A stretch of DNA of 64,000 nucleotides from Thermodesulfobacteriota bacterium (GTDB taxonomy: Bacteria; Desulfobacterota_D; UBA1144; Nemesobacterales; CSP1-2): the NCBI GenBank assembly GCA_035559815.1, contig DATMAT010000019.1:1-64000 (forward strand), given 5' to 3'. The position numbers were made by a program, and so were the translations under genes. The notes under the pieces are model-generated. The model did no database searches and was not told the DNA's origin. It saw only the letters and a list, made by a program, of their open reading frames with translations. This document shows positions 1-64,000 of the stretch, in pieces (within the stretch, counting starts at the first letter, position 1; each line of letters opens with the position of its first letter).

Positions 1-150
1 TATCCTCTCCTGGATACGGTGTCTCTTAAAGAATCTCCTTATAAGCCCCGTGCCCCCGAACCGGGTGAGGTTACTCCCGGTGAACTGCTCATAGACTTCC
101 TTTATTTTTTGATTGCCTGTCCCTCTTTTTTGAGATATATTCTTTTTCAC
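1..150 (-). CDS. IS1380-type transposase, N-terminal part (runs off the window)
   Basis: The 50 codons at the left edge are the amino-terminal end of a gene whose remainder lies outside the window. It starts with GTG, 10 bases after an AGGAGG ribosome binding site. The product begins MKKNISQKRGTG and contains TRFGGTGLIRRFFKRH, which I recognise as the start of IS1380-family DDE transposases. The catalytic residues are not in view. An inverted repeat just upstream covers the ribosome binding site. The element sits next to putative defence genes. Family assignment is from remembered sequence similarity. Confidence 0.7.
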   Translation of the reverse strand, partial: MKKNISQKRGTGNQKIKEVYEQFTGSNLTRFGGTGLIRRFFKRHRIQERI

Positions 151-157
151 TTGTTCA

Positions 158-219
158 GTGCCTCCTCTATAGCTCTTAAGGTTTGTGAAACACCCTTATT
201 TTACTATAGTTGGAGGCAC
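158..219 (-). promoter_or_regulatory. Inverted repeat masking the transposase ribosome binding site
   Basis: Arms at 158-172 and 204-219 (GTGCCTCC..CTATAG and CTATAG..GGAGGCAC) are complementary over about 15 bases around a 31-base loop. In leftward RNA the 3' arm contains the AGGAGG that precedes the transposase GTG start. Folding would hide the ribosome binding site in transcripts that enter the element from outside, a known strategy of insertion sequences. The element's outer end probably lies near here; I could not define the terminal repeat without the other end. Confidence 0.5.
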
Positions 220-269
220 TTTTGTCTAGAAAAATATTCCTTTCATGCATAATTTGGGTTTAAGTGTTT

Positions 270-944
270 TTAATACACGGTATCTTCTAGGGCCTGCACT
301 TCGGGGTCATATCTTTGGTAGTACACTGGGATGCTGAAGCGCTCTCTGAGCCATTTCAAATAAGATTGAGCCTCCGGTGTAACAAGATTGGGTGAGACGA
401 TGATTAACTTTTTTGCCTTGTTCTCCCTTGGGAAATATGCATACTCAATCAATTGAGCTAAGGCATCCCGAATGCAGAGCCTAACAGAGTAAGATGTCTT
501 AATTTCGTAGAAAGTATAGCCGCCATCATCCCCTCTCAAAACAACATCAATTTGCGATCCGTAGCCAGTGCTAATTTCTGTACCTACATTGGCTTTGCCG
601 AATTTTCGCGAGAGTTGTTGATATATGGCGGTTTGGATCTTGTTTTGAACAAGATCTATATCAGACGAATGTTCTTCATATGTCGACTTAGTCAAGGCTT
701 TTTTCTTCTTGTGACCAGCAACAAATTTAAACTCTTTGTCTATTTCAAGTAGTCGAGGTGTTTTTTTATGATTCAGAAGTATATAGTAGCTAGCTTTAAC
801 AGAAGAATCATCTCTTGAAAACTCCATTGGTGTGTCCAGAAGTTTAAGATCCTTTGGTCGAAATCGTATGACAGCGAAGTCTTCAGGTTTTATTTGACGG
901 AAATCTTTGACTTTTGCACTGACGCTGGCAAGTTGTTCTTCCAT
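270..944 (-). CDS. PD-(D/E)XK nuclease-like protein, C-terminal half of a split gene
   Basis: The 224-residue product has a PD-(D/E)XK-like core: D133 in GSQIDVVLRGDD, then E147-x-K149 in YEIKTSY and the helix QLIEYAY (164-170). This is the usual layout of restriction or repair nucleases of this fold. The ATG used here is probably not the native start. Removing one A from an A9 run at 961-969 joins this frame to the upstream ORF (958-1305) as ...YKKNSWLKEMEEQ. The two ORFs therefore look like halves of one protein of about 345 residues. The homologous family is unnamed to me; a defence role is inferred from fold and neighbours. Confidence 0.7.
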   Translation of the reverse strand: MEEQLASVSAKVKDFRQIKPEDFAVIRFRPKDLKLLDTPMEFSRDDSSVKASYYILLNHKKTPRLLEIDKEFKFVAGHKKKKALTKSTYEEHSSDIDLVQNKIQTAIYQQLSRKFGKANVGTEISTGYGSQIDVVLRGDDGGYTFYEIKTSYSVRLCIRDALAQLIEYAYFPRENKAKKLIIVSPNLVTPEAQSYLKWLRERFSIPVYYQRYDPEVQALEDTVY

Positions 945-957
945 TTCTTTTAGCCAG

Positions 958-1305
958 CTATTTTTTTTTGTATATTTCGTATGCCTTCTTAGATTCCTCC
1001 GGAGTTGTTACTATGACATTAAAAATGCGCCCAACCCACCAACGGCTTTTTGTTTCTTCATTGATTGAGTAGAGAGATATGTTCAATGTTCTTCCAACGT
1101 ATTTAAAACGATGTAGCCCGACGGGTTGCAAGTAAGCGTAGTGCCAGCCGTTTATGAGTTTTGTTATATCTAACAGCCACTCCTCGTGACCAAAACCGGC
1201 ACTGTGCTCGTAAGTTTTCTTGTTTTTGCTCTTGCCGGATTTGCCAGAGGGTTTACGCCAGCCCTCGGTATTCCAGCAGATTCTAGCTATCTTGTCTTCG
1301 ATCAT
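958..1305 (-). CDS. N-terminal half of the split nuclease gene
   Basis: This 115-residue ORF has the signature ICWNTEGWRKPSGKSGKS followed by GFGHEEWLLD and YAYLQPVG. I associate it with the N-terminal domain of larger nuclease-like proteins. It ends in KKK-stop, read from TAC followed by nine A and TAG. One A fewer continues directly into the nuclease ORF at 270-944, with no other stop between. The break is either real decay, an assembly error in a homopolymer, or a slippage site that makes both short and long products. Function of this domain is unknown to me. Confidence 0.65.
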   Translation of the reverse strand: MIEDKIARICWNTEGWRKPSGKSGKSKNKKTYEHSAGFGHEEWLLDITKLINGWHYAYLQPVGLHRFKYVGRTLNISLYSINEETKSRWWVGRIFNVIVTTPEESKKAYEIYKKK

Positions 1306-1409
1306 TGAGTTTGTTCTTTTATATTATTAGTTGACTCTGAAATATCCGTGATCAGCAGTAGTAAATCAATTTTACACTCCTTAGTTGAAAAATGCCCACC
1401 TCATCAAAT

Positions 1410-2324
1410 CTACTCGCCTTCAAACCGTTGGCTAAGTGGGAAAAAGATGATCCCCTCTTGTGCTGCCTTTTGAATTTTTAAGTCAAGAGCATCGTTTAGA
1501 GACACATGTCCCTCGAGAATAAGTGCGAGGTCTTGGCCGTCCATTAGGACGATATTTGAAGAGACTCCGCGCGTAAACTCAAGTAAAACCTCAGGCCTAT
1601 AGCCAGGTATTGAAACGAAAAGACCTCGTGTGCTAGTGATCTTCTTGTCTACCTTTGTTTTAAATGCCGCGAGATCGGCCTCAGTTGGAGGCCCCAGTCG
1701 CCAGCGGGCTTCAACGAGGTAGTCAAATCCCTTGAATGGAAAGTGGCCATCAATCTGCTCGGTTGCAGTGCGGTAAGGTCTGCGGTAGCTGATTTCATGA
1801 AGCTCGAACAGTTCTGCAAGTAGGTCTTCGAGCCCGTAGCCCCGGTTTTGCGGATCATCAGGAACACTAGCCCATCCGTAGAAAGTTCGTCGCAACTCAT
1901 CCATCTTCTGAGCGCGCGCCGCTAGGGCAACCTGCTTGCGTCGTGCTTCTTGCACTCGATGATCTGTTGCTTTTTGCTCTTCCTCAATAACTATTTTCTG
2001 ATTAATAGCAAGTTCTTTGAGCCAACGGAGTGCGTTAAGAGCGGCGTCCATATTAGGAACGCTCTCGTCAGGTACACGACGGAGCTTCACAAGTTCGGTA
2101 ACAATCCGACGCTGGATTTCGAAGCCTTCTTCTCTTAGTGCGTCCAATTCCGCCAGGATATGCCTTGTAATCTTGTATTTTGACTCGTCAGAGTACCGAT
2201 CGTATATCTCAGCGGGCACTCCACAAGATAGAAGAAAGCTGCGAAATGGATCCTTAAGCCAGAATGCTTTGCCGCATACGGCAACAATTGCTTCCCTGAT
2301 TTCGAAAGGTAGGCGTGAACCCAT
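1410..2324 (-). CDS. Restriction-endonuclease-like (Mrr/PD-(D/E)XK fold) protein
   Basis: The product has 304 residues. The first 140 or so are helical with a charged, coiled-coil-like stretch (about 105-145). The C-terminal domain carries RGYGLEDLLAELF (about 161-173), EQIDGHF with D192, and YLVEARW with E206, then STRGLFVSIPGY. This matches the E..D..ExK layout of Mrr-like nucleases. The usual catalytic Lys position reads Arg (E-A-R), which may be tolerated in this subfamily or may weaken activity. It lies in the same orientation as the neighbouring nuclease and HEPN-like genes, so a phage or plasmid defence role is plausible but inferred. Confidence 0.7.
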   Translation of the reverse strand: MGSRLPFEIREAIVAVCGKAFWLKDPFRSFLLSCGVPAEIYDRYSDESKYKITRHILAELDALREEGFEIQRRIVTELVKLRRVPDESVPNMDAALNALRWLKELAINQKIVIEEEQKATDHRVQEARRKQVALAARAQKMDELRRTFYGWASVPDDPQNRGYGLEDLLAELFELHEISYRRPYRTATEQIDGHFPFKGFDYLVEARWRLGPPTEADLAAFKTKVDKKITSTRGLFVSIPGYRPEVLLEFTRGVSSNIVLMDGQDLALILEGHVSLNDALDLKIQKAAQEGIIFFPLSQRFEGE

Positions 2325-2543
2325 TCAGGATGCCTCTTCATTTGCTTTTAAGTATGAAATTTCCTTAGTGCATTACATCTATATGACGTATCAAAAAAAA
2401 TGAATTCCCTATTGTCAGTCAGTGTATAATAAGCGCTTTCCTATATCAACTGCAAGCTTAGGATATTATATTTGTAACTTGCCTCATTTACTCGTGAGGT
2501 GAAAGTGAAGGAAAACTGTCATCTCGCCTGATTTAAACGGGAA

Positions 2544-3581
2544 TCAAATAATAACATTATTAAACAGTAACCACCGTTCAGCAACCCCAATTGGTGGTTC
2601 GAACTGTGCGTTTGCAGAGACCCAGTCGGTGACCCACTGGCTAAACTGAGCGGAACCAACCAAAAGTCTTATATGTAGTTCTACAACAAGCAGCGAGCAC
2701 GCGACCAGAAGCAATAGATCATTTCGTACAACTCCGGATTGTCCGTTTCTTTCAGGTCCGTCCGTGAACATAGCTGAGTCTTCGTAGTTCGTGCGTATCC
2801 GAAGGCGGAATAGGTAATCGATAAGCGTATGAGCGCGAAGCCTGCGGTTTACGTCTTCCTTCTCTGCAATTGTTAGGCGAGGCAATCTGAATTTCGGTTC
2901 TTTGCGAGACTTCCTACCGCGGGCCAAGCGTTGCTGTTCTTCTTCCTTCCACGCACGACGCTTATTTTTTCGCTTCTCTTCCCTGACTATCCTTTCTCGC
3001 TCAGGAAGAGCGTCCTCGCGGGTAGTTCGGAGTGCCTTGTAAGCGAGACTCCACTGGCTGCGAGGGTCACATGTAGTCCAAGAATGGATTTGGTCGTTTA
3101 CGTTCACGCCTGCTGGGACGTTTTGTGGCCCAGAATGACTGAAAGCCATAGTCCAAGGCTCAAGCCCAGCGCCACGACCTGCAAACATATTATGGAATTG
3201 ATTCTGAGTCTTTGGGTGAGAGTCTGGGCGCGGGAAGCCCCTAGAGACGGCTAATGCCTGAGTAGCGTGATAAAATACATAATATGCTTGAACAACCGAC
3301 CAGTTATTTGACAACCGTATGAGTTCTTCAGCATTGATCACTCGTTCACCAACCCCTAACAGTAGCTCAGTGCCCCATGCATTTTGTAAACTTATCTTGG
3401 CTTGATTTATATCTGCATTAAGACAGGTTGCATCGGGAAGGAATCCAGAGTTAAGTACTCGATCAAGAGTTGCATGGAGAGCATCGGCGCGAGTCCTAGT
3501 GTTAGCTGCAGCTATTGAGGCGAATGCGCGCAAGTAGTTCGCATGAGTCCTGAAAGCATTCTTAGAGTTCGTGGTTGCCAT
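2544..3581 (-). CDS. Unrecognised helical protein, HEPN-like candidate
   Basis: The 345-residue protein has no family I can name with certainty. Residues about 90-125 (NNWSVVQAYYVFYHATQAL) resemble the conserved helices of HEPN or abortive-infection proteins. A later helix has RLRIRTNYEDSAMF, reminiscent of the polar motif of HEPN nucleases, but a clear R-x4-6-H is missing. Residues about 195-245 are strongly basic and rich in Arg, Lys and Glu, suggesting nucleic-acid contact. It is the third same-strand gene of the accessory cluster at the window's left end. Function unknown. Confidence 0.55.
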   Translation of the reverse strand: MATTNSKNAFRTHANYLRAFASIAAANTRTRADALHATLDRVLNSGFLPDATCLNADINQAKISLQNAWGTELLLGVGERVINAEELIRLSNNWSVVQAYYVFYHATQALAVSRGFPRPDSHPKTQNQFHNMFAGRGAGLEPWTMAFSHSGPQNVPAGVNVNDQIHSWTTCDPRSQWSLAYKALRTTREDALPERERIVREEKRKNKRRAWKEEEQQRLARGRKSRKEPKFRLPRLTIAEKEDVNRRLRAHTLIDYLFRLRIRTNYEDSAMFTDGPERNGQSGVVRNDLLLLVACSLLVVELHIRLLVGSAQFSQWVTDWVSANAQFEPPIGVAERWLLFNNVII

Positions 3582-3709
3582 CCTTGCTAATGATCAAGTC
3601 GGAATCTTTTCCGTCTTATCATACTATACGTCGTCTCATACGGAAATTCTTTATATATAATACACAAAGCATAAAATTATCTCACGTACTTTGGCAATGT
3701 CTATCTATT

Positions 3710-4825
3710 TTACCTTCTAAATTTAACCTCCCACGAAGCCTCCAAGAATCTTCCAAGGCTTGCGGCTTCTTCTTCAATATAGGTATGAATGGTTTTAGAG
3801 AATTTCTGAAATGGCTCTATCTGTAAAGACGATCGCTTTCCCTGGCGGGTGTAAAACCAGATGCCGATTACCCTTCCGTTTAGCAATATCACCGGGGATA
3901 TCCATCCCTGGTTGCGATAAACCTTTTTGTAGTGGTGAGAGTGCACCAAATGGTTTTTGTCGGCATGGGCAAGCATGTAGGGGTCAAAGTAAGGCAATAG
4001 ACGGAGAATGTGGCCATCAACATGGCTATTTCTAAGCTCGTCATAATCTTCTTGAAGGATAAATCCATTCTCATCTTCTATATAAACTTCGACTAATTCA
4101 TCTTGTAGCGACTCCCAAACCGGCCTTGCTTCTTTCGTGGACATGCCGGTCCATTTAGAAAAATCCCGGAGAGTGGCGGTACCGTATGCCTTCATGTATC
4201 GACGGTGGAGTATTTGTTTAGCCTCTTCCTCACGGATTTCTTTCTGCTTCGGAAGCCATTTATCCGTCCGGACAAAGGTCGGTTCTTTGCCTCGGTCAGG
4301 GCCGTAACAAATTAAACCCTCCACGATAGCCGGCCGGAAAATATTCCAAACATGGCTCATCCACGTCCTCAACCTCTTTCCTACTACCGGTGAAATTTGT
4401 TTGGTTAATTCGCGCTTTGTCATAGGCCCGGCATTAAGCGCATCCATTATAGCTATGTTCATCTTATCGGTTTCCCTTAAAGTGATAACAAACTTGGACA
4501 TGGTTCTTTGCACGGCCTCCATGCGACTCTTTTTAAGGGCGTTTATATAAACGGAAAAATCAGCAGATGGTAACAGGTGGAGCGTTCCTCGCATACAGTA
4601 TGTCTTGACTAAGTTGCGGCTTTTCCATAATGCCGAATGGATATCGGCACGGGTGAGTTTGTGCATCCTCGCCCATAAGGCCATCTCGGCGGCGGACATC
4701 ACCTGGGCCTGAATGCCGCAAACATCTTGGCATACAGTGACGAGTTCAGTCCGATTGTGATCCAGGAAATGATGACGGGTTAACCGAAATGCCGAGACCT
4801 GGGGCCATTTGAATGTGCGTTTCAT
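3710..4825 (-). CDS. AlkZ/YcaQ-like winged-helix DNA glycosylase
   Basis: The 371 residues match the winged-helix (HTH_42) family, whose characterised members AlkZ and YcaQ unhook DNA interstrand crosslinks. The diagnostic catalytic motif is visible as G-I-Q39-A-Q41 (the QxQ form typical of AlkZ). It is followed by MALWARMHKLTRADI and TYCMRGTLHLL, both conserved in the family. A product-binding region near residue 265-290 (HILRLLPYFDPYMLAHAD) is also intact. It is monocistronic, with a repeat-rich 640-base gap upstream. Role: repair of bulky or crosslinked bases in the cytoplasm; exact substrate cannot be told from sequence. Confidence 0.8.
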   Translation of the reverse strand: MKRTFKWPQVSAFRLTRHHFLDHNRTELVTVCQDVCGIQAQVMSAAEMALWARMHKLTRADIHSALWKSRNLVKTYCMRGTLHLLPSADFSVYINALKKSRMEAVQRTMSKFVITLRETDKMNIAIMDALNAGPMTKRELTKQISPVVGKRLRTWMSHVWNIFRPAIVEGLICYGPDRGKEPTFVRTDKWLPKQKEIREEEAKQILHRRYMKAYGTATLRDFSKWTGMSTKEARPVWESLQDELVEVYIEDENGFILQEDYDELRNSHVDGHILRLLPYFDPYMLAHADKNHLVHSHHYKKVYRNQGWISPVILLNGRVIGIWFYTRQGKRSSLQIEPFQKFSKTIHTYIEEEAASLGRFLEASWEVKFRR

Positions 4826-5470
4826 TACTTTGTTTTTCTATGTTTTTTAATCAAGAATCCTGTGGCAAGCTGCTGTTTATGTTAATACAATAATACCATC
4901 TGAACTGTCATTGGGAGGAGCATAGCGACGAAGCAATCTAAAAAATCTAAAAGACGAGATTGCTTCACTTCGTTCGCAATGACAAGATAATGGCAACCTA
5001 GTAAGAAGCTACAGGAAATTATTCAATTAAGCACACACTCTATCATAACAAAACACCACGCAATGAATGAAGTGTTATATAAGGCTAATAGCAAGTACAT
5101 TTATCAAGTGAATATTCGCATATGCTTGATTGCTCGGTTTAAACAAGAGCGGGCATGCTAAGTAAGTGAAGAGTCATTTCCAGAAGACTGTCCTCCCTTA
5201 TGCGAGGGGTGGGAGTCCAAAAAGTCTGTGGATACCCGATTAAGGTGTTCGGGTATGACAAAGATGAGGATTCCCGTTTCCACGGGAATGACAACCGGAG
5301 GGGATTCCCCATTGATCCTCCGATTTAACCGGGGGACGGAGATGACAAAAAGTGAAGCAAATGCGACCTGAAGCTAGCGACTACTTTTTTCGTAACGACT
5401 GCTTGTACAGGGCCTCTGAAGCATACTGAGAACGAGAATTGCTGTTGACCCGACAACCCCGCTTTGCACA
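4826..5470. repeat. Gene-free stretch built of small intergenic repeats
   Basis: No convincing gene is present. At about 4905-4985 there is an imperfect palindrome around GAAGCAATCT and GAGATTGCTTC..CAATGACA. At 5225-5260 a hairpin has arms TACCCGA and TCGGGTA. At 5268-5296 sits a 29-base unit (GGATTCCCGTTTCC plus ACGGGAATGACAACC) that recurs identically at 7730-7758. These look like dispersed non-coding repeat families rather than decayed genes. Confidence 0.6.
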
Positions 5471-5668
5471 TCATGATAAGAACTCCATCAAGTCACACTT
5501 GACCTTTACAGCATCGACGCCACGGCGCCGGAAGTCGGATAATCCCTTCTCCGCCTCGTCCAGCCACTCAGCGTAACTATCGGGGAGTGTGTCCCTGTCT
5601 TCGGAGACCACTAGAAATAGGCTGTACTGCTCCGGCTTGTACCAAAAGAATCCGACTTTTACAGACAC
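5471..5668 (-). CDS. Small conserved-looking hypothetical protein
   Basis: This 65-residue protein begins MSVKVGFFWYKPEQYSLF and ends VDAVKVKCDLMEFL. A longer reading from TTG at 5683 is possible. I prefer GTG at 5668 because GGAGG lies six bases upstream of it and would be inside the coding region otherwise. The composition, with an alternating beta-like start and an acidic helix (SYAEWLDEAEKG), looks like a real soluble cytoplasmic protein. I do not recognise a named family. Confidence 0.6.
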   Translation of the reverse strand: MSVKVGFFWYKPEQYSLFLVVSEDRDTLPDSYAEWLDEAEKGLSDFRRRGVDAVKVKCDLMEFLS

Positions 5669-5822
5669 TTGGTACCTCCGCAACTTTGATGTCTAGCCTC
5701 AAAGCTCAGCCATGTCAAATAAAAGATGTTCTGCAAGTACTAAGTACCATTAAAGTTTACCTATTGTAGATACCGCTTTGAAGTAGGGTTCTCAGCCGAA
5801 CGCCGCACTCAGGTTCATATAT

Positions 5823-5850
5823 GTAGAGACGCAAAATGTTGCGTCTCTAC
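5823..5850. repeat. 28-base palindrome, copy 1
   Basis: GTAGAGACGCAA and TTGCGTCTCTAC form perfect 12-base arms around AATG. It shares its length and its GTAG..CTAC ends with copies at 10202, 57085, 58299 and 63366. It lies downstream of the PPOX gene on the minus strand and could act as an RNA hairpin. Confidence 0.75.
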
Positions 5851-5863
5851 GTTAAGAGTGATT

Positions 5864-6266
5864 CTACTGTGAGATTTTGTTTTTCTTCATGACAGGCTTC
5901 CCATCTTTAATAGCCGGCTCTTCGATTCCCCAGCTCCACTTCAGCTCGGGTTTGATCCGGATATATTCTCCGGCGCCGGCATATCCTTCACGAGTAACGA
6001 CCTCGGCGAGTCCATGGCTCTTGATGCCTCGCGGCTTCCAGGGGATTTATGCTCTCAAGGTCATCGATAACTAATGAGACCTTCGGATTCTCAAGAGTAT
6101 TCTTGTACTTTAAGGTTTTGGCCAGGTTTAATCCACCGATGTAGAAGCATGTACCGTCAAAATCGAAGCCCACTGGGGCGACATCAGGCGGTAATCCCTT
6201 TGATACGGTGGCGATTCTGGCTAGCCGTTGGGACCTCAGATAATTAACCTCTCTTTCTGAAAACAT
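5864..6266 (-). pseudogene. PPOX-class F420-dependent oxidoreductase, frameshifted
   Basis: The start is ATG at 6266, preceded by AAAGGAGGCGAGC; reading from further upstream has no support. The product begins MFSEREVNYLRSQRLARIATVSKG and contains APVGFDFDG and GGLNLAKTLKYKN, typical of the split-barrel pyridoxamine-phosphate-oxidase-like family that uses F420 or FMN. After ESINP the frame breaks in a four-base C/G run (6041-6044). Skipping one base restores WKPRGIKSHGLAEVV and IRIKPELKWSWGIEEPA to a stop at 5864-5866, giving the expected length of about 133 residues. The lesion is either real or a homopolymer error. In vivo substrate unknown. Confidence 0.75.
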
Positions 6267-6408
6267 GCTCGCCTCCTTTCGGTCTTTAGGGATAATACAC
6301 TTTAACCAGACGCATCCGCTTTGCATACGACAATTAACTACACGAGCCAAAATCCATTAGTACATTGCAATGTAGCTGAGATCGAAATTCAAAGAGGTGG
6401 GCTGGAGA

Positions 6409-7413
6409 TTATGAGCTTTCGGACTGGAGAGCTTGTTTAGCTTTCTTTGACCAGGGGTCTCTTTTGGAAATGAATCTCTCCCGTTGGAGCTCGACAGGGG
6501 CTTTACGCTCTGCGGCGTCTCCTCCGCCTAATAAGTATCCGAGCATCTCACCCCAGGCACCGGCCAGAAGCGCAAAGGATATAGGAACGAGAATCTTTGG
6601 CAGAAGCTGGCCTTCACGGCCGGTCCGTCTGATATCGGCCAGAATTCGTCGAAGTCTGATAAGAGGTATTAGGGGCGCTGCCCCGGCATACAATATACGT
6701 TTCCACCGGGGCCAGTTTCCTACCTTTGCCCGAGTTGAAGCAAAACTTCGTTGTCCAAGGTAGTCCATAGCCATATAGGTTTTGAGGCTGGAGATGTTAG
6801 CATGCCAGGAGACGGCGTCTCCAGCTATAAACATTCTTTTTCCTTTCGAACGCAAGTCAAGAAAAAGAGCAGCCTCGTCCTCCAGCATATCACCGAGCAG
6901 GTCGCCGTAATCTAGGAGTAGTTCTCGTTTATAAGAAGAATGGTGGCCCGCCAAGAAGTCGCTTTCCCCTGGTTCTACCGGGGCAACTACCGGGCCGAAC
7001 TGCCCATACAGGTGCGCCCAGCTCACCAGGGTATTGGGATTGGCGTTTTCCATTGCAAACCCCACCGCATCGTATCCGCTTTCGTGGGCGGCAATTAATC
7101 TTTCAGCCCAACTCTCGTGAAGATATGAATGTTCTTCGGCGTATGTGACGTAAGGTGCTCTGGCGGCGCGTACTGCGGTCTCCATCGCCTTACCACAGGT
7201 CCGTATATCTGGAAGGATAAGCCACTGCCAGGCGCCAAACCCTTCGAAAAGCTCGTCTTCTATGCCGTCACGATTGGGGGCTACGACGATAAGCTCTATT
7301 ACCTCCCTAGCTCTCTGCCGCCTTAGCTCCTCGATCACCATCCGGCATTCGGATGCTGATTCGTAGCCTATGGTGAATACCGATAGCTTGAGTGAATGTC
7401 CGTCAGATTGCAT
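6409..7413 (-). CDS. Family 2 glycosyltransferase-like protein with C-terminal membrane segment
   Basis: The 334-residue protein opens with LKLSVFTIGYESASECRMV and a Rossmann-like strand pattern (ELIVVAPNRDGI). It then has AARAPYVTYAEEHSYL in the place of the usual DxD-type donor site, so the metal-binding motif is atypical. SDFLAGHHSSYKRELLLDYG and the W-H-A-N-I segment match the acceptor half of GT2 enzymes. A hydrophobic stretch near residue 275-300 may anchor it in the inner membrane. It stands alone, with no polysaccharide genes adjacent. Substrate cannot be inferred. Confidence 0.7.
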   Translation of the reverse strand: MQSDGHSLKLSVFTIGYESASECRMVIEELRRQRAREVIELIVVAPNRDGIEDELFEGFGAWQWLILPDIRTCGKAMETAVRAARAPYVTYAEEHSYLHESWAERLIAAHESGYDAVGFAMENANPNTLVSWAHLYGQFGPVVAPVEPGESDFLAGHHSSYKRELLLDYGDLLGDMLEDEAALFLDLRSKGKRMFIAGDAVSWHANISSLKTYMAMDYLGQRSFASTRAKVGNWPRWKRILYAGAAPLIPLIRLRRILADIRRTGREGQLLPKILVPISFALLAGAWGEMLGYLLGGGDAAERKAPVELQRERFISKRDPWSKKAKQALQSESS

Positions 7414-8057
7414 ATTTACACAACCATCCTGGTGATTAAATTATCCAAAAACTTTTAGCCGGAAAGTAAAATGGTATTGTCTGTGAAGCCCTCAGCTTAT
7501 ATTTATGGGCGGTCAGTTTATAACAAACGCTCTCGTCTATCAAGTAAGAGGTTTGCTTATGGCACTTAATGGTTTACCGAGTGCTCAGCCACCCGGAGGA
7601 AAGCCTTCACTCTTACCGGTTATTCGCCTACTACATTTGCGTGCAAGTTTAAACGGGGTTCCCAGAAGAGTTTTGCCTATGGGGCTTGTTCTTAATCTAT
7701 GCGGGATGTGGAAATCAACTTTAAAATCTGGATTCCCGTTTCCACGGGAATGACAACCAGAGAGGATTGCCGATTTACAAAATTTAGCGGGATTCCAGTA
7801 TTAAACATTGTTCCTGCCTTCTACAAATCTAAAATCATGTTTTAAGCGTATATACGGTGGCTATATTAGATACAGTTGAAGGCTGGCAATGTTATTCTGA
7901 GTCGTTTGCCATGCTCAGGGTAAGCTCAGAGAGGAATTCTTAGAGTGTTAGATGCTTTGCGGAGTTTGCACTGAGTGTAACGAACGTGACCAGCATGACG
8001 GGCGTGAAGGCATTTCATGAGTCGTGCACCAATTATCCTATTTTCAATGGGTCAAGC
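7414..8057. other. Gap with repeats upstream of the lipase gene
   Basis: No gene is supported. The 29-base unit GGATTCCCGTTTCC..ACGGGAATGACAACC occupies 7730-7758, identical to 5268-5296. A fragment of another repeat type lies at about 7910-7935 (ATGCTCAGGGTAAGCTCAG). Short ORFs here have no coding character. Confidence 0.5.
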
Positions 8058-8888
8058 ATGAATCGAGCGGGAATAACTTGTTCAGGACTGCTAATACTTC
8101 TTACCGCATGCGGAGGGACGGAATACAGAATCCCCGACCTGGGCGGTCTTTATACCCGGGCGGCGATGTCTTCAGACCTCTACAAAAACCCGGTCATCCT
8201 CATTCCGGGCATACTGGGTTCAAAGCTGGTCGACGGAGAATCGGGGCGCATTGTGTGGGGCGCCTTCGACGGGACCTACGCCGACCCGGAGAAGCCCGAC
8301 GGGGCAAGACTAATAGCGCTTCCCATGAAAAAGGGAGCACCTCTCACTGAGCTGACTGATGATGTATATCCCGACGGCGCACTGGACCGGGTGAAGGTGA
8401 GGCTGCTCGGAATTTCCTTTCTACTCGGCACCTATGTGAACATACTAAGCACCCTCGGTGTGGGCGGATATCGCGATGAGTCCCTGGGCAATGCCGGTCA
8501 GGTGGACTATGGCGACGAGCATTTTACCTGCTTCCAGTTTGCTTATGACTGGAGGCGCGATAACGCCGAGAATGCCAAACGACTACACCAGTTTATATTG
8601 GAGAAGCGTGCGTACGTTCAAGAGGAATTCAAAAAGAGATATGGTGTTGAGAATTATGATGTGAAGTTCGATATCGTGGCGCACTCTATGGGCGGTCTTG
8701 TCACCAGGTATTACCTCCGTTACGGTGGCACACAACTGGCCGATGACAGTTCCTTGCCGGAGGTTACGTGGGAGGGAGCCAAATACGTAGACAAAGCTAT
8801 TCTGGTCGGTACGCCCAACTCTGGTTCTGTCCATGCTATTGAGGATATGATAAACGGGAAAGAGATTGGTCCCTTTCTGCCCAAATAG
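8058..8888 (+). CDS. LCAT-like lipase/acyltransferase lipoprotein, N-terminal part (interrupted)
   Basis: I place the start at ATG 8058 because it gives a lipoprotein signal, MNRAGITCSGLLILLTAC, with the lipobox Cys at residue 18. The mature part has NPVILIPGILGSKL, YDWRRDN and the nucleophile elbow AHSMGG with S210. These are hallmarks of the lecithin:cholesterol acyltransferase-like alpha/beta hydrolases. The frame ends at a TAG (8886-8888) and then continues in the same frame to 9419 without a shift, so one substitution splits the gene. Expected role: surface or periplasmic lipid hydrolysis or acyl transfer. As it stands the gene would be truncated unless the amber is suppressed. Confidence 0.75.
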   Translation: MNRAGITCSGLLILLTACGGTEYRIPDLGGLYTRAAMSSDLYKNPVILIPGILGSKLVDGESGRIVWGAFDGTYADPEKPDGARLIALPMKKGAPLTELTDDVYPDGALDRVKVRLLGISFLLGTYVNILSTLGVGGYRDESLGNAGQVDYGDEHFTCFQFAYDWRRDNAENAKRLHQFILEKRAYVQEEFKKRYGVENYDVKFDIVAHSMGGLVTRYYLRYGGTQLADDSSLPEVTWEGAKYVDKAILVGTPNSGSVHAIEDMINGKEIGPFLPK

Positions 8889-8900
8889 GAGGCGGCTATT

Positions 8901-9419
8901 TTGGGCACCATGCCGTCTGTGTATCAACTCTTCACCAGAACCAGGCACAAAACTCTACGCGATGAATCGGGAGCAGTGCTGGATATCATGGACCCGGAGC
9001 TGTGGGTAGAGATGGGGTGGGGGCTTGCTGACCCCGGACAGGATAAGGTTCTTAGTTATCTTCTTCCTGATGTGTCAAGCCCGGAAGAGAGACGGGAGAT
9101 AGCACTCGACCAACTGAGAAAATCCCTAAAACGAGCGGAGCAATTCCACAGGGCAATCGATATTTTTGCCGAGTCTCCGCCGGGATTAAGGATGTATCTA
9201 ATCGTTGGTGATGCCGTACCGACCGATTCGGTGCTCACGGTGAAGAACGGCACCGGGGAAATAAAAGTAAGCGAGAAGTCTCCAGGAGACGGTACGGTAA
9301 CCCGCTCAAGCGCTTTGATGGATGAGAGGGTAGGGGGAAGTGAATGGACGCCTAATCTGGTGACGCCGATTATTTGGTCAAATGTAATGTTTCTTGTGGA
9401 GAAGAGTTCCACGGTTTGA
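8901..9419 (+). CDS. LCAT-like lipase, C-terminal part after an in-frame amber stop
   Basis: This reading frame is in phase with 8058-8888. The junction reads GPFLPK-stop-EAAILGTMPSVYQLF, and the last segment is a family-typical stretch. It contains GDGTVTRSSALMDERVGG, where LCAT-like enzymes carry a conserved Asp. A clear catalytic His segment is not visible before the stop at 9417-9419, so the C-terminus may also be shortened. The TTG and ATG codons near 8901 are unlikely to be natural starts. Treat it with the upstream part as one broken gene. Confidence 0.7.
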   Translation: MGTMPSVYQLFTRTRHKTLRDESGAVLDIMDPELWVEMGWGLADPGQDKVLSYLLPDVSSPEERREIALDQLRKSLKRAEQFHRAIDIFAESPPGLRMYLIVGDAVPTDSVLTVKNGTGEIKVSEKSPGDGTVTRSSALMDERVGGSEWTPNLVTPIIWSNVMFLVEKSSTV

Positions 9420-9431
9420 TTTTGTTTTCAA

Positions 9432-9851
9432 CTACTTGAGCGACGTAGTGGGGAAAACTCCAACATCGGATGGATACACCATCCACTTATGGGCTGACCT
9501 GGTCCACACGTGCCGGTCAATGCGGATCCAATTAGGGTCGTCAAACGTTCCGCCAGAAATCGCCCGACGGCCGGGCATGAATTCGGCCGTCCAAGTTACG
9601 GTTGTGCCGCAAGTTTCACAGAACTCGGTTTGTACCCAGCGGCCGCTCTCGTCCGAGCGGAATTTGTAGGGCTTGAGCGAACCGCTTATGAATTCGATTT
9701 GATTATCTTCAAAATAGACAGCAATACCAAAGGCACTTCCAGTTTTAAGTTGACAAAGCCTACAGTGGCAGGCTGCGGCTATAGCCGGGTCACCTTTCAC
9801 TCGGTACCGAACTGAGCCGCAAAGACAGCCTCCTTCATTTATTTTATCCAT
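9432..9851 (-). CDS. GFA family zinc-binding protein (glutathione-dependent formaldehyde-activating-like)
   Basis: The 139 residues start MDKINEGGCLCGSVRYRV and carry CHCRLCQ and CETCGTTV, the Cys pattern that binds two zincs in the GFA (Gfa/CENP-V) fold. The length is normal. The family is named after formaldehyde activation with glutathione, but most members have no proven substrate. It converges with the lipase gene and has no clear partner. Confidence 0.85.
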   Translation of the reverse strand: MDKINEGGCLCGSVRYRVKGDPAIAAACHCRLCQLKTGSAFGIAVYFEDNQIEFISGSLKPYKFRSDESGRWVQTEFCETCGTTVTWTAEFMPGRRAISGGTFDDPNWIRIDRHVWTRSAHKWMVYPSDVGVFPTTSLK

Positions 9852-10446
9852 AGCACGGACTCCACATTGGGGTTCACACCTATGATTATACAGAAAACTT
9901 CCCCATCAAATCAACCGACTTAGAAGTCGTGTTTCCACAATCAACAAGTAATGCGATAAGCCCCCCATTCCCAATGGCGTTAAGTGACATCCCAACGGCG
10001 CTATGCCCTTAATTTAATCGCATTACCCCAATTCCCTTGTAATGAAGGGTTTAGTGCATCTTGTTTATAATTTATAAGAAGTATTCATTCATCAGAAGCG
10101 GTCTCATGGATCACCAAGTGATTATTAAGGAATGTTAAGGGTAGTCCACCGGTCCCTTCGACACCTCAGAGAGGCTCAGGACATGCTTGCTGACCCAGGT
10201 TGTAGGGGACGCATATATGCGTTCCGTACAATTCAAAATCACAAGTCTTTCTCAACAGAAGATGCTAGCAAGACTCGTAGCTTACACAGTTATGAGGTTA
10301 ATTCTGAGCCAGATGAAGAGTTCGATATGATAAACATATCCACTCTCCGAGCAACAACCGGTCAAGACTCTCCGCTCGTCAAAATGTCGAAGTAACGGAT
10401 GTGATATAATAAATCCTTTAGTTTTTATATAACTGGAGGGATTGAA
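9852..10446. other. Repeat-bearing gap upstream of the GST gene
   Basis: No coding region is supported. At 10157-10195 is a CCCTTCGACACC..GAGGCTCAGG repeat of the CCTTCGA/CTCAGG type seen at several other places. At 10202-10229 lies a copy of the 28-base palindrome. A TATAAT at 10404-10409 may be the -10 box of the following gene, but no good -35 accompanies it. Confidence 0.5.
10202..10229. repeat. 28-base palindrome, copy 2
   Basis: GTAGGGGACGCATA and TATGCGTTCCGTAC pair with two mismatches. The core CGCATATATGCG is also found in the copy at 58299. It lies between genes. Confidence 0.7.
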
Positions 10447-11112
10447 ATGATTGACTTATATACCGCAGCGACTCCGAATGGTAGAAAAATCTCCATAATG
10501 TTGGAAGAAATTGAACTTCCCTATGAGGTACACCATCTCAATCTGAATGAGATGCAGCAAAAAGAAGAATGGTATCTCAAAATTAACCCGAACGGCAGAA
10601 TCCCGGCTATAGTGGATAGGGATGAGGACAATTTTGCCGTTTTTGAATCCGGTGCAATCCTCATTTATCTGGCTGAGAAAACAGGAAAGCTCCTTCCTTC
10701 CGATACGAAAGGACGCTCTACTGTGATTCAGTGGCTTATGTTTCAGATGGCCGGCATAGGCCCGATGCAGGGGCAGGCGAACGTCTTCTATCGCTATGCG
10801 CCGGAGAAAATTGATTACGCAATACAGCGTTATCAAAGAGAGACAAAACGACTCTACCAGGTACTTGATACCCGCCTGAAAGATAACGAGTACCTGGCTG
10901 GCGACTTCTACTCTATAGCCGACATCGCAACCTTTCCCTGGATTTCAGCTCACCACTGGGCTGGCGTGGGAACCGAAGACCTTCCTAACCTGAGGCGCTG
11001 GCATAAGACCGTGAGGCAGCGTCCGGCTGTAAAACGAGGTATGGAGATCCCAAAGGAAAAGGTAAAGGATGAGTCCGAGGCTGTGGAGAGGGGAAGAAAG
11101 CTTTTAGTTTAA
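10447..11112 (+). CDS. Glutathione S-transferase family protein (YfcG/YghU-like)
   Basis: The 221-residue protein has an N-terminal thioredoxin fold with [16 protein letters not shown] in place of the active-site region, [12 protein letters not shown] (cis-Pro loop) and [15 protein letters not shown] (glutathione-binding S). This is the Nu-class pattern of bacterial disulfide-bond oxidoreductases. The helical C-terminal domain is complete. AACTGGAGGGATTGAA provides a good ribosome binding site. It probably acts in cytoplasmic thiol or peroxide metabolism; its natural substrate is not known. Confidence 0.85.
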
Positions 11113-11224
11113 TCTCCAAAATTCATCTTATGCATTAAAACCAAAACCATTTCGACCTAGAGCTCGTCGAAGGGGAGAAATCTTACACTTTGAGAAATGA
11201 TACCTTTTGTCAAATTGCTTCGTC

Positions 11225-11310
11225 GTGGAGTTCATCTCTTCGGCAAGCCTGTCCTGAGGAAATCGAAAGGCTCAGGGCAGGCTCTGAGTCAGCCGAAGGA
11301 CTCCTCGTAA
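11225..11310. repeat. Palindromic CCTTCGA/CTCAGG-type intergenic repeat
   Basis: GCCTGTCCTGAGGAAATCG, GGCTCAGGGCAGGC and CTGAGTCAGCCGAAGGACTC make nested inverted repeats. The same words occur near 10157, 20350, 22730, 51643 and 58170. The open reading frame across it is a by-product. Confidence 0.55.
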
Positions 11311-11404
11311 TGACGTGTAATACTACCTACGCAGGTATTGATACTCTAAGGTTTGCCGCAGAGGGGTTCATTGTATTTTTTGAATTTTAAGGAGGAGGAA
11401 TGAG

Positions 11405-11737
11405 ATGGATCAATATTATAAACCGGAACATCTTGCTCATTTCAGTCAGATAAGTGAGGGTAGTCCTAGGCTGGCCGAAAAGTTTTTTGATTACTATAAA
11501 TCTGTTTTTGAGGACGGAGCTTTGTCTTCTCGGGAGAAGGCATTGATTGCTTTGGCTGTTTCCCATGCCGTTCAGTGTCCTTACTGCATAGATGCATATA
11601 GTAAGGAGTCCCTTCAGCAGGGGGCTGACCTGGAGCAGATGACCGAGGCAATTCTCGTGGCCACCGCTATCCCTGGGGGTGCTTCCCTAGTTCATGGCTT
11701 GCTGATGCTCGATCATGTGACAAGGTCGGGAATGTAG
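11405..11737 (+). CDS. Carboxymuconolactone decarboxylase / AhpD-like peroxidase-type protein
   Basis: The 110 residues contain ALSSREKALIALAVSHAVQC followed by PYCIDAY, giving the C-P-Y-C redox pair of AhpD-fold proteins, then GASLVHGL. The beginning (MDQYYKPEHLAHF) and overall wording resemble the peroxidase-like protein that accompanies arsenosugar biosynthesis genes, but no ArsS-like radical SAM gene is adjacent. AAGGAGGAGG precedes the start. Expected activity: thiol-dependent peroxide or hydroperoxide reduction in the cytoplasm. Confidence 0.8.
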   Translation: MDQYYKPEHLAHFSQISEGSPRLAEKFFDYYKSVFEDGALSSREKALIALAVSHAVQCPYCIDAYSKESLQQGADLEQMTEAILVATAIPGGASLVHGLLMLDHVTRSGM

Positions 11738-12177
11738 ATTAGTGCTTAGCAATATTCTTCCAGTAAATGGGTATGGAGGAGTTACTCAATGGAGTCTCGT
11801 ATGAATGTCTAACTTAAATCAGCTCTACGAGCTCGATACTTAGATGACGTTGATTTACACAGCGGGGAATCTGGCCCGAAGTCTACTACCTCACTTCGTT
11901 CAAGACGCTCTCCCCCGGCCACTACCAAAAAACAAATTGAGGTCCTGGAAAGAATCGACCTCTCAAAGTTGCCCCAAGAAGGTAACTTTGCCAACCGACT
12001 TATTTTAGCACGAACCAATCTCTTATATTGGACAGAACCTTTTTTCACATAGAGCCAAATCTATGATTGCTGATACAGAAAAATCTTTATTCATAAAAAT
12101 TTTGTTTGATTTATATATATCCTATGTTTTATATTATTAATATGAAACAGAGGAAGGAAGAGAAGAAGAAGGAAGCG

Positions 12178-12357
12178 ATGGAAAAGGCCATTTACGTGAA
12201 AGCGCCGAAGGAGTTCGTGGAGATGCTCAGTCACTCCCAATGGTATCTGAAGATGAGACCGGCGCAAATCGTGAGGGAGGCGGTGATTGAGTACCTGGAG
12301 AGACATCTGCCCAAAGAGGCTAAAGAAAAAATATTCAAGAAGGGGGTGAAAAAATGA
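12178..12357 (+). CDS. CopG/ribbon-helix-helix-like DNA-binding protein
   Basis: I start at ATG 12178, which has AAGGA four bases upstream; an ATG at 12142 would add a lysine/glutamate-rich lead without a ribosome binding site. The product, about 59 residues, reads AIYVKAPKEFVEMLSHS then RPAQIVREAVIEYLERHL. This is a strand followed by two helices, as in ribbon-helix-helix repressors. Its last codons overlap the start of the next gene, so the two are translationally coupled. No toxin is adjacent, so it need not be an antitoxin. Confidence 0.6.
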   Translation: MEKAIYVKAPKEFVEMLSHSQWYLKMRPAQIVREAVIEYLERHLPKEAKEKIFKKGVKK

Positions 12358-12704
12358 CGGGAAGAACCTCGAAGAGACCCTCAAGGGCCTCGGAGAAAGG
12401 CGGAATAAAAAAGCAATATCTAAAATCTAAGTCTTTGTGCAAAGTGACTTTTAAGTTGCCGAAAGAGGCTGCGCCCGATGCCCAAACCGTTAACATCGTC
12501 GGAGATTTCAATAGATGGAATAAAGAAGAGACTCCGATGAAAAGGCTCAGGAACGGTGACTTTACGGTAACTCTGGAGTTGGAAACCGGAAGGGAATACA
12601 AGTTCAAATATCTTATAGACGATGTTCGATGGGAGAATGACTGGCACGCCGACCGCTATGAGCCGAATGTTTATGGAACCGACGATTCGGTGGTGGTTGT
12701 CTGA
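12354..12704 (+). CDS. Glycogen-binding (CBM48 / isoamylase early-set) domain protein
   Basis: The 116-residue protein has a basic, disordered lead (first 30 residues, TSKRPSRASEKGGIKKQ). It is followed by a single CBM48-type domain with VNIVGDFNRWNKEETPMKRL, YKFKYLIDD and WENDWHADRYEPN. These are the classical features of AMPK-beta-like and isoamylase N domains that bind alpha-glucans. There is no catalytic domain. The ATG overlaps the preceding stop (ATGA). Function may be glucan sensing or tethering; pairing with a ribbon-helix-helix-like gene is unusual. Confidence 0.8.
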   Translation: MTGRTSKRPSRASEKGGIKKQYLKSKSLCKVTFKLPKEAAPDAQTVNIVGDFNRWNKEETPMKRLRNGDFTVTLELETGREYKFKYLIDDVRWENDWHADRYEPNVYGTDDSVVVV

Positions 12705-12841
12705 GTTTGAGAATTAATGTGGGAAGGTTGCTGTTATAGCCCAGTGCTAAAGCCATAGAACATATATACTTGAACGAGTTATGTAGTAAAGACCGGGGAA
12801 ATGTGGTTTAATCAAATAAAGTCGAATTTGGAGGAGACTCA

Positions 12842-13576
12842 ATGCTGAATAAAGCAACGAACAGGAAAAGCGGGGTTCAACAACCGAGAAAATCGGGAAA
12901 TATTCTCCTGAGATTTGTCCTAGGGTTTGCTCTGTTATCATTAATTGCTACCTTACCAGACCGGGCCTGGTCGGACGACGCCCAAGATGCAAGAGATGTA
13001 GTAACGAAGGCGCGGATAACGGCTGAGAGCTTCGAAATAGACCCTTCCTGGTACCAGATGCTCAGAGAGGCAAAAGGTTTGCTTATAGTGCCGCAGATTA
13101 TAAAGGGAGGGTTCATCTTTGGCGGTTCCGGAGGAACCGGTGTCCTCTTGGCCCGCGATGCCAAGACTGGGAAGTGGAACGGTCCCGCCTTTTACACGAT
13201 CGGAGGCGTGAGCTTTGGGCTTCTGGCCGGAGCAGAAGTGATAGAAGCCATAATCATAGTAAGGACGGACCGGGGTCTCACCCGTTTGCTAAACACGGGC
13301 GTTAAGCTTGGTGCAGATTTGAGCATCGCTGCTGGACCAGTTGGGGCCGGTGTAGGAGCCGGTAATATAATCGCCGACCTGGTCGTGTTAGCCCGTACCA
13401 AGGGGCTTTACGGCGGCGTGTCTCTCGAGGGCTCTCTGGTTAACGTAAGGGATTCGTTGAATGGAGCCTATTACGGCAAGCCGGTCAGCACCACCGACAT
13501 ATTGATATTTGGCGATGTCAGGAATCCACAGGCTGATGGGCTTATCTCTGCGGTCAAGAAACTGACCGGAAGGTAG
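12842..13576 (+). CDS. SYLF (Ysc84-like) lipid-binding domain protein, secreted
   Basis: The 244 residues begin with a basic lead and a hydrophobic segment (about 24-42) ending ...RAWSDDA, a signal peptide. The rest is a SYLF domain: AKGLLIVPQIIKGGFIFGG, GVLLARD, GPAFYTIGGVSFG, VGAGVGAGN and GLYGGVSLEGS. The fold binds phosphoinositides in eukaryotes; bacterial members are periplasmic or outer-membrane-associated with unknown ligand. GGAGGAGA lies before the ATG. It is monocistronic. Confidence 0.85.
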   Translation: MLNKATNRKSGVQQPRKSGNILLRFVLGFALLSLIATLPDRAWSDDAQDARDVVTKARITAESFEIDPSWYQMLREAKGLLIVPQIIKGGFIFGGSGGTGVLLARDAKTGKWNGPAFYTIGGVSFGLLAGAEVIEAIIIVRTDRGLTRLLNTGVKLGADLSIAAGPVGAGVGAGNIIADLVVLARTKGLYGGVSLEGSLVNVRDSLNGAYYGKPVSTTDILIFGDVRNPQADGLISAVKKLTGR

Positions 13577-13748
13577 ATAGCTCCTTAGAATTAAATCTTG
13601 GGTTGGCAGGAGGTCGAAATATGGCTGCTCTTTTGAGCAAAGCCTGATATGAGTGGTGCCTATTTGATTGATCCCGCTTAATAGGATCGAATTCTGCTAT
13701 AATGAGGGTTGAATTTTGCCCAATCTCCGAAGGGACCGTTCGAGGTTC

Positions 13749-13976
13749 CTACTCGTCAGACACGTCAAACATATCTTCAATCTGCCCTTTCTTGGTAACT
13801 TGCTCATCGATGGTTATTTCATAAGAATCTGCGTCAAGTTCCTCACAGCAAAGAAAGGGAGGAATATCCAGTTCTTCAACCTTCCTAAACTCTTCCTTTG
13901 TCCCCTCGAAAGCGACTTTTTTATGGACAATTCCACACTTGGGGCAGACTTTTTTGAAAATTAATTTAAGCACCAT
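13749..13976 (-). CDS. Small CxxC protein, unknown function
   Basis: The 75-residue product has KKVCPKCGIVHKKV near the N-terminus and a CC pair in PPFLCCEELDAD, so it may bind one zinc. The C-terminal third is acidic. AAAGGAGCGATAC precedes the ATG at 13976, supporting expression. No named family is recognised. Confidence 0.6.
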   Translation of the reverse strand: MVLKLIFKKVCPKCGIVHKKVAFEGTKEEFRKVEELDIPPFLCCEELDADSYEITIDEQVTKKGQIEDMFDVSDE

Positions 13977-14811
13977 GTATCGCTCCTTTTACCAGAATTT
14001 AGAGTTATGTACTCAAATCATCATCCTTGACCCTTCACATTCACTGCGCCGAGTCAGAGAGGGCTGTTTTTAAATCCATTTGTATGGTTAAATACATTGA
14101 GATAGCCCTTATGTAGATAAACTGCAACCAATATCGTTTCTTCACAGTTGTTATTTCTTAAAAAGCGATACCTTTTTGCCAGCTCTTGCTTTAAATTAGA
14201 AGCGGTAAATCGTCTATCCCGTAGAGCCCATGCTATTAGCCGTGTCGATTGTACTCTATATTGCCGACTATATCAAACTTCATTTTTCTTTTACCGGTTA
14301 TATTCAAATCAACCTATATAGTCTTTAATGGTGTTCCTGCCACTTTTCTGGGAAATGGGAAAACGAACTCGGAAGACTCTAAGTCCGTCGGTTATTAACT
14401 AGGGGTAATGAAAGGGAGGCCTTATACCACAAATGCGGTATTAATTTTTGATAATGGCTAGGCTGCCGTATAAAAATTATGATTTATATGGTAGAATGTT
14501 CCTCCCAACTAGGTGCTGAATAGTTGTGTATACGTTCTAATCTACGTCCAGGTGGTTTGAGAATACTCTGCTCAGTCTGTGGATGTGAAAATTATTCGGA
14601 GTTCAAGTTCTGTGGAGAATGTATTACATCTAGTACAGGAGAGTTTATGTTTTCCAAACCCATCCTGGTAGAGGCCAGAACGCTGCGAATTTCCGGCGAT
14701 GTGCTGTGTTAGATGGCTGACCGTACTTTTCGCATAGGTCTAAACTGAGTAAATTCGCTGCGCCAGAGTCACTCTTTCTCCCCAAATCGGGACCTCCAAG
14801 AAAGGTGAAGA
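13977..14811. other. Long gap before the radical SAM gene
   Basis: About 835 bases with no intact gene. At 14557-14645 a short in-frame stretch resembles a zinc ribbon (listed separately). The remainder has no repeats or motifs that I recognise. Confidence 0.45.
14557..14712 (+). pseudogene. Zinc-ribbon remnant
   Basis: From TTG 14557 the frame reads LRILCSVCGCENYSEFKFC followed by GEC. This C-x2-C..C-x2-C ribbon heads many bacterial adenylate-cyclase and regulatory proteins. The reading then becomes ordinary and stops at 14712, with no catalytic domain. It is probably the leftover start of such a gene, though a short independent protein cannot be ruled out. Confidence 0.3.
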
Positions 14812-16365
14812 ATGAGAAAGCTTCGGATTGGGATCATAGATTTGATCACCAAGGCCCCCATGCGTTCATTGTGGGCGCGGGTGATGCATGCCAACTTGTC
14901 CGGCATTATGCCCCAGGTCATCGCTACCTGGTGCGAGCAGGGAGGCCACGACGTAACCTTAGTTCACTTTACCGGTCTTGAGGACCTGGCCGAAGAGGTG
15001 CCCAAAAACGTGGACATAGTTTTTATAAGCGCGTTTACACAAGCCGCACAGCAATCTTATGCCCTGAGTAATCGGTATAGAGCAGAGGGTACCATTACCG
15101 TACTGGGAGGCCCCCATGCTCGTTGTTACCCACAGGATGCACAAAAGTACTTCGACTACGTGCTGGGGTTGACGGATAAACAGTTGATCGGTGACGTGCT
15201 TGAGGACTGTTCACGATACAGGCCGTACGGTCGATATTTGTCTGCTAGCCAACAGCCGACGATGCTTCCAGGAGTACGGGAACGATGGAAGTTTATCGAG
15301 CAAGTAATTAAGAAGGCGCCGATTATCAAGGTTGTCCCCATGATCGGCAGTATGGGGTGTCCCTACACCTGTAGTTTTTGTATTGACTCCGTAGTCCCCT
15401 ATCAACCCCTTGAATTCGATACAATCAAAGATGACCTAAGATTCCTCATGAAGAAGTTTAAGCGGCCGCTGGTAGCTTGGTATGACCCAAACTTTGGAGT
15501 CCGGTTTGATGACTATATGGAGGCAATTGAGGAAGCGGCACCGATAAACAGCATCGATTTCATCGCCGAGAGTAGTTTGTCCCTGCTTTCCGAGCCGCAT
15601 TTAAAGCGCCTGAAACAAAATGGGTTTAAAGCCCTTCTGCCCGGTATCGAATCCTGGTATGACATGGCGGCTAAGTCGAAGACCGGCAAGAAGCAGGGCA
15701 TGGAGAAGCTTATACATGTTTCAGAGCATGTAAACACAATTTTGAGATACGTACCTTACGTACAAACAAACTTCGTGATCGGGCTGGATACGGACGAGGG
15801 TTCCGAGCCATTCGAGCTGACTAAGAAATTCGTGGATATGACCCCGGCTGCCTTTCCTGCCTATCCTCTCCTAACCGCATTTGGCCAGGCCGCCCCCATC
15901 AACCTAGAGTACCAGCGTGCGGATCGGGTTCTGCCGTTCCCCTTCCACTTTCTCAACAACAACCACGCCATGAATGTCCGGCCTAAGAACTATTCCTGGA
16001 CCGAATTTTATGACCACCTGATTAACCTGGCAGAGCACTCCTTTTCCTGGCGCTCGATCTTCAATCGTTTCCGGGCGACCACTTCCCGAATACCGAGGTG
16101 GATGAATTTGGTAAGGGCGATATCATCGGAGGGATTTGGGCGACTGAATTTTTATCAGAAGGTGCGTGGCCTACTCGACCAAGACCGGGCATTCCGAGAC
16201 TTTTTCGAGGGGGAAACGACCAAGGTGCCGCAATTTTATTTGGATATAATCAAAAAAGACCTTGGTTCACTCTGGGAATGGCTGCCGGAGGGAGCGATAT
16301 ACCATGACCCAAACGCCTATCTGAAGGCGGAACTGGAGAGGGAAAAAAGTAGAGTTAGGGCTTGA
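14812..16365 (+). CDS. B12-binding-domain radical SAM protein
   Basis: The 517-residue enzyme has an N-terminal cobalamin-binding-type Rossmann domain (about 1-145; VLGGPHARCYP), without the DxHxxG His motif of classical base-off binders. The radical SAM core has C183-x3-C187-x2-C190 in GCPYTCSFC. The C-terminal 150 residues are helical and charged. Such enzymes methylate or rearrange unactivated carbons of lipids, tetrapyrroles or natural products. No pathway genes flank it, so the substrate is unknown. The start follows AAAGGTGAAGA. Confidence 0.85.
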   Translation: MRKLRIGIIDLITKAPMRSLWARVMHANLSGIMPQVIATWCEQGGHDVTLVHFTGLEDLAEEVPKNVDIVFISAFTQAAQQSYALSNRYRAEGTITVLGGPHARCYPQDAQKYFDYVLGLTDKQLIGDVLEDCSRYRPYGRYLSASQQPTMLPGVRERWKFIEQVIKKAPIIKVVPMIGSMGCPYTCSFCIDSVVPYQPLEFDTIKDDLRFLMKKFKRPLVAWYDPNFGVRFDDYMEAIEEAAPINSIDFIAESSLSLLSEPHLKRLKQNGFKALLPGIESWYDMAAKSKTGKKQGMEKLIHVSEHVNTILRYVPYVQTNFVIGLDTDEGSEPFELTKKFVDMTPAAFPAYPLLTAFGQAAPINLEYQRADRVLPFPFHFLNNNHAMNVRPKNYSWTEFYDHLINLAEHSFSWRSIFNRFRATTSRIPRWMNLVRAISSEGFGRLNFYQKVRGLLDQDRAFRDFFEGETTKVPQFYLDIIKKDLGSLWEWLPEGAIYHDPNAYLKAELEREKSRVRA

Positions 16366-16462
16366 GAGACTTAGCCCATTTTCTCTAATTCCCTTATTGA
16401 TGGATATTGATAAAGGGGGGAGGATTTTGGTTGTAGATTTGCCCATTATATCTTGTTATACT

Positions 16463-16750
16463 TCAAAGGCTTTCGTTTATCCAATTCTGTACTTGAATTT
16501 TGAGGTCAAATACTATGCTTTGAGCAGATGATCCTGTAGTGGAAAATGTCCCCACGACTGAACGAGTCCTGGTACAAACTATCTTAGAATCAAGCTGCCA
16601 GCGGTTCTCTCCCAATAGTTTTATGCTTCCAATTAGAGAGTAATCGAACCGGCCTCGTCGGGCTGCTTGGCAGGCACTGGTCTTGATTATGCTCTCCAAC
16701 TCGAATTGTTCATGTTTATATTTTGGGATAAACCGAGATAACAAAGTCAA
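16463..16750 (-). CDS. Uncertain small hypothetical ORF
   Basis: Ninety-five codons from a TTG, lacking a clear ribosome binding site. The text (RGRFDYSLIGSIKLLGENRW, TRTRSVVGTFSTTG) is plausible protein. An overlapping frame upstream (from ATG near 16804, MRLIIRAKLSTEDYKDY) also looks protein-like, so the two may be parts of one decayed gene with a frameshift near 16750. No family recognised. Confidence 0.3.
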   Translation of the reverse strand: MTLLSRFIPKYKHEQFELESIIKTSACQAARRGRFDYSLIGSIKLLGENRWQLDSKIVCTRTRSVVGTFSTTGSSAQSIVFDLKIQVQNWINESL

Positions 16751-16835
16751 CGATATAATCTTTGTAATCCTCAGTGCTTAGTTTTGCCCTGATAATAAGA
16801 CGCATCAACATCGATTTGAGTACAACGGCCGGCCA

Positions 16836-17897
16836 TTAGAGTTCTTCTGCTAATTTTTTGGTGAGTTCGGCAGCCGGAGTCTCTTTGCACCCAGTGGTGT
16901 TCTGGCCAGCCCAGAGTGGGGAGAAATCGCCGGAGCCCCGGCTTTCCGCCTTGGCGCGTAAAGGAGCGATGGCGGAAGCGGCTAGAGGAAAAGGGGGTAC
17001 AATTGAGCTGATTGGCCCAAGCTCTCTCATTATACGGTTCACGATTCCCCGCGCCGGTCGTCCGCTGAAAAGGTTTGTGAGTGCCGTGTGCAGAGCGGCC
17101 TCACTCTTTAGTGAAGCCCGGTGTACTACGCTTGTGGTGGCTTCCGGGCAGAGTAGATAAGCTGTACCAATCTGCACGCCGGCTGAGCCAAGCATCATAG
17201 CAGCCGCAACACCTCTCGCATCGGCGATGCCGCCGGCGGCAATGACCGGGACCTTTACTTTCCGCACGATCTGTGACACCAGAGCAAACGTGCCAACCTG
17301 GGTAGTTAAGTCGTCTGACAAGAACATTCCGCGATGTCCGCCTGCTTCGAGGCCTTGTGCAATGATGGCATCGACACCGTTTGCTTCGAGCCAGAGGGCC
17401 TCTTCAACGGTGGTCGCCGAAGAGATAACCTTCGAGCCCAGGGCCTTAACTCGTGCCAGCAATTCTGCCGATGGTAAACCGAAATGAAAGCTCACCACAG
17501 CGGGCTTGAATTCATCCAGCACGTCGGCGGCTTCTGGGCTGAACGGCGCGCGTCCCGGCCCGACGGGAATGGTTTTCGGGTCGATGCCAAGCTCATTGTA
17601 ATACGGCAAAAGTGCGGCTCTCCATGCTGCTTCGAGCTCGACGCTAGGCGTAGGTGGCTGGTGGCAAAAGAAATTGACGTTGAAGGGCTTGTCAGTTTGT
17701 GCCTTGATCGCTCTTAGTTCATCGCGCGTGACTTCAAGACTTAGCATAGCGCAGGGGAGTGAGCCCAGCCCGCCAGCATTGGACACAGCGACCGCCAGAG
17801 CGCTTCCTTGCACACCGGCCATAGGTGCCTGAATTATGGGTAGCTCTATTCCCAGGAGTTGTTGCAGGGTCATCCTTTGAACCCGAATCCGTCTCAT
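16836..17897 (-). CDS. Nitronate monooxygenase (2-nitropropane dioxygenase family)
   Basis: The 353-residue protein is an FMN TIM barrel: LPIIQAPMAGVQGSALAVAV at the start, NVNFFCHQPP, VVSFHFGLPS, VDAIIAQGLEAGGHRGMF (with the catalytic-region His) and VPVIAAGGIADARGVAAAM for phosphate binding. This is the NMO layout. It oxidises alkyl nitronates, detoxifying nitro compounds such as 3-nitropropionate. The second ATG (17873, MTLQQ) is an equally possible start. It is monocistronic. Confidence 0.88.
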   Translation of the reverse strand: MRRIRVQRMTLQQLLGIELPIIQAPMAGVQGSALAVAVSNAGGLGSLPCAMLSLEVTRDELRAIKAQTDKPFNVNFFCHQPPTPSVELEAAWRAALLPYYNELGIDPKTIPVGPGRAPFSPEAADVLDEFKPAVVSFHFGLPSAELLARVKALGSKVISSATTVEEALWLEANGVDAIIAQGLEAGGHRGMFLSDDLTTQVGTFALVSQIVRKVKVPVIAAGGIADARGVAAAMMLGSAGVQIGTAYLLCPEATTSVVHRASLKSEAALHTALTNLFSGRPARGIVNRIMRELGPISSIVPPFPLAASAIAPLRAKAESRGSGDFSPLWAGQNTTGCKETPAAELTKKLAEEL

Positions 17898-18197
17898 GCT
17901 CCCGGCACGATCCTTTTAGTACTGCCTTACCATGAGTCTTACCATAGCATTCCTGCGCGTTAAGCAGTTGGCTAGGGTGTAGAAATGCAGTCTAACCCTT
18001 TACGGTACTGGAATCAAATGCGGGTCACTTCTAAGGCTAGGGGTAGTCTCGCACATGTACCAATCTGTCTGTCAGATAGTACATCACACGGAACACAAGG
18101 TTCTTCTTGAAGTAAGTTAAGACATTTTGCGAATCCGGTGCCTAAAGCCTGAATTTGTCTTAATCCGTATCCGGTTCAAGAGGTAGAGTTTCTTTCG
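17898..18197. other. Gap without recognised features
   Basis: Three hundred bases between nitronate monooxygenase and the lipoprotein gene. No gene, repeat or strong terminator is seen. Confidence 0.4.
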
Positions 18198-18974
18198 TTA
18201 TTCAAAGGAGACCAATTCTGCATCCTCGTCGATCGCCAGACCTATTCCCCGCACATATACTTTTAAGTCTCTTGCACCGCCTTCGAGGGGATTGCAGTCC
18301 TCGGTCGTTAGCGTATCGTCAAAGTCTCCAGCCGGAACTTCTATAGGCCCGCCTAATGCTAGAACTTCCGCTTGGTCTTCGGCTACGCCGGGTGCGCCCT
18401 CCTGCATGAACACGTCACCAACTTGCGGGTCAGCAGGCATAACAATGCCGGGCACGTTTCCATTTTCTCCAGCGCGCCAAGCGCCTTCGTGGCTGGGCTC
18501 TTCTCCGTTACAAAGAAACTCATCCCCGACCTCCTCAAGCCCGTCGTTGCATTCATCTACGTCCTCGCCGAAGTAGCAGACAGTGCCGTCCGGTGCCTGG
18601 GCGAAAAAGTTCCGTGAAACCTCGACTAGCACACCGTCCTCAAATTCGACCTCCTCCACAACACGCGTTTCTACACCGGCAACCTCTTCCGTCTCGTCCA
18701 AAACATTTATTTCTATCCTGATCTCGGTACCTTCGTCGTCCACTCCCTCAAGCACACTCTGACTGCCCACCACCGCCGGGAAGAAGCCGTTGTCAATAAT
18801 TAACGAGAACGGGCCGCCTGTCTCCGGGTCGCAAACCTCGATACTCAGGGTGGTCGCTGGGCATACTCCGCCACCGCCGTCACCGTCACACCCACCCCCC
18901 CAGAGGACAAGGAAAAGAGAAAAACATAGAGCAAATACATAGGTTAATCGTCTCATGGTTATTGTTTTTTTCAT
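18198..18974 (-). CDS. Acidic secreted lipoprotein, unknown function
   Basis: The 258 residues start with MKKTITMRRL, a hydrophobic core and LWGGGC, a lipobox-like cleavage site followed by Gly/Asp-rich CDGDGGGG. The mature protein is very acidic and beta-rich; notable segments are DGTVCYFGEDVDECNDG, HEGAWRAGENGN and PADPQVGDVFMQE. I have seen this arrangement in uncharacterised bacterial lipoproteins but know no function. AAGGAGGGGAAA precedes the ATG. The upstream region shares an element and an extended -10 with the gene at 19270-20124, suggesting joint control. Confidence 0.75.
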   Translation of the reverse strand: MKKTITMRRLTYVFALCFSLFLVLWGGGCDGDGGGGVCPATTLSIEVCDPETGGPFSLIIDNGFFPAVVGSQSVLEGVDDEGTEIRIEINVLDETEEVAGVETRVVEEVEFEDGVLVEVSRNFFAQAPDGTVCYFGEDVDECNDGLEEVGDEFLCNGEEPSHEGAWRAGENGNVPGIVMPADPQVGDVFMQEGAPGVAEDQAEVLALGGPIEVPAGDFDDTLTTEDCNPLEGGARDLKVYVRGIGLAIDEDAELVSFE

Positions 18975-19006
18975 TTTCCCCTCCTTATGGCTCTATTTTT
19001 TTACTG

Positions 19007-19012
19007 ATATTA
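19007..19012 (-). promoter_or_regulatory. Extended -10 of the 18198-18974 gene
   Basis: Leftward TGT-TAATAT, 32 bases before the start codon and exactly 29 bases after the TGTAATGTT of the shared element. No good -35 hexamer sits at the normal distance, as expected for an activator-dependent promoter. Confidence 0.55.
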
Positions 19013-19040
19013 ACACAGGAGGATTACGGGAACCTTTCCT

Positions 19041-19065
19041 CAACATTACATCTTGGAAAGGTTTA
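19041..19065 (-). promoter_or_regulatory. Shared upstream element, copy 1 (candidate operator)
   Basis: A 25-base stretch, read leftward as TAAACCTTTCC then AAGATGTAATGTTG, is identical to 20188-20212. It stands at a matching position before the second secreted-protein gene. An OmpR-type two-component system is encoded next door (20565-22605), which makes its regulator the first candidate to bind. Confidence 0.6.
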
Positions 19066-19269
19066 CAGTAACCCTTAACCACGAAGACACGTAGGCACGA
19101 AGAAAACAGAAAAGCATTAAAATTTTCTATTTTCTCTGTCCTCCATTACTAGATAATATCGGTTAAATCGGGAAGACGAACCTTGAGGACAAAGCCCGTC
19201 CGGTTGTTAGAGGCTTCATCGAACGGGCCAGGCATTGCCCTTTACCAATCTAGTCGGCTTGCTTAATGA

Positions 19270-20124
19270 TCACTCCATCACGAAACAGGTCTCGACGGCT
19301 GTCTGATTTCCGCTTTCCTCTCTTACCAATACCTCTAGCTTGAGATCATCTCCCGAAGCAAAAAGTCCCTCAGGAACGACCACCATTGTCACATCAGGTG
19401 GGAGGTCGAGGGTAAACTTAAGGAGATTTGGCTCCTCCCGCTCGACGACGACCTGGTAGCCGACAATATTAATCCTTGGTGAAGATTTCGGCGTGCCTAT
19501 CTCCGGGTGTGATAGTGTGACCGGATCCCACTCTATAACGATGGGCTCGCCAACTGATGGGAGTGGGTCGGCATCGCAGTCGTCGGCCGCCGCTTCTCCG
19601 GAAATCAAGATATTGTCAGGAGGGGCAGGAATGATGTGCTTGAGCCGATCCGTGCTCTCCAGCTCCTCTCCCTCGAGAGTGATGCCGGAGATTTCGTATT
19701 TTCCCTCCGGGAACCGCTGGAAGAATTTTTCGGGCGGGAGCTCGTCGAAAGGTGGCTCGGCACTCTCGAAGAAAAGTTCGGTAAGGCCTTGCCGTCCCAG
19801 ACGGCCTTTGTTTTCAACCGAGAGAATCTGGCGTTCGTTCGGGTCTTCGATCTGGAGCATCCTCCAGGGTTCTCCATCGATGAGAGCGTGGATTCCCAAA
19901 TCTCCATCTGTGTCGTTGAGCTCGAGGAAGATGTTCGACACGTCAAAAGGGATCTCGTCACCCTGCGCCTTGGCGGTGCTGCCAGGCAGCCCGAGCAAGA
20001 TGAATGTTGCAACTATCGCTAAAAAACATGCTGCAATGTATTCGATCCACGATGCATGATTTATCCTGTATCTTGCATCCTGAATCCTATAAACAAGCGC
20101 TTCTAATCCTTTTATGCTTTTCAT
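19270..20124 (-). CDS. Secreted protein of unknown function
   Basis: The 284 residues have a long N-region, a hydrophobic core (about 33-48, FLAIVATFILLGLPG) and STAKAQ as a likely signal-peptidase site. The mature part is acidic and beta-rich (NIFLELNDTDGDLGIHALID, KYEISGITLEGEE, VTMVVVPEGLF), suggesting a periplasmic or surface beta-sandwich. The residues IQDARYRINHASW ahead of the signal core are encoded by a dispersed repeat, also seen at the end of hemH. AAGGAGGTGCAAC gives a strong ribosome binding site. No family recognised. Confidence 0.7.
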   Translation of the reverse strand: MKSIKGLEALVYRIQDARYRINHASWIEYIAACFLAIVATFILLGLPGSTAKAQGDEIPFDVSNIFLELNDTDGDLGIHALIDGEPWRMLQIEDPNERQILSVENKGRLGRQGLTELFFESAEPPFDELPPEKFFQRFPEGKYEISGITLEGEELESTDRLKHIIPAPPDNILISGEAAADDCDADPLPSVGEPIVIEWDPVTLSHPEIGTPKSSPRINIVGYQVVVEREEPNLLKFTLDLPPDVTMVVVPEGLFASGDDLKLEVLVREESGNQTAVETCFVME

Positions 20125-20153
20125 GTTGCACCTCCTTAACTGGTTTTATGCAG

Positions 20154-20159
20154 ATAATA
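20154..20159 (-). promoter_or_regulatory. Extended -10 of the 19270-20124 gene
   Basis: Leftward TGA-TATTAT, 29 bases before the start codon and exactly 29 bases after TGTAATGTT of the shared element, the same spacing as at 19007-19012. Confidence 0.55.
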
Positions 20160-20187
20160 TCAGGAGATAGTTGCCGGAAGATTTCCC

Positions 20188-20212
20188 CAACATTACATCT
20201 TGGAAAGGTTTA
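20188..20212 (-). promoter_or_regulatory. Shared upstream element, copy 2 (candidate operator)
   Basis: Identical over 25 bases to 19041-19065, and followed in both copies by G-R-G-G-A-A-A. It lies 63 bases before its gene, against 66 for copy 1. Confidence 0.6.
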
Positions 20213-20349
20213 GAAAATATTAAGAATGGATCACAATTTTGTCCGATCAGCTGCCTGAGAGCGACTAAGCACTAAGGCAGTAAGTTATACAAATTCAGCT
20301 AACGTATACCCACTACTACTTGCTCTCGGTCGGGTTGAATTCTAGCAAA

Positions 20350-20440
20350 ACCCGTTCGTCCTGAGCCTGGTGGTCGAAGGACGCAGTTATGTCGGAGTGA
20401 ACGCTTATCATCCTTCGATGAACTCAGGATCAGCGGGTAC
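20350..20440. repeat. CCTTCGA/CTCAGG-type palindromic repeat
   Basis: TCCTGAGCCTGGTGGTCGAAGG pairs with CCTTCGATGAACTCAGGA over most of its length, forming a large imperfect hairpin in the gap between the secreted-protein gene and the sensor kinase. Related copies lie near 10157, 11225 and 51643. Confidence 0.6.
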
Positions 20441-20564
20441 TTATCTAGGAAGATTATTTCACTGGAGAGAATTGTTATTTCTTAGATGATATTACGCTAA
20501 GTTAAGAATATAACCCGTTTATTGGGTGATCCCAGTGTCTCAGTGGTGAATAGTTACTCAGAAG

Positions 20565-21950
20565 TTAGGTGGGGAAATAAACCGTGAAAACAGAGCCAGT
20601 GCCCGGCTGGCTGTAAACCTCGACATATCCTCTATGTGCCCCGACGATGGCTTTGACCAAGCTCAAGCCCAGCCCGAGTCCCTTTTGTGACCGGCTTTTA
20701 TCGCCCCGGTACAGGCGATCCCAGATTTTATCAAGCTCTTCCGGTGAAATTCCGACTCCGGTGTCTTTAACGGTGATAGCAACCTCCTGCTCTCTCCGAC
20801 AGGCTTCAACTTCCACTCTCCCGCCAGCCGGGGTGTACTTGATTGCGTTATCGACCAGATTTGCCAGTACCTGCCGTATCCAGTTGCGGTCGGCCTTTAA
20901 ATAGAGCTCACCGGGCAAGCCAATATGCACGGAAACGCCTTTTTCTTCGGCGACATAATTATAGAGTTCGACGACGTCCTCGATAAGAGGGGCAACGTTT
21001 ATCTCTTCCGGATTAAGCTTCATGGTTCCGGTCTCCGCTTCCGATACATCCATTAGCGTATTTAACATCACGAGAATACGTTCTGACTCCTCCACGCAGT
21101 CGCTTAAAGCCTCGCGGAGGACGTCCGGGTTCTGCTCAGTCTGTAATGCTATTTCAGCGGTGCCCCTAAGTCTGGTCATCGGCGTTCGCAGGTCGTGGGC
21201 GACGTTATCCAGAACGTTTCGCATTCCATTCATAAGGCCTTCGATTTTTTCGAGCATAGTATTAAACAGCGAGATCAACTCTCCGTGCAATTTATCGGTT
21301 TGATCGGGGGGAACTCTCACGTCTATCTTGCCGCTTGAAACGATAGAATTAAGCGTATTGATGAGTTGTTTAATGGGATTGAGGGCACGGTCAGCAATGA
21401 ATAAGCCGCCTAAATAAGCAAAAAGGACTATGGGGATGATAGCGATCATATATACTTTGCGAATACTGCTTAAAAGATCTTCCCGCTCGACTATGTCTTG
21501 ACCCATTTGCAAGATCGTGCCGTCGGGCATGCTCATGGAGGTTATTTCGAATTCGTCCTGGTGACCGGCGCCCTTTAGATATTTCCACTCGTTCTTTTGG
21601 AGAAGGGTGCCCTCTTCCAGTTGCTCGGCATTCAAGGCGGGCCAGTCTTTCGGAATCCATGAGACAAGCGCCTTGTTTTGCTCTCCGACTAGGCGAACGA
21701 GAAAGGTCTCGTCCTCATCTTCGTACACATCCTCTCTTAAAGCTTCCAATCCATCTTTCCGGTAAATCTCTGCAAACTCATCTAAATCCTCCAAGATTTC
21801 CTTTCGGCTCTGCTCATAGATGAAAGAAGAAATGACCGTATAAGCGTAGATGTTTATTAACAGTGAGCAAAGAATGAAGAAAAAGGTGTACCAAGTTATG
21901 ATTCTAAAGCTGCTTGATTTAAGCAAGAGTTTAGGATTCTTTAAGAACAT
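20565..21950 (-). CDS. Two-component sensor histidine kinase
   Basis: The 461-residue protein has two membrane segments (about 18-40 and 167-187) around a 125-residue periplasmic sensor. A HAMP linker (about 185-240) follows, then a HisKA domain with the phospho-acceptor H252 in AHDLRTPMTRLRG and an ATPase domain with NLVDNAIKYTP (N box), DTGVGIS (G1) and KGLGLGLSLV. The periplasmic segment is acidic (DVYEDEDETF), which could suit metal or peptide sensing, but the signal is unknown. It overlaps the regulator gene by 20 bases and is co-transcribed after it. Confidence 0.92.
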   Translation of the reverse strand: MFLKNPKLLLKSSSFRIITWYTFFFILCSLLINIYAYTVISSFIYEQSRKEILEDLDEFAEIYRKDGLEALREDVYEDEDETFLVRLVGEQNKALVSWIPKDWPALNAEQLEEGTLLQKNEWKYLKGAGHQDEFEITSMSMPDGTILQMGQDIVEREDLLSSIRKVYMIAIIPIVLFAYLGGLFIADRALNPIKQLINTLNSIVSSGKIDVRVPPDQTDKLHGELISLFNTMLEKIEGLMNGMRNVLDNVAHDLRTPMTRLRGTAEIALQTEQNPDVLREALSDCVEESERILVMLNTLMDVSEAETGTMKLNPEEINVAPLIEDVVELYNYVAEEKGVSVHIGLPGELYLKADRNWIRQVLANLVDNAIKYTPAGGRVEVEACRREQEVAITVKDTGVGISPEELDKIWDRLYRGDKSRSQKGLGLGLSLVKAIVGAHRGYVEVYSQPGTGSVFTVYFPT

Positions 21951-22605
21951 AGCCCACCCCCCTGATAGTGTGAATCAACTTTCTCTCAAAATCCCGGTCA
22001 ATCTTGTCCCGTAACCTGCAAACCAATACGTCCACTACATTAGTTTGCGGGTCAAAGTTGTAATCATAGACATGCTCCATAATAAGGGTTTTGGAAACCA
22101 CCCTTCCGGCATTACGCATAAGGTATTCGAGCAGGGCAAATTCACGGGGTTGGAGAATAATCTTTCTATCCCCTCTGGTAACCTCCCGTTTAATAATGTC
22201 CATAGAGATATCTCCAAATGTCAGGCGTGTGGACTCGGCAGTTCCGCTGGCTCTCCTTATAAGCGCCTGCACGCGCGCCAAAAGCTCGGAAAAGGCAAAG
22301 GGCTTCGTAAGGTAATCGTCTCCCCCGGTCTGAAGCCCTTTAACCCGGTCGTCAACCGAACGCTTGGCGCTCAGTATGATCACCGGGGTGTTTATCTTTT
22401 TTCGTCGGAGTTCCTCTATCAGGGTTAAACCATCTAGTTTAGGCAGCATTATGTCTATGATCGCCGCATCGTAGGACTCGTGTAATGCCAGATGAAGGCC
22501 GTCCTCACCGTCTGACGCATGGTCAACGGCAAACCCCGCCTGTTTGAATCCTTTAACTATGAAAGAAGCGATCTTTTTATCGTCTTCTACGACTAGCACG
22601 CGCAT
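21931..22605 (-). CDS. OmpR-family response regulator (CusR/CopR-like)
   Basis: The 224 residues comprise a receiver domain with acidic pocket ED8-D9, phospho-acceptor D51 (IIDIMLPKLDG) and K103-type lysine in LTKPFAFSEL. The winged helix has LQPREFALLEYLMRNAGRVV and IHTIRGVGYVL. The wording is close to heavy-metal regulators, but no efflux genes are nearby. The nearest plausible targets are the two secreted-protein genes with the shared element. It precedes and overlaps its kinase gene. Confidence 0.92.
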   Translation of the reverse strand: MRVLVVEDDKKIASFIVKGFKQAGFAVDHASDGEDGLHLALHESYDAAIIDIMLPKLDGLTLIEELRRKKINTPVIILSAKRSVDDRVKGLQTGGDDYLTKPFAFSELLARVQALIRRASGTAESTRLTFGDISMDIIKREVTRGDRKIILQPREFALLEYLMRNAGRVVSKTLIMEHVYDYNFDPQTNVVDVLVCRLRDKIDRDFERKLIHTIRGVGYVLKES

Positions 22606-23055
22606 ATCTTATGACACCTTTCACGTGGATGTACGTCATTAATACGGTATGTCCGTTCACTTTGTGCCATGTATAGTGGTCCCCCGAAAATGGGGATAGG
22701 TTTGTCGGACTATCGAATTGTTGAAGGGCGATGAGGGTCCTTCGACTGGGCCCGGGACGAACGGGTATAAAGACCAACCCCATACGCTCAATGGATAACC
22801 TCCCCAATTTTTCATTTAACAGTATTCTCTGACCATTTTATAATAACTTAAATTTTCTTCATAACATACATATCGATTACTAAAAAGTATCCGCTGTCTA
22901 TTACACGGTCTCCGGCTGAAGAAAGTAGAGTGATGACAAGCTATTCACATAGCACCTACTTCGACTCAATTATTTAACCGTTTATTGTCCTTAATACTTG
23001 CGGACATACTGATAAAGACTGTAAACACTGGGGTTGACATCGGACCAGCGACTTT
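22606..23055. other. Gap between the two-component system and the restriction-modification genes
   Basis: No gene is supported. A CCTTCGACTGGGCCCGGGAC repeat fragment lies at about 22738. The rest is A/T-rich without recognised signals. Confidence 0.4.
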
Positions 23056-23780
23056 TTAGATGCTTTTCTTTTTTAATGCCCTTTCAATAATTTCTTTTAC
23101 AAACTCCGGAATTGGCTTACTATAGGCAACTGCATCCTCCTTCAGCCTTTCATATTGTTCAATTTCTGATCCTTGCCAAATTAAATCAAGGCGCCGAACT
23201 TGGCGCATAGCAACATGTGTATAATTTTCAGGATATGCCCAGTAACAGGATAAACATATTTCTTTTTTCTTAAGAGTTTTCCAGTTTTCGCAATGTTCAC
23301 ATGACCATGACTTGCGCGATTAGCAGAGCCACAGAGCAGCATAAAGTCATCCGGATTTAAACCGGATATATCACCGGCAACTTCGTATGGGACTCTGTGA
23401 TCAATTTGAAGTTCACGGACATCCACTTCTTCAAGATAGATAAAACACCTGCGCCCATATTTTTCTATAAGCTTCTCTTTAATCTGTTTCGACAGACCGG
23501 TTCGGCCAGCAATACGTCTGAAACGAATCTTCTTGGGATCCGCAAACCTGTAGGCAGCAATCTTGCGCCCATCAGAACCAACTACAGTAAAGCGCTCAAT
23601 AGGAATGCCGTGCTCTTTAACATCGCGTGCTGCACGAGGAGGGTGGTTGTAACCATAAATATTCTTTAATTCTTCGGTAGAGATGTGGCCGTGCTTAAGA
23701 ATGTGATCAATCACCGTCCGCGGGCGCTTTGCGGTGACTGACCTACACAACTCAAGGAACTCTTTTGGATACTTTACCAT
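23056..23780 (-). pseudogene. HNH restriction endonuclease, frameshifted
   Basis: The N-terminal half (MVKYPKEFLELCRSVTAKRP onward) reads well to LQIDHRVPYEVAGD and NPDDFMLLCGSANRA. This is an HNH core with the D-H pair and the downstream Asn. Just after it, at about 23311-23315, one base is missing. Restoring it gives KSWSCEHCENWKTLKKKEIC and LSCYWAYPENYTHVAMRQVR, the zinc-binding CxxC pairs and tail, up to a stop at 23056-23058. In the given frame the protein ends at 23181 with unrelated residues. It overlaps the methylase gene by 29 bases as its partner. Loss would leave an orphan methylase. Confidence 0.75.
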
Positions 23781-24696
23781 ACTTTGTTTTGGTCTCGAGA
23801 AGGGTCATCTGCTCGACATTATTTCTCTTGTGAAGATATGGTGTTGCACCAACCTCCTCAGTAAGAGGAGCTGAAAGATAAAGAGATTCAACCGTAATAA
23901 CTTCCCTGCCTAATAATGTCGCTTGGGATGATCGCCCAGCTTCCAATTCGATTTGAGTTAAGTTCAAGTGTTTAGGTAAAGTCTGGCCAAAAGTCTTAGA
24001 CCCAGTGCGCCCATCATAGCTAACAGCATAGCGGATTCCGCGTTGATTTAGTTCCTTTAAGGCTGCAACAAATTCTTCGAAAGAAACGCCAGTGAAGTAA
24101 CGCGAGTCTCTATCTCCGCAGACTCCCTGATAAGGAGGATCCATATAAACGACATCATCTTCATTTACGTTGGCAAGCACATCTCGATAATCATGGGATG
24201 AGATTACTGCTTTCCCCCGAAGTAACATAGAAACTCCCAAGATATTTTCACGCATAGTTTCTGGTTTTGTGCCGAGTCGTCGTTTGTCTGGACTCTGGTT
24301 GAATAGCCCCTCAGAATTGTACCTAATGGCTCCTTTCACACAGCGAGCTAGCAAATAAAGGAATAGCTTTGGATCGTGAGATCTGTTAAAGTCTTCACGA
24401 ATACGGTAATAATGCTCAAGAGTGTCTGGTCCCTGAGACATCCAAATTTTTTTGTATGAATCAGCAAGTTCTTCCGGATGGTTGATGATTAAACTCAACA
24501 GCTCAGCTAGAGGCTTGTTAAAATCATTTATCCAGTAGGTCTTGGCTCTACCGCGTGCGGCGCAAGCAATTGATATAGCAGCAGAGCCAGCGAACGGTTC
24601 AACCAAACGATCCATTTTAACAGGCAAATAGCGAAGTATAGTAAGAGCCAGACCTCGCTTGCTGCCTTGATATTGAATTGGATGGGGTACTTTCAT
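23752..24696 (-). CDS. DNA adenine N6-methyltransferase (Dam-type, type II)
   Basis: The 314-residue enzyme has QYQGSKRGLALTIL near the start, the AdoMet motif E34-PFAGSAAI and the catalytic D186-PPY189. This is the order of alpha-group Dam-like adenine methylases (D12 class). It overlaps the HNH endonuclease gene, so the pair is a type II restriction-modification system with methylase first. The recognition sequence cannot be read from the protein. The upstream gap holds no controller gene. Confidence 0.88.
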   Translation of the reverse strand: MKVPHPIQYQGSKRGLALTILRYLPVKMDRLVEPFAGSAAISIACAARGRAKTYWINDFNKPLAELLSLIINHPEELADSYKKIWMSQGPDTLEHYYRIREDFNRSHDPKLFLYLLARCVKGAIRYNSEGLFNQSPDKRRLGTKPETMRENILGVSMLLRGKAVISSHDYRDVLANVNEDDVVYMDPPYQGVCGDRDSRYFTGVSFEEFVAALKELNQRGIRYAVSYDGRTGSKTFGQTLPKHLNLTQIELEAGRSSQATLLGREVITVESLYLSAPLTEEVGATPYLHKRNNVEQMTLLETKTKYGKVSKRVP

Positions 24697-24880
24697 ACTC
24701 TTAACCTCAAAATCTTGAGTTACCTATAGCACAGAGAATAAAAAAAAAACTAGTTTTAAGTCAAGGAAAGTCACAGGCTTGACTATTCCTGTTTTCTTTC
24801 CATGAAATTAGCCGTAAAACATAGGAGAAACAATTTGGGTTAGAATTGTTGAGATAACACCATAAAACAGTCATTCGTTT

Positions 24881-26188
24881 TCAAAACTCAACCTGTACCA
24901 CCAACTTTGCCAAAAAGCTGTTTTCGGCCTCGGACGGAAAAGCCTTGCCCGGGATGAAATAACCCAGCACGAAGGCCAGTTCAAAAATACTTTTATTTCC
25001 TTCATTCACAAATCCGATAATGAGGTCTATCTCGCTCCCGAGACTTTTGCTCCGGCCGTCCGGCTCGGCGTCGATCCCCACGTCCCGGAGGCTATCGGTG
25101 GCTACGTTCTGGAGATAATAATGATAGACCAGGTCGATAGAGCACTTCTCTTCTATCGGGTTTATGCCTGCTCCTACGGTGAAGATGGAGAGGTTGCTAA
25201 GCTCCGGGTCGAATAGCTCTCCGTAATAATTGAAATCCGCCACCCCGTTAAAGTCTCCCTCGTTTGCCTGAAATCCTGTCTGTCTGAAGTTCTTGTCTTC
25301 ACCATCATCCGGGTGGGCGTCACCAGTGCCAAAGGCGTAGCCTAAGGTTATAGACGGCTCCAGGGGCAAGTCGAACGCATAAGTGGAGCCGACATCAAAG
25401 CCCAGCCCCCTGATTTTATCGGGCCCGTCTTTTCCCACCACGTACGCCAGCTCAAGCCAGTATCCTAGGTTTTCAGTTATGTCTCCGTCTGAATGAATAC
25501 CAAAGAAGATTGGACTGTTATCCTCTTCGGAGCGGTCATCGAATATAAGGAGGTAGGCGGCAACGTATGTTTCTTCAGAAATCGCATAGGTCCCGTAGGC
25601 AAAGTAGTTATTGACCCGGTCCGATACGTCGTCATTCAACAAATCCCTGTCCACAAGCCCTCCCCGGCTTACCGAAAGATCAAGCAAAAACCGGGAGAGT
25701 TCAAAGAACGCCCTGGCCCCGTCCAACTCCGCATCGTATAGCCACTGCCTTTCGTCGTCGAACCGCTGACGGCCGACCTGAAAAGAAAGATGGTCATCTA
25801 AAAGATGCTTGAATAAAAGATAAGCCAACTCGAATTCGAGGCTAGTCTTGTCATCTACCTTATCCCCGTCCTCAAACATAAATTCTCCGGATAACTTTGC
25901 AGTAAGAAATGCTTGAAAGTACCGGTTCGGGTCGAAGGAGAACGCCACGGATAGCTCCGGAGCTATTGTAGAAAAGTCCTCGTCTCTTTCCCCGTCCAGG
26001 TCAATGTTCCTTTCGAGCTCGGATTCAACCTCGATCTGTGCCCCGAAAGTAAGATAAGGGGCAATCTTAATCCTGGTCTCGGGAGGAGCGTCTGGGTCAA
26101 AGACTTCTTGGCCATTCGATTCCGTGATACAAAAGATTAATGCAAGGAAAATAGGAGCTAAAGAGAATGCCGTTCTATTTATCTTCAT
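24881..26188 (-). CDS. Alginate-export (AlgE)-like outer-membrane porin
   Basis: The 435 residues have a signal peptide (MKINRTAFSLAPIFLALIFC..SNGQ) and then alternating beta strands ending in F (LVVQVEF), as in outer-membrane barrels. DDHLSFQVGRQRFDDERQW with YDAELDGARA is typical of the AlgE family. The family includes alginate exporters but also many porins of unknown substrate. It diverges from the Rrf2 gene across a 363-base gap and may belong to the same physiology as the porin at 33555. Confidence 0.75.
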   Translation of the reverse strand: MKINRTAFSLAPIFLALIFCITESNGQEVFDPDAPPETRIKIAPYLTFGAQIEVESELERNIDLDGERDEDFSTIAPELSVAFSFDPNRYFQAFLTAKLSGEFMFEDGDKVDDKTSLEFELAYLLFKHLLDDHLSFQVGRQRFDDERQWLYDAELDGARAFFELSRFLLDLSVSRGGLVDRDLLNDDVSDRVNNYFAYGTYAISEETYVAAYLLIFDDRSEEDNSPIFFGIHSDGDITENLGYWLELAYVVGKDGPDKIRGLGFDVGSTYAFDLPLEPSITLGYAFGTGDAHPDDGEDKNFRQTGFQANEGDFNGVADFNYYGELFDPELSNLSIFTVGAGINPIEEKCSIDLVYHYYLQNVATDSLRDVGIDAEPDGRSKSLGSEIDLIIGFVNEGNKSIFELAFVLGYFIPGKAFPSEAENSFLAKLVVQVEF

Positions 26189-26551
26189 TCACCCTGCACC
26201 AGACTGCACGGCTGTTGATATAGGTAAGGGCTTGCTATTAGAATAAGAACATAGCAGATTCTTCGAGCGGTGTGAACCTTCTTTTTCCTAAATTTTGGTC
26301 TTATTATTGTAATTCTTTACTTAGACTGACTATCGAGGAATATAAGCAGGTTTTAGAATTAGTGAATCATCCTGAATTATCGAGGAGGGGTGATGGGTCT
26401 CCGACGTAGTACACCAAATCTAAAATTTCTACAGGCTTAAGCAGAACTTTGTCACCAAGAACTTGACAATTTCTTCATGTGTTGTAGCATTATTTTATGA
26501 TAAGACGACCTGATGGTCATCTACTCGTGAATATGATAACAGGAGTAGAAG
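26189..26551. promoter_or_regulatory. Divergent promoter region of porin and Rrf2 genes
   Basis: No gene. A TTGACA at 26463-26468 is followed by TAGCAT (spacing 16) or CATTAT (spacing 19), a weak candidate promoter for the Rrf2 gene. No operator could be recognised by eye. Confidence 0.3.
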
Positions 26552-26992
26552 TTGCTTAGTCAAACAGTTGGATACGCCATAAGGGCCCTTACTTATCTGT
26601 CTCGGATGGAGGGTAAGCCCGTTCTGGTGAGGGAGATCTCCGAGGCTACGAATATACCCCAGGCTTTTCTGGCAAAGATCATAAACACGTTGGGAAGGAA
26701 GCGGTTTGTTACCACACAACGAGGAATCGGAGGGGGGATTTCACTTGCACTAAAGCCGGAGTCTGTAAGTTTGTACGACCTTTGTGTGGCGTTGGATGAT
26801 CCTATTCTGAAGAGCCGCTGCATACTGGGAATGCCCGAGTGTCCGAGCGAAGATGGCTGCCCGGTTCACCATTTTTGGGCAAAGCAGTTGGAGCAGGAGA
26901 TCAAGTTCCTTCATGACACAACGTTAGCCGATGTGGCTATGGCTCAAGACAGACAAGAACGTGCAAGAAAGAGAAGACGTAAAAGGGGTTAG
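26552..26992 (+). CDS. Rrf2-family Fe-S transcriptional regulator
   Basis: The 146-residue protein starts at a TTG behind ACAGGAG. It shows the Rrf2 winged helix (TVGYAIRALTYLSRMEGKP, ISEATNIPQAFLAKIINTL, TTQRGIGGGISL). Its cluster ligands are three Cys in SRCILGMPECPSEDGCPVHH. Family members such as NsrR and IscR respond to nitric oxide or Fe-S status. It immediately precedes the nitrogen-oxyanion operon on the same strand, so nitrosative control of that operon is a natural inference. The C-terminal tail is strongly basic. Confidence 0.88.
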   Translation: MLSQTVGYAIRALTYLSRMEGKPVLVREISEATNIPQAFLAKIINTLGRKRFVTTQRGIGGGISLALKPESVSLYDLCVALDDPILKSRCILGMPECPSEDGCPVHHFWAKQLEQEIKFLHDTTLADVAMAQDRQERARKRRRKRG

Positions 26993-27043
26993 GGATATGT
27001 AAGTCCGGTGTTTGGTTTTAGGAGTTAACTTCCATTAAAAAAG

Positions 27044-27065
27044 GGCACGAAGATCGTCTCGTGCC
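27044..27065 (-). terminator. Hairpin followed by a T-run on the minus strand
   Basis: GGCACGA (27044-27050) and TCGTGCC (27059-27065) form a seven-base stem. Read leftward it is followed by C and TTTTTT, the form of an intrinsic terminator. No minus-strand gene feeds it, so it may stop antisense transcription out of the operon, or it may be a leader structure in the rightward RNA. Confidence 0.4.
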
Positions 27066-27077
27066 AGAGAGGTGGAG

Positions 27078-27293
27078 ATGAAATACACAAGGGTTAAAAA
27101 TAGATGTGCATCTTCCTCCCTCTGTCACATAAACCCAGCTCCTTTAATACCGCTGATATCCCTTTCCATCGATGAAATAGGCTTCCCTACATCTCCAGGA
27201 GCCCCCACCGATCTTCTGGCACAAAGTCTCATCCGTGGAGTGTACCTTACTGGTCTTATAGCTCACCGCACAGCACTAGCGATAAATAATTAA
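27078..27293 (+). CDS. Uncertain small ORF ahead of the molybdoenzyme operon
   Basis: About 71 codons from an ATG preceded by AGAGGTGG, ending 14 bases before the catalytic-subunit start. The text ([38 protein letters not shown]) has no family and no clear signal peptide. It may be a leader ORF or chance. Confidence 0.25.
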
Positions 27294-27307
27294 GGAGGAG
27301 GATTACC

Positions 27308-30300
27308 ATGGACCTAGGTCGAAGGAGTTTCCTCAAGTTAGGGTTGGGGGGTGTAGGAGGAGTTTTAATGGCTTCAAATGGGTTTGCTGAAATGTTTACC
27401 TTTTTTGACCCAGTGGACGTAGAAAATCCTTTGGCGTTTTACCCCAATAGGGGCTGGGAAAAGGTGTTCAAGGATTTGTGGAAATACGACAGCGAGTTCT
27501 CCTTTCTTTGTGCCCCGAACGACACACACAATTGTTTATTGAGGGCCCATGTTAAAAACAGCGTGGTGGTCAGGCTGGCGCCGTCCTTTGGCTACTCAAA
27601 AGCTTCCGACCTAGACGGGAATCAAGCCTCTTGCCGATGGGAGCCAAGATGCTGTCAGAAAGGTCTTGCCCTGGTAAGAAGGGTTTATGGGGATAGAAGG
27701 ATAAAGTATCCGGTCATAAGAGAGGGGTTCTCAAATTGGGTAAAGGACGGTTTTCCCAGGGATAAAAACGGTAAACCACCCTCGAAATACCTTGAGGGAA
27801 GGGGCAAAGAGGCGTTCATAAAGATATCCTGGCAGGAAGCATTTGATATAACCGCAAGGACCCTAGAAAACATAGCCAAAGAGTATAGCGGTGAGGAAGG
27901 AAAAAGAAAGCTCCTAGAGCAAGGGTATGACCCTCTCATGGTAGAGGCAACCGGAGGGGCGGGAGTTCAAACCCTTAAATTCAGGGGAGGAATGCCTGCT
28001 CTAGGAGCGACTAGGATTTTCGCCCAATATAGATTAGCCAACGCACTGGCCCTTCTCGATTCAAAGATAAGGAACGTGGAACCGGATCAAGCAAAGGGGG
28101 CCAGGGGTTGGGACAACTACACCTGGCATACGGACCTGCCTCCAGGCCATCCGATGGTGACCGGGCAGCAGACTGTCGACTGGGACTTGGTATGTGCCGA
28201 CCATTCCAAAAACATCGTTGTATGGGGAATGAACTGGATAACCACAAAGATGCCCGATTCCCACTGGCTTACCGAATCCCGCCTTAAAGGGGCAAAGGTC
28301 ACCGTTATTGCATGTGAGTATAGCGCTACCTGCAATAAGGCAGACAACGTTCTTATTGTAAGACCAGGTACAACCCCGGCCTTAGCGCTCGGATTTTCAT
28401 ACGTAATAATCAAAGAAGGGCTATACGATCCTGATTACCTCAAAAGATACACTGACCTGCCATTGCTCGTCCGGATGGATACTCTCAAGCTTCTAAAACC
28501 AGAGGATATTAAAGAGGGATATGTACCTCAGGAACTTAAAAACTACATAGGGGTTCTCAAGGAGGGCGAGAAGCCTCCTCCGCCCTTGAAGCAGGCGACT
28601 CCGGTCGTTCCTGAAAGCATCAGAAACGAGTGGAGCGATTTTGTGGTATGGGATGAGAAAAGGAAGGAACCGGTCATTATTACGAGGGATGACTACGGAA
28701 ATCAGATTGACAAGAAAGGGGTTTCGCCTGCCCTCGAAGGCAAATTCCTGGTATCCACAAAAGAGGGGAAGGAGGTCGAGGTAATCCCGGTATTTGACCT
28801 CATAAAGCAGTATATCTTGGAGAACTTCGACCCGGAGACGGTGGAGGAAATAACCTGGGCTCCTAAGGAAGGGATAATCGAGATCGCCAGGCAAATCGCC
28901 GAACACAGCGGGGATACGCTTTTTGCTCTCGGTATGGGGCCGAATCAATTTTTTAACAACGACCTTAAAGACAGGACCATTTTCTTTCTAGCCGCACTTA
29001 CGAGAAATATAGGTAAGGTAAGTGCCAATGTAGGGAGCTACGCCGGGAATTATCGAGGCGCCTTCTTCAGCGGCCTTCCCACCTACTTCGCCGAAAACCC
29101 GTTTAATATCCAACTGGAAGAAGGAAAGCCGGTAGATGTCAAACTATACTACACTGCGGAATCGGTTCACTACTTTAACGATGGGGACAAGATACTAAGA
29201 GTCGGGGATAAGGTTCTTACCGGGAAGACCCACCTACCCACTCCTACAAAGTCAATTTTAGTCTCGAACTCAAACTCGCTCATCGGGAATGCAAAGGGGC
29301 ACTACGAAAGTGTGATGAACGTATTTCCTAAGGTCGAGTTTATAGGGGTGCTTGACTGGTGGTGGACAGCTTCATGCGAATACGCTGACATCGTATTCCC
29401 GGTGGATTCATGGGCCGAGTTCAAGTCGCCCGATGCTACGATATCCGTCACAAACCCGTTCCTCTACATCTTTCCTCGCACGCCACTTAATAGAATATTC
29501 AACACAAAGGGGGATATAGAGGTTATAGCGGGAATCGCAAATGCGTTGGGGGACTTAACCGGCGACGAAAGATTCAAAAATTACTTTAAGTTCGTTTCTC
29601 AGGGTAAACCGGACGTTTACCTTCAAAGAATATTCGATGGAAGCTCGTCGACAAAGGGATATAACGTCTTAGAACTCGAAGAGAAAGCCAAAAACGGAAT
29701 TCCGGCCCTTCTCATGTCTAGAACCTATCCTAAATTTGTAGGATATGAGCAGTCGGAGGAAGAAAAGCCCTGGTACACAAAGAGCGGGCGGCTTGAATTC
29801 TACCGCGACGAGGAAGAATTTTTAGTTTCCGGTGAAAATATACCGGTTTATAGGGAACCGGTTGATTCCACGTTCTACGAGCCCAATGTAATAGTGGCCA
29901 AGCCGAATCCGGCGATAAGACCGGAAAGGCCAGAAAATTGGGGGGCATCACCTGAAGACCTCTCCGCGGACATACGTCAGGGAAGAAATGTGGTGAAGCC
30001 CTGGGACGAAGTCACAAAGACCACCCATCCCCTGGCCGCGAAAGATAAAAATTACAGGTTCATATTCCACACCCCCAAATACCGGCACGGTGCACACACC
30101 ACCCCGGTTGATACAGATGTTGTAGCGATATGGTTTGGGCCGTTTGGCGATATCTACAGGCACGACAAAAGGATGCCCTATATCACCGAGATGTACGTAG
30201 ATATAAACCCTATTGATGCCAAGGAATTGGGACTCGAAGACGGTGACTACGCCTACATCGATGCTGATCCCCACGATAGGCCTTTCAAAGGTTGGGAGAA

Positions 30301-30772
30301 AAGGAAAAAAGATTACAGGGTCGCCCGTCTTATGTGCCGGATAAGATACTATCCGGGAACCCCAAGAGGGGTCATAAGGATGTGGCATAACGTCTATGCT
30401 GCCACTTTTGGAACAGTTCGCGATGCGGAAGAGAACCCGACCGGGCTTGCCAAAAACCTCCAAACCGGATACCAGTCCCTATTCAGGTTCGGTTCACACC
30501 AGAGTTGTACAAGGGGATGGCTAAAGCCCACCCTGATGACCGATTCCCTGACCAGAAAAGAGCTTTTTGGGCAGGTTATAAAGAAAGGATTCGCCCCCGA
30601 CGTTCACTGTCCCACCGGTGCTCCCAGGGAGTCGTTTGTGAAGATCGAGTTTGCCGAGGTAGGAGGGATCGAGGGCAAGAGGGTTTGGAGGCCGGCTGAG
30701 CTTAAAATCAGGCCAACCTACGAAGACGAGGATTTTAAAAACTACCTGAAGGGCGGTTTTGTGAAAGTTTAA
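27308..30772 (+). CDS. Tat-exported NxrA/NarG-like molybdopterin oxidoreductase, catalytic subunit
   Basis: The 1154-residue protein starts with a twin-arginine signal (GRRSFLKL), so it folds with its cofactor and is exported to the periplasm. The first Fe-S cluster site is C68-x3-D72-x3-C76 with C116 in PRCCQKG. This is the Cys/Asp pattern that I associate with nitrite oxidoreductases (NxrA), where NarG has H-x3-C-x3-C. The Mo-ligand Asp is probably D276 in [12 protein letters not shown], aligned with the CDLPP of NarG. Type II DMSO-reductase family members reduce nitrate, chlorate or selenate, or oxidise nitrite. The co-located NrfHA favours nitrate reduction. Spacing to the beta gene is 17 bases. 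Substrate is inferred. Confidence 0.85.
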
Positions 30773-30789
30773 TAAGGAGGTGAGCCGTT

Positions 30790-31944
30790 ATGTCGGTAAC
30801 GAGCTGGCTTACGTCGAAGGTAAAGAACTGGCAGATCAAGAGGGAAATGGGATATTTCTACCCGGAGAGCAGGCCGGAAAAGCAGATCGCTTATGTTTTC
30901 GATATAAATAAATGTATCGCCTGCCAGACCTGCACCGCCGCCTGTAAAACCACATGGACATCGGGAAAAGGACAGGAAGTAATGTTCTGGAACAACGTGG
31001 AAACAAAGCCCTACGGCGGTTATCCGATCAAGTGGGACCTGAATGTCTTAAAAAAACTCCATGGACAGTCCTGGGATGAAAAGGAAGGTATATACAACGG
31101 TAAGACCGTATTTGAAGCGGCTCCGCAGGGGGAGAGGGTTTTGGGGTGGTTACCCGGGGAAGAGGACTATTCATATCCAAACATCGGCGAGGACGAGTGT
31201 TCGGATATAGTCGAGAAAGGGGCTTTTTTTACCGGTATTCATAAGGCATGGATGTTTTATCTGGCCAGGATATGCAATCACTGCACATACCCAGCCTGTC
31301 TAGCTGCCTGTCCGAGGAAGGCCATATACAAGAGGAAAGAAGACGGAATCGTTCTTATAGACCAATCCAGATGCCGGGGGTATCGTGAATGTGTGAGGGC
31401 TTGCCCTTATAAAAAAACCTTCTTTAACCTAGTCACCAGAATCTCGGAAAAGTGTATAGGATGCTATCCACTCATAGAAAAGGGAGAGCAGCCCAGGTGT
31501 GTTCAGACGTGCATAGGGAAAATAAGGCTCCAGGGATTCTTGAGTAAGCCCGACTCTCCTAAGAATGACAATCCCATGGACTTTCTCGTTTACGTTAAAA
31601 AAGTCGCCCTTCCCCTATATCCCCAGTTCGGGCTCGAACCGAATGTTTATTACGTGCCGCCAGTGCATGTTCCCAAGGAGTTTTTGCACCAGATGTTTGG
31701 CCCCGGTGTGGACCAGGCAATAGAAACATATAAGAATGCAAAAAATGATAAGGAATTGCTCTCGGCGTTTTTGCTCTTCGGAAGCACGGATAAAATAATC
31801 CGCTCCTTTAGAGCAGAGGGCGATTATGCTCTGGGTTTTGACGATAAAGGAGAGATGATAGCAAAGGTCCCGCTCAAAGAACCGGTTCGCGTCAGGCCGT
31901 ACTTTGACAAAAAAGGGGAGACCTACAGGCATAACATTCCTTAA
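30790..31944 (+). CDS. Four-cluster Fe-S beta subunit (NxrB/NarH-like)
   Basis: The 384 residues hold four Cys groups: C42/45/48/52 ([11 protein letters not shown]), C162/165/170/174 ([13 protein letters not shown]), C195/201/205 and C222/225/237/241. The third group is C-x2-Y-x2-C-x3-C, with Tyr198 where NarH has Trp and no Cys, indicating one [3Fe-4S] and three [4Fe-4S] clusters. It carries electrons between the catalytic subunit and the haem-b subunit. It has no signal and is presumably co-exported with the Tat-bearing partner. AAGGAGGTGAGCCGTT precedes the ATG. Confidence 0.9.
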
Positions 31945-31958
31945 GGAGGTGAGAAAAG

Positions 31959-32858
31959 ATGATAAAAGGGTTTAGCCTACTCTTATTCTTGATTTTTATT
32001 TCCTTCATGAAAACGGGTTTCGCCTACCCGGAGCAAGAAAAGAGTGTAATAAAGTCGATTAATGTGAAAGAAGTACCCCTTAAGGATGTAAACAGCGGCG
32101 TATGGAAGAGGGCGCCAGTTGCCCGAATTAATGTTATTCCTCAGAATATGACCACCCCATTTCTTGACGCCCCCACAATTCCGTACATCAATGTGAGGTC
32201 CGTACACAACGGAAATTGGATTGCATTCCTTCTGGAGTGGGAAGACGAGACCAGGGATGCGCTGGTTGACGTGGCGAAATTCACCGATCAGGTGGCGATT
32301 CAAATACCGCTTGACCCCAAAAATCTCCCTGCCTTCATGATGGGGAATAAAGGAGGACGGGTTCATATAATACACTGGAAAGCTATATGGCAGGACGATA
32401 TCGAAAAGGGTTATAGAGACGTTCAGACGCTTCATCCAAACTACTGGGTTGACCTTTACTTTTTCTCCGAGCCGATGATATATGCAGAAGGAGAATTCCC
32501 CCTACAGCCTACTACGGTGGATTATTTCATTACCCCGGAGGCGTTAAATTACATACCCGGTGCGTATGCCAGGAATCCCCTCTCCATATTCCATAGAACC
32601 CAGCCGGTAGAAGAGGCAATAGCAGAGGGCTTTGGAACCTTCACCACTCAACCCAAACAGAACGCGGTAGGCTGGGGGCGTTGGGAAAAGGGGGTATGGA
32701 GGGTTATAATCGCAAGACCGATCGTAACAGATGACCCAAACGATGCCTCGATAACAGAAAAGACCTTCGCTGCTTTTGCTGTGTGGAACGGCTCGGCCAA
32801 GAATGTCGGTGCCAGAAAGCACTATGCACCTTGGATAGAAATTGAAGTCGAAAAATAA
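31959..32858 (+). CDS. Haem-b gamma subunit (ethylbenzene-dehydrogenase-like, NxrC/SerC type)
   Basis: The 299-residue protein has a Sec signal (MIKGFSLLLFLIFISFMKTG..FAYP) and the beta-sandwich of the EbdC/ClrC/SerC family. PAFMMGNKGG contains Met candidates and ARKHYAPW a Lys candidate for the Met/Lys haem-b ligands known in that family. It would link the Fe-S subunit to a periplasmic c-type cytochrome rather than to the membrane. There is no NarI gene, which agrees with a soluble periplasmic enzyme. Confidence 0.82.
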   Translation: MIKGFSLLLFLIFISFMKTGFAYPEQEKSVIKSINVKEVPLKDVNSGVWKRAPVARINVIPQNMTTPFLDAPTIPYINVRSVHNGNWIAFLLEWEDETRDALVDVAKFTDQVAIQIPLDPKNLPAFMMGNKGGRVHIIHWKAIWQDDIEKGYRDVQTLHPNYWVDLYFFSEPMIYAEGEFPLQPTTVDYFITPEALNYIPGAYARNPLSIFHRTQPVEEAIAEGFGTFTTQPKQNAVGWGRWEKGVWRVIIARPIVTDDPNDASITEKTFAAFAVWNGSAKNVGARKHYAPWIEIEVEK

Positions 32859-32888
32859 CATTGTTATTGGTGCCAGTGCGGAGGACAA

Positions 32889-33473
32889 ATGACATTATCA
32901 AAAGAACAGATAGAGGGCTTCATAAAGGCGGATATTTATAGGGTATTAAGCAAGGGATTCTCCTATCCCGATAAAACGAATATGAGTGACATGAGGTCTA
33001 TTATAGAGGAACTGGCCACTTTTCCTCACCTGGATGAAAGCATATATCCCTATTTTGAAGTAATCCTATCTAATATTGAAATAGGCGAAATTCAGAAAGA
33101 GTATTCGCGTCTTTTTTTAAAGGGCACGATTCCTATCTGTGAAAGTTCATATAATCTAAGGATGGATGTGATCACTGATGTTTCCGCTTTTTATACAGCA
33201 TTTGGCCTCACCCCCAAAAGCGGAGAGTCCCCGGACTCGCTTCCATCCGAGCTTGAATTTGCATCCATACTCTCACTAAAGATAGCTATAGCGCCGATTG
33301 AAGACGACGCGGATATCACGAAGGATGCATATAAAAAGTTCCTGAAAGAGCACATGTTCGAGTTCGTCAAGAGGTTTTCTAAAAGGGTAGACGAAGCGAA
33401 CCCCATTCCATTCTACAAAGCCGTCACGGAGTTGTTAAGGAGCTTAGTAGAAAAAGAGATGGAATGTTTTTGA
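32889..33473 (+). CDS. TorD/DmsD-type molybdoenzyme chaperone
   Basis: The 194-residue all-helical protein has YRVLSKGFSYPDK and the conserved EYSRLFLKGTIPICESSYN (position of the YxRLF..P..PYES motif). It also has a SELEFASILSLKIA helix. Such chaperones bind the Tat signal and help insert the molybdenum cofactor. Its place within the operon, 30 bases after the gamma gene, points to the NxrA-like subunit as client. A second hydrophobic helix near the C-terminus is usual. Confidence 0.88.
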   Translation: MTLSKEQIEGFIKADIYRVLSKGFSYPDKTNMSDMRSIIEELATFPHLDESIYPYFEVILSNIEIGEIQKEYSRLFLKGTIPICESSYNLRMDVITDVSAFYTAFGLTPKSGESPDSLPSELEFASILSLKIAIAPIEDDADITKDAYKKFLKEHMFEFVKRFSKRVDEANPIPFYKAVTELLRSLVEKEMECF

Positions 33474-33554
33474 GCACGGCCTCTTATTTCTATAGTTTTC
33501 CTGTTTTTGGAATAGATAAAAACAAGAGATGTCCTCGTAAAGGAGGGAAACGAT

Positions 33555-35054
33555 ATGCCCGAGAGCACACTCTCCGGTTCTAAGCCGTCATGTAAAGAAA
33601 TACTCGTGTTCCTCCTAACCTTACTAATCCTCTGCACCGTTTCCGCATTTCCGACCAGGGCTTCAGACCGGGATGGGGTGGCAGAGAAAATCAAGGAGCA
33701 TGTCAGCGGCGGGGTAATAATTCTATTCAGGAATGAACTATGGAGCACCTTTGAAAAAGAAGGGGTTTCAACCGAGCGTACGTATGACTTTTTTTTCAAC
33801 AGGACAAGGGGATTCATCGATTTTACCTGGGAAGAATTTACCATTCACCTGATGGGTCAGGGGGTTAAAGCGTTTAACCTTCCAAAAAACGCTGCGTTCG
33901 GGCTCGGCCCGTTGTACTTCAGCGCCAGCGACGACGAAACCGACCCGGGCCATCTCCAGATCGTAGAGGCCTACCTACACATTAAGGATATTCGAGGGTT
34001 TTACCTAAAGGGAGGACGTATTGGGTTTAACGACGGTGCGCAAGTGCTGTATAAAGACGATCCTAAGTTGAGCTGGCTGATTCAAGCAAGGCTCTCAGAA
34101 AGGCTAATAGGCAACTGGGATTGGCCCATTGTTGGAAGAAGATATGACGGAGGAACTGTCGGTTATACCAATAATGTATTTGACCTCAATCTCTTTGGAG
34201 CGAATGTTACCTTTGGGGGATTCGATGTTGACGACGGGCTATGGAAGGACCTGGATACGGTAGTGGTTACGGGAGGAGCCTTTACTTTGAAGAAAGATAT
34301 CCTTATTCCCGACACACAGTTTCAGATTTTTAACTACTTCTATTTCGACGACCGTAGACCGGCGAAGGATCTTGCCGGCGGTAACCTTGAGATCAACACC
34401 ACCGGCTTGAGCGTAGCCGGTGCCTATGATGCGGGCCCTGGGCAGGTGGACTTAATGCTTTGGTTTGCTTTTCAGCTAGGGAACTTTGGAGACTTTGACC
34501 AAGGAGCGTTCGCTTTTATTGCCGAGTTGGGGTATCAGCTTCTGGAGCTACCCTGGAAACCCTGGCTTAGGGCAGGGATCGCTTATGCCTCTGGAGACGG
34601 GGACCCGGATGATTCTGATAACGGGACATTCTTTAATATGGTGCCTACAAATCATAAATGGTATGGGTATACGGACTCCTTCGCTTTTATGAACCTGATC
34701 AATCCCACTTTTCAACTTCTCCTAACCCCTCATGAAAAAGTGAGGCTTCTGATAGAGGGAAACGCATTCTTCTTGGCCTCGGATGAGGAAGAGTGGGTCA
34801 CTGGCTCCGGGCCGTTTAATAATGAAGCATTCGGATACGTGTTTCGTGCCCCTGTTCCAGGCGAAGACATAGAAAGGAACATGGGTGCGGAGGTTGGTTT
34901 TACTCTGAGCATTCGGCCGGTTGATTTCCTATCTCTGGATATAGGTTATTACCACCTCTTTGGAGGAAAAGGGGTTGAGGTGGTGTTCGATAAAGAAGAC
35001 CAGCTAGATTGGTTCTATGCGCAAGCTACTGTCCAGTTTAATCTGGGGAAATAA
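33555..35054 (+). CDS. Outer-membrane beta-barrel (AlgE-like) porin in the molybdoenzyme operon
   Basis: The 499 residues carry a signal peptide (about 16-38, ILVFLLTLLILCTVSAFPTR..A). Repeated amphipathic strands follow, with a terminal aromatic strand (YAQATVQFNLGK). WPIVGRRYDGGTVGYTNN and EAYLHIKDIRGFYLKGGRIG resemble alginate-export-type barrels. It lies between the chaperone and nrfH and may admit the oxyanion substrate to the periplasm. Substrate is inferred; it differs in length from the porin at 24881. Confidence 0.75.
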   Translation: MPESTLSGSKPSCKEILVFLLTLLILCTVSAFPTRASDRDGVAEKIKEHVSGGVIILFRNELWSTFEKEGVSTERTYDFFFNRTRGFIDFTWEEFTIHLMGQGVKAFNLPKNAAFGLGPLYFSASDDETDPGHLQIVEAYLHIKDIRGFYLKGGRIGFNDGAQVLYKDDPKLSWLIQARLSERLIGNWDWPIVGRRYDGGTVGYTNNVFDLNLFGANVTFGGFDVDDGLWKDLDTVVVTGGAFTLKKDILIPDTQFQIFNYFYFDDRRPAKDLAGGNLEINTTGLSVAGAYDAGPGQVDLMLWFAFQLGNFGDFDQGAFAFIAELGYQLLELPWKPWLRAGIAYASGDGDPDDSDNGTFFNMVPTNHKWYGYTDSFAFMNLINPTFQLLLTPHEKVRLLIEGNAFFLASDEEEWVTGSGPFNNEAFGYVFRAPVPGEDIERNMGAEVGFTLSIRPVDFLSLDIGYYHLFGGKGVEVVFDKEDQLDWFYAQATVQFNLGK

Positions 35055-35145
35055 ATTCGGATGATTTTGGTTGGATTTATAGGAATGGTATGTTCTTACT
35101 CATACTTTCACTCTCGGCTTCCTATATCATATAGAGAAAGATGGA

Positions 35146-35682
35146 ATGAAACCGGATAATTCTACACAATTCAAGAGGCAGTCCGATAACAGGTACTCTT
35201 ACCCCATAGCGGCTATCGTTGTCGGAATGCTCGTAGGCGTCACCATCGGTATCGGAGCCTTCACCTTTGTCTATGCACGAGGCGGGTCGTATCTTACCAA
35301 CGACCCGCTTGCCTGCGCCAACTGCCATGTCATGAACGAGCAATACGATGGCTGGGTTAAGTCAAGCCACAGACAGGTTGCCGTGTGCAATGATTGCCAC
35401 ACCCCCCATAATGTATTGGGCAAGTACACTACCAAGGCTCTAAACGGCTTCCTGCATTCTTACGCTTTTACCACTGGTGACTTTGCCGAGCCTATCCGTA
35501 TCACCGAGCGGAACCGTCGCATCACCGAAGATGCCTGCCGCCACTGCCACCACGACCTGGTTTTGCAAATAGACCATCATAAATCAGCATCACCCCTGCT
35601 CTGCATTAAGTGCCACTCCGGTGTAGGGCACATGGAGTTAGCCAGCGTCGGGAGCGTTCCTCAGAAGGATAAAAATCGGTGA
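35146..35682 (+). CDS. nrfH: Cytochrome c nitrite reductase small subunit NrfH (tetrahaem quinol dehydrogenase)
   Basis: The 178-residue NapC/NirT-type protein has one N-terminal membrane helix (about 20-44). Its four haem motifs are C57ANCH61, C81NDCH85, C131RHCH135 and C153IKCH157. M63 follows the first motif, the unusual Met ligand of NrfH. It takes electrons from menaquinol and hands them to NrfA. It starts 91 bases after the porin gene and ends 13 bases before nrfA. Confidence 0.92.
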   Translation: MKPDNSTQFKRQSDNRYSYPIAAIVVGMLVGVTIGIGAFTFVYARGGSYLTNDPLACANCHVMNEQYDGWVKSSHRQVAVCNDCHTPHNVLGKYTTKALNGFLHSYAFTTGDFAEPIRITERNRRITEDACRHCHHDLVLQIDHHKSASPLLCIKCHSGVGHMELASVGSVPQKDKNR

Positions 35683-35695
35683 AAGGAGGAAAAGA

Positions 35696-37111
35696 ATGGT
35701 CGAGACAAAAACCCCTGGGTCAAAGAAGCGCTCTTTCACGCGTTCACTGGTGCTTGTTATAATCGTGACTGCTATTACCGCTGTGGGTGTAACCGCTCTC
35801 CTGGTAAATATCATGGAGCGTAAGCGCGAGGCCCAGAACCCTTTCTTTCGTGTAGTGGAGATAACCGATGATAGCGTAGACCCGGTGGCTTGGGGAAAGA
35901 ACTTCCCCCTTCAATACGACGGTTATAAGCGGACAGTGGACCAGGAGCGCACCCGCTTTGGCGGCTCGGAAGCCGTGCCCAAAACGCCGACTGATGCTGA
36001 CCCTCGTTCGGTCGTCTCCCAGTCACGGCTTGAGGAGGACCCCAGGCTCAAGATTATGTGGTCGGGCTATGCATTTGCCGTAGACTTCCGTGAAGAGAGG
36101 GGACATGCCTATATGCTCGAGGACCAGACTTTCACCGAGCGGCAAAAGGTCACCAAACAGCCCGGCACCTGTCTCAACTGTCATGCCTCGACCTATGTCG
36201 CCTACAAGAAGGCCGGCGACGGTGATATCTTTAAGGGCTTTGAAAAGATAAACGCAATGCCCTACACCGAGGCCCGGGAGCTGGTAGACCACCCGGTTGC
36301 CTGTATTGACTGCCATGACCCAAAGACCATGGCCCTACGTATCACCAGGCCGGCATTCATCGAGGGGATGACTGCACTCAAGGCTTCACAAGGGATTGCC
36401 GACTACGATGTGAACCGGGACGCAACCCGGCAGGAGATGCGCGCCTTTGTTTGCGGCCAGTGCCATGTTGAGTACTACTTCAAGGGAACCGAGAAGCGTT
36501 TGGTTTATCCCTGGCATAAGGGACTAAAGGTGGAGGATATACTTACCTACTACGATGAGGTAGGGCATAAAGACTGGGTTCATGCCGAGACCGGAGCACC
36601 CGTCCTCAAAGCTCAGCATCCGGAGTTCGAGATGTGGAACCAAGGAATACACGCCAGAAACGGAGTGGCCTGCGCCGATTGTCACATGCCCTACATGCGC
36701 GTGGGCGCCCTCAAAATCAGCGACCATCACGTGCGTAGCCCTCTTCTCAACATTAACAATGCCTGCCAGACCTGTCACAGGGCAAGCGAAGAGGAACTTA
36801 AGGACAGGGTAGAAACCATCCAGGCCCGTACATTTGAGATGCGAAACACGGCCATGGATGCCCTAATAGACCTGGTCAACGACATAAAGATAGCCAAGGG
36901 AGGCGGAGCCTCGGACGCAGACCTGGAAGAGGCAAGGGACTACCAGCGGAGGGCGCAGTTCCTTCTCGACTTCGTCGAGGCGGAGAACTCCATGGGTTTT
37001 CACGCCGACCAGGAAGCGGTTAGAATGCTGGGGCAGAGCATTAACTTCTCCCGTTTGGGCCAGGTGAGCCTACGTGATGAGGCCGGTACAAACCGGGCAT
37101 CGGGGGAATGA
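35696..37111 (+). CDS. nrfA: Pentahaem cytochrome c nitrite reductase NrfA
   Basis: The 471 residues have an uncleaved or signal-anchor N-terminal helix (about 15-38). The five haem motifs are C159LNCH163, C203IDCH207, C253GQCH257, C326ADCH330 and C357QTCH361. The first, catalytic haem motif is CxxCH, not the CxxCK of E. coli; such variants are known. The active-site Tyr260 (QCHVEYYF) and His319 (NQGIHA) are present. It reduces nitrite to ammonium by six electrons in the periplasm, with NrfH as donor. AAAGGAGGAAAAGA precedes the ATG. Confidence 0.92.
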   Translation: MVETKTPGSKKRSFTRSLVLVIIVTAITAVGVTALLVNIMERKREAQNPFFRVVEITDDSVDPVAWGKNFPLQYDGYKRTVDQERTRFGGSEAVPKTPTDADPRSVVSQSRLEEDPRLKIMWSGYAFAVDFREERGHAYMLEDQTFTERQKVTKQPGTCLNCHASTYVAYKKAGDGDIFKGFEKINAMPYTEARELVDHPVACIDCHDPKTMALRITRPAFIEGMTALKASQGIADYDVNRDATRQEMRAFVCGQCHVEYYFKGTEKRLVYPWHKGLKVEDILTYYDEVGHKDWVHAETGAPVLKAQHPEFEMWNQGIHARNGVACADCHMPYMRVGALKISDHHVRSPLLNINNACQTCHRASEEELKDRVETIQARTFEMRNTAMDALIDLVNDIKIAKGGGASDADLEEARDYQRRAQFLLDFVEAENSMGFHADQEAVRMLGQSINFSRLGQVSLRDEAGTNRASGE

Positions 37112-37223
37112 TTTCGCTAGCCTATTAAGAATCTGCTTCCACACTCCACCGGAGCCATTTAATGTAGATACCCAATTTTATGCGTTTCTGGATTGTGGCT
37201 GCTCGGCTAAGCTTGGTTGGATG

Positions 37224-37925
37224 TTATAAGTTCCGTTCATTCAATAACCTTTTTGCCATGAGAAATATATCTAAAAACATGTTTCTTGTAAGTTTACCGG
37301 TTTGGGTATTTTGTCTGCTTGGATGATATGATGGGATTAAGATTTTACCGTTGTCGAATTTAATTATTGTCCCATGTTGAAACCGCGGTTGCGGTTTTGG
37401 AATTCTTATTTTTTGACGTTTTAGATTCCCTATGAATGCATCAAAGGCAATTTTCCCAAGGGCAACGACCACTTTTATCTTCTCAAGAAAACCGATTTCT
37501 ACGTCGAGAAAGTACGAACAGTTTCCCAGTTCCCCTTTCGTCGGTTTATTTCCCGGCGGTACACACCTGGCCGCGGCGGTTATATAACAGTTTTTGAGTC
37601 TTAAGCCATCATATCTGTTTTCCGAGTCCGGCTTGCTGGAAAATCCTGCTTGGTAAAGGGTGCTATAGAGAAAATTACCGGAATGATCCCCTGTAAACAT
37701 GCGGCCGGTTCGATTGGAGCCGTGGGCACCTGGAGCAAGCCCGATTATTAAGAGTTCTGCATTATAATCTCCAAAACCGGGTACGGGTTTCCCCCAGTAT
37801 TCCTGGTTTATATATGAGTTGCGCTTTTCTTGTGCAACCTTTTGTCGAAATTCAACCAGCCGTGGACACCTGGAACATAGCACCAGACATGAGTTCATTT
37901 CATCGATACTCTTCCACATTGTCAT
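37224..37925 (-). CDS. Uracil-DNA glycosylase, family 5 (UDGb)-like
   Basis: The 233 residues contain GLAPGAHGSNRTGRMFTGD (motif A with the A-H-G-x-N-R-T-G signature of UDGb) and HPSRQN (motif C). Cys pairs CSRCPRL near the start and RCVPPGNKPTKGELGNC suit the [4Fe-4S] cluster of this superfamily. It excises uracil and some deaminated purines. It is alone on its strand before the primase-helicase gene. Confidence 0.85.
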   Translation of the reverse strand: MTMWKSIDEMNSCLVLCSRCPRLVEFRQKVAQEKRNSYINQEYWGKPVPGFGDYNAELLIIGLAPGAHGSNRTGRMFTGDHSGNFLYSTLYQAGFSSKPDSENRYDGLRLKNCYITAAARCVPPGNKPTKGELGNCSYFLDVEIGFLEKIKVVVALGKIAFDAFIGNLKRQKIRIPKPQPRFQHGTIIKFDNGKILIPSYHPSRQNTQTGKLTRNMFLDIFLMAKRLLNERNL

Positions 37926-38002
37926 TTTTATTTTGAAGTCCCCGGTAAAGTATAAAAGATTTCTACGATTTCTATGAATATTAAAGAGTTAACGGAGAAC
38001 CC

Positions 38003-38206
38003 TTAGCATGATTTAGAGCGATTCCTGTGTTCTTTGGGATTATCCGTATCAAAATCAATCCACCTTTTACCGCTTCCATTCTTAATGCGCTCAGAAAAAT
38101 GTTTACCCAGTTCAATACTCCAGAAGAATTTCGGGGTAAACTCATTATTTTGGAAGCAACTACATTTCGTGCATGGGGGGAGAAACACCCGGGAGCGGGT
38201 AAGCAT
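38003..38206 (-). CDS. Small CxxC ORF following the primase-helicase
   Basis: Sixty-seven codons overlapping the end of the helicase gene by 47 bases, same strand and a different frame. The product has PPCTKCSCFQNNEFTPKF and a charged tail (KHFSERIKNGSGKRWIDFD), which looks like real protein with a possible zinc knuckle. A GTG at 38188 could also start it. Unknown function; it may be a helper of the neighbour or the leftover end of a longer gene. Confidence 0.45.
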   Translation of the reverse strand: MLTRSRVFLPPCTKCSCFQNNEFTPKFFWSIELGKHFSERIKNGSGKRWIDFDTDNPKEHRNRSKSC

Positions 38207-40358
38207 ATTTCAATATTTTATTATAATACCTCTGCCTTTTTTTAAACAACTTTTCTAAAAAATCAATATGCTTATCCCGGTAGTCGTAAATTATTTTTAT
38301 CTTCCCATCACCATGTTGTATTCTTCCCAAATACTGAATGAGTTTGCCCTCGAACGCAAACGGGTAAACCAAGAATAGACAATCAAGGGTATGAAAATCG
38401 GAGCCTTCCCCTACGAGCTGGCCGGTTGCAAGGAGAATTTGAAAATTGCCCGAATTAATTTGTTTTATACTATCCCGTCTTTTCCGGTTCGGTAAGTCTC
38501 CGGTTAAAGCAATTACCTCAAAATCACGCCTCAAATAATGATTCAAAACTTCTACATGTTCTCTTCTCTCGGTTAATACAAGACATTTGTAGCCGTCTTT
38601 GACCCTCTGGGCAACGTCGTTGCGGATGAGAAGGTTTCTCGATGAGTCGAATATTAACATTTTAGCAAGCAAAGGGAAATCGTTGTTTTTGATCGTGAAC
38701 GGAAGGTTAAAATTAGTATCCCGAATTGATACCTCAAGTTTGGCGGATGGTTCTCCGCCGATTTGGTTGTAGTCTCTCGGTACTTCATAAATAATATTTC
38801 CTAGATAAATAAAAATTAACTTTTCGTCATTGTGCTTCCTCTTAGGGGTGGCGGTGAGTCCATATAAATAATAAGGGTTAAACTTAACAATCACTTGGCG
38901 GAACATTTGTGCGGGAATATGATGGCATTCGTCAACCAATATGAGACCGAATTGTGAAGAAAGATCTTCGAGGTTTTTCATTTTATTCAAGGTTTGTATC
39001 ATGGCGATGGTTATTGGGAACTTCGGTGATTTCTTGTTAGAAGCAAACTGGCCGATATCTTTTTTCGGTATTTGTAAAAAATTACTTATGCGTTCGGCCC
39101 ATTGATTAAAAATCTCTCTCCGGTGAACGAGAATCAAAGTTGGCTGAGCCTTACGTGCGATTAACTCTAGCCCCATAACCGTCTTTCCAGAGCCGGGGGG
39201 TGAAACAAGGACCCCTTGATGCTTGTCGTCAAAAGCGTCTACGGCCAATTTTTGATAATCGAAAAGGCGAAATGAGGTCTTATAGTTCACTTGTTCAAAT
39301 TTTTGTCGTTTATCCTCTATCTCATAATGAATATTGTACCTTCCAAGGTATTCAAGGAGTTCCTCAAGAAAACCACGTGGAATAATCACATTTCGATCAT
39401 CGTGGGAAATCATCTTAAAATATTTTTCGGTTCCAAATGTGGACAATCCCATCTTTTGTTTGATAAGGAACTCTGAATTCAAAAAGTTAAGATTCTCTGC
39501 AAGAAAATGGCACAAGTCCTTTGTAATCTTGGCTTTAGGGATAAAAATCTGCTCGGCTATGACGATCGGTATTTCTTTGACATCATGCTTTGGGCCGATT
39601 GTTTGTTTCCTTTGGGTAAAATGGTGGAACAGGGTATCAAGTTTAGTTATCGATATCTTTTTCACAGAATGTAGAAACTTCCACTGGTCCTGGTAGGGTT
39701 TAAAACTATTTTCTGGGTCAAGAAAAACTGTATTTCCTAATTTTCTTGCCTGTCCCTGGAGAGGCAGCGCAATTAGATTCCCAAATCCTTTCTTACTCAG
39801 GTAATCTTGGTTTGGAAAGAGCCTGTCAAAGCTATCTTCTCTCTCAAATTCACCTATAATTCCCGTCTCTTTCAACAGGTGAAGGAACACTTTTCGGCTT
39901 TTATAAGCAGGATAGTTCACCTCGAAGAACCACCATATGTGGCCGCCTATTCCCGATCGAGACCGTTCTACATAGCTAGGGATGTCATACTCTTTACATT
40001 TTTTAAGTAATCTCTCAACTGGCTGAAGCCAAAGATCTCCATCAAAATCTGCGGCAACAAGGTATGAAGAATTATCTATCAGTAAAGGATAGATGCCGAT
40101 AGTTCTTCTTCCTATCAAATGCTCTTCGATAATGGAATCAGTAAGCTTCAGGTATCCGCGCTCCTGGCAGTATGTGCATTTAAACCTTATTGATCGATCG
40201 CAAAGGCATTTGTCACCGTATTTCTTGGGTAAAGCAATAGGTGAGTATCCACTAATCGAGCCATCCCACTTCACCCATCTTTGAGCAAACACATCTTGTC
40301 TTCCTTTAAATAAAGAAGTGAAAATTTTGATTTTCTCTTCCTTAGATAAGGCGAACAT
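38160..40358 (-). CDS. TOTE-type archaeo-eukaryotic primase fused to SF2 helicase
   Basis: I place the start at the ATG at 40358 (MFALSKEEK); another ATG exists 24 bases upstream (residue numbers below count from that one). The N-terminal part has VFAQRWVKWDGSISGYSP, a four-Cys zinc site (C59, C61, C69, C72), the catalytic D112-F-D114 (LVAADFDGDLW) and SRSGIGGHIWWFFE. These are the primase signatures of the TOTE conflict-system family. The helicase has PPGSGKT (396-402), DECHH (484-488), GLTATP and QYLGRIQHG, where a Gln replaces the usual Arg of motif VI. Such proteins are tied to mobile elements or defence. It stands directly downstream of tRNA-Arg. Confidence 0.82.
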   Translation of the reverse strand: MFALSKEEKIKIFTSLFKGRQDVFAQRWVKWDGSISGYSPIALPKKYGDKCLCDRSIRFKCTYCQERGYLKLTDSIIEEHLIGRRTIGIYPLLIDNSSYLVAADFDGDLWLQPVERLLKKCKEYDIPSYVERSRSGIGGHIWWFFEVNYPAYKSRKVFLHLLKETGIIGEFEREDSFDRLFPNQDYLSKKGFGNLIALPLQGQARKLGNTVFLDPENSFKPYQDQWKFLHSVKKISITKLDTLFHHFTQRKQTIGPKHDVKEIPIVIAEQIFIPKAKITKDLCHFLAENLNFLNSEFLIKQKMGLSTFGTEKYFKMISHDDRNVIIPRGFLEELLEYLGRYNIHYEIEDKRQKFEQVNYKTSFRLFDYQKLAVDAFDDKHQGVLVSPPGSGKTVMGLELIARKAQPTLILVHRREIFNQWAERISNFLQIPKKDIGQFASNKKSPKFPITIAMIQTLNKMKNLEDLSSQFGLILVDECHHIPAQMFRQVIVKFNPYYLYGLTATPKRKHNDEKLIFIYLGNIIYEVPRDYNQIGGEPSAKLEVSIRDTNFNLPFTIKNNDFPLLAKMLIFDSSRNLLIRNDVAQRVKDGYKCLVLTERREHVEVLNHYLRRDFEVIALTGDLPNRKRRDSIKQINSGNFQILLATGQLVGEGSDFHTLDCLFLVYPFAFEGKLIQYLGRIQHGDGKIKIIYDYRDKHIDFLEKLFKKRQRYYNKILKYAYPLPGVSPPMHEM

Positions 40359-40418
40359 AATAGGAAAGCCTATCCGAATCAAAATTCTTGCTCAAGACCA
40401 ATTTCCTAAGGGATGATG

Positions 40419-40492
40419 CGTCCCCGGCGGGATTTGAACCCACGACCCCAGGATTAGGAATCCTGTGCTCTGTCCTGCTGAGCTACGGGGAC
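40419..40492 (-). tRNA. tRNA-Arg (anticodon CCT)
   Basis: Read leftward: acceptor GTCCCCG pairs with CGGGGAC. The D arm has AGCTCAG, the anticodon stem CAGGA/TCCTG encloses loop TTCCTAA (anticodon CCT), and the T arm has GGTTCAAATCC. CCA is not encoded. It reads codon AGG. Confidence 0.92.
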
Positions 40493-40857
40493 TTTTGAGC
40501 GTGTTTGGATAGTTAAATTAATGTCTAATTGGACTGATAATTGCCCGAATACTTTCTGGCTCTTTGAGGGTTGATTCTACCCAAACCGTACCAGCCCTGC
40601 AAGTTAATGAACTGTTCTGCCTACCGGACGTCGAGTCTCGGTTGCCTGTAAAAGGAGCATATTAGGGGTGGTGCAATAATAATCAGAATTTGAAATTTCA
40701 GGCAATGTTGCATAAATTCTATCTAGAAGTAACTTTAAACGCTGTCATTCTGAGCTGAAGGCGAAGTAAGATGCTTCACTTCGTTCAGCATGACACGATC
40801 TATTAGTTACAACTGGCTAAGGTGGTGTCTATTTAATTAAATCCTAGTTATTATATG
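40493..40857. other. Gap with a GCTTCACTTCGTTCAGCATGAC repeat
   Basis: No gene. At about 40738-40796 an imperfect palindrome (GTCATTCTGAGCTGAAGG.. ..TTCGTTCAGCATGAC) belongs to the same loose family as 4905-4985 and 51825-51875. Confidence 0.5.
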
Positions 40858-41163
40858 TTAATGGACGGGGTATCTTTCGCACTCGTGAATAGTTTTTGTC
40901 AACTTTATGCCCATCATATTGCTAAGTGACCAGACCACCATTCCATCGAGTATTATAATTTCGGTCCCGGTATATGACTGCAGTGATACTCTGCTTTTGG
41001 GGGGAAATACGTTTTCGGACTTGATGGCGATCCCGTTTTCAGAGACATTTAGTGTTTGCGCAAAGAAATAAGAATCGGACACCCCCAGCATAACCCTCTT
41101 CCTGACCGGTATCCTTTCCGAGCGTCTTCTATTTTTCATGTTGACTTCTATCTGATAACTCAT
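40858..41163 (-). CDS. PilZ-domain protein (c-di-GMP-binding type)
   Basis: The 101-residue protein has RRRSERIPVRKRV and NVSENGIAI, the R-x3-R and [DN]-x-S-x2-G motifs of the PilZ beta-barrel. It is a stand-alone receptor-type protein, likely responding to cyclic di-GMP. It is 23 bases downstream of the GAF-domain gene on the same strand. Confidence 0.85.
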   Translation of the reverse strand: MSYQIEVNMKNRRRSERIPVRKRVMLGVSDSYFFAQTLNVSENGIAIKSENVFPPKSRVSLQSYTGTEIIILDGMVVWSLSNMMGIKLTKTIHECERYPVH

Positions 41164-41186
41164 CGGATGATGTGACCCATGTCTAT

Positions 41187-41630
41187 CTAAGCTGACTCGG
41201 CAAGGACGAACGGGAGTGCATTCTCTATAATTCTCTTTACCTTGTCCAAGTCTTCTTCATGAAAGTTTTTTGCCTGCGAAAGTGTCTCTCCCTTCCTTAT
41301 TAACTGGATTACTCCAATCATAGTATCGGCACACGATATAGGGTGGGTCAGCATTTTTTGAATTTTATAAGTACCGTTAAGCCTGGTCAGACAATTCAAG
41401 AAAGTAGCATCCCTTTCTGCGTGAGCATGGTTTGATAAAAACGGTCGCCTGTTGATTATCGACCTTCCGGCGATGCTCTGAGCGTTAACCGGGATGAAGT
41501 TTCCTTTTAATCTAGTCGGATAATCGAATTCCAGCAAGTTGCCGTGTTTGTTTAGTTTAAGGATAAAAACACTTCCCCTCTCCAGGTGTACTTTCTGCAT
41601 AAGCTGATGTTCAAGCTCGCTGTAGTTCAT
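41187..41630 (-). CDS. GAF-domain-like signalling protein
   Basis: The 147 residues form a single GAF-like sensor: ERGSVFILKLNKHGNLLEF, SIAGRSIINRRPFLSNHAH, MLTHPISCADTMIGVIQLIR and a closing helix. There is no output domain. It probably forms an operon with the PilZ gene. Ligand unknown. Confidence 0.7.
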   Translation of the reverse strand: MNYSELEHQLMQKVHLERGSVFILKLNKHGNLLEFDYPTRLKGNFIPVNAQSIAGRSIINRRPFLSNHAHAERDATFLNCLTRLNGTYKIQKMLTHPISCADTMIGVIQLIRKGETLSQAKNFHEEDLDKVKRIIENALPFVLAESA

Positions 41631-41748
41631 ATTGTTTCTTGTACTAAAATAAACTCCGTAGTGCTGACAATGGCAATTGGACTATTGTTTAGTTTTCGAC
41701 GAAAAAAGGGCTTAAGCTGTTGAGGACTCTATTACTTTTGATAGGTCA

Positions 41749-41777
41749 TTGATTTATTTTATTCCTTATTCTATAAT
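41749..41777 (+). promoter_or_regulatory. Sigma-70-type promoter of the 41814 gene
   Basis: TTGATT (41749-41754), 17-base spacer, TATAAT (41772-41777), about 36 bases before the start codon. Confidence 0.6.
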
Positions 41778-41813
41778 CGCATCCCTGATAATTTGATATA
41801 ATGGGTGAAAGTT

Positions 41814-42302
41814 ATGCAAAGAAAATCCTCCTTTGTACATCTGCTTAATCTTCTCATTATCGGGGGTTTAGCTTTTACCGGTGCTTATTTATTGAGGAAT
41901 TCTTCTGATAGTGACGGGATATTTAAACCAAAATCCGCCGGAACAACGGTTGATTCCGGGTCTAAAATAGTAGAGGAGTCTGGCCTAACCTCTACGGATA
42001 ATAATGATGTCGTCAAAGGTAAAATTGTCAATGTCACCATGGTAGAGGGGGAACCGGATGGCCAAGGCACCCGTGGTTATGTCACTGTCAGCGTCTTTGA
42101 CTCGGAGGGCGTCTTGATTTCGATCGCCATCATGGCTGAGACCCCTATATTCAAAAAGACAGGAGAGCTTTTACAAACTGCCTCTTTCGATGATCTTAGT
42201 AGCGGTCAAACCGTGGGTGTAAAGCTCGACCGTCCGGTGCTTCAAACTTCCCCAATCAAGGCAAGGGCGGAAAGGGTGTTGATTCTCGACACCTCGGAAT
42301 AG
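41814..42302 (+). CDS. Membrane-anchored protein of unknown function
   Basis: I start at ATG 41814 because GGGTGAAAGTT precedes it; GTG 41805 is the alternative. The 162-residue product has one membrane helix (about 10-30, LLNLLIIGGLAFTGAYLL), a Ser/Thr/Gly-rich linker and a soluble domain with VKGKIVNVTMVEGEPDGQG and ATYPE-like strands ending VRAERVLILD. It probably faces the periplasm. No family recognised. Confidence 0.6.
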   Translation: MQRKSSFVHLLNLLIIGGLAFTGAYLLRNSSDSDGIFKPKSAGTTVDSGSKIVEESGLTSTDNNDVVKGKIVNVTMVEGEPDGQGTRGYVTVSVFDSEGVLISIAIMAETPIFKKTGELLQTASFDDLSSGQTVGVKLDRPVLQTSPIKARAERVLILDTSE

Positions 42303-42471
42303 TTTTGATGGGTACTTTTAGCGGGAGGGAATCGGTGGAATTTTCCCTCGAATGATTTTAACCTAATTGTGAGTAAAAGCTTGACGATTTAGTCGGGTTG
42401 ACAAGGCTTATCCACTATAAAAGAAAACCATAGATTGATCAGGAATTGCCGGAAAGAGGAGGGTGCATAGC

Positions 42472-42906
42472 ATGGGATTGTTTTCTATATTTTTCGGCGA
42501 AGGTACGATGATTAAAGGAATAGACCACGTAGCTATCATAGTAAGCAACATGGATAAATCAATAGAGTTTTATGGAAAGGTACTTGAGCTAAAGCTACAC
42601 CATGACGGACGGGCGGAGGGTGGAAGTAAAAAATCGTTTCTGGGTACTAAATCAAGGACTTTAATAGCCCTGCTCGAGGATCAAGACCGGGGCAAGGAAG
42701 CGCCCGGGTTGGTACAGGCTGTTGCCCATGTGGCCTTCCGGGTCGACGATGTGGAAAGGGCGAGGGAGGTTCTTAAGGAGAAGGGAGTGGAATTCACCGA
42801 AGAAAAATCGGATGACGGGGGAAAGAAAAAGTCCTATCATTTTCTTGACCCGGATGGGCTGGAGTTGGAGATATATGGCGAAGTCGGACAAAAGGCGGTG
42901 TATTAA
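42472..42906 (+). CDS. VOC-superfamily (glyoxalase/dioxygenase-like) protein
   Basis: The 144 residues contain IDHVAIIVSNMDKSIEFYGK and VAHVAFRVDDVERAREVLKE followed by YHFLDPDGLELEIYG. These are the two beta-alpha-beta3 modules with the H, H and E metal positions of vicinal-oxygen-chelate proteins. GAGGAGGGTGCATAGC supports ATG 42472; an inner ATG at 42508 is possible. Closest in style to methylmalonyl-CoA epimerase or glyoxalase I. Substrate unknown. Confidence 0.8.
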   Translation: MGLFSIFFGEGTMIKGIDHVAIIVSNMDKSIEFYGKVLELKLHHDGRAEGGSKKSFLGTKSRTLIALLEDQDRGKEAPGLVQAVAHVAFRVDDVERAREVLKEKGVEFTEEKSDDGGKKKSYHFLDPDGLELEIYGEVGQKAVY

Positions 42907-42945
42907 TGTAATCCTAATTCGGCGGGGCTAGCGCTTTTTATTACT

Positions 42946-42976
42946 GTAGAGACGACTCGATGGGTCGTCTTCCCCA
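42946..42976. repeat. Degenerate 28-base-type palindrome
   Basis: GTAGAGACGAC and GGTCGTCT pair around TCGATG, but the right end is altered (TCCCCA instead of CTAC). A decayed relative of the copies at 5823 and 57085. Confidence 0.5.
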
Positions 42977-43121
42977 GGGTTGATTTTGGTGTAAAAACCA
43001 AGATGTGATCAAGCAGGCACTGTCTTGTTGAGTCACAACCAACGCAGGAATGCTTCTCACTTTTTTGTCAGAATGACAATTCTAGAAGGCTCATATTGTT
43101 GCAACCCTTAAACCTCAAAAT

Positions 43122-43150
43122 TTGACAATCGGCCGGAAATTAGGCAAAAA
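43122..43150 (+). promoter_or_regulatory. Possible promoter of rplU-rpmA
   Basis: TTGACA at 43122-43127 with an A-rich -10 near 43145-43150. The -10 is weak. Confidence 0.35.
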
Positions 43151-43181
43151 TTAAACTGTTTTTAATTTGGGAGGCATAATC

Positions 43182-43496
43182 ATGCAGGCAGTTATAAGAA
43201 CCGGAGGAAAGCAGTATAGAGTAAAACCGGGCGATGTGATCAATGTGGAAAAAATCAGCGGAAACCGGGGGGACACCGTTGAATTCAGCGAAGTGCTCAT
43301 GGTTTCTGATGATGAGGGTGCAGTCAAGATGGGCTCTCCATTGGTCGATAATGCAGCGGTTAAGGGCAGAATTGTCCGTGATGAGAAGGGTAAAAAGGTA
43401 ATTGTGTTCAAGTTTAAGCGGAGAAAAGGGTACAGAAGAAAGAAAGGACATCGTCAAGTTTATACTCGCATCGAGATAACCGACATTGTAAGCTAG
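43182..43496 (+). CDS. rplU: 50S ribosomal protein L21
   Basis: ATG 43182 follows GGGAGGCATAATC. The 104 residues read MQAVIRTGGKQYRVKPGD then FKRRKGYRRKKGHRQVYT, unmistakable for L21. It binds 23S rRNA in the large subunit and is followed after nine bases by rpmA, the common pairing. Confidence 0.97.
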   Translation: MQAVIRTGGKQYRVKPGDVINVEKISGNRGDTVEFSEVLMVSDDEGAVKMGSPLVDNAAVKGRIVRDEKGKKVIVFKFKRRKGYRRKKGHRQVYTRIEITDIVS

Positions 43497-43505
43497 GAGG
43501 GCAAC

Positions 43506-43769
43506 ATGGCTCACAAGAAAGGCGGAGGAAGCACTAGTAACGGAAGAGATAGTATCGGCAGAAGGTTGGGTGTGAAGAAATTTGGGGGGGAAACCGTAAA
43601 ATCGGGCAATATACTGGTCAGGCAGAGAGGAACTAAATATCATCCGGGCAGAAATGTAGGCTTAGGAAGGGATTTTACATTGTTTGCGCTGGTTGACGGT
43701 ACCGTCAAGTTTGAAAGGCTTGGCAAGGATAGAACCAGAGTCACGGTTGAGCCCGGCTCGTCCGGCTAA
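43506..43769 (+). CDS. rpmA: 50S ribosomal protein L27
   Basis: The 87 residues start [16 protein letters not shown] and include [14 protein letters not shown], as in L27. Its flexible N-terminus reaches the peptidyl-transferase centre. There is no Firmicutes-type N-terminal extension. Confidence 0.97.
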
Positions 43770-44091
43770 GATTTATTTTAATCATATTTGCCGAATCAAT
43801 TATTTTTCTGTCGTTTTTATCTTTTGCTTGATAAAACCCTTACGCGGCTTATTAAAGGTTAAACCTTCCTCAATACTACTAAGGAGTTAACTGTTCTTCT
43901 CGAATTTGATGCTCTCAGATTTTTTGGAAACCTGTTCTTTTTTCTTTACTACTCAGATTTTACTTAGTATTATGAATAGGCCTGAATTCTCTCTTAGTTC
44001 AATGTGGATGCTAAAGAGAATCGTTTTGTTCGACGGACCTGTGCCGGATATTCTAATCGCTTTTTCAAACCGATAAGGGAGGCACTGAAGC
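43770..44091. other. Gap after rpmA
   Basis: A/T-rich, no gene, and no clear terminator hairpin. Promoter elements for the next gene could not be picked with confidence. Confidence 0.35.
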
Positions 44092-45324
44092 ATGGATTGG
44101 AACAGGGCAAGGGATTTTGGAGCCAAGGGCGGGATAATTTTAATCCTGGTTGTAGCCTTTATTTCCGCCTGCGTTTCAATCCTCAGCTCTTTTTTGTATT
44201 CCTCTCAGTTTCAAGACTATCAAGCCAGAGAAATCGAAAAGCTCTTTGACCAGGGAAGGGAATTTTCCCAGGTGGCAAAGGATATACTCAATGTCAGGTC
44301 GGATGTGGCCTACTTAAAGCTCCTGGATGAGAACGGAATCCTCAAAGAGAGCTTCGGTGGTGAAAGTGGGAAGGGGGTGAAGGAATTCGAGCTCCGCACC
44401 ACCGCTGGGAACACGGTGATGCTGGGGCTTCGGGAGTCCGCGGATAAAAACGTAATCTTCTACTCTGCCCTCTGGAGCTTGCTCATAGGCGGAGCGCTTG
44501 CCGGAATTTGTTTTTTCCTTCTGGCCTTTCTTTCTTCGGACCAGAGCGTTTATCTGGAGAGACTGATTGCCGCCATGAAACGGGTCTCTCGCGGTGATTT
44601 TTCCACTAAGCTCGATGTCGATGAGTCCATGCTCGGCGATGTTACTATGACCAGGTTGTTCGAGGGCTTTAACCAGATGGTTGACTATCTGAAAAAGAAG
44701 GAAGACTCGATTAAAGAGGCCAGGGAGGCTCCGGTATTCCAGCCAACCGTGGTCGTTTCCGAGAGTCGGGAGAAAACAAAGCTCAGAAGGGTGGTTGCCT
44801 TAGTGGCGAAGATATCGGACTTTAAAAACCTCTCCAGCAAGCTGGACTCGGCAGAGTTTACCTCTTTTCTGACCGATTACCGAAGAACTGCCTCTACCAT
44901 AATATCTGATTACGGTGGTGTAGTAGAAGCGCTACTCCAGGATGAAATCGTCGCTCTCTTCAACGTGCCCGATGAGCAGGAGAGGCCGGAGTTGAGGGCA
45001 ATATGCGCGGCGGTAGAAGTGCTGCAACTACTTGCTGGTATGAGCAGGCAGAGAAAGATGGAGGGCAAGGATGCCATAAGCGGTAAGATCGGCATAGATG
45101 AGAAATCCATACCGTTTTACACCGAGTCCATTATTCCCCAGAATGTGAGAGAGGTAATTTCGTTAGCCCGGACAATTTCAGAAGGTGCCCCCCTATGGAA
45201 AGTCATAGTATCGCCCGATGTATATGAGAACGTCAGCAAGTACGTAGAGGTGAATAAGCTCACAGCCCCAAATGGGACCCTATTCTCCATCCTCGCCGTC
45301 GAGGAGGGGGCTGTCCAGTTGTAA
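44092..45324 (+). CDS. Membrane protein with HAMP and degenerate nucleotide-cyclase-like domain
   Basis: The 410 residues show two membrane helices (about 13-37 and 122-147) enclosing a short periplasmic segment. A HAMP domain (about 148-205, SRGDFSTKL) follows, then a class III cyclase homology domain (about 225-400). The domain begins RRVVALVAKISDFKNLSSKL and has GGVVEALLQDEIVALFN, where active enzymes have a metal-binding Asp and G-D-x-x-x-A-x-F. The first metal Asp appears as K-I-S-D, so partial catalytic residues remain. It may be a signalling receptor or inactive cyclase. Confidence 0.7.
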   Translation: MDWNRARDFGAKGGIILILVVAFISACVSILSSFLYSSQFQDYQAREIEKLFDQGREFSQVAKDILNVRSDVAYLKLLDENGILKESFGGESGKGVKEFELRTTAGNTVMLGLRESADKNVIFYSALWSLLIGGALAGICFFLLAFLSSDQSVYLERLIAAMKRVSRGDFSTKLDVDESMLGDVTMTRLFEGFNQMVDYLKKKEDSIKEAREAPVFQPTVVVSESREKTKLRRVVALVAKISDFKNLSSKLDSAEFTSFLTDYRRTASTIISDYGGVVEALLQDEIVALFNVPDEQERPELRAICAAVEVLQLLAGMSRQRKMEGKDAISGKIGIDEKSIPFYTESIIPQNVREVISLARTISEGAPLWKVIVSPDVYENVSKYVEVNKLTAPNGTLFSILAVEEGAVQL

Positions 45325-45485
45325 TTACGCACAATAGACCTTCCTATTTTATTCGGTAAGACATCTTTTTTCGTTCCATTATGTCGAGTTGGGGTTTTTG
45401 AACCTTTTCTTTTTGAGTGTTAAAATCTATTGTTTATGTCAGTGCCGGTATTATGACATAAAATATATCGACCTGCGCTTTTAGG

Positions 45486-46547
45486 ATGAGTTCAACCATG
45501 GAGAGTATAAATCTTAAGGACCTAAGTCCCGATGAACTGGAGGGTTTTGTAGCCAATCTGGGAGAGAAGTCATATCGTGCCCGGCAGTTGGGAAAGTGGA
45601 TGTATCAAAAAAGGACGACTTCATTCGACGATATGACCGACCTGCCCAAGGACTTCAGGCAAACCCTCGCCCAAGCGGCCTTTATATCTTCTCTCCGCCT
45701 GATCGAAGAGCGGGTTTCCCGGGACGGCACCAAAAAGTATCTCTTTGAGCTTTCCGATGGGAACCGGGTAGAAAGCGTATTAATTCCGGATGGAAAGAGG
45801 TCTACGCTTTGTATCTCTTCTCAGGTTGGGTGCGCTCTTGGTTGCACTTTTTGCCTTACCGGAAGAGTGGGGAGGATAAGGAATCTCAAGCCCTCCGAGA
45901 TATTAGACCAGTTTCTCCAGGTGAGCGGTCTCAACCACGAACCGGTTACCAACATAGTTTTCATGGGTATGGGCGAGCCTCTAGACAACCTGGAAAGTAC
46001 GGTAAGAGCATTGCAAACATTCACCCATCCCGATTACATCGGATTTTCTTCAAAGAAGATTACGGTATCTACTTCCGGCTTGGTTCCCAAGATCAGGGAG
46101 CTAGGAGAAAGAATCTCGGTAAACCTATCCGTCTCGCTAAACGCACCCAAGGATGAGTTGAGGGATAAGATCATGCCCATAAACAGAAAATACCCCATAA
46201 ATAAGCTTCTCGAAGAGGTAAAGAGGTTTCCCGTGCCCAATAGGAAGCTTTTGACCTTCGAGTACGTTCTGCTCAAGGGCATAAACGACTCGGACCGGGA
46301 TGCCAGAGAGCTAGGCGAATTGCTGAAGGGGATTAGGTGCAAGGTAAATTTGATCCCGTTTAATGAAGCCCCTCCGCTTTCCTATGAATCTCCCTCGGAG
46401 GAGAGGGTATTTCAGTTTCAGCGAATTTTAATAGCATATGGGCTCGACGTAAGGATAAGGAAGAACCGCGGCCGGGATATACTCGGTGCTTGCGGGCAGC
46501 TTGCGGCGACTTATCCAGTCGAGAAGGTGGCTAAACACTCAAGGTAG
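45486..46547 (+). CDS. rlmN: 23S rRNA (adenine2503-C2)/tRNA methyltransferase RlmN
   Basis: The 353-residue radical SAM enzyme has C116-x3-C120-x2-C123 in GCALGCTFC and C109 upstream. The methyl-carrying Cys is in DILGACGQLA near residue 337. GMGEPLDN and LSVSLNAP are also standard. It methylates A2503 of 23S rRNA and A37 of some tRNAs. Normal length. Confidence 0.95.
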   Translation: MSSTMESINLKDLSPDELEGFVANLGEKSYRARQLGKWMYQKRTTSFDDMTDLPKDFRQTLAQAAFISSLRLIEERVSRDGTKKYLFELSDGNRVESVLIPDGKRSTLCISSQVGCALGCTFCLTGRVGRIRNLKPSEILDQFLQVSGLNHEPVTNIVFMGMGEPLDNLESTVRALQTFTHPDYIGFSSKKITVSTSGLVPKIRELGERISVNLSVSLNAPKDELRDKIMPINRKYPINKLLEEVKRFPVPNRKLLTFEYVLLKGINDSDRDARELGELLKGIRCKVNLIPFNEAPPLSYESPSEERVFQFQRILIAYGLDVRIRKNRGRDILGACGQLAATYPVEKVAKHSR

Positions 46548-46584
46548 GGCGAGTTAATATGAATGGAGGTAAGTAATATATAAA

Positions 46585-46645
46585 GGACGCAAGATGCATG
46601 ATGCACGAATAAATAACATGAGTCACGCATCATACATCGTTTGAA
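46585..46645. repeat. ATGCATGATGCACGA-type dispersed repeat
   Basis: GCAAGATGCATGATGCACG and GTCACGCATCATACATCG form a loose inverted repeat. Words match 53478-53585 and the repeat that codes the start of the 19270-20124 protein. Confidence 0.5.
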
Positions 46646-46722
46646 TGAGCTCACGACGAAGTCTTGAATCGCCCGTTCGTGTGAATATGTTGATTAATGG
46701 GTAAAAATTCGACGAGACTAAA

Positions 46723-49356
46723 ATGAAAGGTTCGGAAGTAAGGCAAAAATTTCTTGATTACTTTGAGGAAAGGGGACACACCGTCGTCAAAAGCTCCTCC
46801 TTAATACCCAAGAATGACCCGACTCTGCTATTCACGAACGCCGGGATGGTGCAGTTTAAGGATGTGTTCCTGGGGTTTGACATCCGCCCGTATAAAAGGG
46901 CTACATCGTGCCAAAAGTGCGTCCGAGCCGGGGGCAAGCACAACGACCTGGAGAACGTCGGATACACTGCCCGGCACCATACCTTCTTCGAGATGCTGGG
47001 CAATTTCTCTTTCGGAGATTATTTTAAGAGGGAAGCGATCAAGTTCGGGTGGGAGCTGATTACTAAGATGTATAAACTCCCCGAGGACAGGCTCTACGTC
47101 ACCGTCTTCAGGGACGATGATGAAGCATTCGATTTATGGAGTGATGAAATCGGACTCTCCCAGGACCGCATTTTTCGTATGGGAGAGAAAGACAATTTCT
47201 GGGCGATGGGCGATACCGGTCCCTGTGGACCGTGCTCCGAGATCATAATCGACCAGGGTGAATCCTTCGGCTGCGGGAAACCAACCTGTACCGTCGGCTG
47301 TGACTGCGACCGTTATCTTGAACTCTGGAACCTGGTTTTCATGCAGTTTGAGAGGGATTCATCGGGTAAGCTGTCGCCGCTTCCCAATCCGAGCATAGAC
47401 ACCGGAATGGGGCTGGAAAGGGTTACGGCAGTTCTTCAGGGAGTCAGGAGCAATTATGAGACCGACCTCCTTCGCCCGATCATAGCCCGGGTTGAAGAGA
47501 TATCGGATAAAGCTTATGGCAAGGATGCTTCATCCGACGTATCTATGAGGGTAATGGCAGACCACGCCCGCGCTGTAACCTTCTTGATCTCGGACGGAGT
47601 AATCCCTTCAAACGAGGGCCGGGGGTACGTGCTCAGAAGGATATTAAGACGCGCAGTACGCCATGCCCGGATGCTTGGTATCAAAGAGCCCTGCCTGTTT
47701 AATCTGGCCTACAGGGTAAAGGAATTGATGGAAGATGCCTACCCGGAGATTAGAGAGAGGCTTAGTTTTGTCGTGGATGTGGTCAAGAATGAAGAAGAGA
47801 GGTTTTTTGAGACGATTGACCGGGGATTGGAGCTCTTAAATGTGGAGATTGAAAAGCATAAGGGGGAGAGAATCCTACCCGGCGACGTGGTCTTTAGGCT
47901 TTATGATACCTTTGGTTTTCCGGTGGACTTAACCCAGGATATAACCAGGGAAAGCGGGCTTGAGCTCGACTATGCCGGGTTTGAGAAGGAGATGGAGAGA
48001 CAGAGGGAACGGTCAAGATTGGCTTGGAAGGGTTCGGGTGACGAGGAGTTACTGCCGTTATACAAGGAGTTCATCTCCGGAGGGCTTGTGGTGAGCTTCA
48101 CCGGCTACGATAAAACCAGCGATAGGGGCAGGGTTACTGCAATCATAAGCCAAGGAAGGCTTGTCGATAGCGCCAGTGAGGGCGACAGTGTAGAGCTTAT
48201 AACCGATAAAACCCCATTTTACGGGGAGTCCGGAGGCCAGGTGGGGGATAAGGGAATCATAGAAGGCGAGTCCGGTGTGGTCGAGGTTGTCGATACCAAG
48301 AAGCCTTTTCCCAACTTTATAGTTCATCATGGGGTTATCAAAAAGGGAACGCTCTGGGTTGGAGACATGGTAGAGCTTCGAGTAGATGAAGGGCAAAGAT
48401 ACGGTGCTAAAACCCATCATACCACCACCCACATACTCCATGCCGTGTTGAGGGAGGTTCTTGGAACCCATGTTAGACAGGCCGGGTCCTTGGTAGCGCC
48501 GGAGAGGCTGAGGTTCGATTTTACTCACTTCTCGTCAGTCGACAACAAGACCATTCGCAAGATGGAGGAAATCATAAACGAGAGGGTCAGGTGGGATGAC
48601 CAAGTGATCATCCAGACGGATGTTCCTTATGACCAGGCAATAAAGAGCGGGGCGATGGCCATCTTTGAGGAGAAATATGGAGACAGAGTCAGGGTGGTGA
48701 ATATCGGCGATTACAGCAAGGAGTTGTGTGGCGGGACCCATTTGCATACGACTGGAGAAGCGGGTCTTTTCAAAATCGTGACCGAGACAGCTTCATCCGC
48801 CGGGGTCAGAAGAATAGAGGCTCTAGCCGGGGAATCCGCCTGGAGATTCCTGAAAAAGCAGGAAGAAACACTTATCGAGGCTTCTAACCTTTTACGGGTA
48901 CCTCAGTCCGAGTTGGTCTCCAGGTTGAAGAAGATGGTTGAAGAAAATGAGAGGCTCAAGAGAGAACTCGAATCATTCAAAAGCAGGGCCATGACCGAGA
49001 AGGCAAAAGAACTCATCGACAGCGTGAGGGAGGTAAACGGCATAAGGGTTCTTTCCGTCGATGTCGGAGAGGCCGGCCCGGATGAACTCAGAAAGGTCTG
49101 GGATGACATAAAGACTGAACTCAGCTCTGGTCTTGCTGTTCTCGGAGGCAAGAGCGACGGAAAGGCCTTCCTTCTGGTCGGTGTCACGAAGGATTTGAGC
49201 AAAAGATTTCACGCCGGGAAAATGGTCAAGGAGCTGGCATCATACATTGGCGGAGGAGGCGGGGGAAAGCCGGATATGGCACAGGCTGGCGGAAATAAAC
49301 CGGAGAATCTAGATAAAGCGCTTAAGAAGGCCTATGAAATCGTTAGCAGCACTTAG
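46723..49356 (+). CDS. alaS: Alanine-tRNA ligase
   Basis: The 877-residue enzyme begins MKGSEVRQKFLDYFEERGHT. It has class II motifs (TSCQKCVRAGGKHNDLE, HHTFFEMLGNFSFGDYF, PNPSIDTGMGLER), the editing-domain zinc ligands H-x3-H (HHTTTHILHA) with CGGTH, and the C-terminal glycine-rich GGGGGGKPDMAQAGG. All domains are complete. It charges tRNA-Ala and clears mischarged Ser and Gly. Confidence 0.97.
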   Translation: MKGSEVRQKFLDYFEERGHTVVKSSSLIPKNDPTLLFTNAGMVQFKDVFLGFDIRPYKRATSCQKCVRAGGKHNDLENVGYTARHHTFFEMLGNFSFGDYFKREAIKFGWELITKMYKLPEDRLYVTVFRDDDEAFDLWSDEIGLSQDRIFRMGEKDNFWAMGDTGPCGPCSEIIIDQGESFGCGKPTCTVGCDCDRYLELWNLVFMQFERDSSGKLSPLPNPSIDTGMGLERVTAVLQGVRSNYETDLLRPIIARVEEISDKAYGKDASSDVSMRVMADHARAVTFLISDGVIPSNEGRGYVLRRILRRAVRHARMLGIKEPCLFNLAYRVKELMEDAYPEIRERLSFVVDVVKNEEERFFETIDRGLELLNVEIEKHKGERILPGDVVFRLYDTFGFPVDLTQDITRESGLELDYAGFEKEMERQRERSRLAWKGSGDEELLPLYKEFISGGLVVSFTGYDKTSDRGRVTAIISQGRLVDSASEGDSVELITDKTPFYGESGGQVGDKGIIEGESGVVEVVDTKKPFPNFIVHHGVIKKGTLWVGDMVELRVDEGQRYGAKTHHTTTHILHAVLREVLGTHVRQAGSLVAPERLRFDFTHFSSVDNKTIRKMEEIINERVRWDDQVIIQTDVPYDQAIKSGAMAIFEEKYGDRVRVVNIGDYSKELCGGTHLHTTGEAGLFKIVTETASSAGVRRIEALAGESAWRFLKKQEETLIEASNLLRVPQSELVSRLKKMVEENERLKRELESFKSRAMTEKAKELIDSVREVNGIRVLSVDVGEAGPDELRKVWDDIKTELSSGLAVLGGKSDGKAFLLVGVTKDLSKRFHAGKMVKELASYIGGGGGGKPDMAQAGGNKPENLDKALKKAYEIVSST

Positions 49357-49379
49357 CTTTTCTACGAAAAGGAAAAGCT
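49355..49379. terminator. Hairpin between convergent alaS and rpoH
   Basis: AGCTTTTC (49355-49362) and GAAAAGCT (49372-49379) form an eight-base stem overlapping both gene ends. It lacks a clear T-run, so termination strength is uncertain. Confidence 0.4.
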
Positions 49380-50275
49380 TATCTGCTGATTCCCTTCTTC
49401 TCCAATACATGCTTTATCTTCTTCAAAGCGGCATTCTCGATCTGTCTAACCCGTTCTCGGGAGAGGTTCAGTTTTGTGCCCAGTTCCTCGAGAGTTAGAG
49501 GATTATCTCGGAGAATTCTATTCTCTATTATGAAGCGTTCTCTGTCTTTGAGGGATTTCAAGGCGGTCTCAAGCTCGCTTTTAACCTTTTCTTCCTCTTC
49601 CGCTTTGGTAATTATCTCTTCCTGGTTTGATACTTCATCTACCAGGAAATCAAGGTGAGTTGTATCCACGCTATTGTTGAGTTCGGTATTAAGAGAAAGG
49701 TCCTTGCCTCCCATTCTCTGCTCCATTTCTACCACGGCCTCGTCGGAGACGCCGAGTTCCTCGGCCAGATTTTTATAATCCTCGGGGGTTAGATTTTCAT
49801 CGGTAATATCCATCTTCTGTTTTGTGGAACGAAGCTTATAAAACAGTTTTCTCTGCGCCTGTGTTGTTCCAATCTTAACCAGGCTCCAAGTCCTGATTAT
49901 GTAGTTATGGATGTAAGCCCTTATCCACCAGACGGCGTAGGAAATAAGGCGGTAGCCCTTAGTGGGGTCAAACCTCTTCACTGCCTGCATCAATCCTACA
50001 TTCCCTTCCTGAATCAAGTCCATGGGGTTAAGCCCGTAGTTTTTATACTCATTGGCAATCTTCACCACAAACCTTAGATTTGAGGTTATGAGCTTACGAG
50101 CGGCCTTTAAATCCCCATTCTTTTTATACCGCATGGCCAGCTTATATTCCTCTTCCCGGCTGAGAATGGGATAATTGCTTATCTCGGCCAGATAGCGCTC
50201 CATGGATGTAGTCGGAGCAGGAAGTGCTTTATTAAAATATTCTTTTTCCTTTTTATCCTCGTCTGTCATTTTCAA
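49379..50275 (-). CDS. rpoH: RNA polymerase sigma factor, RpoH-type (heat shock)
   Basis: The 298 residues show sigma region 2 (about 60-130, NLRFVVKIANEYKNYGL and DLIQEGNVGLMQAVKRFDP..YAVWWIR). A region 4 helix-turn-helix (TLEELGTKLNLSRERVRQIE) closes the protein. QRKLFYKLR (141-149) is the RpoH box that separates this group from RpoD and RpoS; it contacts core and DnaK-based control. A -35/-10 pair (50347-50352, 50324-50329) lies upstream. Confidence 0.85.
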   Translation of the reverse strand: MKMTDEDKKEKEYFNKALPAPTTSMERYLAEISNYPILSREEEYKLAMRYKKNGDLKAARKLITSNLRFVVKIANEYKNYGLNPMDLIQEGNVGLMQAVKRFDPTKGYRLISYAVWWIRAYIHNYIIRTWSLVKIGTTQAQRKLFYKLRSTKQKMDITDENLTPEDYKNLAEELGVSDEAVVEMEQRMGGKDLSLNTELNNSVDTTHLDFLVDEVSNQEEIITKAEEEEKVKSELETALKSLKDRERFIIENRILRDNPLTLEELGTKLNLSRERVRQIENAALKKIKHVLEKKGISR

Positions 50276-50323
50276 CCCTAAATTCCAAGCCTGGTCTATT
50301 ACGCTTAGCGTTAATAATTAATT

Positions 50324-50352
50324 ATACTATCCAACTAAGCCCCCCTATTCAA
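50324..50352 (-). promoter_or_regulatory. Promoter of the rpoH-type gene
   Basis: Leftward TTGAAT (50347-50352), 17-base spacer, TAGTAT (50324-50329), with TATAAT overlapping three bases further on. Confidence 0.45.
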
Positions 50353-50510
50353 CATTGATGAAGGGTGAGGGCTAAGGATTCAGGACCAAACTCACTTTTC
50401 CCCGTTTTTATTCGATTTTTCTCATATATGATGTTAAGCTGTTAAAATAAGGGTTTTAGTATGTCGATCAAGGCAAGCTTTTGTGAATAAAAGTTTAAGG
50501 GAGGTAGTAG

Positions 50511-50933
50511 ATGACGGATAAAGTGGTAGAAGCAGGAGATACCGTAAAATTTAGCTTTGTGGGAAAGTTTGAAGACGGTTCCGTCTTTGATACATCGGAT
50601 AAGCCGATATCGGTGGAGATTGGGACCGGTAAGCTCATAAAAGGGCTTGATAAGGAGATCATGGGAATGAAGGAAGGCCAGGAGAAAAAAGTGATGGTAT
50701 CTCCTGAGGAGGGTTATGGCGAGGAAAATCCCAAGCTCGTAGGGGTGATTCCTTCTGAGGTTTTCAGGAAAAACAACATCGAGCCGGAAGTAGGAATGGT
50801 GCTCAAAACCCCGCAGGGCAACTGTCACGTGACCGCGGTCTCCGGTGATGACATAGAGGTCAACTTCAATCACCCACTGGCCGGGAGAAATTTAATATTT
50901 GATATCAAGATTGAGGAGATAATAAAGAAATAA
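50511..50933 (+). CDS. FKBP-type peptidyl-prolyl isomerase, SlyD-like
   Basis: The 140 residues have VKFSFVGKFEDGSVFDTSD, then an IF insert (about 72-120) with PEEGYGEENPKLV and VNFNHPLAGRNLIFDIKI. This is the SlyD arrangement of an FKBP fold with a chaperone insert. The histidine- and cysteine-rich tail of E. coli SlyD is absent, so nickel supply is not implied. Cytoplasmic folding helper. GGGAGGTAGTAG precedes the ATG. Confidence 0.88.
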   Translation: MTDKVVEAGDTVKFSFVGKFEDGSVFDTSDKPISVEIGTGKLIKGLDKEIMGMKEGQEKKVMVSPEEGYGEENPKLVGVIPSEVFRKNNIEPEVGMVLKTPQGNCHVTAVSGDDIEVNFNHPLAGRNLIFDIKIEEIIKK

Positions 50934-50980
50934 AACTTTTCTCTGGACAAAGAGGGGATGGGCCAAAGAGCAAAAATTTG

Positions 50981-51008
50981 TTGATATCAGGCGGCTAGCT
51001 TTTATAAT
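50981..51008 (+). promoter_or_regulatory. Promoter of the DUF4126 gene
   Basis: TTGATA (50981-50986), 16-base spacer, TATAAT (51003-51008), 20 bases before the coding start. Confidence 0.55.
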
Positions 51009-51028
51009 TTAAAGGGGTGCACGGATAG

Positions 51029-51637
51029 ATGGATACTTTGCTAAGTATATGCATTGGAGTTGGGTTAAGCGCCGCATGCGGGTTTCGGATCTTTATGCCG
51101 CTTTTGATAATGAGCATCGCCTCTCTCTCTGGCCATCTTACTCTGGCTCCAGGCTTTGAGTGGATTGGGACATATGAAGCGCTGGGAGCTTTTGCCGTAG
51201 CTTCATTCCTGGAGATTTCCGCCTATTATATTCCATGGGTTGACAACCTGCTGGATTCGGTTGCCGTGCCGGCGGCAACAATTGCCGGGACGGTGGTGAT
51301 GGCTTCTTCGGTCTCGGAGATGAGTCCGTTGCTACAGTGGGCACTTGCCGTAATCGTGGGCGGAGGGGTTGCCGGGACTATTCAGGGATTCACCACTATA
51401 ACCAGGGTGGCTTCTACTGCTACGACCGGTGGTTTGGGAAATTTCGTGGTCTCCACCGCTGAGGCGGGCAGCTCAATTTTCCTCTCTATTCTGGCGATCT
51501 TTTTGCCCGCTATTGCAGCGCTAGCAGTTCTGGGGGTTCTCTATTTTGCGCTAAAAAAGATAGTAGGCTGGTTCATCGGAAGGAAGAGTCTTAAGTCATA
51601 TCAGCGTAGTGAAACTACCTCTCCATCTCTTAATTAA
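51029..51637 (+). CDS. DUF4126 membrane protein
   Basis: The 202 residues have four or five hydrophobic segments and the family-specific text ISIC..GFRIFMPLLIMSIAS, EWIGTYEALGAFAVASFLEI and AYYIPWVDNLLDSVAVPAA. They match the DUF4126 inner-membrane family, which has no assigned function. Glycine-rich helix segments and a basic C-terminus are typical. Confidence 0.82.
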   Translation: MDTLLSICIGVGLSAACGFRIFMPLLIMSIASLSGHLTLAPGFEWIGTYEALGAFAVASFLEISAYYIPWVDNLLDSVAVPAATIAGTVVMASSVSEMSPLLQWALAVIVGGGVAGTIQGFTTITRVASTATTGGLGNFVVSTAEAGSSIFLSILAIFLPAIAALAVLGVLYFALKKIVGWFIGRKSLKSYQRSETTSPSLN

Positions 51638-51642
51638 TAACC

Positions 51643-51700
51643 TTCCTCACCCTTCGTCGTAGTCTATCCTGAGAAAAGCCGAAGGACTCAGGGTGAAGGG
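51643..51700. repeat. CCTTCGT/CTCAGG-type palindromic repeat
   Basis: CCTCACCCTTCGTCG and CCGAAGGACTCAGGGTGAAGG are complementary halves of an imperfect hairpin following the DUF4126 gene. Same word family as 11225 and 20350. Confidence 0.55.
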
Positions 51701-51824
51701 ATTTTAATGTGAGCTTTTCCCCCTTCATGGTGAGCCTTTCGGCTACTCTCAAGATAAACGGAGTTGAACCATGAGCGCATCGTCAGGACCAGGACAGGCT
51801 TCCCCTGTAAGGGGCGAAGGGATA

Positions 51825-51875
51825 ATTGTCGTCATTGCCGCTTTGTTTTGGCGGCGAAGCAATCTCCTATTTCGG
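51825..51875. repeat. GCGAAGCAATCTC-type intergenic repeat
   Basis: ATTGTCGTCATTGCCGC then GGCGGCGAAGCAATCTCC form an imperfect palindrome similar to 4905-4985. Confidence 0.45.
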
Positions 51876-51987
51876 ACAAGTTTGCATTCTTTCGTAGATT
51901 CAGAAGGGGTATCCGCCGAATTGATTTGTGGAAGAGCTAGAATGGTAAACCACAAGTAATCAACCGGATTTATATTAGCTATATGAG

Positions 51988-53397
51988 CTAGCCTATTTGT
52001 TTTATCAGTTTTTCTGCGGCCATTTCGCCGGAATGAACACAATCAGGGAGGCCAACCCCATAGTAGGCACCTCCGGCCAGGGCCAGACCTGGATATTTAT
52101 CCACGCGGTTAAAGATTCGAGATACAAGCTCAAGATGACCTACATGGTATTGAGGCATTGAATTAGGATAACGTCGTAAAGATTCAAATACTGGGTCACC
52201 CTTAATTTGGAGTAATCGAGATAGCTCCTCATGCACTATCTCGGTCAGCAGGGCATCATCCCGCTCATATATCTCCGGCTGAATAGCGCCGCCGAGAAAG
52301 CATCTCAGTAGAGCAAACCCTTCCGGGGCACGTCCGGGAAATTTCACGCTGCTGAACGAGCAGGCTATTATGGAGCGCCCTTCCACTGCCGGCACCACAA
52401 ATCCAAAACCATTTAATGGATGCAATATGTCTTTTCGCCTGTAGGCCATGTTGATTACGACGGAGGAGGCAAATTGAATCCCGGAGAGGTCCTCGGAGAG
52501 GGATCGATCAAAGCCCTTTACTAATTTTGATGCAAGGTTTGATGCTGCTGCGATGATAACCGCATCTGCGGAAAAGCCTTCTCCTTGGTCGGTTGTTACA
52601 TGCCAATTACCATCCTTAAACTCCAAGTCTTTTACCTGCTTGGCTAGTTTTATCACCCCTTCGGGCAGATGCGAGGTGATGCTGTTGACCAGGGTTTCCA
52701 TGCCGTCTCTTAAAGACATAAACAAGCTGTAACGGGCGCCGCTATCAGCTCTTTTTAGTTTTTTTGCCTTTTGTTGTTCATGGAGCATCGCCCTGATTAT
52801 ACTTCCGTGCTCTACTTCCATCTCCAAAAAGCGGGGCATTGTAGCGCGCATACTGAGCTTCTCCGGGTCGGCGGTGTAGATCCCACCAATCATCGGTTGA
52901 GCAAGGCGCTCTAGGGCCTCCCGTCCCAACCTGCGGATGACAAACGAAGCGAGGCTTTCATCGTCTTTATGCGTTTTGGCCGGGATAACCAGGTCCATAA
53001 GCATGCGCAGCTTCCCATGCCAAGAGAAGAGGGGTGATGTTAGGAACGGTTTGAATTGGGTGGGTGCTATCATAAAAAGGCCGTCCGGTATGGGAATTAA
53101 CTCCCCGCTCCTAACGACGAAAGTGCGACGGTTTTTATCGTCGGTATTAATCAGTTGTGATTCCAGACCGAGCCGCCTGCACAAATCAAACGCCCAGGGT
53201 TTGGTGGTTATGAAAGAGTCGGGACCTTCTTCTATCAGGAACCCGTCTTTATTTTTTGTGGCTATGACACCGCCAACTCGTTCTCTAGCCTCGAGGAGAA
53301 CTACGTCAAGAGATAGTTTTTTCTCGGAACCCAACTCAACTAGGCGATGTGCCGCGCTTAAACCGGCTATACCCCCGCCGATGACTATGATGCGCAT
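51988..53397 (-). CDS. hemY: Protoporphyrinogen/coproporphyrinogen oxidase HemY (HemG)
   Basis: The 469-residue FAD enzyme starts with IVIGGGIAGLSAAHRL and has LLEARERVGGVIATK, GPDSFITTKP and a closing ALAGGAYYGVGLPDCVHSG. The layout is that of the HemG/HemY oxygen-dependent protoporphyrinogen oxidase family, though members may prefer coproporphyrinogen III. It is the last gene of the haem operon. Confidence 0.93.
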   Translation of the reverse strand: MRIIVIGGGIAGLSAAHRLVELGSEKKLSLDVVLLEARERVGGVIATKNKDGFLIEEGPDSFITTKPWAFDLCRRLGLESQLINTDDKNRRTFVVRSGELIPIPDGLFMIAPTQFKPFLTSPLFSWHGKLRMLMDLVIPAKTHKDDESLASFVIRRLGREALERLAQPMIGGIYTADPEKLSMRATMPRFLEMEVEHGSIIRAMLHEQQKAKKLKRADSGARYSLFMSLRDGMETLVNSITSHLPEGVIKLAKQVKDLEFKDGNWHVTTDQGEGFSADAVIIAAASNLASKLVKGFDRSLSEDLSGIQFASSVVINMAYRRKDILHPLNGFGFVVPAVEGRSIIACSFSSVKFPGRAPEGFALLRCFLGGAIQPEIYERDDALLTEIVHEELSRLLQIKGDPVFESLRRYPNSMPQYHVGHLELVSRIFNRVDKYPGLALAGGAYYGVGLPDCVHSGEMAAEKLIKQIG

Positions 53398-53474
53398 GTA
53401 TTTATATATTTAGCCATAAATTTATACCGGGAGATAGTCTTAAGCCGTCTCATGAGGTAAACGTGAACTATGGA

Positions 53475-53585
53475 ATGAGATGATGCATGATACACGATCC
53501 ATGACCCATTATGCATGATTCAAGATGCACGATATTTTTGTGTGTTTTATCCTGCATCCTGCATCCTGTATACTGCATCTTGTTT
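53475..53585. repeat. GATGCATGATACACGATCC-type repeat entering the hemH end
   Basis: The words CATGATACACGATCC, ATGCATGATTCAAGATGCACG and CATCCTGCATCCTGTATACTG make a long array of related short units. Its right part codes the last residues of HemH (QDAVYRMQDAG). Confidence 0.6.
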
Positions 53586-54503
53586 TAGATATCTTTCCAC
53601 GACGTCTGCTAATGCCTCAATGAACTTGGGATCGTCGTTTACGGTGTTGGCCCGAAGTAAGGTGATTCCGACTTCCTCCGCAACTTCAGCGGCTTCGATG
53701 CCGATATCGTAGAGCACCTCTACATGGTCGCAGAGGAAACCGATCGGCTGAACCACTGCGTAGCTCACACCTTCTTTTGCCAGCTTGCGAAGCAGGTCGC
53801 CTATATCCGGCTCCAGCCACGGGTCGGTCGGTCGGCCGCTTCTGCTCTGGTAGCAAAGCGTCCATTGCACATGATTTATCTGCTCGGCAACGAGTCGACA
53901 AGAGGTTAATAGTTGCTGAACATACGGAGATTCATTTGCCATTGGTACGGGGATGCTGTGGGCTGTAAAGATGAGGGCGGAATCTACACGTTTATCCGCC
54001 GGGATTTGGGAGAGACATTCGGCAACACGGTCTGCCGAAGCCTCGATAAAAAGCGGATGGTCAAACAGCGGAGGGCTGTATTCGACATGCAGGCTCACGC
54101 CTGTTTTTGCCATCGCTTCCTCCACGTCGCGCTGATACCTTTCCCAACTGGCGTCGCATTGATGTGCGGCCATAATCATTCCGAGCACGTGCCTTACACC
54201 ACTCTCGTACATTTTTTTTATCGTGTCCGAAAGGAAGGGATGCCAGTTTCTCATCCCTACATAAACCGGAATGGTGTGGCCACGCCTTCTTAGATAATCT
54301 TGAAGACCTTTCGCCTGCCTGAAGGTTAGTTCGTTAATCGGCGATTTGCCGCCTATGATCTCGTAGTGATGTGCCACCTCTTCCAATCTTTCCGGCGGAA
54401 TCGGGCGACCGCTGGCGACGTAAGCCAAGAATGGTCTTATGTCTTCAGGCTTCTCCGGCCCTCCATAGGCGATCATGAGTATGGCATCGTATTTTTGGGA
54501 CAT
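53547..54503 (-). CDS. hemH: Ferrochelatase
   Basis: The 318 residues have DAILMIAYGGPEKPEDIRP at the start, IPVYVGMRNWHPFLSDTI, DSALIFTAHSIPVPM with the metal-site His, and YAVVQPIGFLCDHVEVLYD with the catalytic His and Glu. It inserts ferrous iron into porphyrin. The final residues come from a dispersed repeat, so the C-terminal tail is atypical. It sits 144 bases upstream of hemY on the same strand. Confidence 0.93.
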   Translation of the reverse strand: MSQKYDAILMIAYGGPEKPEDIRPFLAYVASGRPIPPERLEEVAHHYEIIGGKSPINELTFRQAKGLQDYLRRRGHTIPVYVGMRNWHPFLSDTIKKMYESGVRHVLGMIMAAHQCDASWERYQRDVEEAMAKTGVSLHVEYSPPLFDHPLFIEASADRVAECLSQIPADKRVDSALIFTAHSIPVPMANESPYVQQLLTSCRLVAEQINHVQWTLCYQSRSGRPTDPWLEPDIGDLLRKLAKEGVSYAVVQPIGFLCDHVEVLYDIGIEAAEVAEEVGITLLRANTVNDDPKFIEALADVVERYLKQDAVYRMQDAG

Positions 54504-54596
54504 TAAAGAAACTCCTCTAAACTCTGACTGAGATTATACCATTGAGTAGCTTTGTATTTTATATTAACTGACTCCGATGTGGGAAAGACCAAAAAG

Positions 54597-54669
54597 TTGT
54601 CATTCCCACATGTATTAGTGGGAATCCGGTATTATAGATTCCCGATTACTACATTCGGGAATGACAACT
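54597..54669. repeat. ATTCCCG..CGGGAATGACAAC palindromic repeats, two hairpins
   Basis: Two hairpins in a row: CATTCCCACATG..GTGGGAAT and ATTCCCGATTACTACATTCG followed by GGAATGACAAC. Related to 5268 and 7730. The right hairpin forms the end of the DUF433 gene. Confidence 0.55.
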
Positions 54670-54856
54670 GTAACCAGGCTTGAATGTCTTCCTGTAAGAG
54701 ACCCTTATATTCTTGAAGAATCTCCGCCAATGTTGCTCCATGAGCAAGCAGGTTCAGAATGTACTCGACAGTTAGGTGGGTTCCTCTTATTACCGGCTTT
54801 CCAGCCATGACTTTTGGATTTAAGGTAATTCGCTCAAGTAATTGCTGGTCATTCAT
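54632..54856 (-). CDS. DUF433 protein, C-terminally altered by a repeat
   Basis: The 74 residues read LLERITLNPKVMAGKPVIRG, TVEYILNLLAHGATLAEILQ and LLQEDIQAWLQL, which is the DUF433 winged-helix-like family, often an antitoxin paired with a PIN-like toxin. The final SFPNVVIGNL is translated from a palindromic repeat, so the normal C-terminus is missing. No toxin gene follows; hemH comes next. Possibly a relic antitoxin stranded in the haem operon. Confidence 0.7.
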   Translation of the reverse strand: MNDQQLLERITLNPKVMAGKPVIRGTHLTVEYILNLLAHGATLAEILQEYKGLLQEDIQAWLQLSFPNVVIGNL

Positions 54857-54948
54857 AAGGGAAACCTAATAATTCGGGGTCGTTGATGGTGAATATACAA
54901 TAATAAACAATCTTTTAAAGCAACGGGATTGGGCCGTATAAGAATTTG

Positions 54949-56934
54949 TTATCTTAACTTACTCGAATACTCGTGCACGGCGTCTACTAATGCCAGCACA
55001 TTATCTACGGGCGTATTTGGCAAGATGCCGTGGCCCAGGTTGAATATATGCCCCGGACGCCCTTCTGCCTTTTCTAGGATATTTGTGGCTAGGCGCTTGA
55101 TCACTGAGGGTTGAGCAAAAAGGGCAACCGGGTCGAGATTGCCCTGTACCGCCACGTCGTATCCTAATCTTGCCCAAGCCTCCTTGAGGTCTACTCGCCA
55201 GTCAAGCCCGATCACAAATCCGCTTCTACCTCCGCTCAGTACAGGTCGAGTCGAACTACCGGCCTCCTTCATCATGTCGAGCAAGGCTGAGGTGCCGGTT
55301 CCAAAGTGTATGACCGGTACCCCCGGCTCTATATTTTGCATGAGCCGATGCATGTGCGGAAGGACGAATTCCCTGTAGTCATCGGGTGAAAGACAGCCAA
55401 CCCAGCTATCAAAAATCTGCACCGCATCCGCACCGGAGGATATTTGGCCGTTGACATAAGCGACTGTTGCCGAAGTCAGTTGCTCCATAAGAGCGTGCCA
55501 CATGCCTGAATCGGAGTACATTAGTTTTTTAGTGTTTTCGTAGTTTCTGGAGCCTCCGCCCTCGATTACATAGGAGGCGACGGTGAAGGGTGCTCCGGCA
55601 AAACCGATGAGGGCGAGGTTAGGGTCGAGCGCCCGGCGGGTGATTTTCACCGCATCATAAACAAATTGCATGGCATCAGGGTTAAACTCGGCCAAACTGT
55701 CAACGGCTTTACCCGAACGCACCGGCTTTTTAATCCTGGGACCGTCACCCTTTGAAAATTCGAGCTCTATCCCAAGTGGTTCGAGAATTAGAAGAATATC
55801 GGCAAATATAATGGCGGCGTCTACTGCCAGCCTTTCTGCCGCACTAAGCGTCACTTCGGCTGCCAGTTCCGGGGTCTTACACAGTTCTAAAAACGGCACC
55901 TTGGAGCGGAGTTCGCGATATTCGCGGAGAAATCGGCCGGCTTGACGCATCAGCCAGATCGGGGTGTAATTCGTGGATTCGAGACGGCAGGCTTTCATGA
56001 ATACGGAATCGCGGGTGATTGCGGCCGTATCTTGACCTGGAGCTGCCCAAATCATGTCCACCCGACGCCAGCGATTGGTGTCTACCCCATTTTCGTGGGC
56101 TATTCTTTTCTTGTGCACTAGCGCCTCTCCGCGACGGGCCATCTCTCTCACCAGATTACCCATTTTCGGGCTATTAGGCTCGTAATCAGCGGAGAGCCCC
56201 ACCTCGCGAAGAGCCTGTGTAGTGGTCGGGCCTATTGAACCAATAGCCACCCGCATAAATCCATTACGAAGCGTTTCTTCTAATCCTTCCATATTTGCAA
56301 CCTGTATAACGTGGTGAACCTGCTGGGAGCTGGTAAAGAGTGAAATGTCAATCTGCCCTTCAACAATGGAGCATATGGCATTACGGAGCGGAGTCAGGTC
56401 TTCGGGTAGAGCCCAGCGGTAAACCGGAACAGGGGTAACCACCGCCCCGCGTTCTCTTAACCCGTCTAGTAATTCTCTATTCGAGATGCCGTATTCTTGT
56501 ACCGCAATGCGCTTTCCCTCTATTGAAAGCTCGCTGTCGATGATGGCTAGAATGTCCCGCCAGGTGTTTGGCTCGGGAACGAGCACCTGGGGCTTGAGTC
56601 CCATCTCTCGAAGCGCGGCCACCGGTTTGGGCCCACGTGCTACTATAGTTGTGTTACCTAGTGCTTCGATGAATCTTTCATGCGAGTATTTCGTGGAGAT
56701 GACGTCTGCCAGGGTGCGAGTACCCACTCCGGTAAGAAGAATGACTATATCCAGTTTCTCCTCAAATAAGTCCTCTGCAAATGCCAGCGCTTCGGTCGAT
56801 TCCGAAAGCGGGACTTCGCGCATGGACGGCGCCACCAATGGGATTCCGCCATGATAGGATATTAACTTCTCAATCTCCTTGGCCCGGCGGCTTTCAAACG
56901 CCACAACCCGGAGTCCGTTAAAGTCGTTGGCCAT
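54949..56934 (-). CDS. Fused uroporphyrinogen-III synthase and uroporphyrinogen decarboxylase
   Basis: The 661-residue product joins two activities. Residues about 5-265 are HemD: RVVAFESRRAKEIEKLI, LTGVGTRTL, VARGPKPVAALREMGL, SLFTSSQQVHHVI and AIGSIGPTTTQALRE. Residues about 320-661 are HemE: TPIWLMRQAGRFLREYREL, ADILLILEPLGIELEF, GFAGAPFTVASYVIEGG and HFGTGTSALL. The linker (about 270-315) is polar. The two act one after another on tetrapyrroles, making uroporphyrinogen III and then coproporphyrinogen III. First gene of the haem operon. A gene fusion of this order is unusual. Confidence 0.92.
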   Translation of the reverse strand: MANDFNGLRVVAFESRRAKEIEKLISYHGGIPLVAPSMREVPLSESTEALAFAEDLFEEKLDIVILLTGVGTRTLADVISTKYSHERFIEALGNTTIVARGPKPVAALREMGLKPQVLVPEPNTWRDILAIIDSELSIEGKRIAVQEYGISNRELLDGLRERGAVVTPVPVYRWALPEDLTPLRNAICSIVEGQIDISLFTSSQQVHHVIQVANMEGLEETLRNGFMRVAIGSIGPTTTQALREVGLSADYEPNSPKMGNLVREMARRGEALVHKKRIAHENGVDTNRWRRVDMIWAAPGQDTAAITRDSVFMKACRLESTNYTPIWLMRQAGRFLREYRELRSKVPFLELCKTPELAAEVTLSAAERLAVDAAIIFADILLILEPLGIELEFSKGDGPRIKKPVRSGKAVDSLAEFNPDAMQFVYDAVKITRRALDPNLALIGFAGAPFTVASYVIEGGGSRNYENTKKLMYSDSGMWHALMEQLTSATVAYVNGQISSGADAVQIFDSWVGCLSPDDYREFVLPHMHRLMQNIEPGVPVIHFGTGTSALLDMMKEAGSSTRPVLSGGRSGFVIGLDWRVDLKEAWARLGYDVAVQGNLDPVALFAQPSVIKRLATNILEKAEGRPGHIFNLGHGILPNTPVDNVLALVDAVHEYSSKLR

Positions 56935-57084
56935 TTTTTATGCTTGTGTTGAAGATATATGGAATTCTGTTTTTTAATTTGATCGAAAACGCTGAACCGC
57001 ACTAACCTGTTTTTGAGTTTAGCACATGGGTAGGGGCGGTCAAGTTGACCGAGTACTCTAGATAGAGGCTAGAAGGGAAATATC

Positions 57085-57112
57085 GTAGAGACACAAAATT
57101 TTGTGTCTCTAC
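57085..57112. repeat. 28-base palindrome, perfect copy
   Basis: GTAGAGACACAAAA and TTTTGTGTCTCTAC are perfect complementary halves of 14 bases each, the most intact member of the family. Confidence 0.8.
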
Positions 57113-57193
57113 AGAATAGGTGTCGAATTGGAGCGCTGAGATGTCGAGAGCTGGAATTTGATTTCTGTTGCGTTATGCTCTCACATAAATATC

Positions 57194-57223
57194 TTGTCAA
57201 AATTAGACTAAGGGTGATATAAA
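57194..57223 (+). promoter_or_regulatory. Promoter of phzF-like gene
   Basis: TTGTCA (57194-57199), 18-base spacer, TATAAA (57218-57223). Confidence 0.45.
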
Positions 57224-57314
57224 CCAAGGTGCGTATTTAAAAGCAAGGTTTGATTCTTACCTTTATATTCTTTGGCACGCTGATGCAACCTTTTTATGAT
57301 AAGAGGGAGAAAAT

Positions 57315-58103
57315 ATGGGAACAAAAATATTTCAGGTAGATGCATTCACTGACAAGCCTTTTGGCGGTAATCCCGCCGCCGTCTGCATATTATCCGAGCG
57401 GCGTGACGAGGAATGGATGCGGAATGTGGCCGGAGAGATGAATTTATCGGAGACAGCTTTTTTATACAGGCAGGCAGGCGGTTTTAATTTGCGCTGGTTT
57501 ACTCCTACCGTTGAGGTCGACCTGTGTGGCCATGCCACGTTGGCAAGCGCCCATGTATTGTGGGAATCGGGGTATTTAAGAACTGACGAACGGGCACATT
57601 TCTTCACCCGAAGCGGTCTCCTCACGGCTGAAAAAAAGGGCGATTGGGTCGGGATGGATTTCCCATCAGAGCCGGAAGAGCGGGTGACCCCGCCGGATGA
57701 GCTCATCAAGGCTTTGGGGGTAGAGCCGAAATACGTCGGCAAAAACAGATTCGATTACCTCATAGAAGTCGAATCAGAACAAGTTGTTCGAAATATAAGA
57801 CCTGACTTCAGATTGCTCGCTAGTCTTCCTGTTCGGGGAGTTATGGTGACCAGTCTTTCTGATTCCAAGGACTACGATTTTGTTTCTCGGTTCTTTGCTC
57901 CGGCTTCCGGCATCGACGAAGACCCGGCTACCGGGTCGGCGCACTGTTGCCTTGGCCCATTCTGGAAGAAGAGGCTCGACAAAGAGGAATTTATTGCTTA
58001 TCAGGCATCCTCCCGGGGAGGAGTTATTCGCATCCGCTTAGCCAGTGATCGCGTCTATCTTGGGGGCCAGGCAGTCACCGTTATGCGCGGGGAAATTGTT
58101 TGA
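57315..58103 (+). CDS. PhzF-family epimerase/isomerase
   Basis: The 262 residues begin KIFQVDAFTDKPFGGNPAAV and contain the catalytic Glu in MNLSETAFLY. VDLCGHATLASAHVLW and GIDEDPATGSAHCCLGPFW supply the twin substrate-binding loops. The two-lobed diaminopimelate-epimerase-like fold is complete. PhzF itself isomerises a phenazine precursor, but most bacterial homologues have no known substrate, and no phenazine genes lie here. Confidence 0.88.
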   Translation: MGTKIFQVDAFTDKPFGGNPAAVCILSERRDEEWMRNVAGEMNLSETAFLYRQAGGFNLRWFTPTVEVDLCGHATLASAHVLWESGYLRTDERAHFFTRSGLLTAEKKGDWVGMDFPSEPEERVTPPDELIKALGVEPKYVGKNRFDYLIEVESEQVVRNIRPDFRLLASLPVRGVMVTSLSDSKDYDFVSRFFAPASGIDEDPATGSAHCCLGPFWKKRLDKEEFIAYQASSRGGVIRIRLASDRVYLGGQAVTVMRGEIV

Positions 58104-58418
58104 GTTCGGATTGTGCAACTCCAACTGTTTTTCATCAGGGCTTCCTTATAGCGGATATTTATATCCGCTCATACTGAAGTCCTGAGCATCGTCGAAGGGT
58201 CGAAGTATGAACGGTATTTGTTTTTATCATCGGGACTTTCCTTTGACACAGAATTATCCTTAGTGAAATGGTAGGTAAAAAAAGGACGGCCAATCTTTGT
58301 AGGGAACGCATATATGCGTCCCTCATCTTGCAAACTCTGCAAAATTCGGTCAAACTAACATCCTTATTGCCGATATGAATTCATTGCTGAAACCTTATAA
58401 AATTTACCAATTACATAA
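58104..58418. other. Gap before tRNA-Cys
   Basis: No gene. A CTGAGCATCGTCGAAGGGTCG repeat fragment is at about 58183, and a copy of the 28-base palindrome at 58299. Confidence 0.5.
58299..58326. repeat. 28-base palindrome, copy with CGCATATATGCG core
   Basis: GTAGGGAACGCATA and TATGCGTCCCTCAT; the last base differs from the usual CTAC. Its core matches 10202-10229. Confidence 0.65.
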
Positions 58419-58490
58419 GGCGGCGTAGCCAAGAGGTAAGGCAGCGGTCTGCAAAACCGCAATACCCCGGTTCGAATCCGGGCGCCGCCT
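58419..58490 (+). tRNA. tRNA-Cys (anticodon GCA)
   Basis: GGCGGCG pairs with CGCCGCC. The anticodon arm GCGGT/ACCGC encloses CTGCAAA, anticodon GCA. GGTTCGAATCC is the T arm. The discriminator is T, characteristic of cysteine tRNA. CCA not encoded. Confidence 0.95.
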
Positions 58491-58766
58491 CGCCCTTTAT
58501 TTTGGATTTTAGAATGCGGATTGCTGATTGAAAGGAAAGGATCCGGCAATAACGAATTTTCAAGCACCAAATCACAAATAATATTTAAATTCTAAATTTG
58601 AAATATTATTTATTTTGGGTTTGGAATTTTGAGTTTGTCTGGAATTTGTGACTTGATGATTGGAATTTTACTTTTCAGTGATTATTACTCTGTAATCTGA
58701 AATCCTCACCAATCCAGTATTTGAAATTTAGGGCAAATTTGGTAAAACTACAATTGCCTCCCTAAT

Positions 58767-58854
58767 GCCCGGGTGGCGGAATAGGTAGACGCAAGGGACT
58801 TAAAATCCCTCGGGTCACAAGCCCGTGCCGGTTCGAGTCCGGCCCCGGGCACCA
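58767..58854 (+). tRNA. tRNA-Leu (anticodon TAA)
   Basis: GCCCGGG pairs with CCCGGGC. The anticodon arm AGGGA/TCCCT encloses CTTAAAA, anticodon TAA, for UUA codons. A long variable arm (CGGGTCACAAGCCCG) marks a class II tRNA. CCA is encoded at 58852-58854. Confidence 0.95.
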
Positions 58855-58981
58855 TGTTAAGCTAGCTTTATCTAAAGGGTTTACGCTTTTTAGAACGATG
58901 GTTTTGATTATGAATGAATTTAAAATGATAAAGGGCTAAAGAGCGGATTCTTTAATGTGAATTTGTATTGTTCTGATCTTG

Positions 58982-59149
58982 TCAGTTATTGAGGTCGTCT
59001 TCATCCTCATCCTCTTCCTCGTCCCACTCTTCATCCTCATCAAACTCTTCATCCTCGTCCCATTCCTCGTCCTCATCCCACTCTTCCTCATCCTCATCCC
59101 ATTCTTCATCTTTAAGCTTTATCTCGATTTTCTTGAGCTCAAGTTCCAT
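58982..59149 (-). CDS. Very acidic repetitive small protein
   Basis: Fifty-five residues from ATG 59149, with GGAG eight bases upstream. A normal lead (MELELKKIEIKLK) is followed by repeats of D/E with Trp or Phe: EEWDEDEEEWDED, then EEWDEDEEFDEDEEW, ending DDLNN. Nearly every residue after position 13 is Asp, Glu or aromatic. The opposite strand offers two low-complexity open frames, but this one alone has a good ribosome binding site. It could bind a basic partner or cations. Family unknown. Confidence 0.65.
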   Translation of the reverse strand: MELELKKIEIKLKDEEWDEDEEEWDEDEEWDEDEEFDEDEEWDEEEDEDEDDLNN

Positions 59150-59284
59150 TCGAAATCTCCTAATTAATTTTTACTTGAAACCTTACATACTGACATCAAA
59201 AAGTCAAGTTCTTTGTGGACTTAGCGCGCAAAAGCGACGCCCTGTTAGTTTATATGTGGAGATTTTTATTGTTTTTAACTTTAT

Positions 59285-59312
59285 TTGACAAAATTGATGC
59301 GTCGCTTATTAT
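59285..59312 (+). promoter_or_regulatory. Promoter of the ribBA operon
   Basis: TTGACA (59285-59290), 16-base spacer, TATTAT (59307-59312), 56 bases before the start of ribBA. I saw no FMN riboswitch in this gap. Confidence 0.5.
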
Positions 59313-59367
59313 TTAACTCTACCAAATAGATTCAATCACAATTTTGTGAAATAAAGAAGGCTTAGAT

Positions 59368-60576
59368 ATGGCGACTTGCTCAATCGAACAGGCTATTCAG
59401 GAAATAAAAAATGGAAGGATGGTAATTCTTGTAGACGACGAGGATAGAGAGAATGAGGGCGACCTAGTGATCGCAGCCGAGTTTGCTACCCCCGAAGTAA
59501 TAAACTTTATGGCCAAAAATGGAAGAGGGCTTATATGCCTGGCCATTACCCAGGAGAAGGCCGATCAGTTGGGCCTTCAGCCAATAAAACCGGAGAACAG
59601 CCCGGTTCCTCAATATACGGCGTTTACTATCCCGATTGATGCGAGGTTGGGAATTACAACCGGGATCTCGGCTTACGACCGCGCATCCACCATACGTCTA
59701 GCCATCTCAGAAGAGGCAAGGCCGGAGGATTTTATCCGTCCCGGCCACGTGTTCCCATTAATCTCCAGACGGGGCGGGGTGCTGGTAAGAGCGGGGCATA
59801 CCGAGGGTTCGGTCGACCTGGCTAGGCTGGCCGGGTTGAAGCCAGCGTCGGTAATTTGCGAGATAATGAAGGACGATGGGGACATGGCCAGGCTGGCCGA
59901 CCTGGAAGCATTCGCCGAACGGCACGGGATTAAAATCGCCACGATTGCCGATCTCATCAGTTATCGACTGAGGGCAGAGAGTTTTGTGAGAAGAGCGGCT
60001 TCTGCTTCCCTTCCCACTGCGTACGGGGACTTTAAGGTAATAGTGTATGAAAGCGACATTGACCCGCAGCATCACGTGGCTTTTGTGAAAGGAGAGATCA
60101 ACTCTGAAGAAGGAGTTTTGGTTCGGGTACATTCCGAATGTCTTACCAGCGACGTTTTCGGCTCGCTAAGGTGTGATTGTGGCCCCCAGATCCGTCAAGC
60201 CATGCGCATAATCGAAAAAGAGGGAATGGGGGTGATTCTTTACATGCGCCAGGAGGGAAGGGGGATCGGCTTGGTCAACAAGATCAAGGCTTATGCGCTC
60301 CAGGATAACGGGTTTGATACGGTAGAGGCAAACGAAGCGCTTGGATTTAAACCGGACCTCCGTGATTATGGAATAGGAGCGCAGGTGCTTCTCGACCTTG
60401 GCGTCAGAAAAATGAGGCTTCTAACCAACAATCCCCGGAAGGTAAAGGGCTTAGAAGGCTTTGGGCTTCAGATAGTGGAACGGGTTCCCATTGAGATTCC
60501 TCCTAATGAGAGAAATTCACGTTATCTAAAGGTAAAAAAAGATAAACTCGGACACCTTCTTTCCATGGTGGACTAA
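59368..60576 (+). CDS. ribBA: Bifunctional 3,4-DHBP synthase / GTP cyclohydrolase II
   Basis: The 402-residue protein joins RibB (about 1-200: [44 protein letters not shown]) and RibA (about 205-400: [17 protein letters not shown]-type segment, zinc Cys in [29 protein letters not shown]). Both active sites look complete. The two enzymes provide both precursors of riboflavin. RibH follows after 14 bases. Confidence 0.95.
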
Positions 60577-60590
60577 TAGCGGAGGAGCTT

Positions 60591-61067
60591 ATGCCTCAAG
60601 TTTACGAGGGAAAACTGGATGCCAAGGGCCTCAAATTTGCCATAGTGGTGAGTAGATTTAACAGCTTCATCACCGACCGGATGGTGGAAGGTGCCTTGGA
60701 TGTCCTGGTCAGACACGGCGCATCCCAGTCGGACATAGATATAATAAAGGTGCCCGGGTCATTCGAGATCCCCCTGGGTGTAAAGACGGCGGCTGGGTCG
60801 AAGAAATATGATGCGGTAGTAGCGGTAGGGGCGATCATCAGGGGTGAAACCCCTCACTTCGATTATCTATCCTCCGAGGTCACCAAAGAGCTTTCCGGAA
60901 TCGGGCTTGAGTTTGGTGTCCCGGTTGCATGCGGAGTGATAACAACGGAGACACTCGAGCAAGCCATCGAGAGAGCTGGCTCGAAAGCGGGTAATCGTGG
61001 GGGAGAAGCGGCTTTTAGCGCGATTGAAATGGTTAATCTCCTGAAAGCGCTTTCTCGTAATAAATAA
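60591..61067 (+). CDS. ribH: 6,7-dimethyl-8-ribityllumazine synthase
   Basis: The 158 residues have [35 protein letters not shown] and [20 protein letters not shown], then [14 protein letters not shown]. All are lumazine synthase landmarks, including the catalytic-site His. It condenses the two ribBA-derived precursors. GGAGGAGC precedes the ATG. Confidence 0.96.
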
Positions 61068-61079
61068 TTTCCTTGAATT

Positions 61080-61544
61080 ATGGGTAAGAGGAGACGTGCG
61101 AGAGAGATTGCACTACAGTTTTTATACCAGTATGACACCCTCAAAGAAACTTCTCCAAATGATGTAATCCTGGAAGAAGCCATAGAACTTTTCTGGACGA
61201 CTAAGGAGCCCTCCTCAGAAAAAGAAGTAAGAGAATTTGCCCGTAAGCTCATTGTTGGGGCATGCGAAAATATGGAGGGTATCGACAGCATCATAAACCG
61301 TTATTCCAAGCACTGGCGGCTTTCTCGAATGTCGAAAATAGACAGGAACATATTGCGGATGGCCATCTATGAATTGGTTTACTTGATGAATATTCCCCCT
61401 CCTGTTACCATTAACGAAGCCGTCGAGCTTGCCAAGAAATACGGCACGGAAGAGTCCGGTGCTTTTGTGAACGGAATTTTGGACCGAATACGCATAGCCG
61501 TCGATAAAGGGGAGCTGCAATATGATAAAGGAAGCAATAGCTAA
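61080..61544 (+). CDS. nusB: Transcription antitermination factor NusB
   Basis: The 154 residues have RRRAREIALQFLYQYDTL, RMSKIDRNILRMAIYELVYL and PPVTINEAVELAKKYG, typical of all-helical NusB, with the usual C-terminal FVNGILDRI. It acts with NusE in rRNA antitermination. Overlaps the trpD start by 23 bases, so translation is coupled. Confidence 0.95.
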   Translation: MGKRRRAREIALQFLYQYDTLKETSPNDVILEEAIELFWTTKEPSSEKEVREFARKLIVGACENMEGIDSIINRYSKHWRLSRMSKIDRNILRMAIYELVYLMNIPPPVTINEAVELAKKYGTEESGAFVNGILDRIRIAVDKGELQYDKGSNS

Positions 61545-62547
61545 GGTAGTGGAGCGTATAGACCTTGAGGAAGAGGAGATGGCGGAAGTAGTGCAGAAGA
61601 TAATGAGCGGTATGGCCACGCCTAGCCAGATTGCTGCTATTCTGGTGGCATTGAGGATGAAAGGAGAATCCGTCTCCGAGATAACCGGTGCGGCTAAGGT
61701 AATGATGGATAAAGCGACAAAAATAAAACCCAGGGATACTGCTGCTGTCGACCTATGCGGAACGGGCGGCGACCAGCAAGGCACGTTTAACATCTCTACT
61801 GTTTCTTCTTTGATAGCGGCGGGGGCGGGCGTGTCAGTGGCCAAACATGGAAACCGGTCCGTCTCCAGCCAGGTAGGAAGCGCTGATGTGCTCGAAGAAT
61901 TAGGCGTCAATATCAATCTTTCCGCCAAAGGAGCGGAACAATGCTTAAACGAAGTGGGTATTACTTTCCTATATGCGCCGCTTTTCCACCCAGCTATGAA
62001 AAATGTATCGGAGCCGAGAAAGGATATAGGGATAAGGACTATTTTCAATTTGCTTGGCCCGATTACCAACCCGGCCGGAGTCAAGCATAAGGTAATGGGG
62101 GTTTATTCCGAGGTCTTGGTGACCCCTCTGGCGAAGGTTCTGAGGAATTTGGGATTTGTAAGGGCTATGGTCGTTCACGGGTCTGATTCTTTGGACGAGA
62201 TAACGGTAACCGGAAAGACTCATATAGCGGAGCTGAGAGACGGAATGGTAAAAAGCTATCAGTTTGACCCGGCAGATTTGGGATTCAAACGGAGAAAGCT
62301 TGAGGAGTTGAAAGGAGGGAGTGCAAAGGAAAACGCCCAGATCGTACTTTCTATTCTCAAGGGTGAGGAACGCGAAGCAAAGAGAGAGGTCTCTGTGCTC
62401 AACGCCGCAGCAGCTATTTTGGTAGCGGGCGCCGCTTCCGATATGAAGGGAGCAGTAGCCAGGGCCGAGGAATCCATAGACTCAAGAAATGCCTTAAACA
62501 AGCTTAACGACCTAATCAAATTCACGAAAAACTGGACGGATGGTTAA
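61522..62547 (+). CDS. trpD: Anthranilate phosphoribosyltransferase
   Basis: The 341-residue enzyme has CGTGGDQQGTFNIST (phosphate and PRPP site), VAKHGNRSVSSQVGSADVL and LFHPAMKNVSEPRKDIGIRT, then NPAGVKHKVMGVY, all standard TrpD. It joins anthranilate and PRPP in tryptophan synthesis. It sits between nusB and trpC, with no trpE or trpG here. Confidence 0.95.
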   Translation: MIKEAIAKVVERIDLEEEEMAEVVQKIMSGMATPSQIAAILVALRMKGESVSEITGAAKVMMDKATKIKPRDTAAVDLCGTGGDQQGTFNISTVSSLIAAGAGVSVAKHGNRSVSSQVGSADVLEELGVNINLSAKGAEQCLNEVGITFLYAPLFHPAMKNVSEPRKDIGIRTIFNLLGPITNPAGVKHKVMGVYSEVLVTPLAKVLRNLGFVRAMVVHGSDSLDEITVTGKTHIAELRDGMVKSYQFDPADLGFKRRKLEELKGGSAKENAQIVLSILKGEEREAKREVSVLNAAAAILVAGAASDMKGAVARAEESIDSRNALNKLNDLIKFTKNWTDG

Positions 62548-62573
62548 AAGGACTTTTAAATCGCTTTCCTGAG

Positions 62574-63356
62574 ATGATTCTTGACAAAATTATTCGGAAC
62601 AAGAGAGTTGAGATAGAGAGGGCAAAAAAAGACTTTCCCTTGGGTTTGCTTTCTTCCCGGGTTGAAAAAACTAATCCCCCTAGAGATTTTCTAGAAGCGA
62701 TAGCACCGAATGGGGGTGTGAAGATAATTGCCGAGATCAAACGTGCTTCTCCGTCAAGAGGGGTGCTCAGGGAAGATTTTGACCCAATCGAAATTGCCAA
62801 AGCGTACAGCAAAGGCGGAGCATCTGCGCTTTCCGTCCTTACCGATAGGGAGTTCTTCAAAGGAGACTTAAATCATCTCCTTGAAGTGAGTAAAACTGTA
62901 GAAATGCCTGTCCTAAGAAAGGATTTTCTGGTTGACCCTTATCAGGTCTATGAATCAAGGTTCTACTGTGCAGATGCCCTTCTTCTTATCGCCGCTGTCC
63001 TGGATAAGGAGATGCTCACCGATCTGCTTGAATTAACCCATTCCTTGAATATGAGTGCAATAGTAGAGGTGCATGATGAGGAGGACCTGGAAAAGGCTCT
63101 TCTTTCGCCCAGCAAGATAATAGGAATAAACAACCGTGACCTCAGGACATTCAACGTCAGCCTTGATGTGTCGGTAAGGCTTTCAAGGTTGATCCCGAAA
63201 GAGATGATAGTTATCGCTGAGAGCGGAATAACCTCGGGCGATGACATAAGGAGGCTGAAAGAAGAGGGGATCTGTGTCTTTTTGATTGGTGAAATGTTCA
63301 TGAAGGCTGAATCTCCGGGCAAGGAGCTCGAGAAAATGCTCAAGGAGTTTAGTTAG
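62574..63356 (+). CDS. trpC: Indole-3-glycerol-phosphate synthase
   Basis: The 260 residues have IIAEIKRASPSRGVL, ASALSVLTDREFFKG, VLRKDFLVDPYQVYESRFYC, GINNRDLRTFNV and VIAESGITSGDDI. These cover the catalytic Lys/Glu and phosphate loops of the TIM-barrel enzyme. Complete. The 28-base palindrome at 63366 may end the transcript. Confidence 0.95.
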   Translation: MILDKIIRNKRVEIERAKKDFPLGLLSSRVEKTNPPRDFLEAIAPNGGVKIIAEIKRASPSRGVLREDFDPIEIAKAYSKGGASALSVLTDREFFKGDLNHLLEVSKTVEMPVLRKDFLVDPYQVYESRFYCADALLLIAAVLDKEMLTDLLELTHSLNMSAIVEVHDEEDLEKALLSPSKIIGINNRDLRTFNVSLDVSVRLSRLIPKEMIVIAESGITSGDDIRRLKEEGICVFLIGEMFMKAESPGKELEKMLKEFS

Positions 63357-63365
63357 AATGTGCTG

Positions 63366-63393
63366 GTAGGGGCTCAAAATTTTGAATCCCTAC
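63366..63393. repeat. 28-base palindrome between convergent trpC and NUDIX genes
   Basis: GTAGGGGCTCAAAA and TTTTGAATCCCTAC pair with two mismatches. It fills the gap between the two stop codons and may double as a bidirectional terminator-like hairpin. Confidence 0.65.
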
Positions 63394-63795
63394 TTATTCG
63401 ATAAAGCCTATATCCCGGAGGATTTTCCCATGGTCAAAGGCAAGCTTGATACCTTTTATCTCCTCCTTTGAAAATGCCTTTACTTCCTTTGTCTCTTCGC
63501 TGGTTTTGATTTCTCCCCCGACCGGTTTACAAAGAAAGCAGACCGAAACAAAGTGTCCACGCGGGTCTCTGTCTGGGGCTGAGTAAACTCCGACGAGCTT
63601 TTCTATTTTTATATCCAGTCCGGTTTCCTCTTTTGCTTCTCTAATTGCTGCTTCCTCGACCGTTTCGCCGTATTCTACTATTCCGCCTGGCAATGCCCAT
63701 TGGTCCTGGTAGGGGTCGAAAACCCTCTTTACCAAAATTATTTTTTTGTCATCGGTAATTATGACCGGGTCTGCAGTCAACGTAATTTTTTTCAT
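63394..63795 (-). CDS. NUDIX hydrolase
   Basis: The 133 residues contain LPGGIVEYGETVEEAAIREA followed by KEETGL, a complete Nudix box (G-x5-E-x7-REUXEExGU). QDQWALPGG precedes it. Resembles ADP-ribose pyrophosphatase or MutT-type housecleaning enzymes. Metal-dependent diphosphate hydrolysis; substrate not assigned. Confidence 0.88.
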   Translation of the reverse strand: MKKITLTADPVIITDDKKIILVKRVFDPYQDQWALPGGIVEYGETVEEAAIREAKEETGLDIKIEKLVGVYSAPDRDPRGHFVSVCFLCKPVGGEIKTSEETKEVKAFSKEEIKGIKLAFDHGKILRDIGFIE

Positions 63796-63829
63796 CTTAA
63801 GAGGAACCTTCTATATATAGATTTGAAAT

Positions 63830-64000
63830 TTATTCTAACTTGAATTCAATACACGAGTCTAGCCAAAACTCTCGGTGATTGCTTTGATACACCAAATTAA
63901 CCGGGTAGCAAACGAGTCCGTTCAACCAAGCCCTGTATGTCCTGATGACATTAGTCTTTAGAAATAGGATTGCTTCGGTCGTAGAATTTATACTTTCGAC
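63830..64000 (-). CDS. C-terminal part of an unrecognised gene (runs off the window)
   Basis: From the right edge leftward, 56 codons are open to a TAA at 63830-63832, with protein-like text such as EAILFLKTNVIRTYRAWLNG and HREFWLDSCIEFK. The 5' end lies outside, so start and family are unknown. A chance ORF is possible. Confidence 0.35.
   Translation of the reverse strand, partial: VESINSTTEAILFLKTNVIRTYRAWLNGLVCYPVNLVYQSNHREFWLDSCIEFKLE

Follow-up and report, generated by a model that had tools for sequence, protein, structure and literature searches.

Operators of the kind discussed here are already known from regulators of the CusR/CopR/AgrR/HprR class. In Escherichia coli, CusR and HprR share one box (PMC8249747), which reads CATTACAAAATTGTAATG (PMC9302797) and which the excerpts of the literature consulted describe as a plain palindrome. 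The promoters of E. coli cusC and hiuH and of the plasmid genes silC and silE, as read in loci L064, L065 and L119, all have a direct half-site at precisely +11, and in each a TANNNT follows at precisely +38. AgrR of Cupriavidus metallidurans binds an inverted pair of ATTACA half-sites together with direct half-sites that are in phase with it; mutation of the promoter-proximal half-site strongly reduces activation, and the AgrR promoters have a good -10 box and a poor -35 box (PMC7380067). In Pseudomonas, CusR, CopR and CzcR share one palindrome (PMC11195947).

We analysed a 64-kb stretch of DNA (hereafter, the window) in which the genes of two predicted exported proteins, P1 and P2, lie beside a two-component system, each preceded by a copy of the same promoter module. 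The relevant features, in plus-strand coordinates, are as follows.

18198..18974, minus strand: P1, a predicted lipoprotein of 258 aa and of an unnamed family (open reading frame with AGGAGG before the ATG).
19007..19059, minus strand: promoter module of the lipoprotein gene P1 (exact grammar match; 54 bits with model R1), with half-sites TTTC 19056-19059, GTAA 19046-19049, GAAA 19035-19038 and GTAA 19024-19027, and -10 box TAATAT 19007-19012.
19041..19065, minus strand: 25-base element, copy at P1 (sequence identity with the copy at P2).
19270..20124, minus strand: P2, a predicted Sec-exported protein of 284 aa with two beta-sandwich (FnIII-like) domains (open reading frame with AGGAGG before the ATG).
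20154..20206, minus strand: promoter module of the FnIII-like gene P2 (exact grammar match; 58 bits with model R1), with half-sites TTTC 20203-20206, GTAA 20193-20196, GAAA 20182-20185 and GCAA 20171-20174, and -10 box TATTAT 20154-20159.
20188..20212, minus strand: 25-base element, copy at P2 (sequence identity with the copy at P1).
20565..21950, minus strand: sensor histidine kinase with HAMP, HisKA and HATPase domains (domain search; the nearest curated family is that of heavy-metal sensor kinases, below its cut-off).
21931..22605, minus strand: OmpR-type response regulator of the CusR/HprR/CopR branch and proposed binder of both operators (domains, family scores and alignment).
24881..26188, minus strand: outer-membrane barrel (porin) of the alginate-export type (Pfam PF13372, 4.8e-36; synteny).

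The 25-base element, which reads TAAACCTTTCCAAGATGTAATGTTG on the strand of the genes, is identical at its two positions and occurs nowhere else in the window, as the first-pass annotation of this DNA had reported for the pair. The next-best match in the window has 8 mismatches, about 2e-6 identical pairs of 25-mers would be expected by chance in 64 kb, and allowing up to three mismatches revealed no further copy in the 3.97-Mb genome to which the window belongs (G000). The element forms the promoter-distal part of a 53-base module with the grammar TTNC-N6-GNAA-N7-GNAA-N7-GNAA-N11-TANNNT, that is, an inverted pair of half-sites (TTNC being the inverted partner of the first GNAA), two direct-repeat half-sites and a -10 box without a -35 box, the three GNAA blocks being spaced 11 bp apart. 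Both the form of the half-sites and their 11-bp pitch are those of OmpR-family operators. The spacing from the element to TAATAT or TATTAT is exactly 29 bases in both copies, and the annotation's remark that a good -35 box is missing was borne out, since, with spacers of 15-19 bases allowed, no hexamer at either promoter agrees with a -35 box at more than 2 of 6 bases. Its statement that the intervening bases diverge needs qualification: the wider repeat around the two elements extends over 69 nt with 77% identity, and what the copies have in common between the element and the -10 box is mainly the two further half-sites (GAAA at 19035-19038/20182-20185 and GYAA at 19024-19027/20171-20174).

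The full grammar has exactly two matches in the 3.97-Mb genome, both of them in the window, while the reversed control grammar has none in the same genome and 200 Markov resamplings of the window gave none either; model R1 found no convincing site in this genome beyond the two. The annotation's own refuting condition, random copies of the element elsewhere without -10 boxes, was put to the test and did not refute its reading. Directly upstream of the P1 operator, at 19075-19105, lies a ACCACGAAGACACGTAGGCACGAAG stretch, which resembles a repeat found in many environmental genomes.

Orthologues of P2 were sought in 60 relatives and found in 12 other genomes; a related element lies upstream of most of them, and a P1 orthologue with its own element is often the next gene. 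In the alignment of 25 sites (column statistics were taken over 27), the invariant columns, TT.C, GTAA, G.AA, G.AA and TA...T, correspond to the half-sites and the -10 box alone. The distance to the -10 box is constant in 24 of the 25 sites. Of the extended -10 box proposed in the annotation, the TANNNT part is thus invariant and the TG part is present in about 15 of the 25. Many relatives have the palindrome TTAC-N6-GTAA, the distal half being TTTC in the window. Altogether, 14 genomes keep the module, all of them from this genome's own order (Candidatus Dadabacteria). One genus carries an extra operator between P2 and P1 (L026:8285, L030:15938 and L031:4141, minus strand), which in two of the three loci precedes an open frame of 44 residues whose beginning is hydrophobic.

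This pattern bears on two other explanations of the shared element. A recent local duplication or gene-conversion tract without any regulatory role would fit the 25 identical bases, the 69-nt repeat and the resemblance of the P1 site to the P2 site, which is closer in this genome than in the order's other families. Yet orthologous sites stand before P1 or P2 in 13 other genomes, invariance is limited to the half-site and -10 positions, and P1 and P2 are not homologous; gene conversion could account for the exact 25-base identity but not for the conserved grammar. Duplication as the full explanation is refuted by conservation across families, and we regard the non-regulatory reading as very improbable. 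The idea that P1 and P2 are paralogues which inherited their promoters was also rejected, as the proteins show no similarity to each other. The second explanation, extremely improbable in our judgement, is that the element is a transcribed RNA structure such as a riboswitch or an attenuator. The perfect 9-bp inverted repeat AACCTTTCC/GGAAAGGTT in the P1 copy speaks for it, but this repeat is broken in the P2 copy and in most relatives, RNAalifold predicts zero pairs on the 25-site alignment, and an invariant -10 box follows the element at a fixed distance.

The regulator has a receiver domain (PF00072) and an OmpR-type winged helix (PF00486), and is 47% identical to E. coli CusR and 45% to HprR. 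Its best curated family is TIGR01387 (CusR/CopR/SilR), at 271.3 bits just below the cut-off of 279.2, and the next-ranked models are those of E. coli CusR and HprR, with both of which it has the recognition segment FDxxTNxxDVxxxRLRxK in common. The kinase reaches 229.1 bits against the CusS-type family TIGR01386 and falls short of its cut-off of 292.55. It has no counterpart of the HGHGHMEH stretch of CusS, and across ten orthologues its periplasmic region shows no conserved set of His, Met or Cys residues, so nothing points to copper or silver as the signal. The regulator has a second copy in G029:C8 (26382-28428, 62% identity, with a kinase) and in G006:C121 (18195-18857, 52%).

To relate the sites to this two-component system across genomes, we used model R1, a sequence-only model built from Dadabacteria sites alone, the first motif seeds having been chosen beside P2 genes. 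At E < 1e-6 it was positive in 14 of 61 genomes. Motif and system (scored by the kinase orthologue) were both present in 13 genomes and both absent from 47; one genome had the motif only, and none had the system only. The corresponding Fisher probabilities, which ignore phylogeny, are 2e-12 over the 61 genomes and 3e-10 within the order. The regulator itself was found in 11 of the 13 kinase-bearing genomes, the kinase being cut off by a contig end in the other two. R1 also found new sites outside its training set, in G020, G002:C43, G002:C84 and G017:C47. G002 has the system, P1 and P2 on three separate contigs, each carrying the motif, a distribution that favours action in trans over passive synteny. 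Two genomes, G007 and G001, keep P1 (G007 also P2) without the system and are without the motif as well, and the P1 relatives outside Dadabacteria (Myxococcota, one MAG labelled Actinomycetes and one labelled Rhodospirillales) gave no motif match. The exception is G021, which has motif sites and no detected regulator or kinase at a completeness of 93%; the absence may be an assembly effect.

The sites of G021 would also fit a reading in which the operators are real and another regulator is their main binder, possibly with cross-talk. Sharing of one site is on record for CusR and HprR in E. coli (PMC8249747) and for CusR, CopR and CzcR in Pseudomonas (PMC11195947). The closest paralogue of the regulator in its own genome is only 35% identical to it, however, and the sites track the presence of this particular two-component system across genomes, so we regard a different main binder as unlikely.

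A comparison with the described operators places the module in the CusR class. R1, trained on Dadabacteria, scores 24.4 bits (E = 4e-6) in the E. coli hiuH-hprR intergenic region, and its match there is the published box; conversely, the site of L029 and one site of L020 contain 17 of the 18 bases of the E. coli CusR/HprR box. Like cusC, hiuH, silC and silE, the module has an inverted pair (TTAC-N6-GTAA or TGAC-N6-GTCA) followed 11 bp downstream by a direct half-site. Both the inverted TTAC-N6-GTAA arrangement (TTAC in many relatives, TTTC in the window) and an in-phase direct half-site before a -10 box that lacks a good -35 are found here. There are differences of detail. Counted from the inner half-site, the -10 box lies at +37 in Dadabacteria and at +38 in these four promoters; the fourth half-site, GYAA at +22, is clear in Dadabacteria and degenerate in the enterobacterial promoters; and the distal half, TTAC or TGAC in boxes of the E. 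coli type, is loosened to TTTC in the window. At its own promoter AgrR has its core centred near -43.5. The inverted pair of the module would lie upstream of that position by about 9 bp, near -52, and is followed by two direct half-sites before the -10 box; the targets also differ from those of AgrR. The Pseudomonas CopR/CusR/CzcR operators have the GTAAT half-site and the inverted arrangement in common with the module; in the part of the source available, the tail of direct half-sites is not seen in them, and their targets are copper and zinc genes (PMC11195947).

Grammar, conservation, fixed spacing, uniqueness, co-occurrence, regulator class and half-site identity with the E. coli box together lead us to consider it highly likely, on sequence grounds, that each element belongs to a promoter of the CusR/HprR/AgrR class which depends on an activator and is driven by the adjacent two-component system. 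The proposal in the first-pass annotation of a small regulon of the neighbouring OmpR-type regulator is likewise supported, at the level of sequence, by the two-site count in the genome, the CusR/HprR-like regulator, the box match and the co-occurrence. As a mechanism, the kinase (20565-21950) would sense an envelope signal and phosphorylate the regulator (21931-22605), dimers of which would probably bind the inverted pair of GTAA-type half-sites and also fill the two direct half-sites in 11-bp steps towards the promoter. If the start of transcription lies 7 bases after the -10 box, half-sites would stand at about -49, -38 and -27; the bound regulator could then replace the -35 box and recruit RNA polymerase to the -10 box, and the transcription of P1 and P2 would presumably be switched on. 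The nature of the signal and the function of the products are conjectural.

Half-sites at those positions, with the same assumed start, could also mean that the regulator acts as a repressor covering the -35 region, and CzcR and CopR are able to repress some of their targets. We hold this to be quite unlikely: without a usable -35 box the promoter would be weak unaided, and promoters of the same geometry (cusC and hiuH) belong to activated genes. Several points count against the reading of activator-dependent CusR-class promoters, namely the lack of an operator upstream of the porin and regulator genes in the window's own genome, the scores of regulator and kinase below the heavy-metal cut-offs, the motif without a system in G021, the neglect of phylogeny in the Fisher probabilities, the choice of the first seeds beside P2 genes, and the offset of about 9 bp from the AgrR core.

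Autoregulation is typical of CusR-class systems. In the genome of the window it was rejected, as neither the porin nor the regulator is preceded by an operator there, although relatives carry one. In L020, L022 and L026, the same four half-sites occur in mirror orientation before a porin-regulator-kinase operon (L020:5000-5215, L022:13235-13410 and L026:12590-12745), about 30 bp upstream of a conserved TAGATT-N17-TAGAAT; these sequences suggest autoregulation from a position more distant than at P1 and P2. The usual order in relatives is porin, regulator, kinase, P2 and P1, with the porin directly upstream of the regulator. In the window, a gene for a Dam-family adenine methyltransferase and an overlapping winged-helix/HNH-like gene lie between porin and regulator (23181-24696); they are possibly a restriction-modification pair and look like an insertion that split the porin-regulator operon. 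Inverted copies (89%) of a short repeat with CCCGTTCGTCC beside a CCTTCGA-type sequence, at 20350-20367 and 22749-22766, occupy the intergenic regions that flank the two-component system on both sides.

Neither P1 nor P2 has a significant Pfam or NCBIfam family, and sequence searches of their profiles against solved structures gave no match. P1 is conserved across the order at 62-72% identity, and its family occurs mainly in Candidatus Dadabacteria and in a few other MAGs, Myxococcota-type ones included; P2 orthologues are 33-60% identical (both from alignments). The AlphaFold model of P2 has a mean pLDDT of 78, and its Foldseek matches (TM-scores of 0.2-0.4) point to nothing more specific than an FnIII/Ig-like fold, so no function can be read from the likeness to matrix proteins, RbmA among them. 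The P1 model is of low quality (pLDDT 56), with matches unusable for assigning a function. The two products may be located at the surface, as the annotation's term for them implies. They are not the metal-efflux or metal-binding targets of a heavy-metal regulon, and the Dadabacteria targets are not oxidant-repair genes either, unlike those of E. coli CusR and HprR.

What is new is therefore the regulon, whose members are a lipoprotein and an exported FnIII-like protein and which includes no metal-efflux genes, and the well-kept fourth half-site. The annotation had called the regulon undescribed, which stands insofar as no report of it was found in the open-licence literature; the operator type itself is known from heavy-metal and oxidant systems. 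Titles and abstracts of that literature describe no two-component system of this kind in Dadabacteria. We tentatively raise the possibility, which we think less probable than its negation, of an order-wide envelope-response system of Candidatus Dadabacteria, in which a CusR-class system that once served defence against metals or oxidants now answers a non-metal signal, controls a porin and two exported proteins of new families, and retains the four-half-site operator as an ancient general feature of the class. The module offers a testable regulon for a lineage known here from metagenome-assembled genomes alone, connects a sensor and an outer-membrane barrel with two protein families that lack a name, and extends the geometry of the cus/sil/hiuH promoters (inverted pair, 11-bp direct half-sites and fixed -10 box) far beyond Proteobacteria. 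Since its sites come so near to the E. coli box, it should be possible to study the regulator with a reporter in E. coli and to dispense with cultures of the organism itself. Elsewhere in the window, at 54949-56934, a single frame of 661 residues, judged by eye, appears to join a uroporphyrinogen-III synthase-like portion and uroporphyrinogen decarboxylase in one protein.
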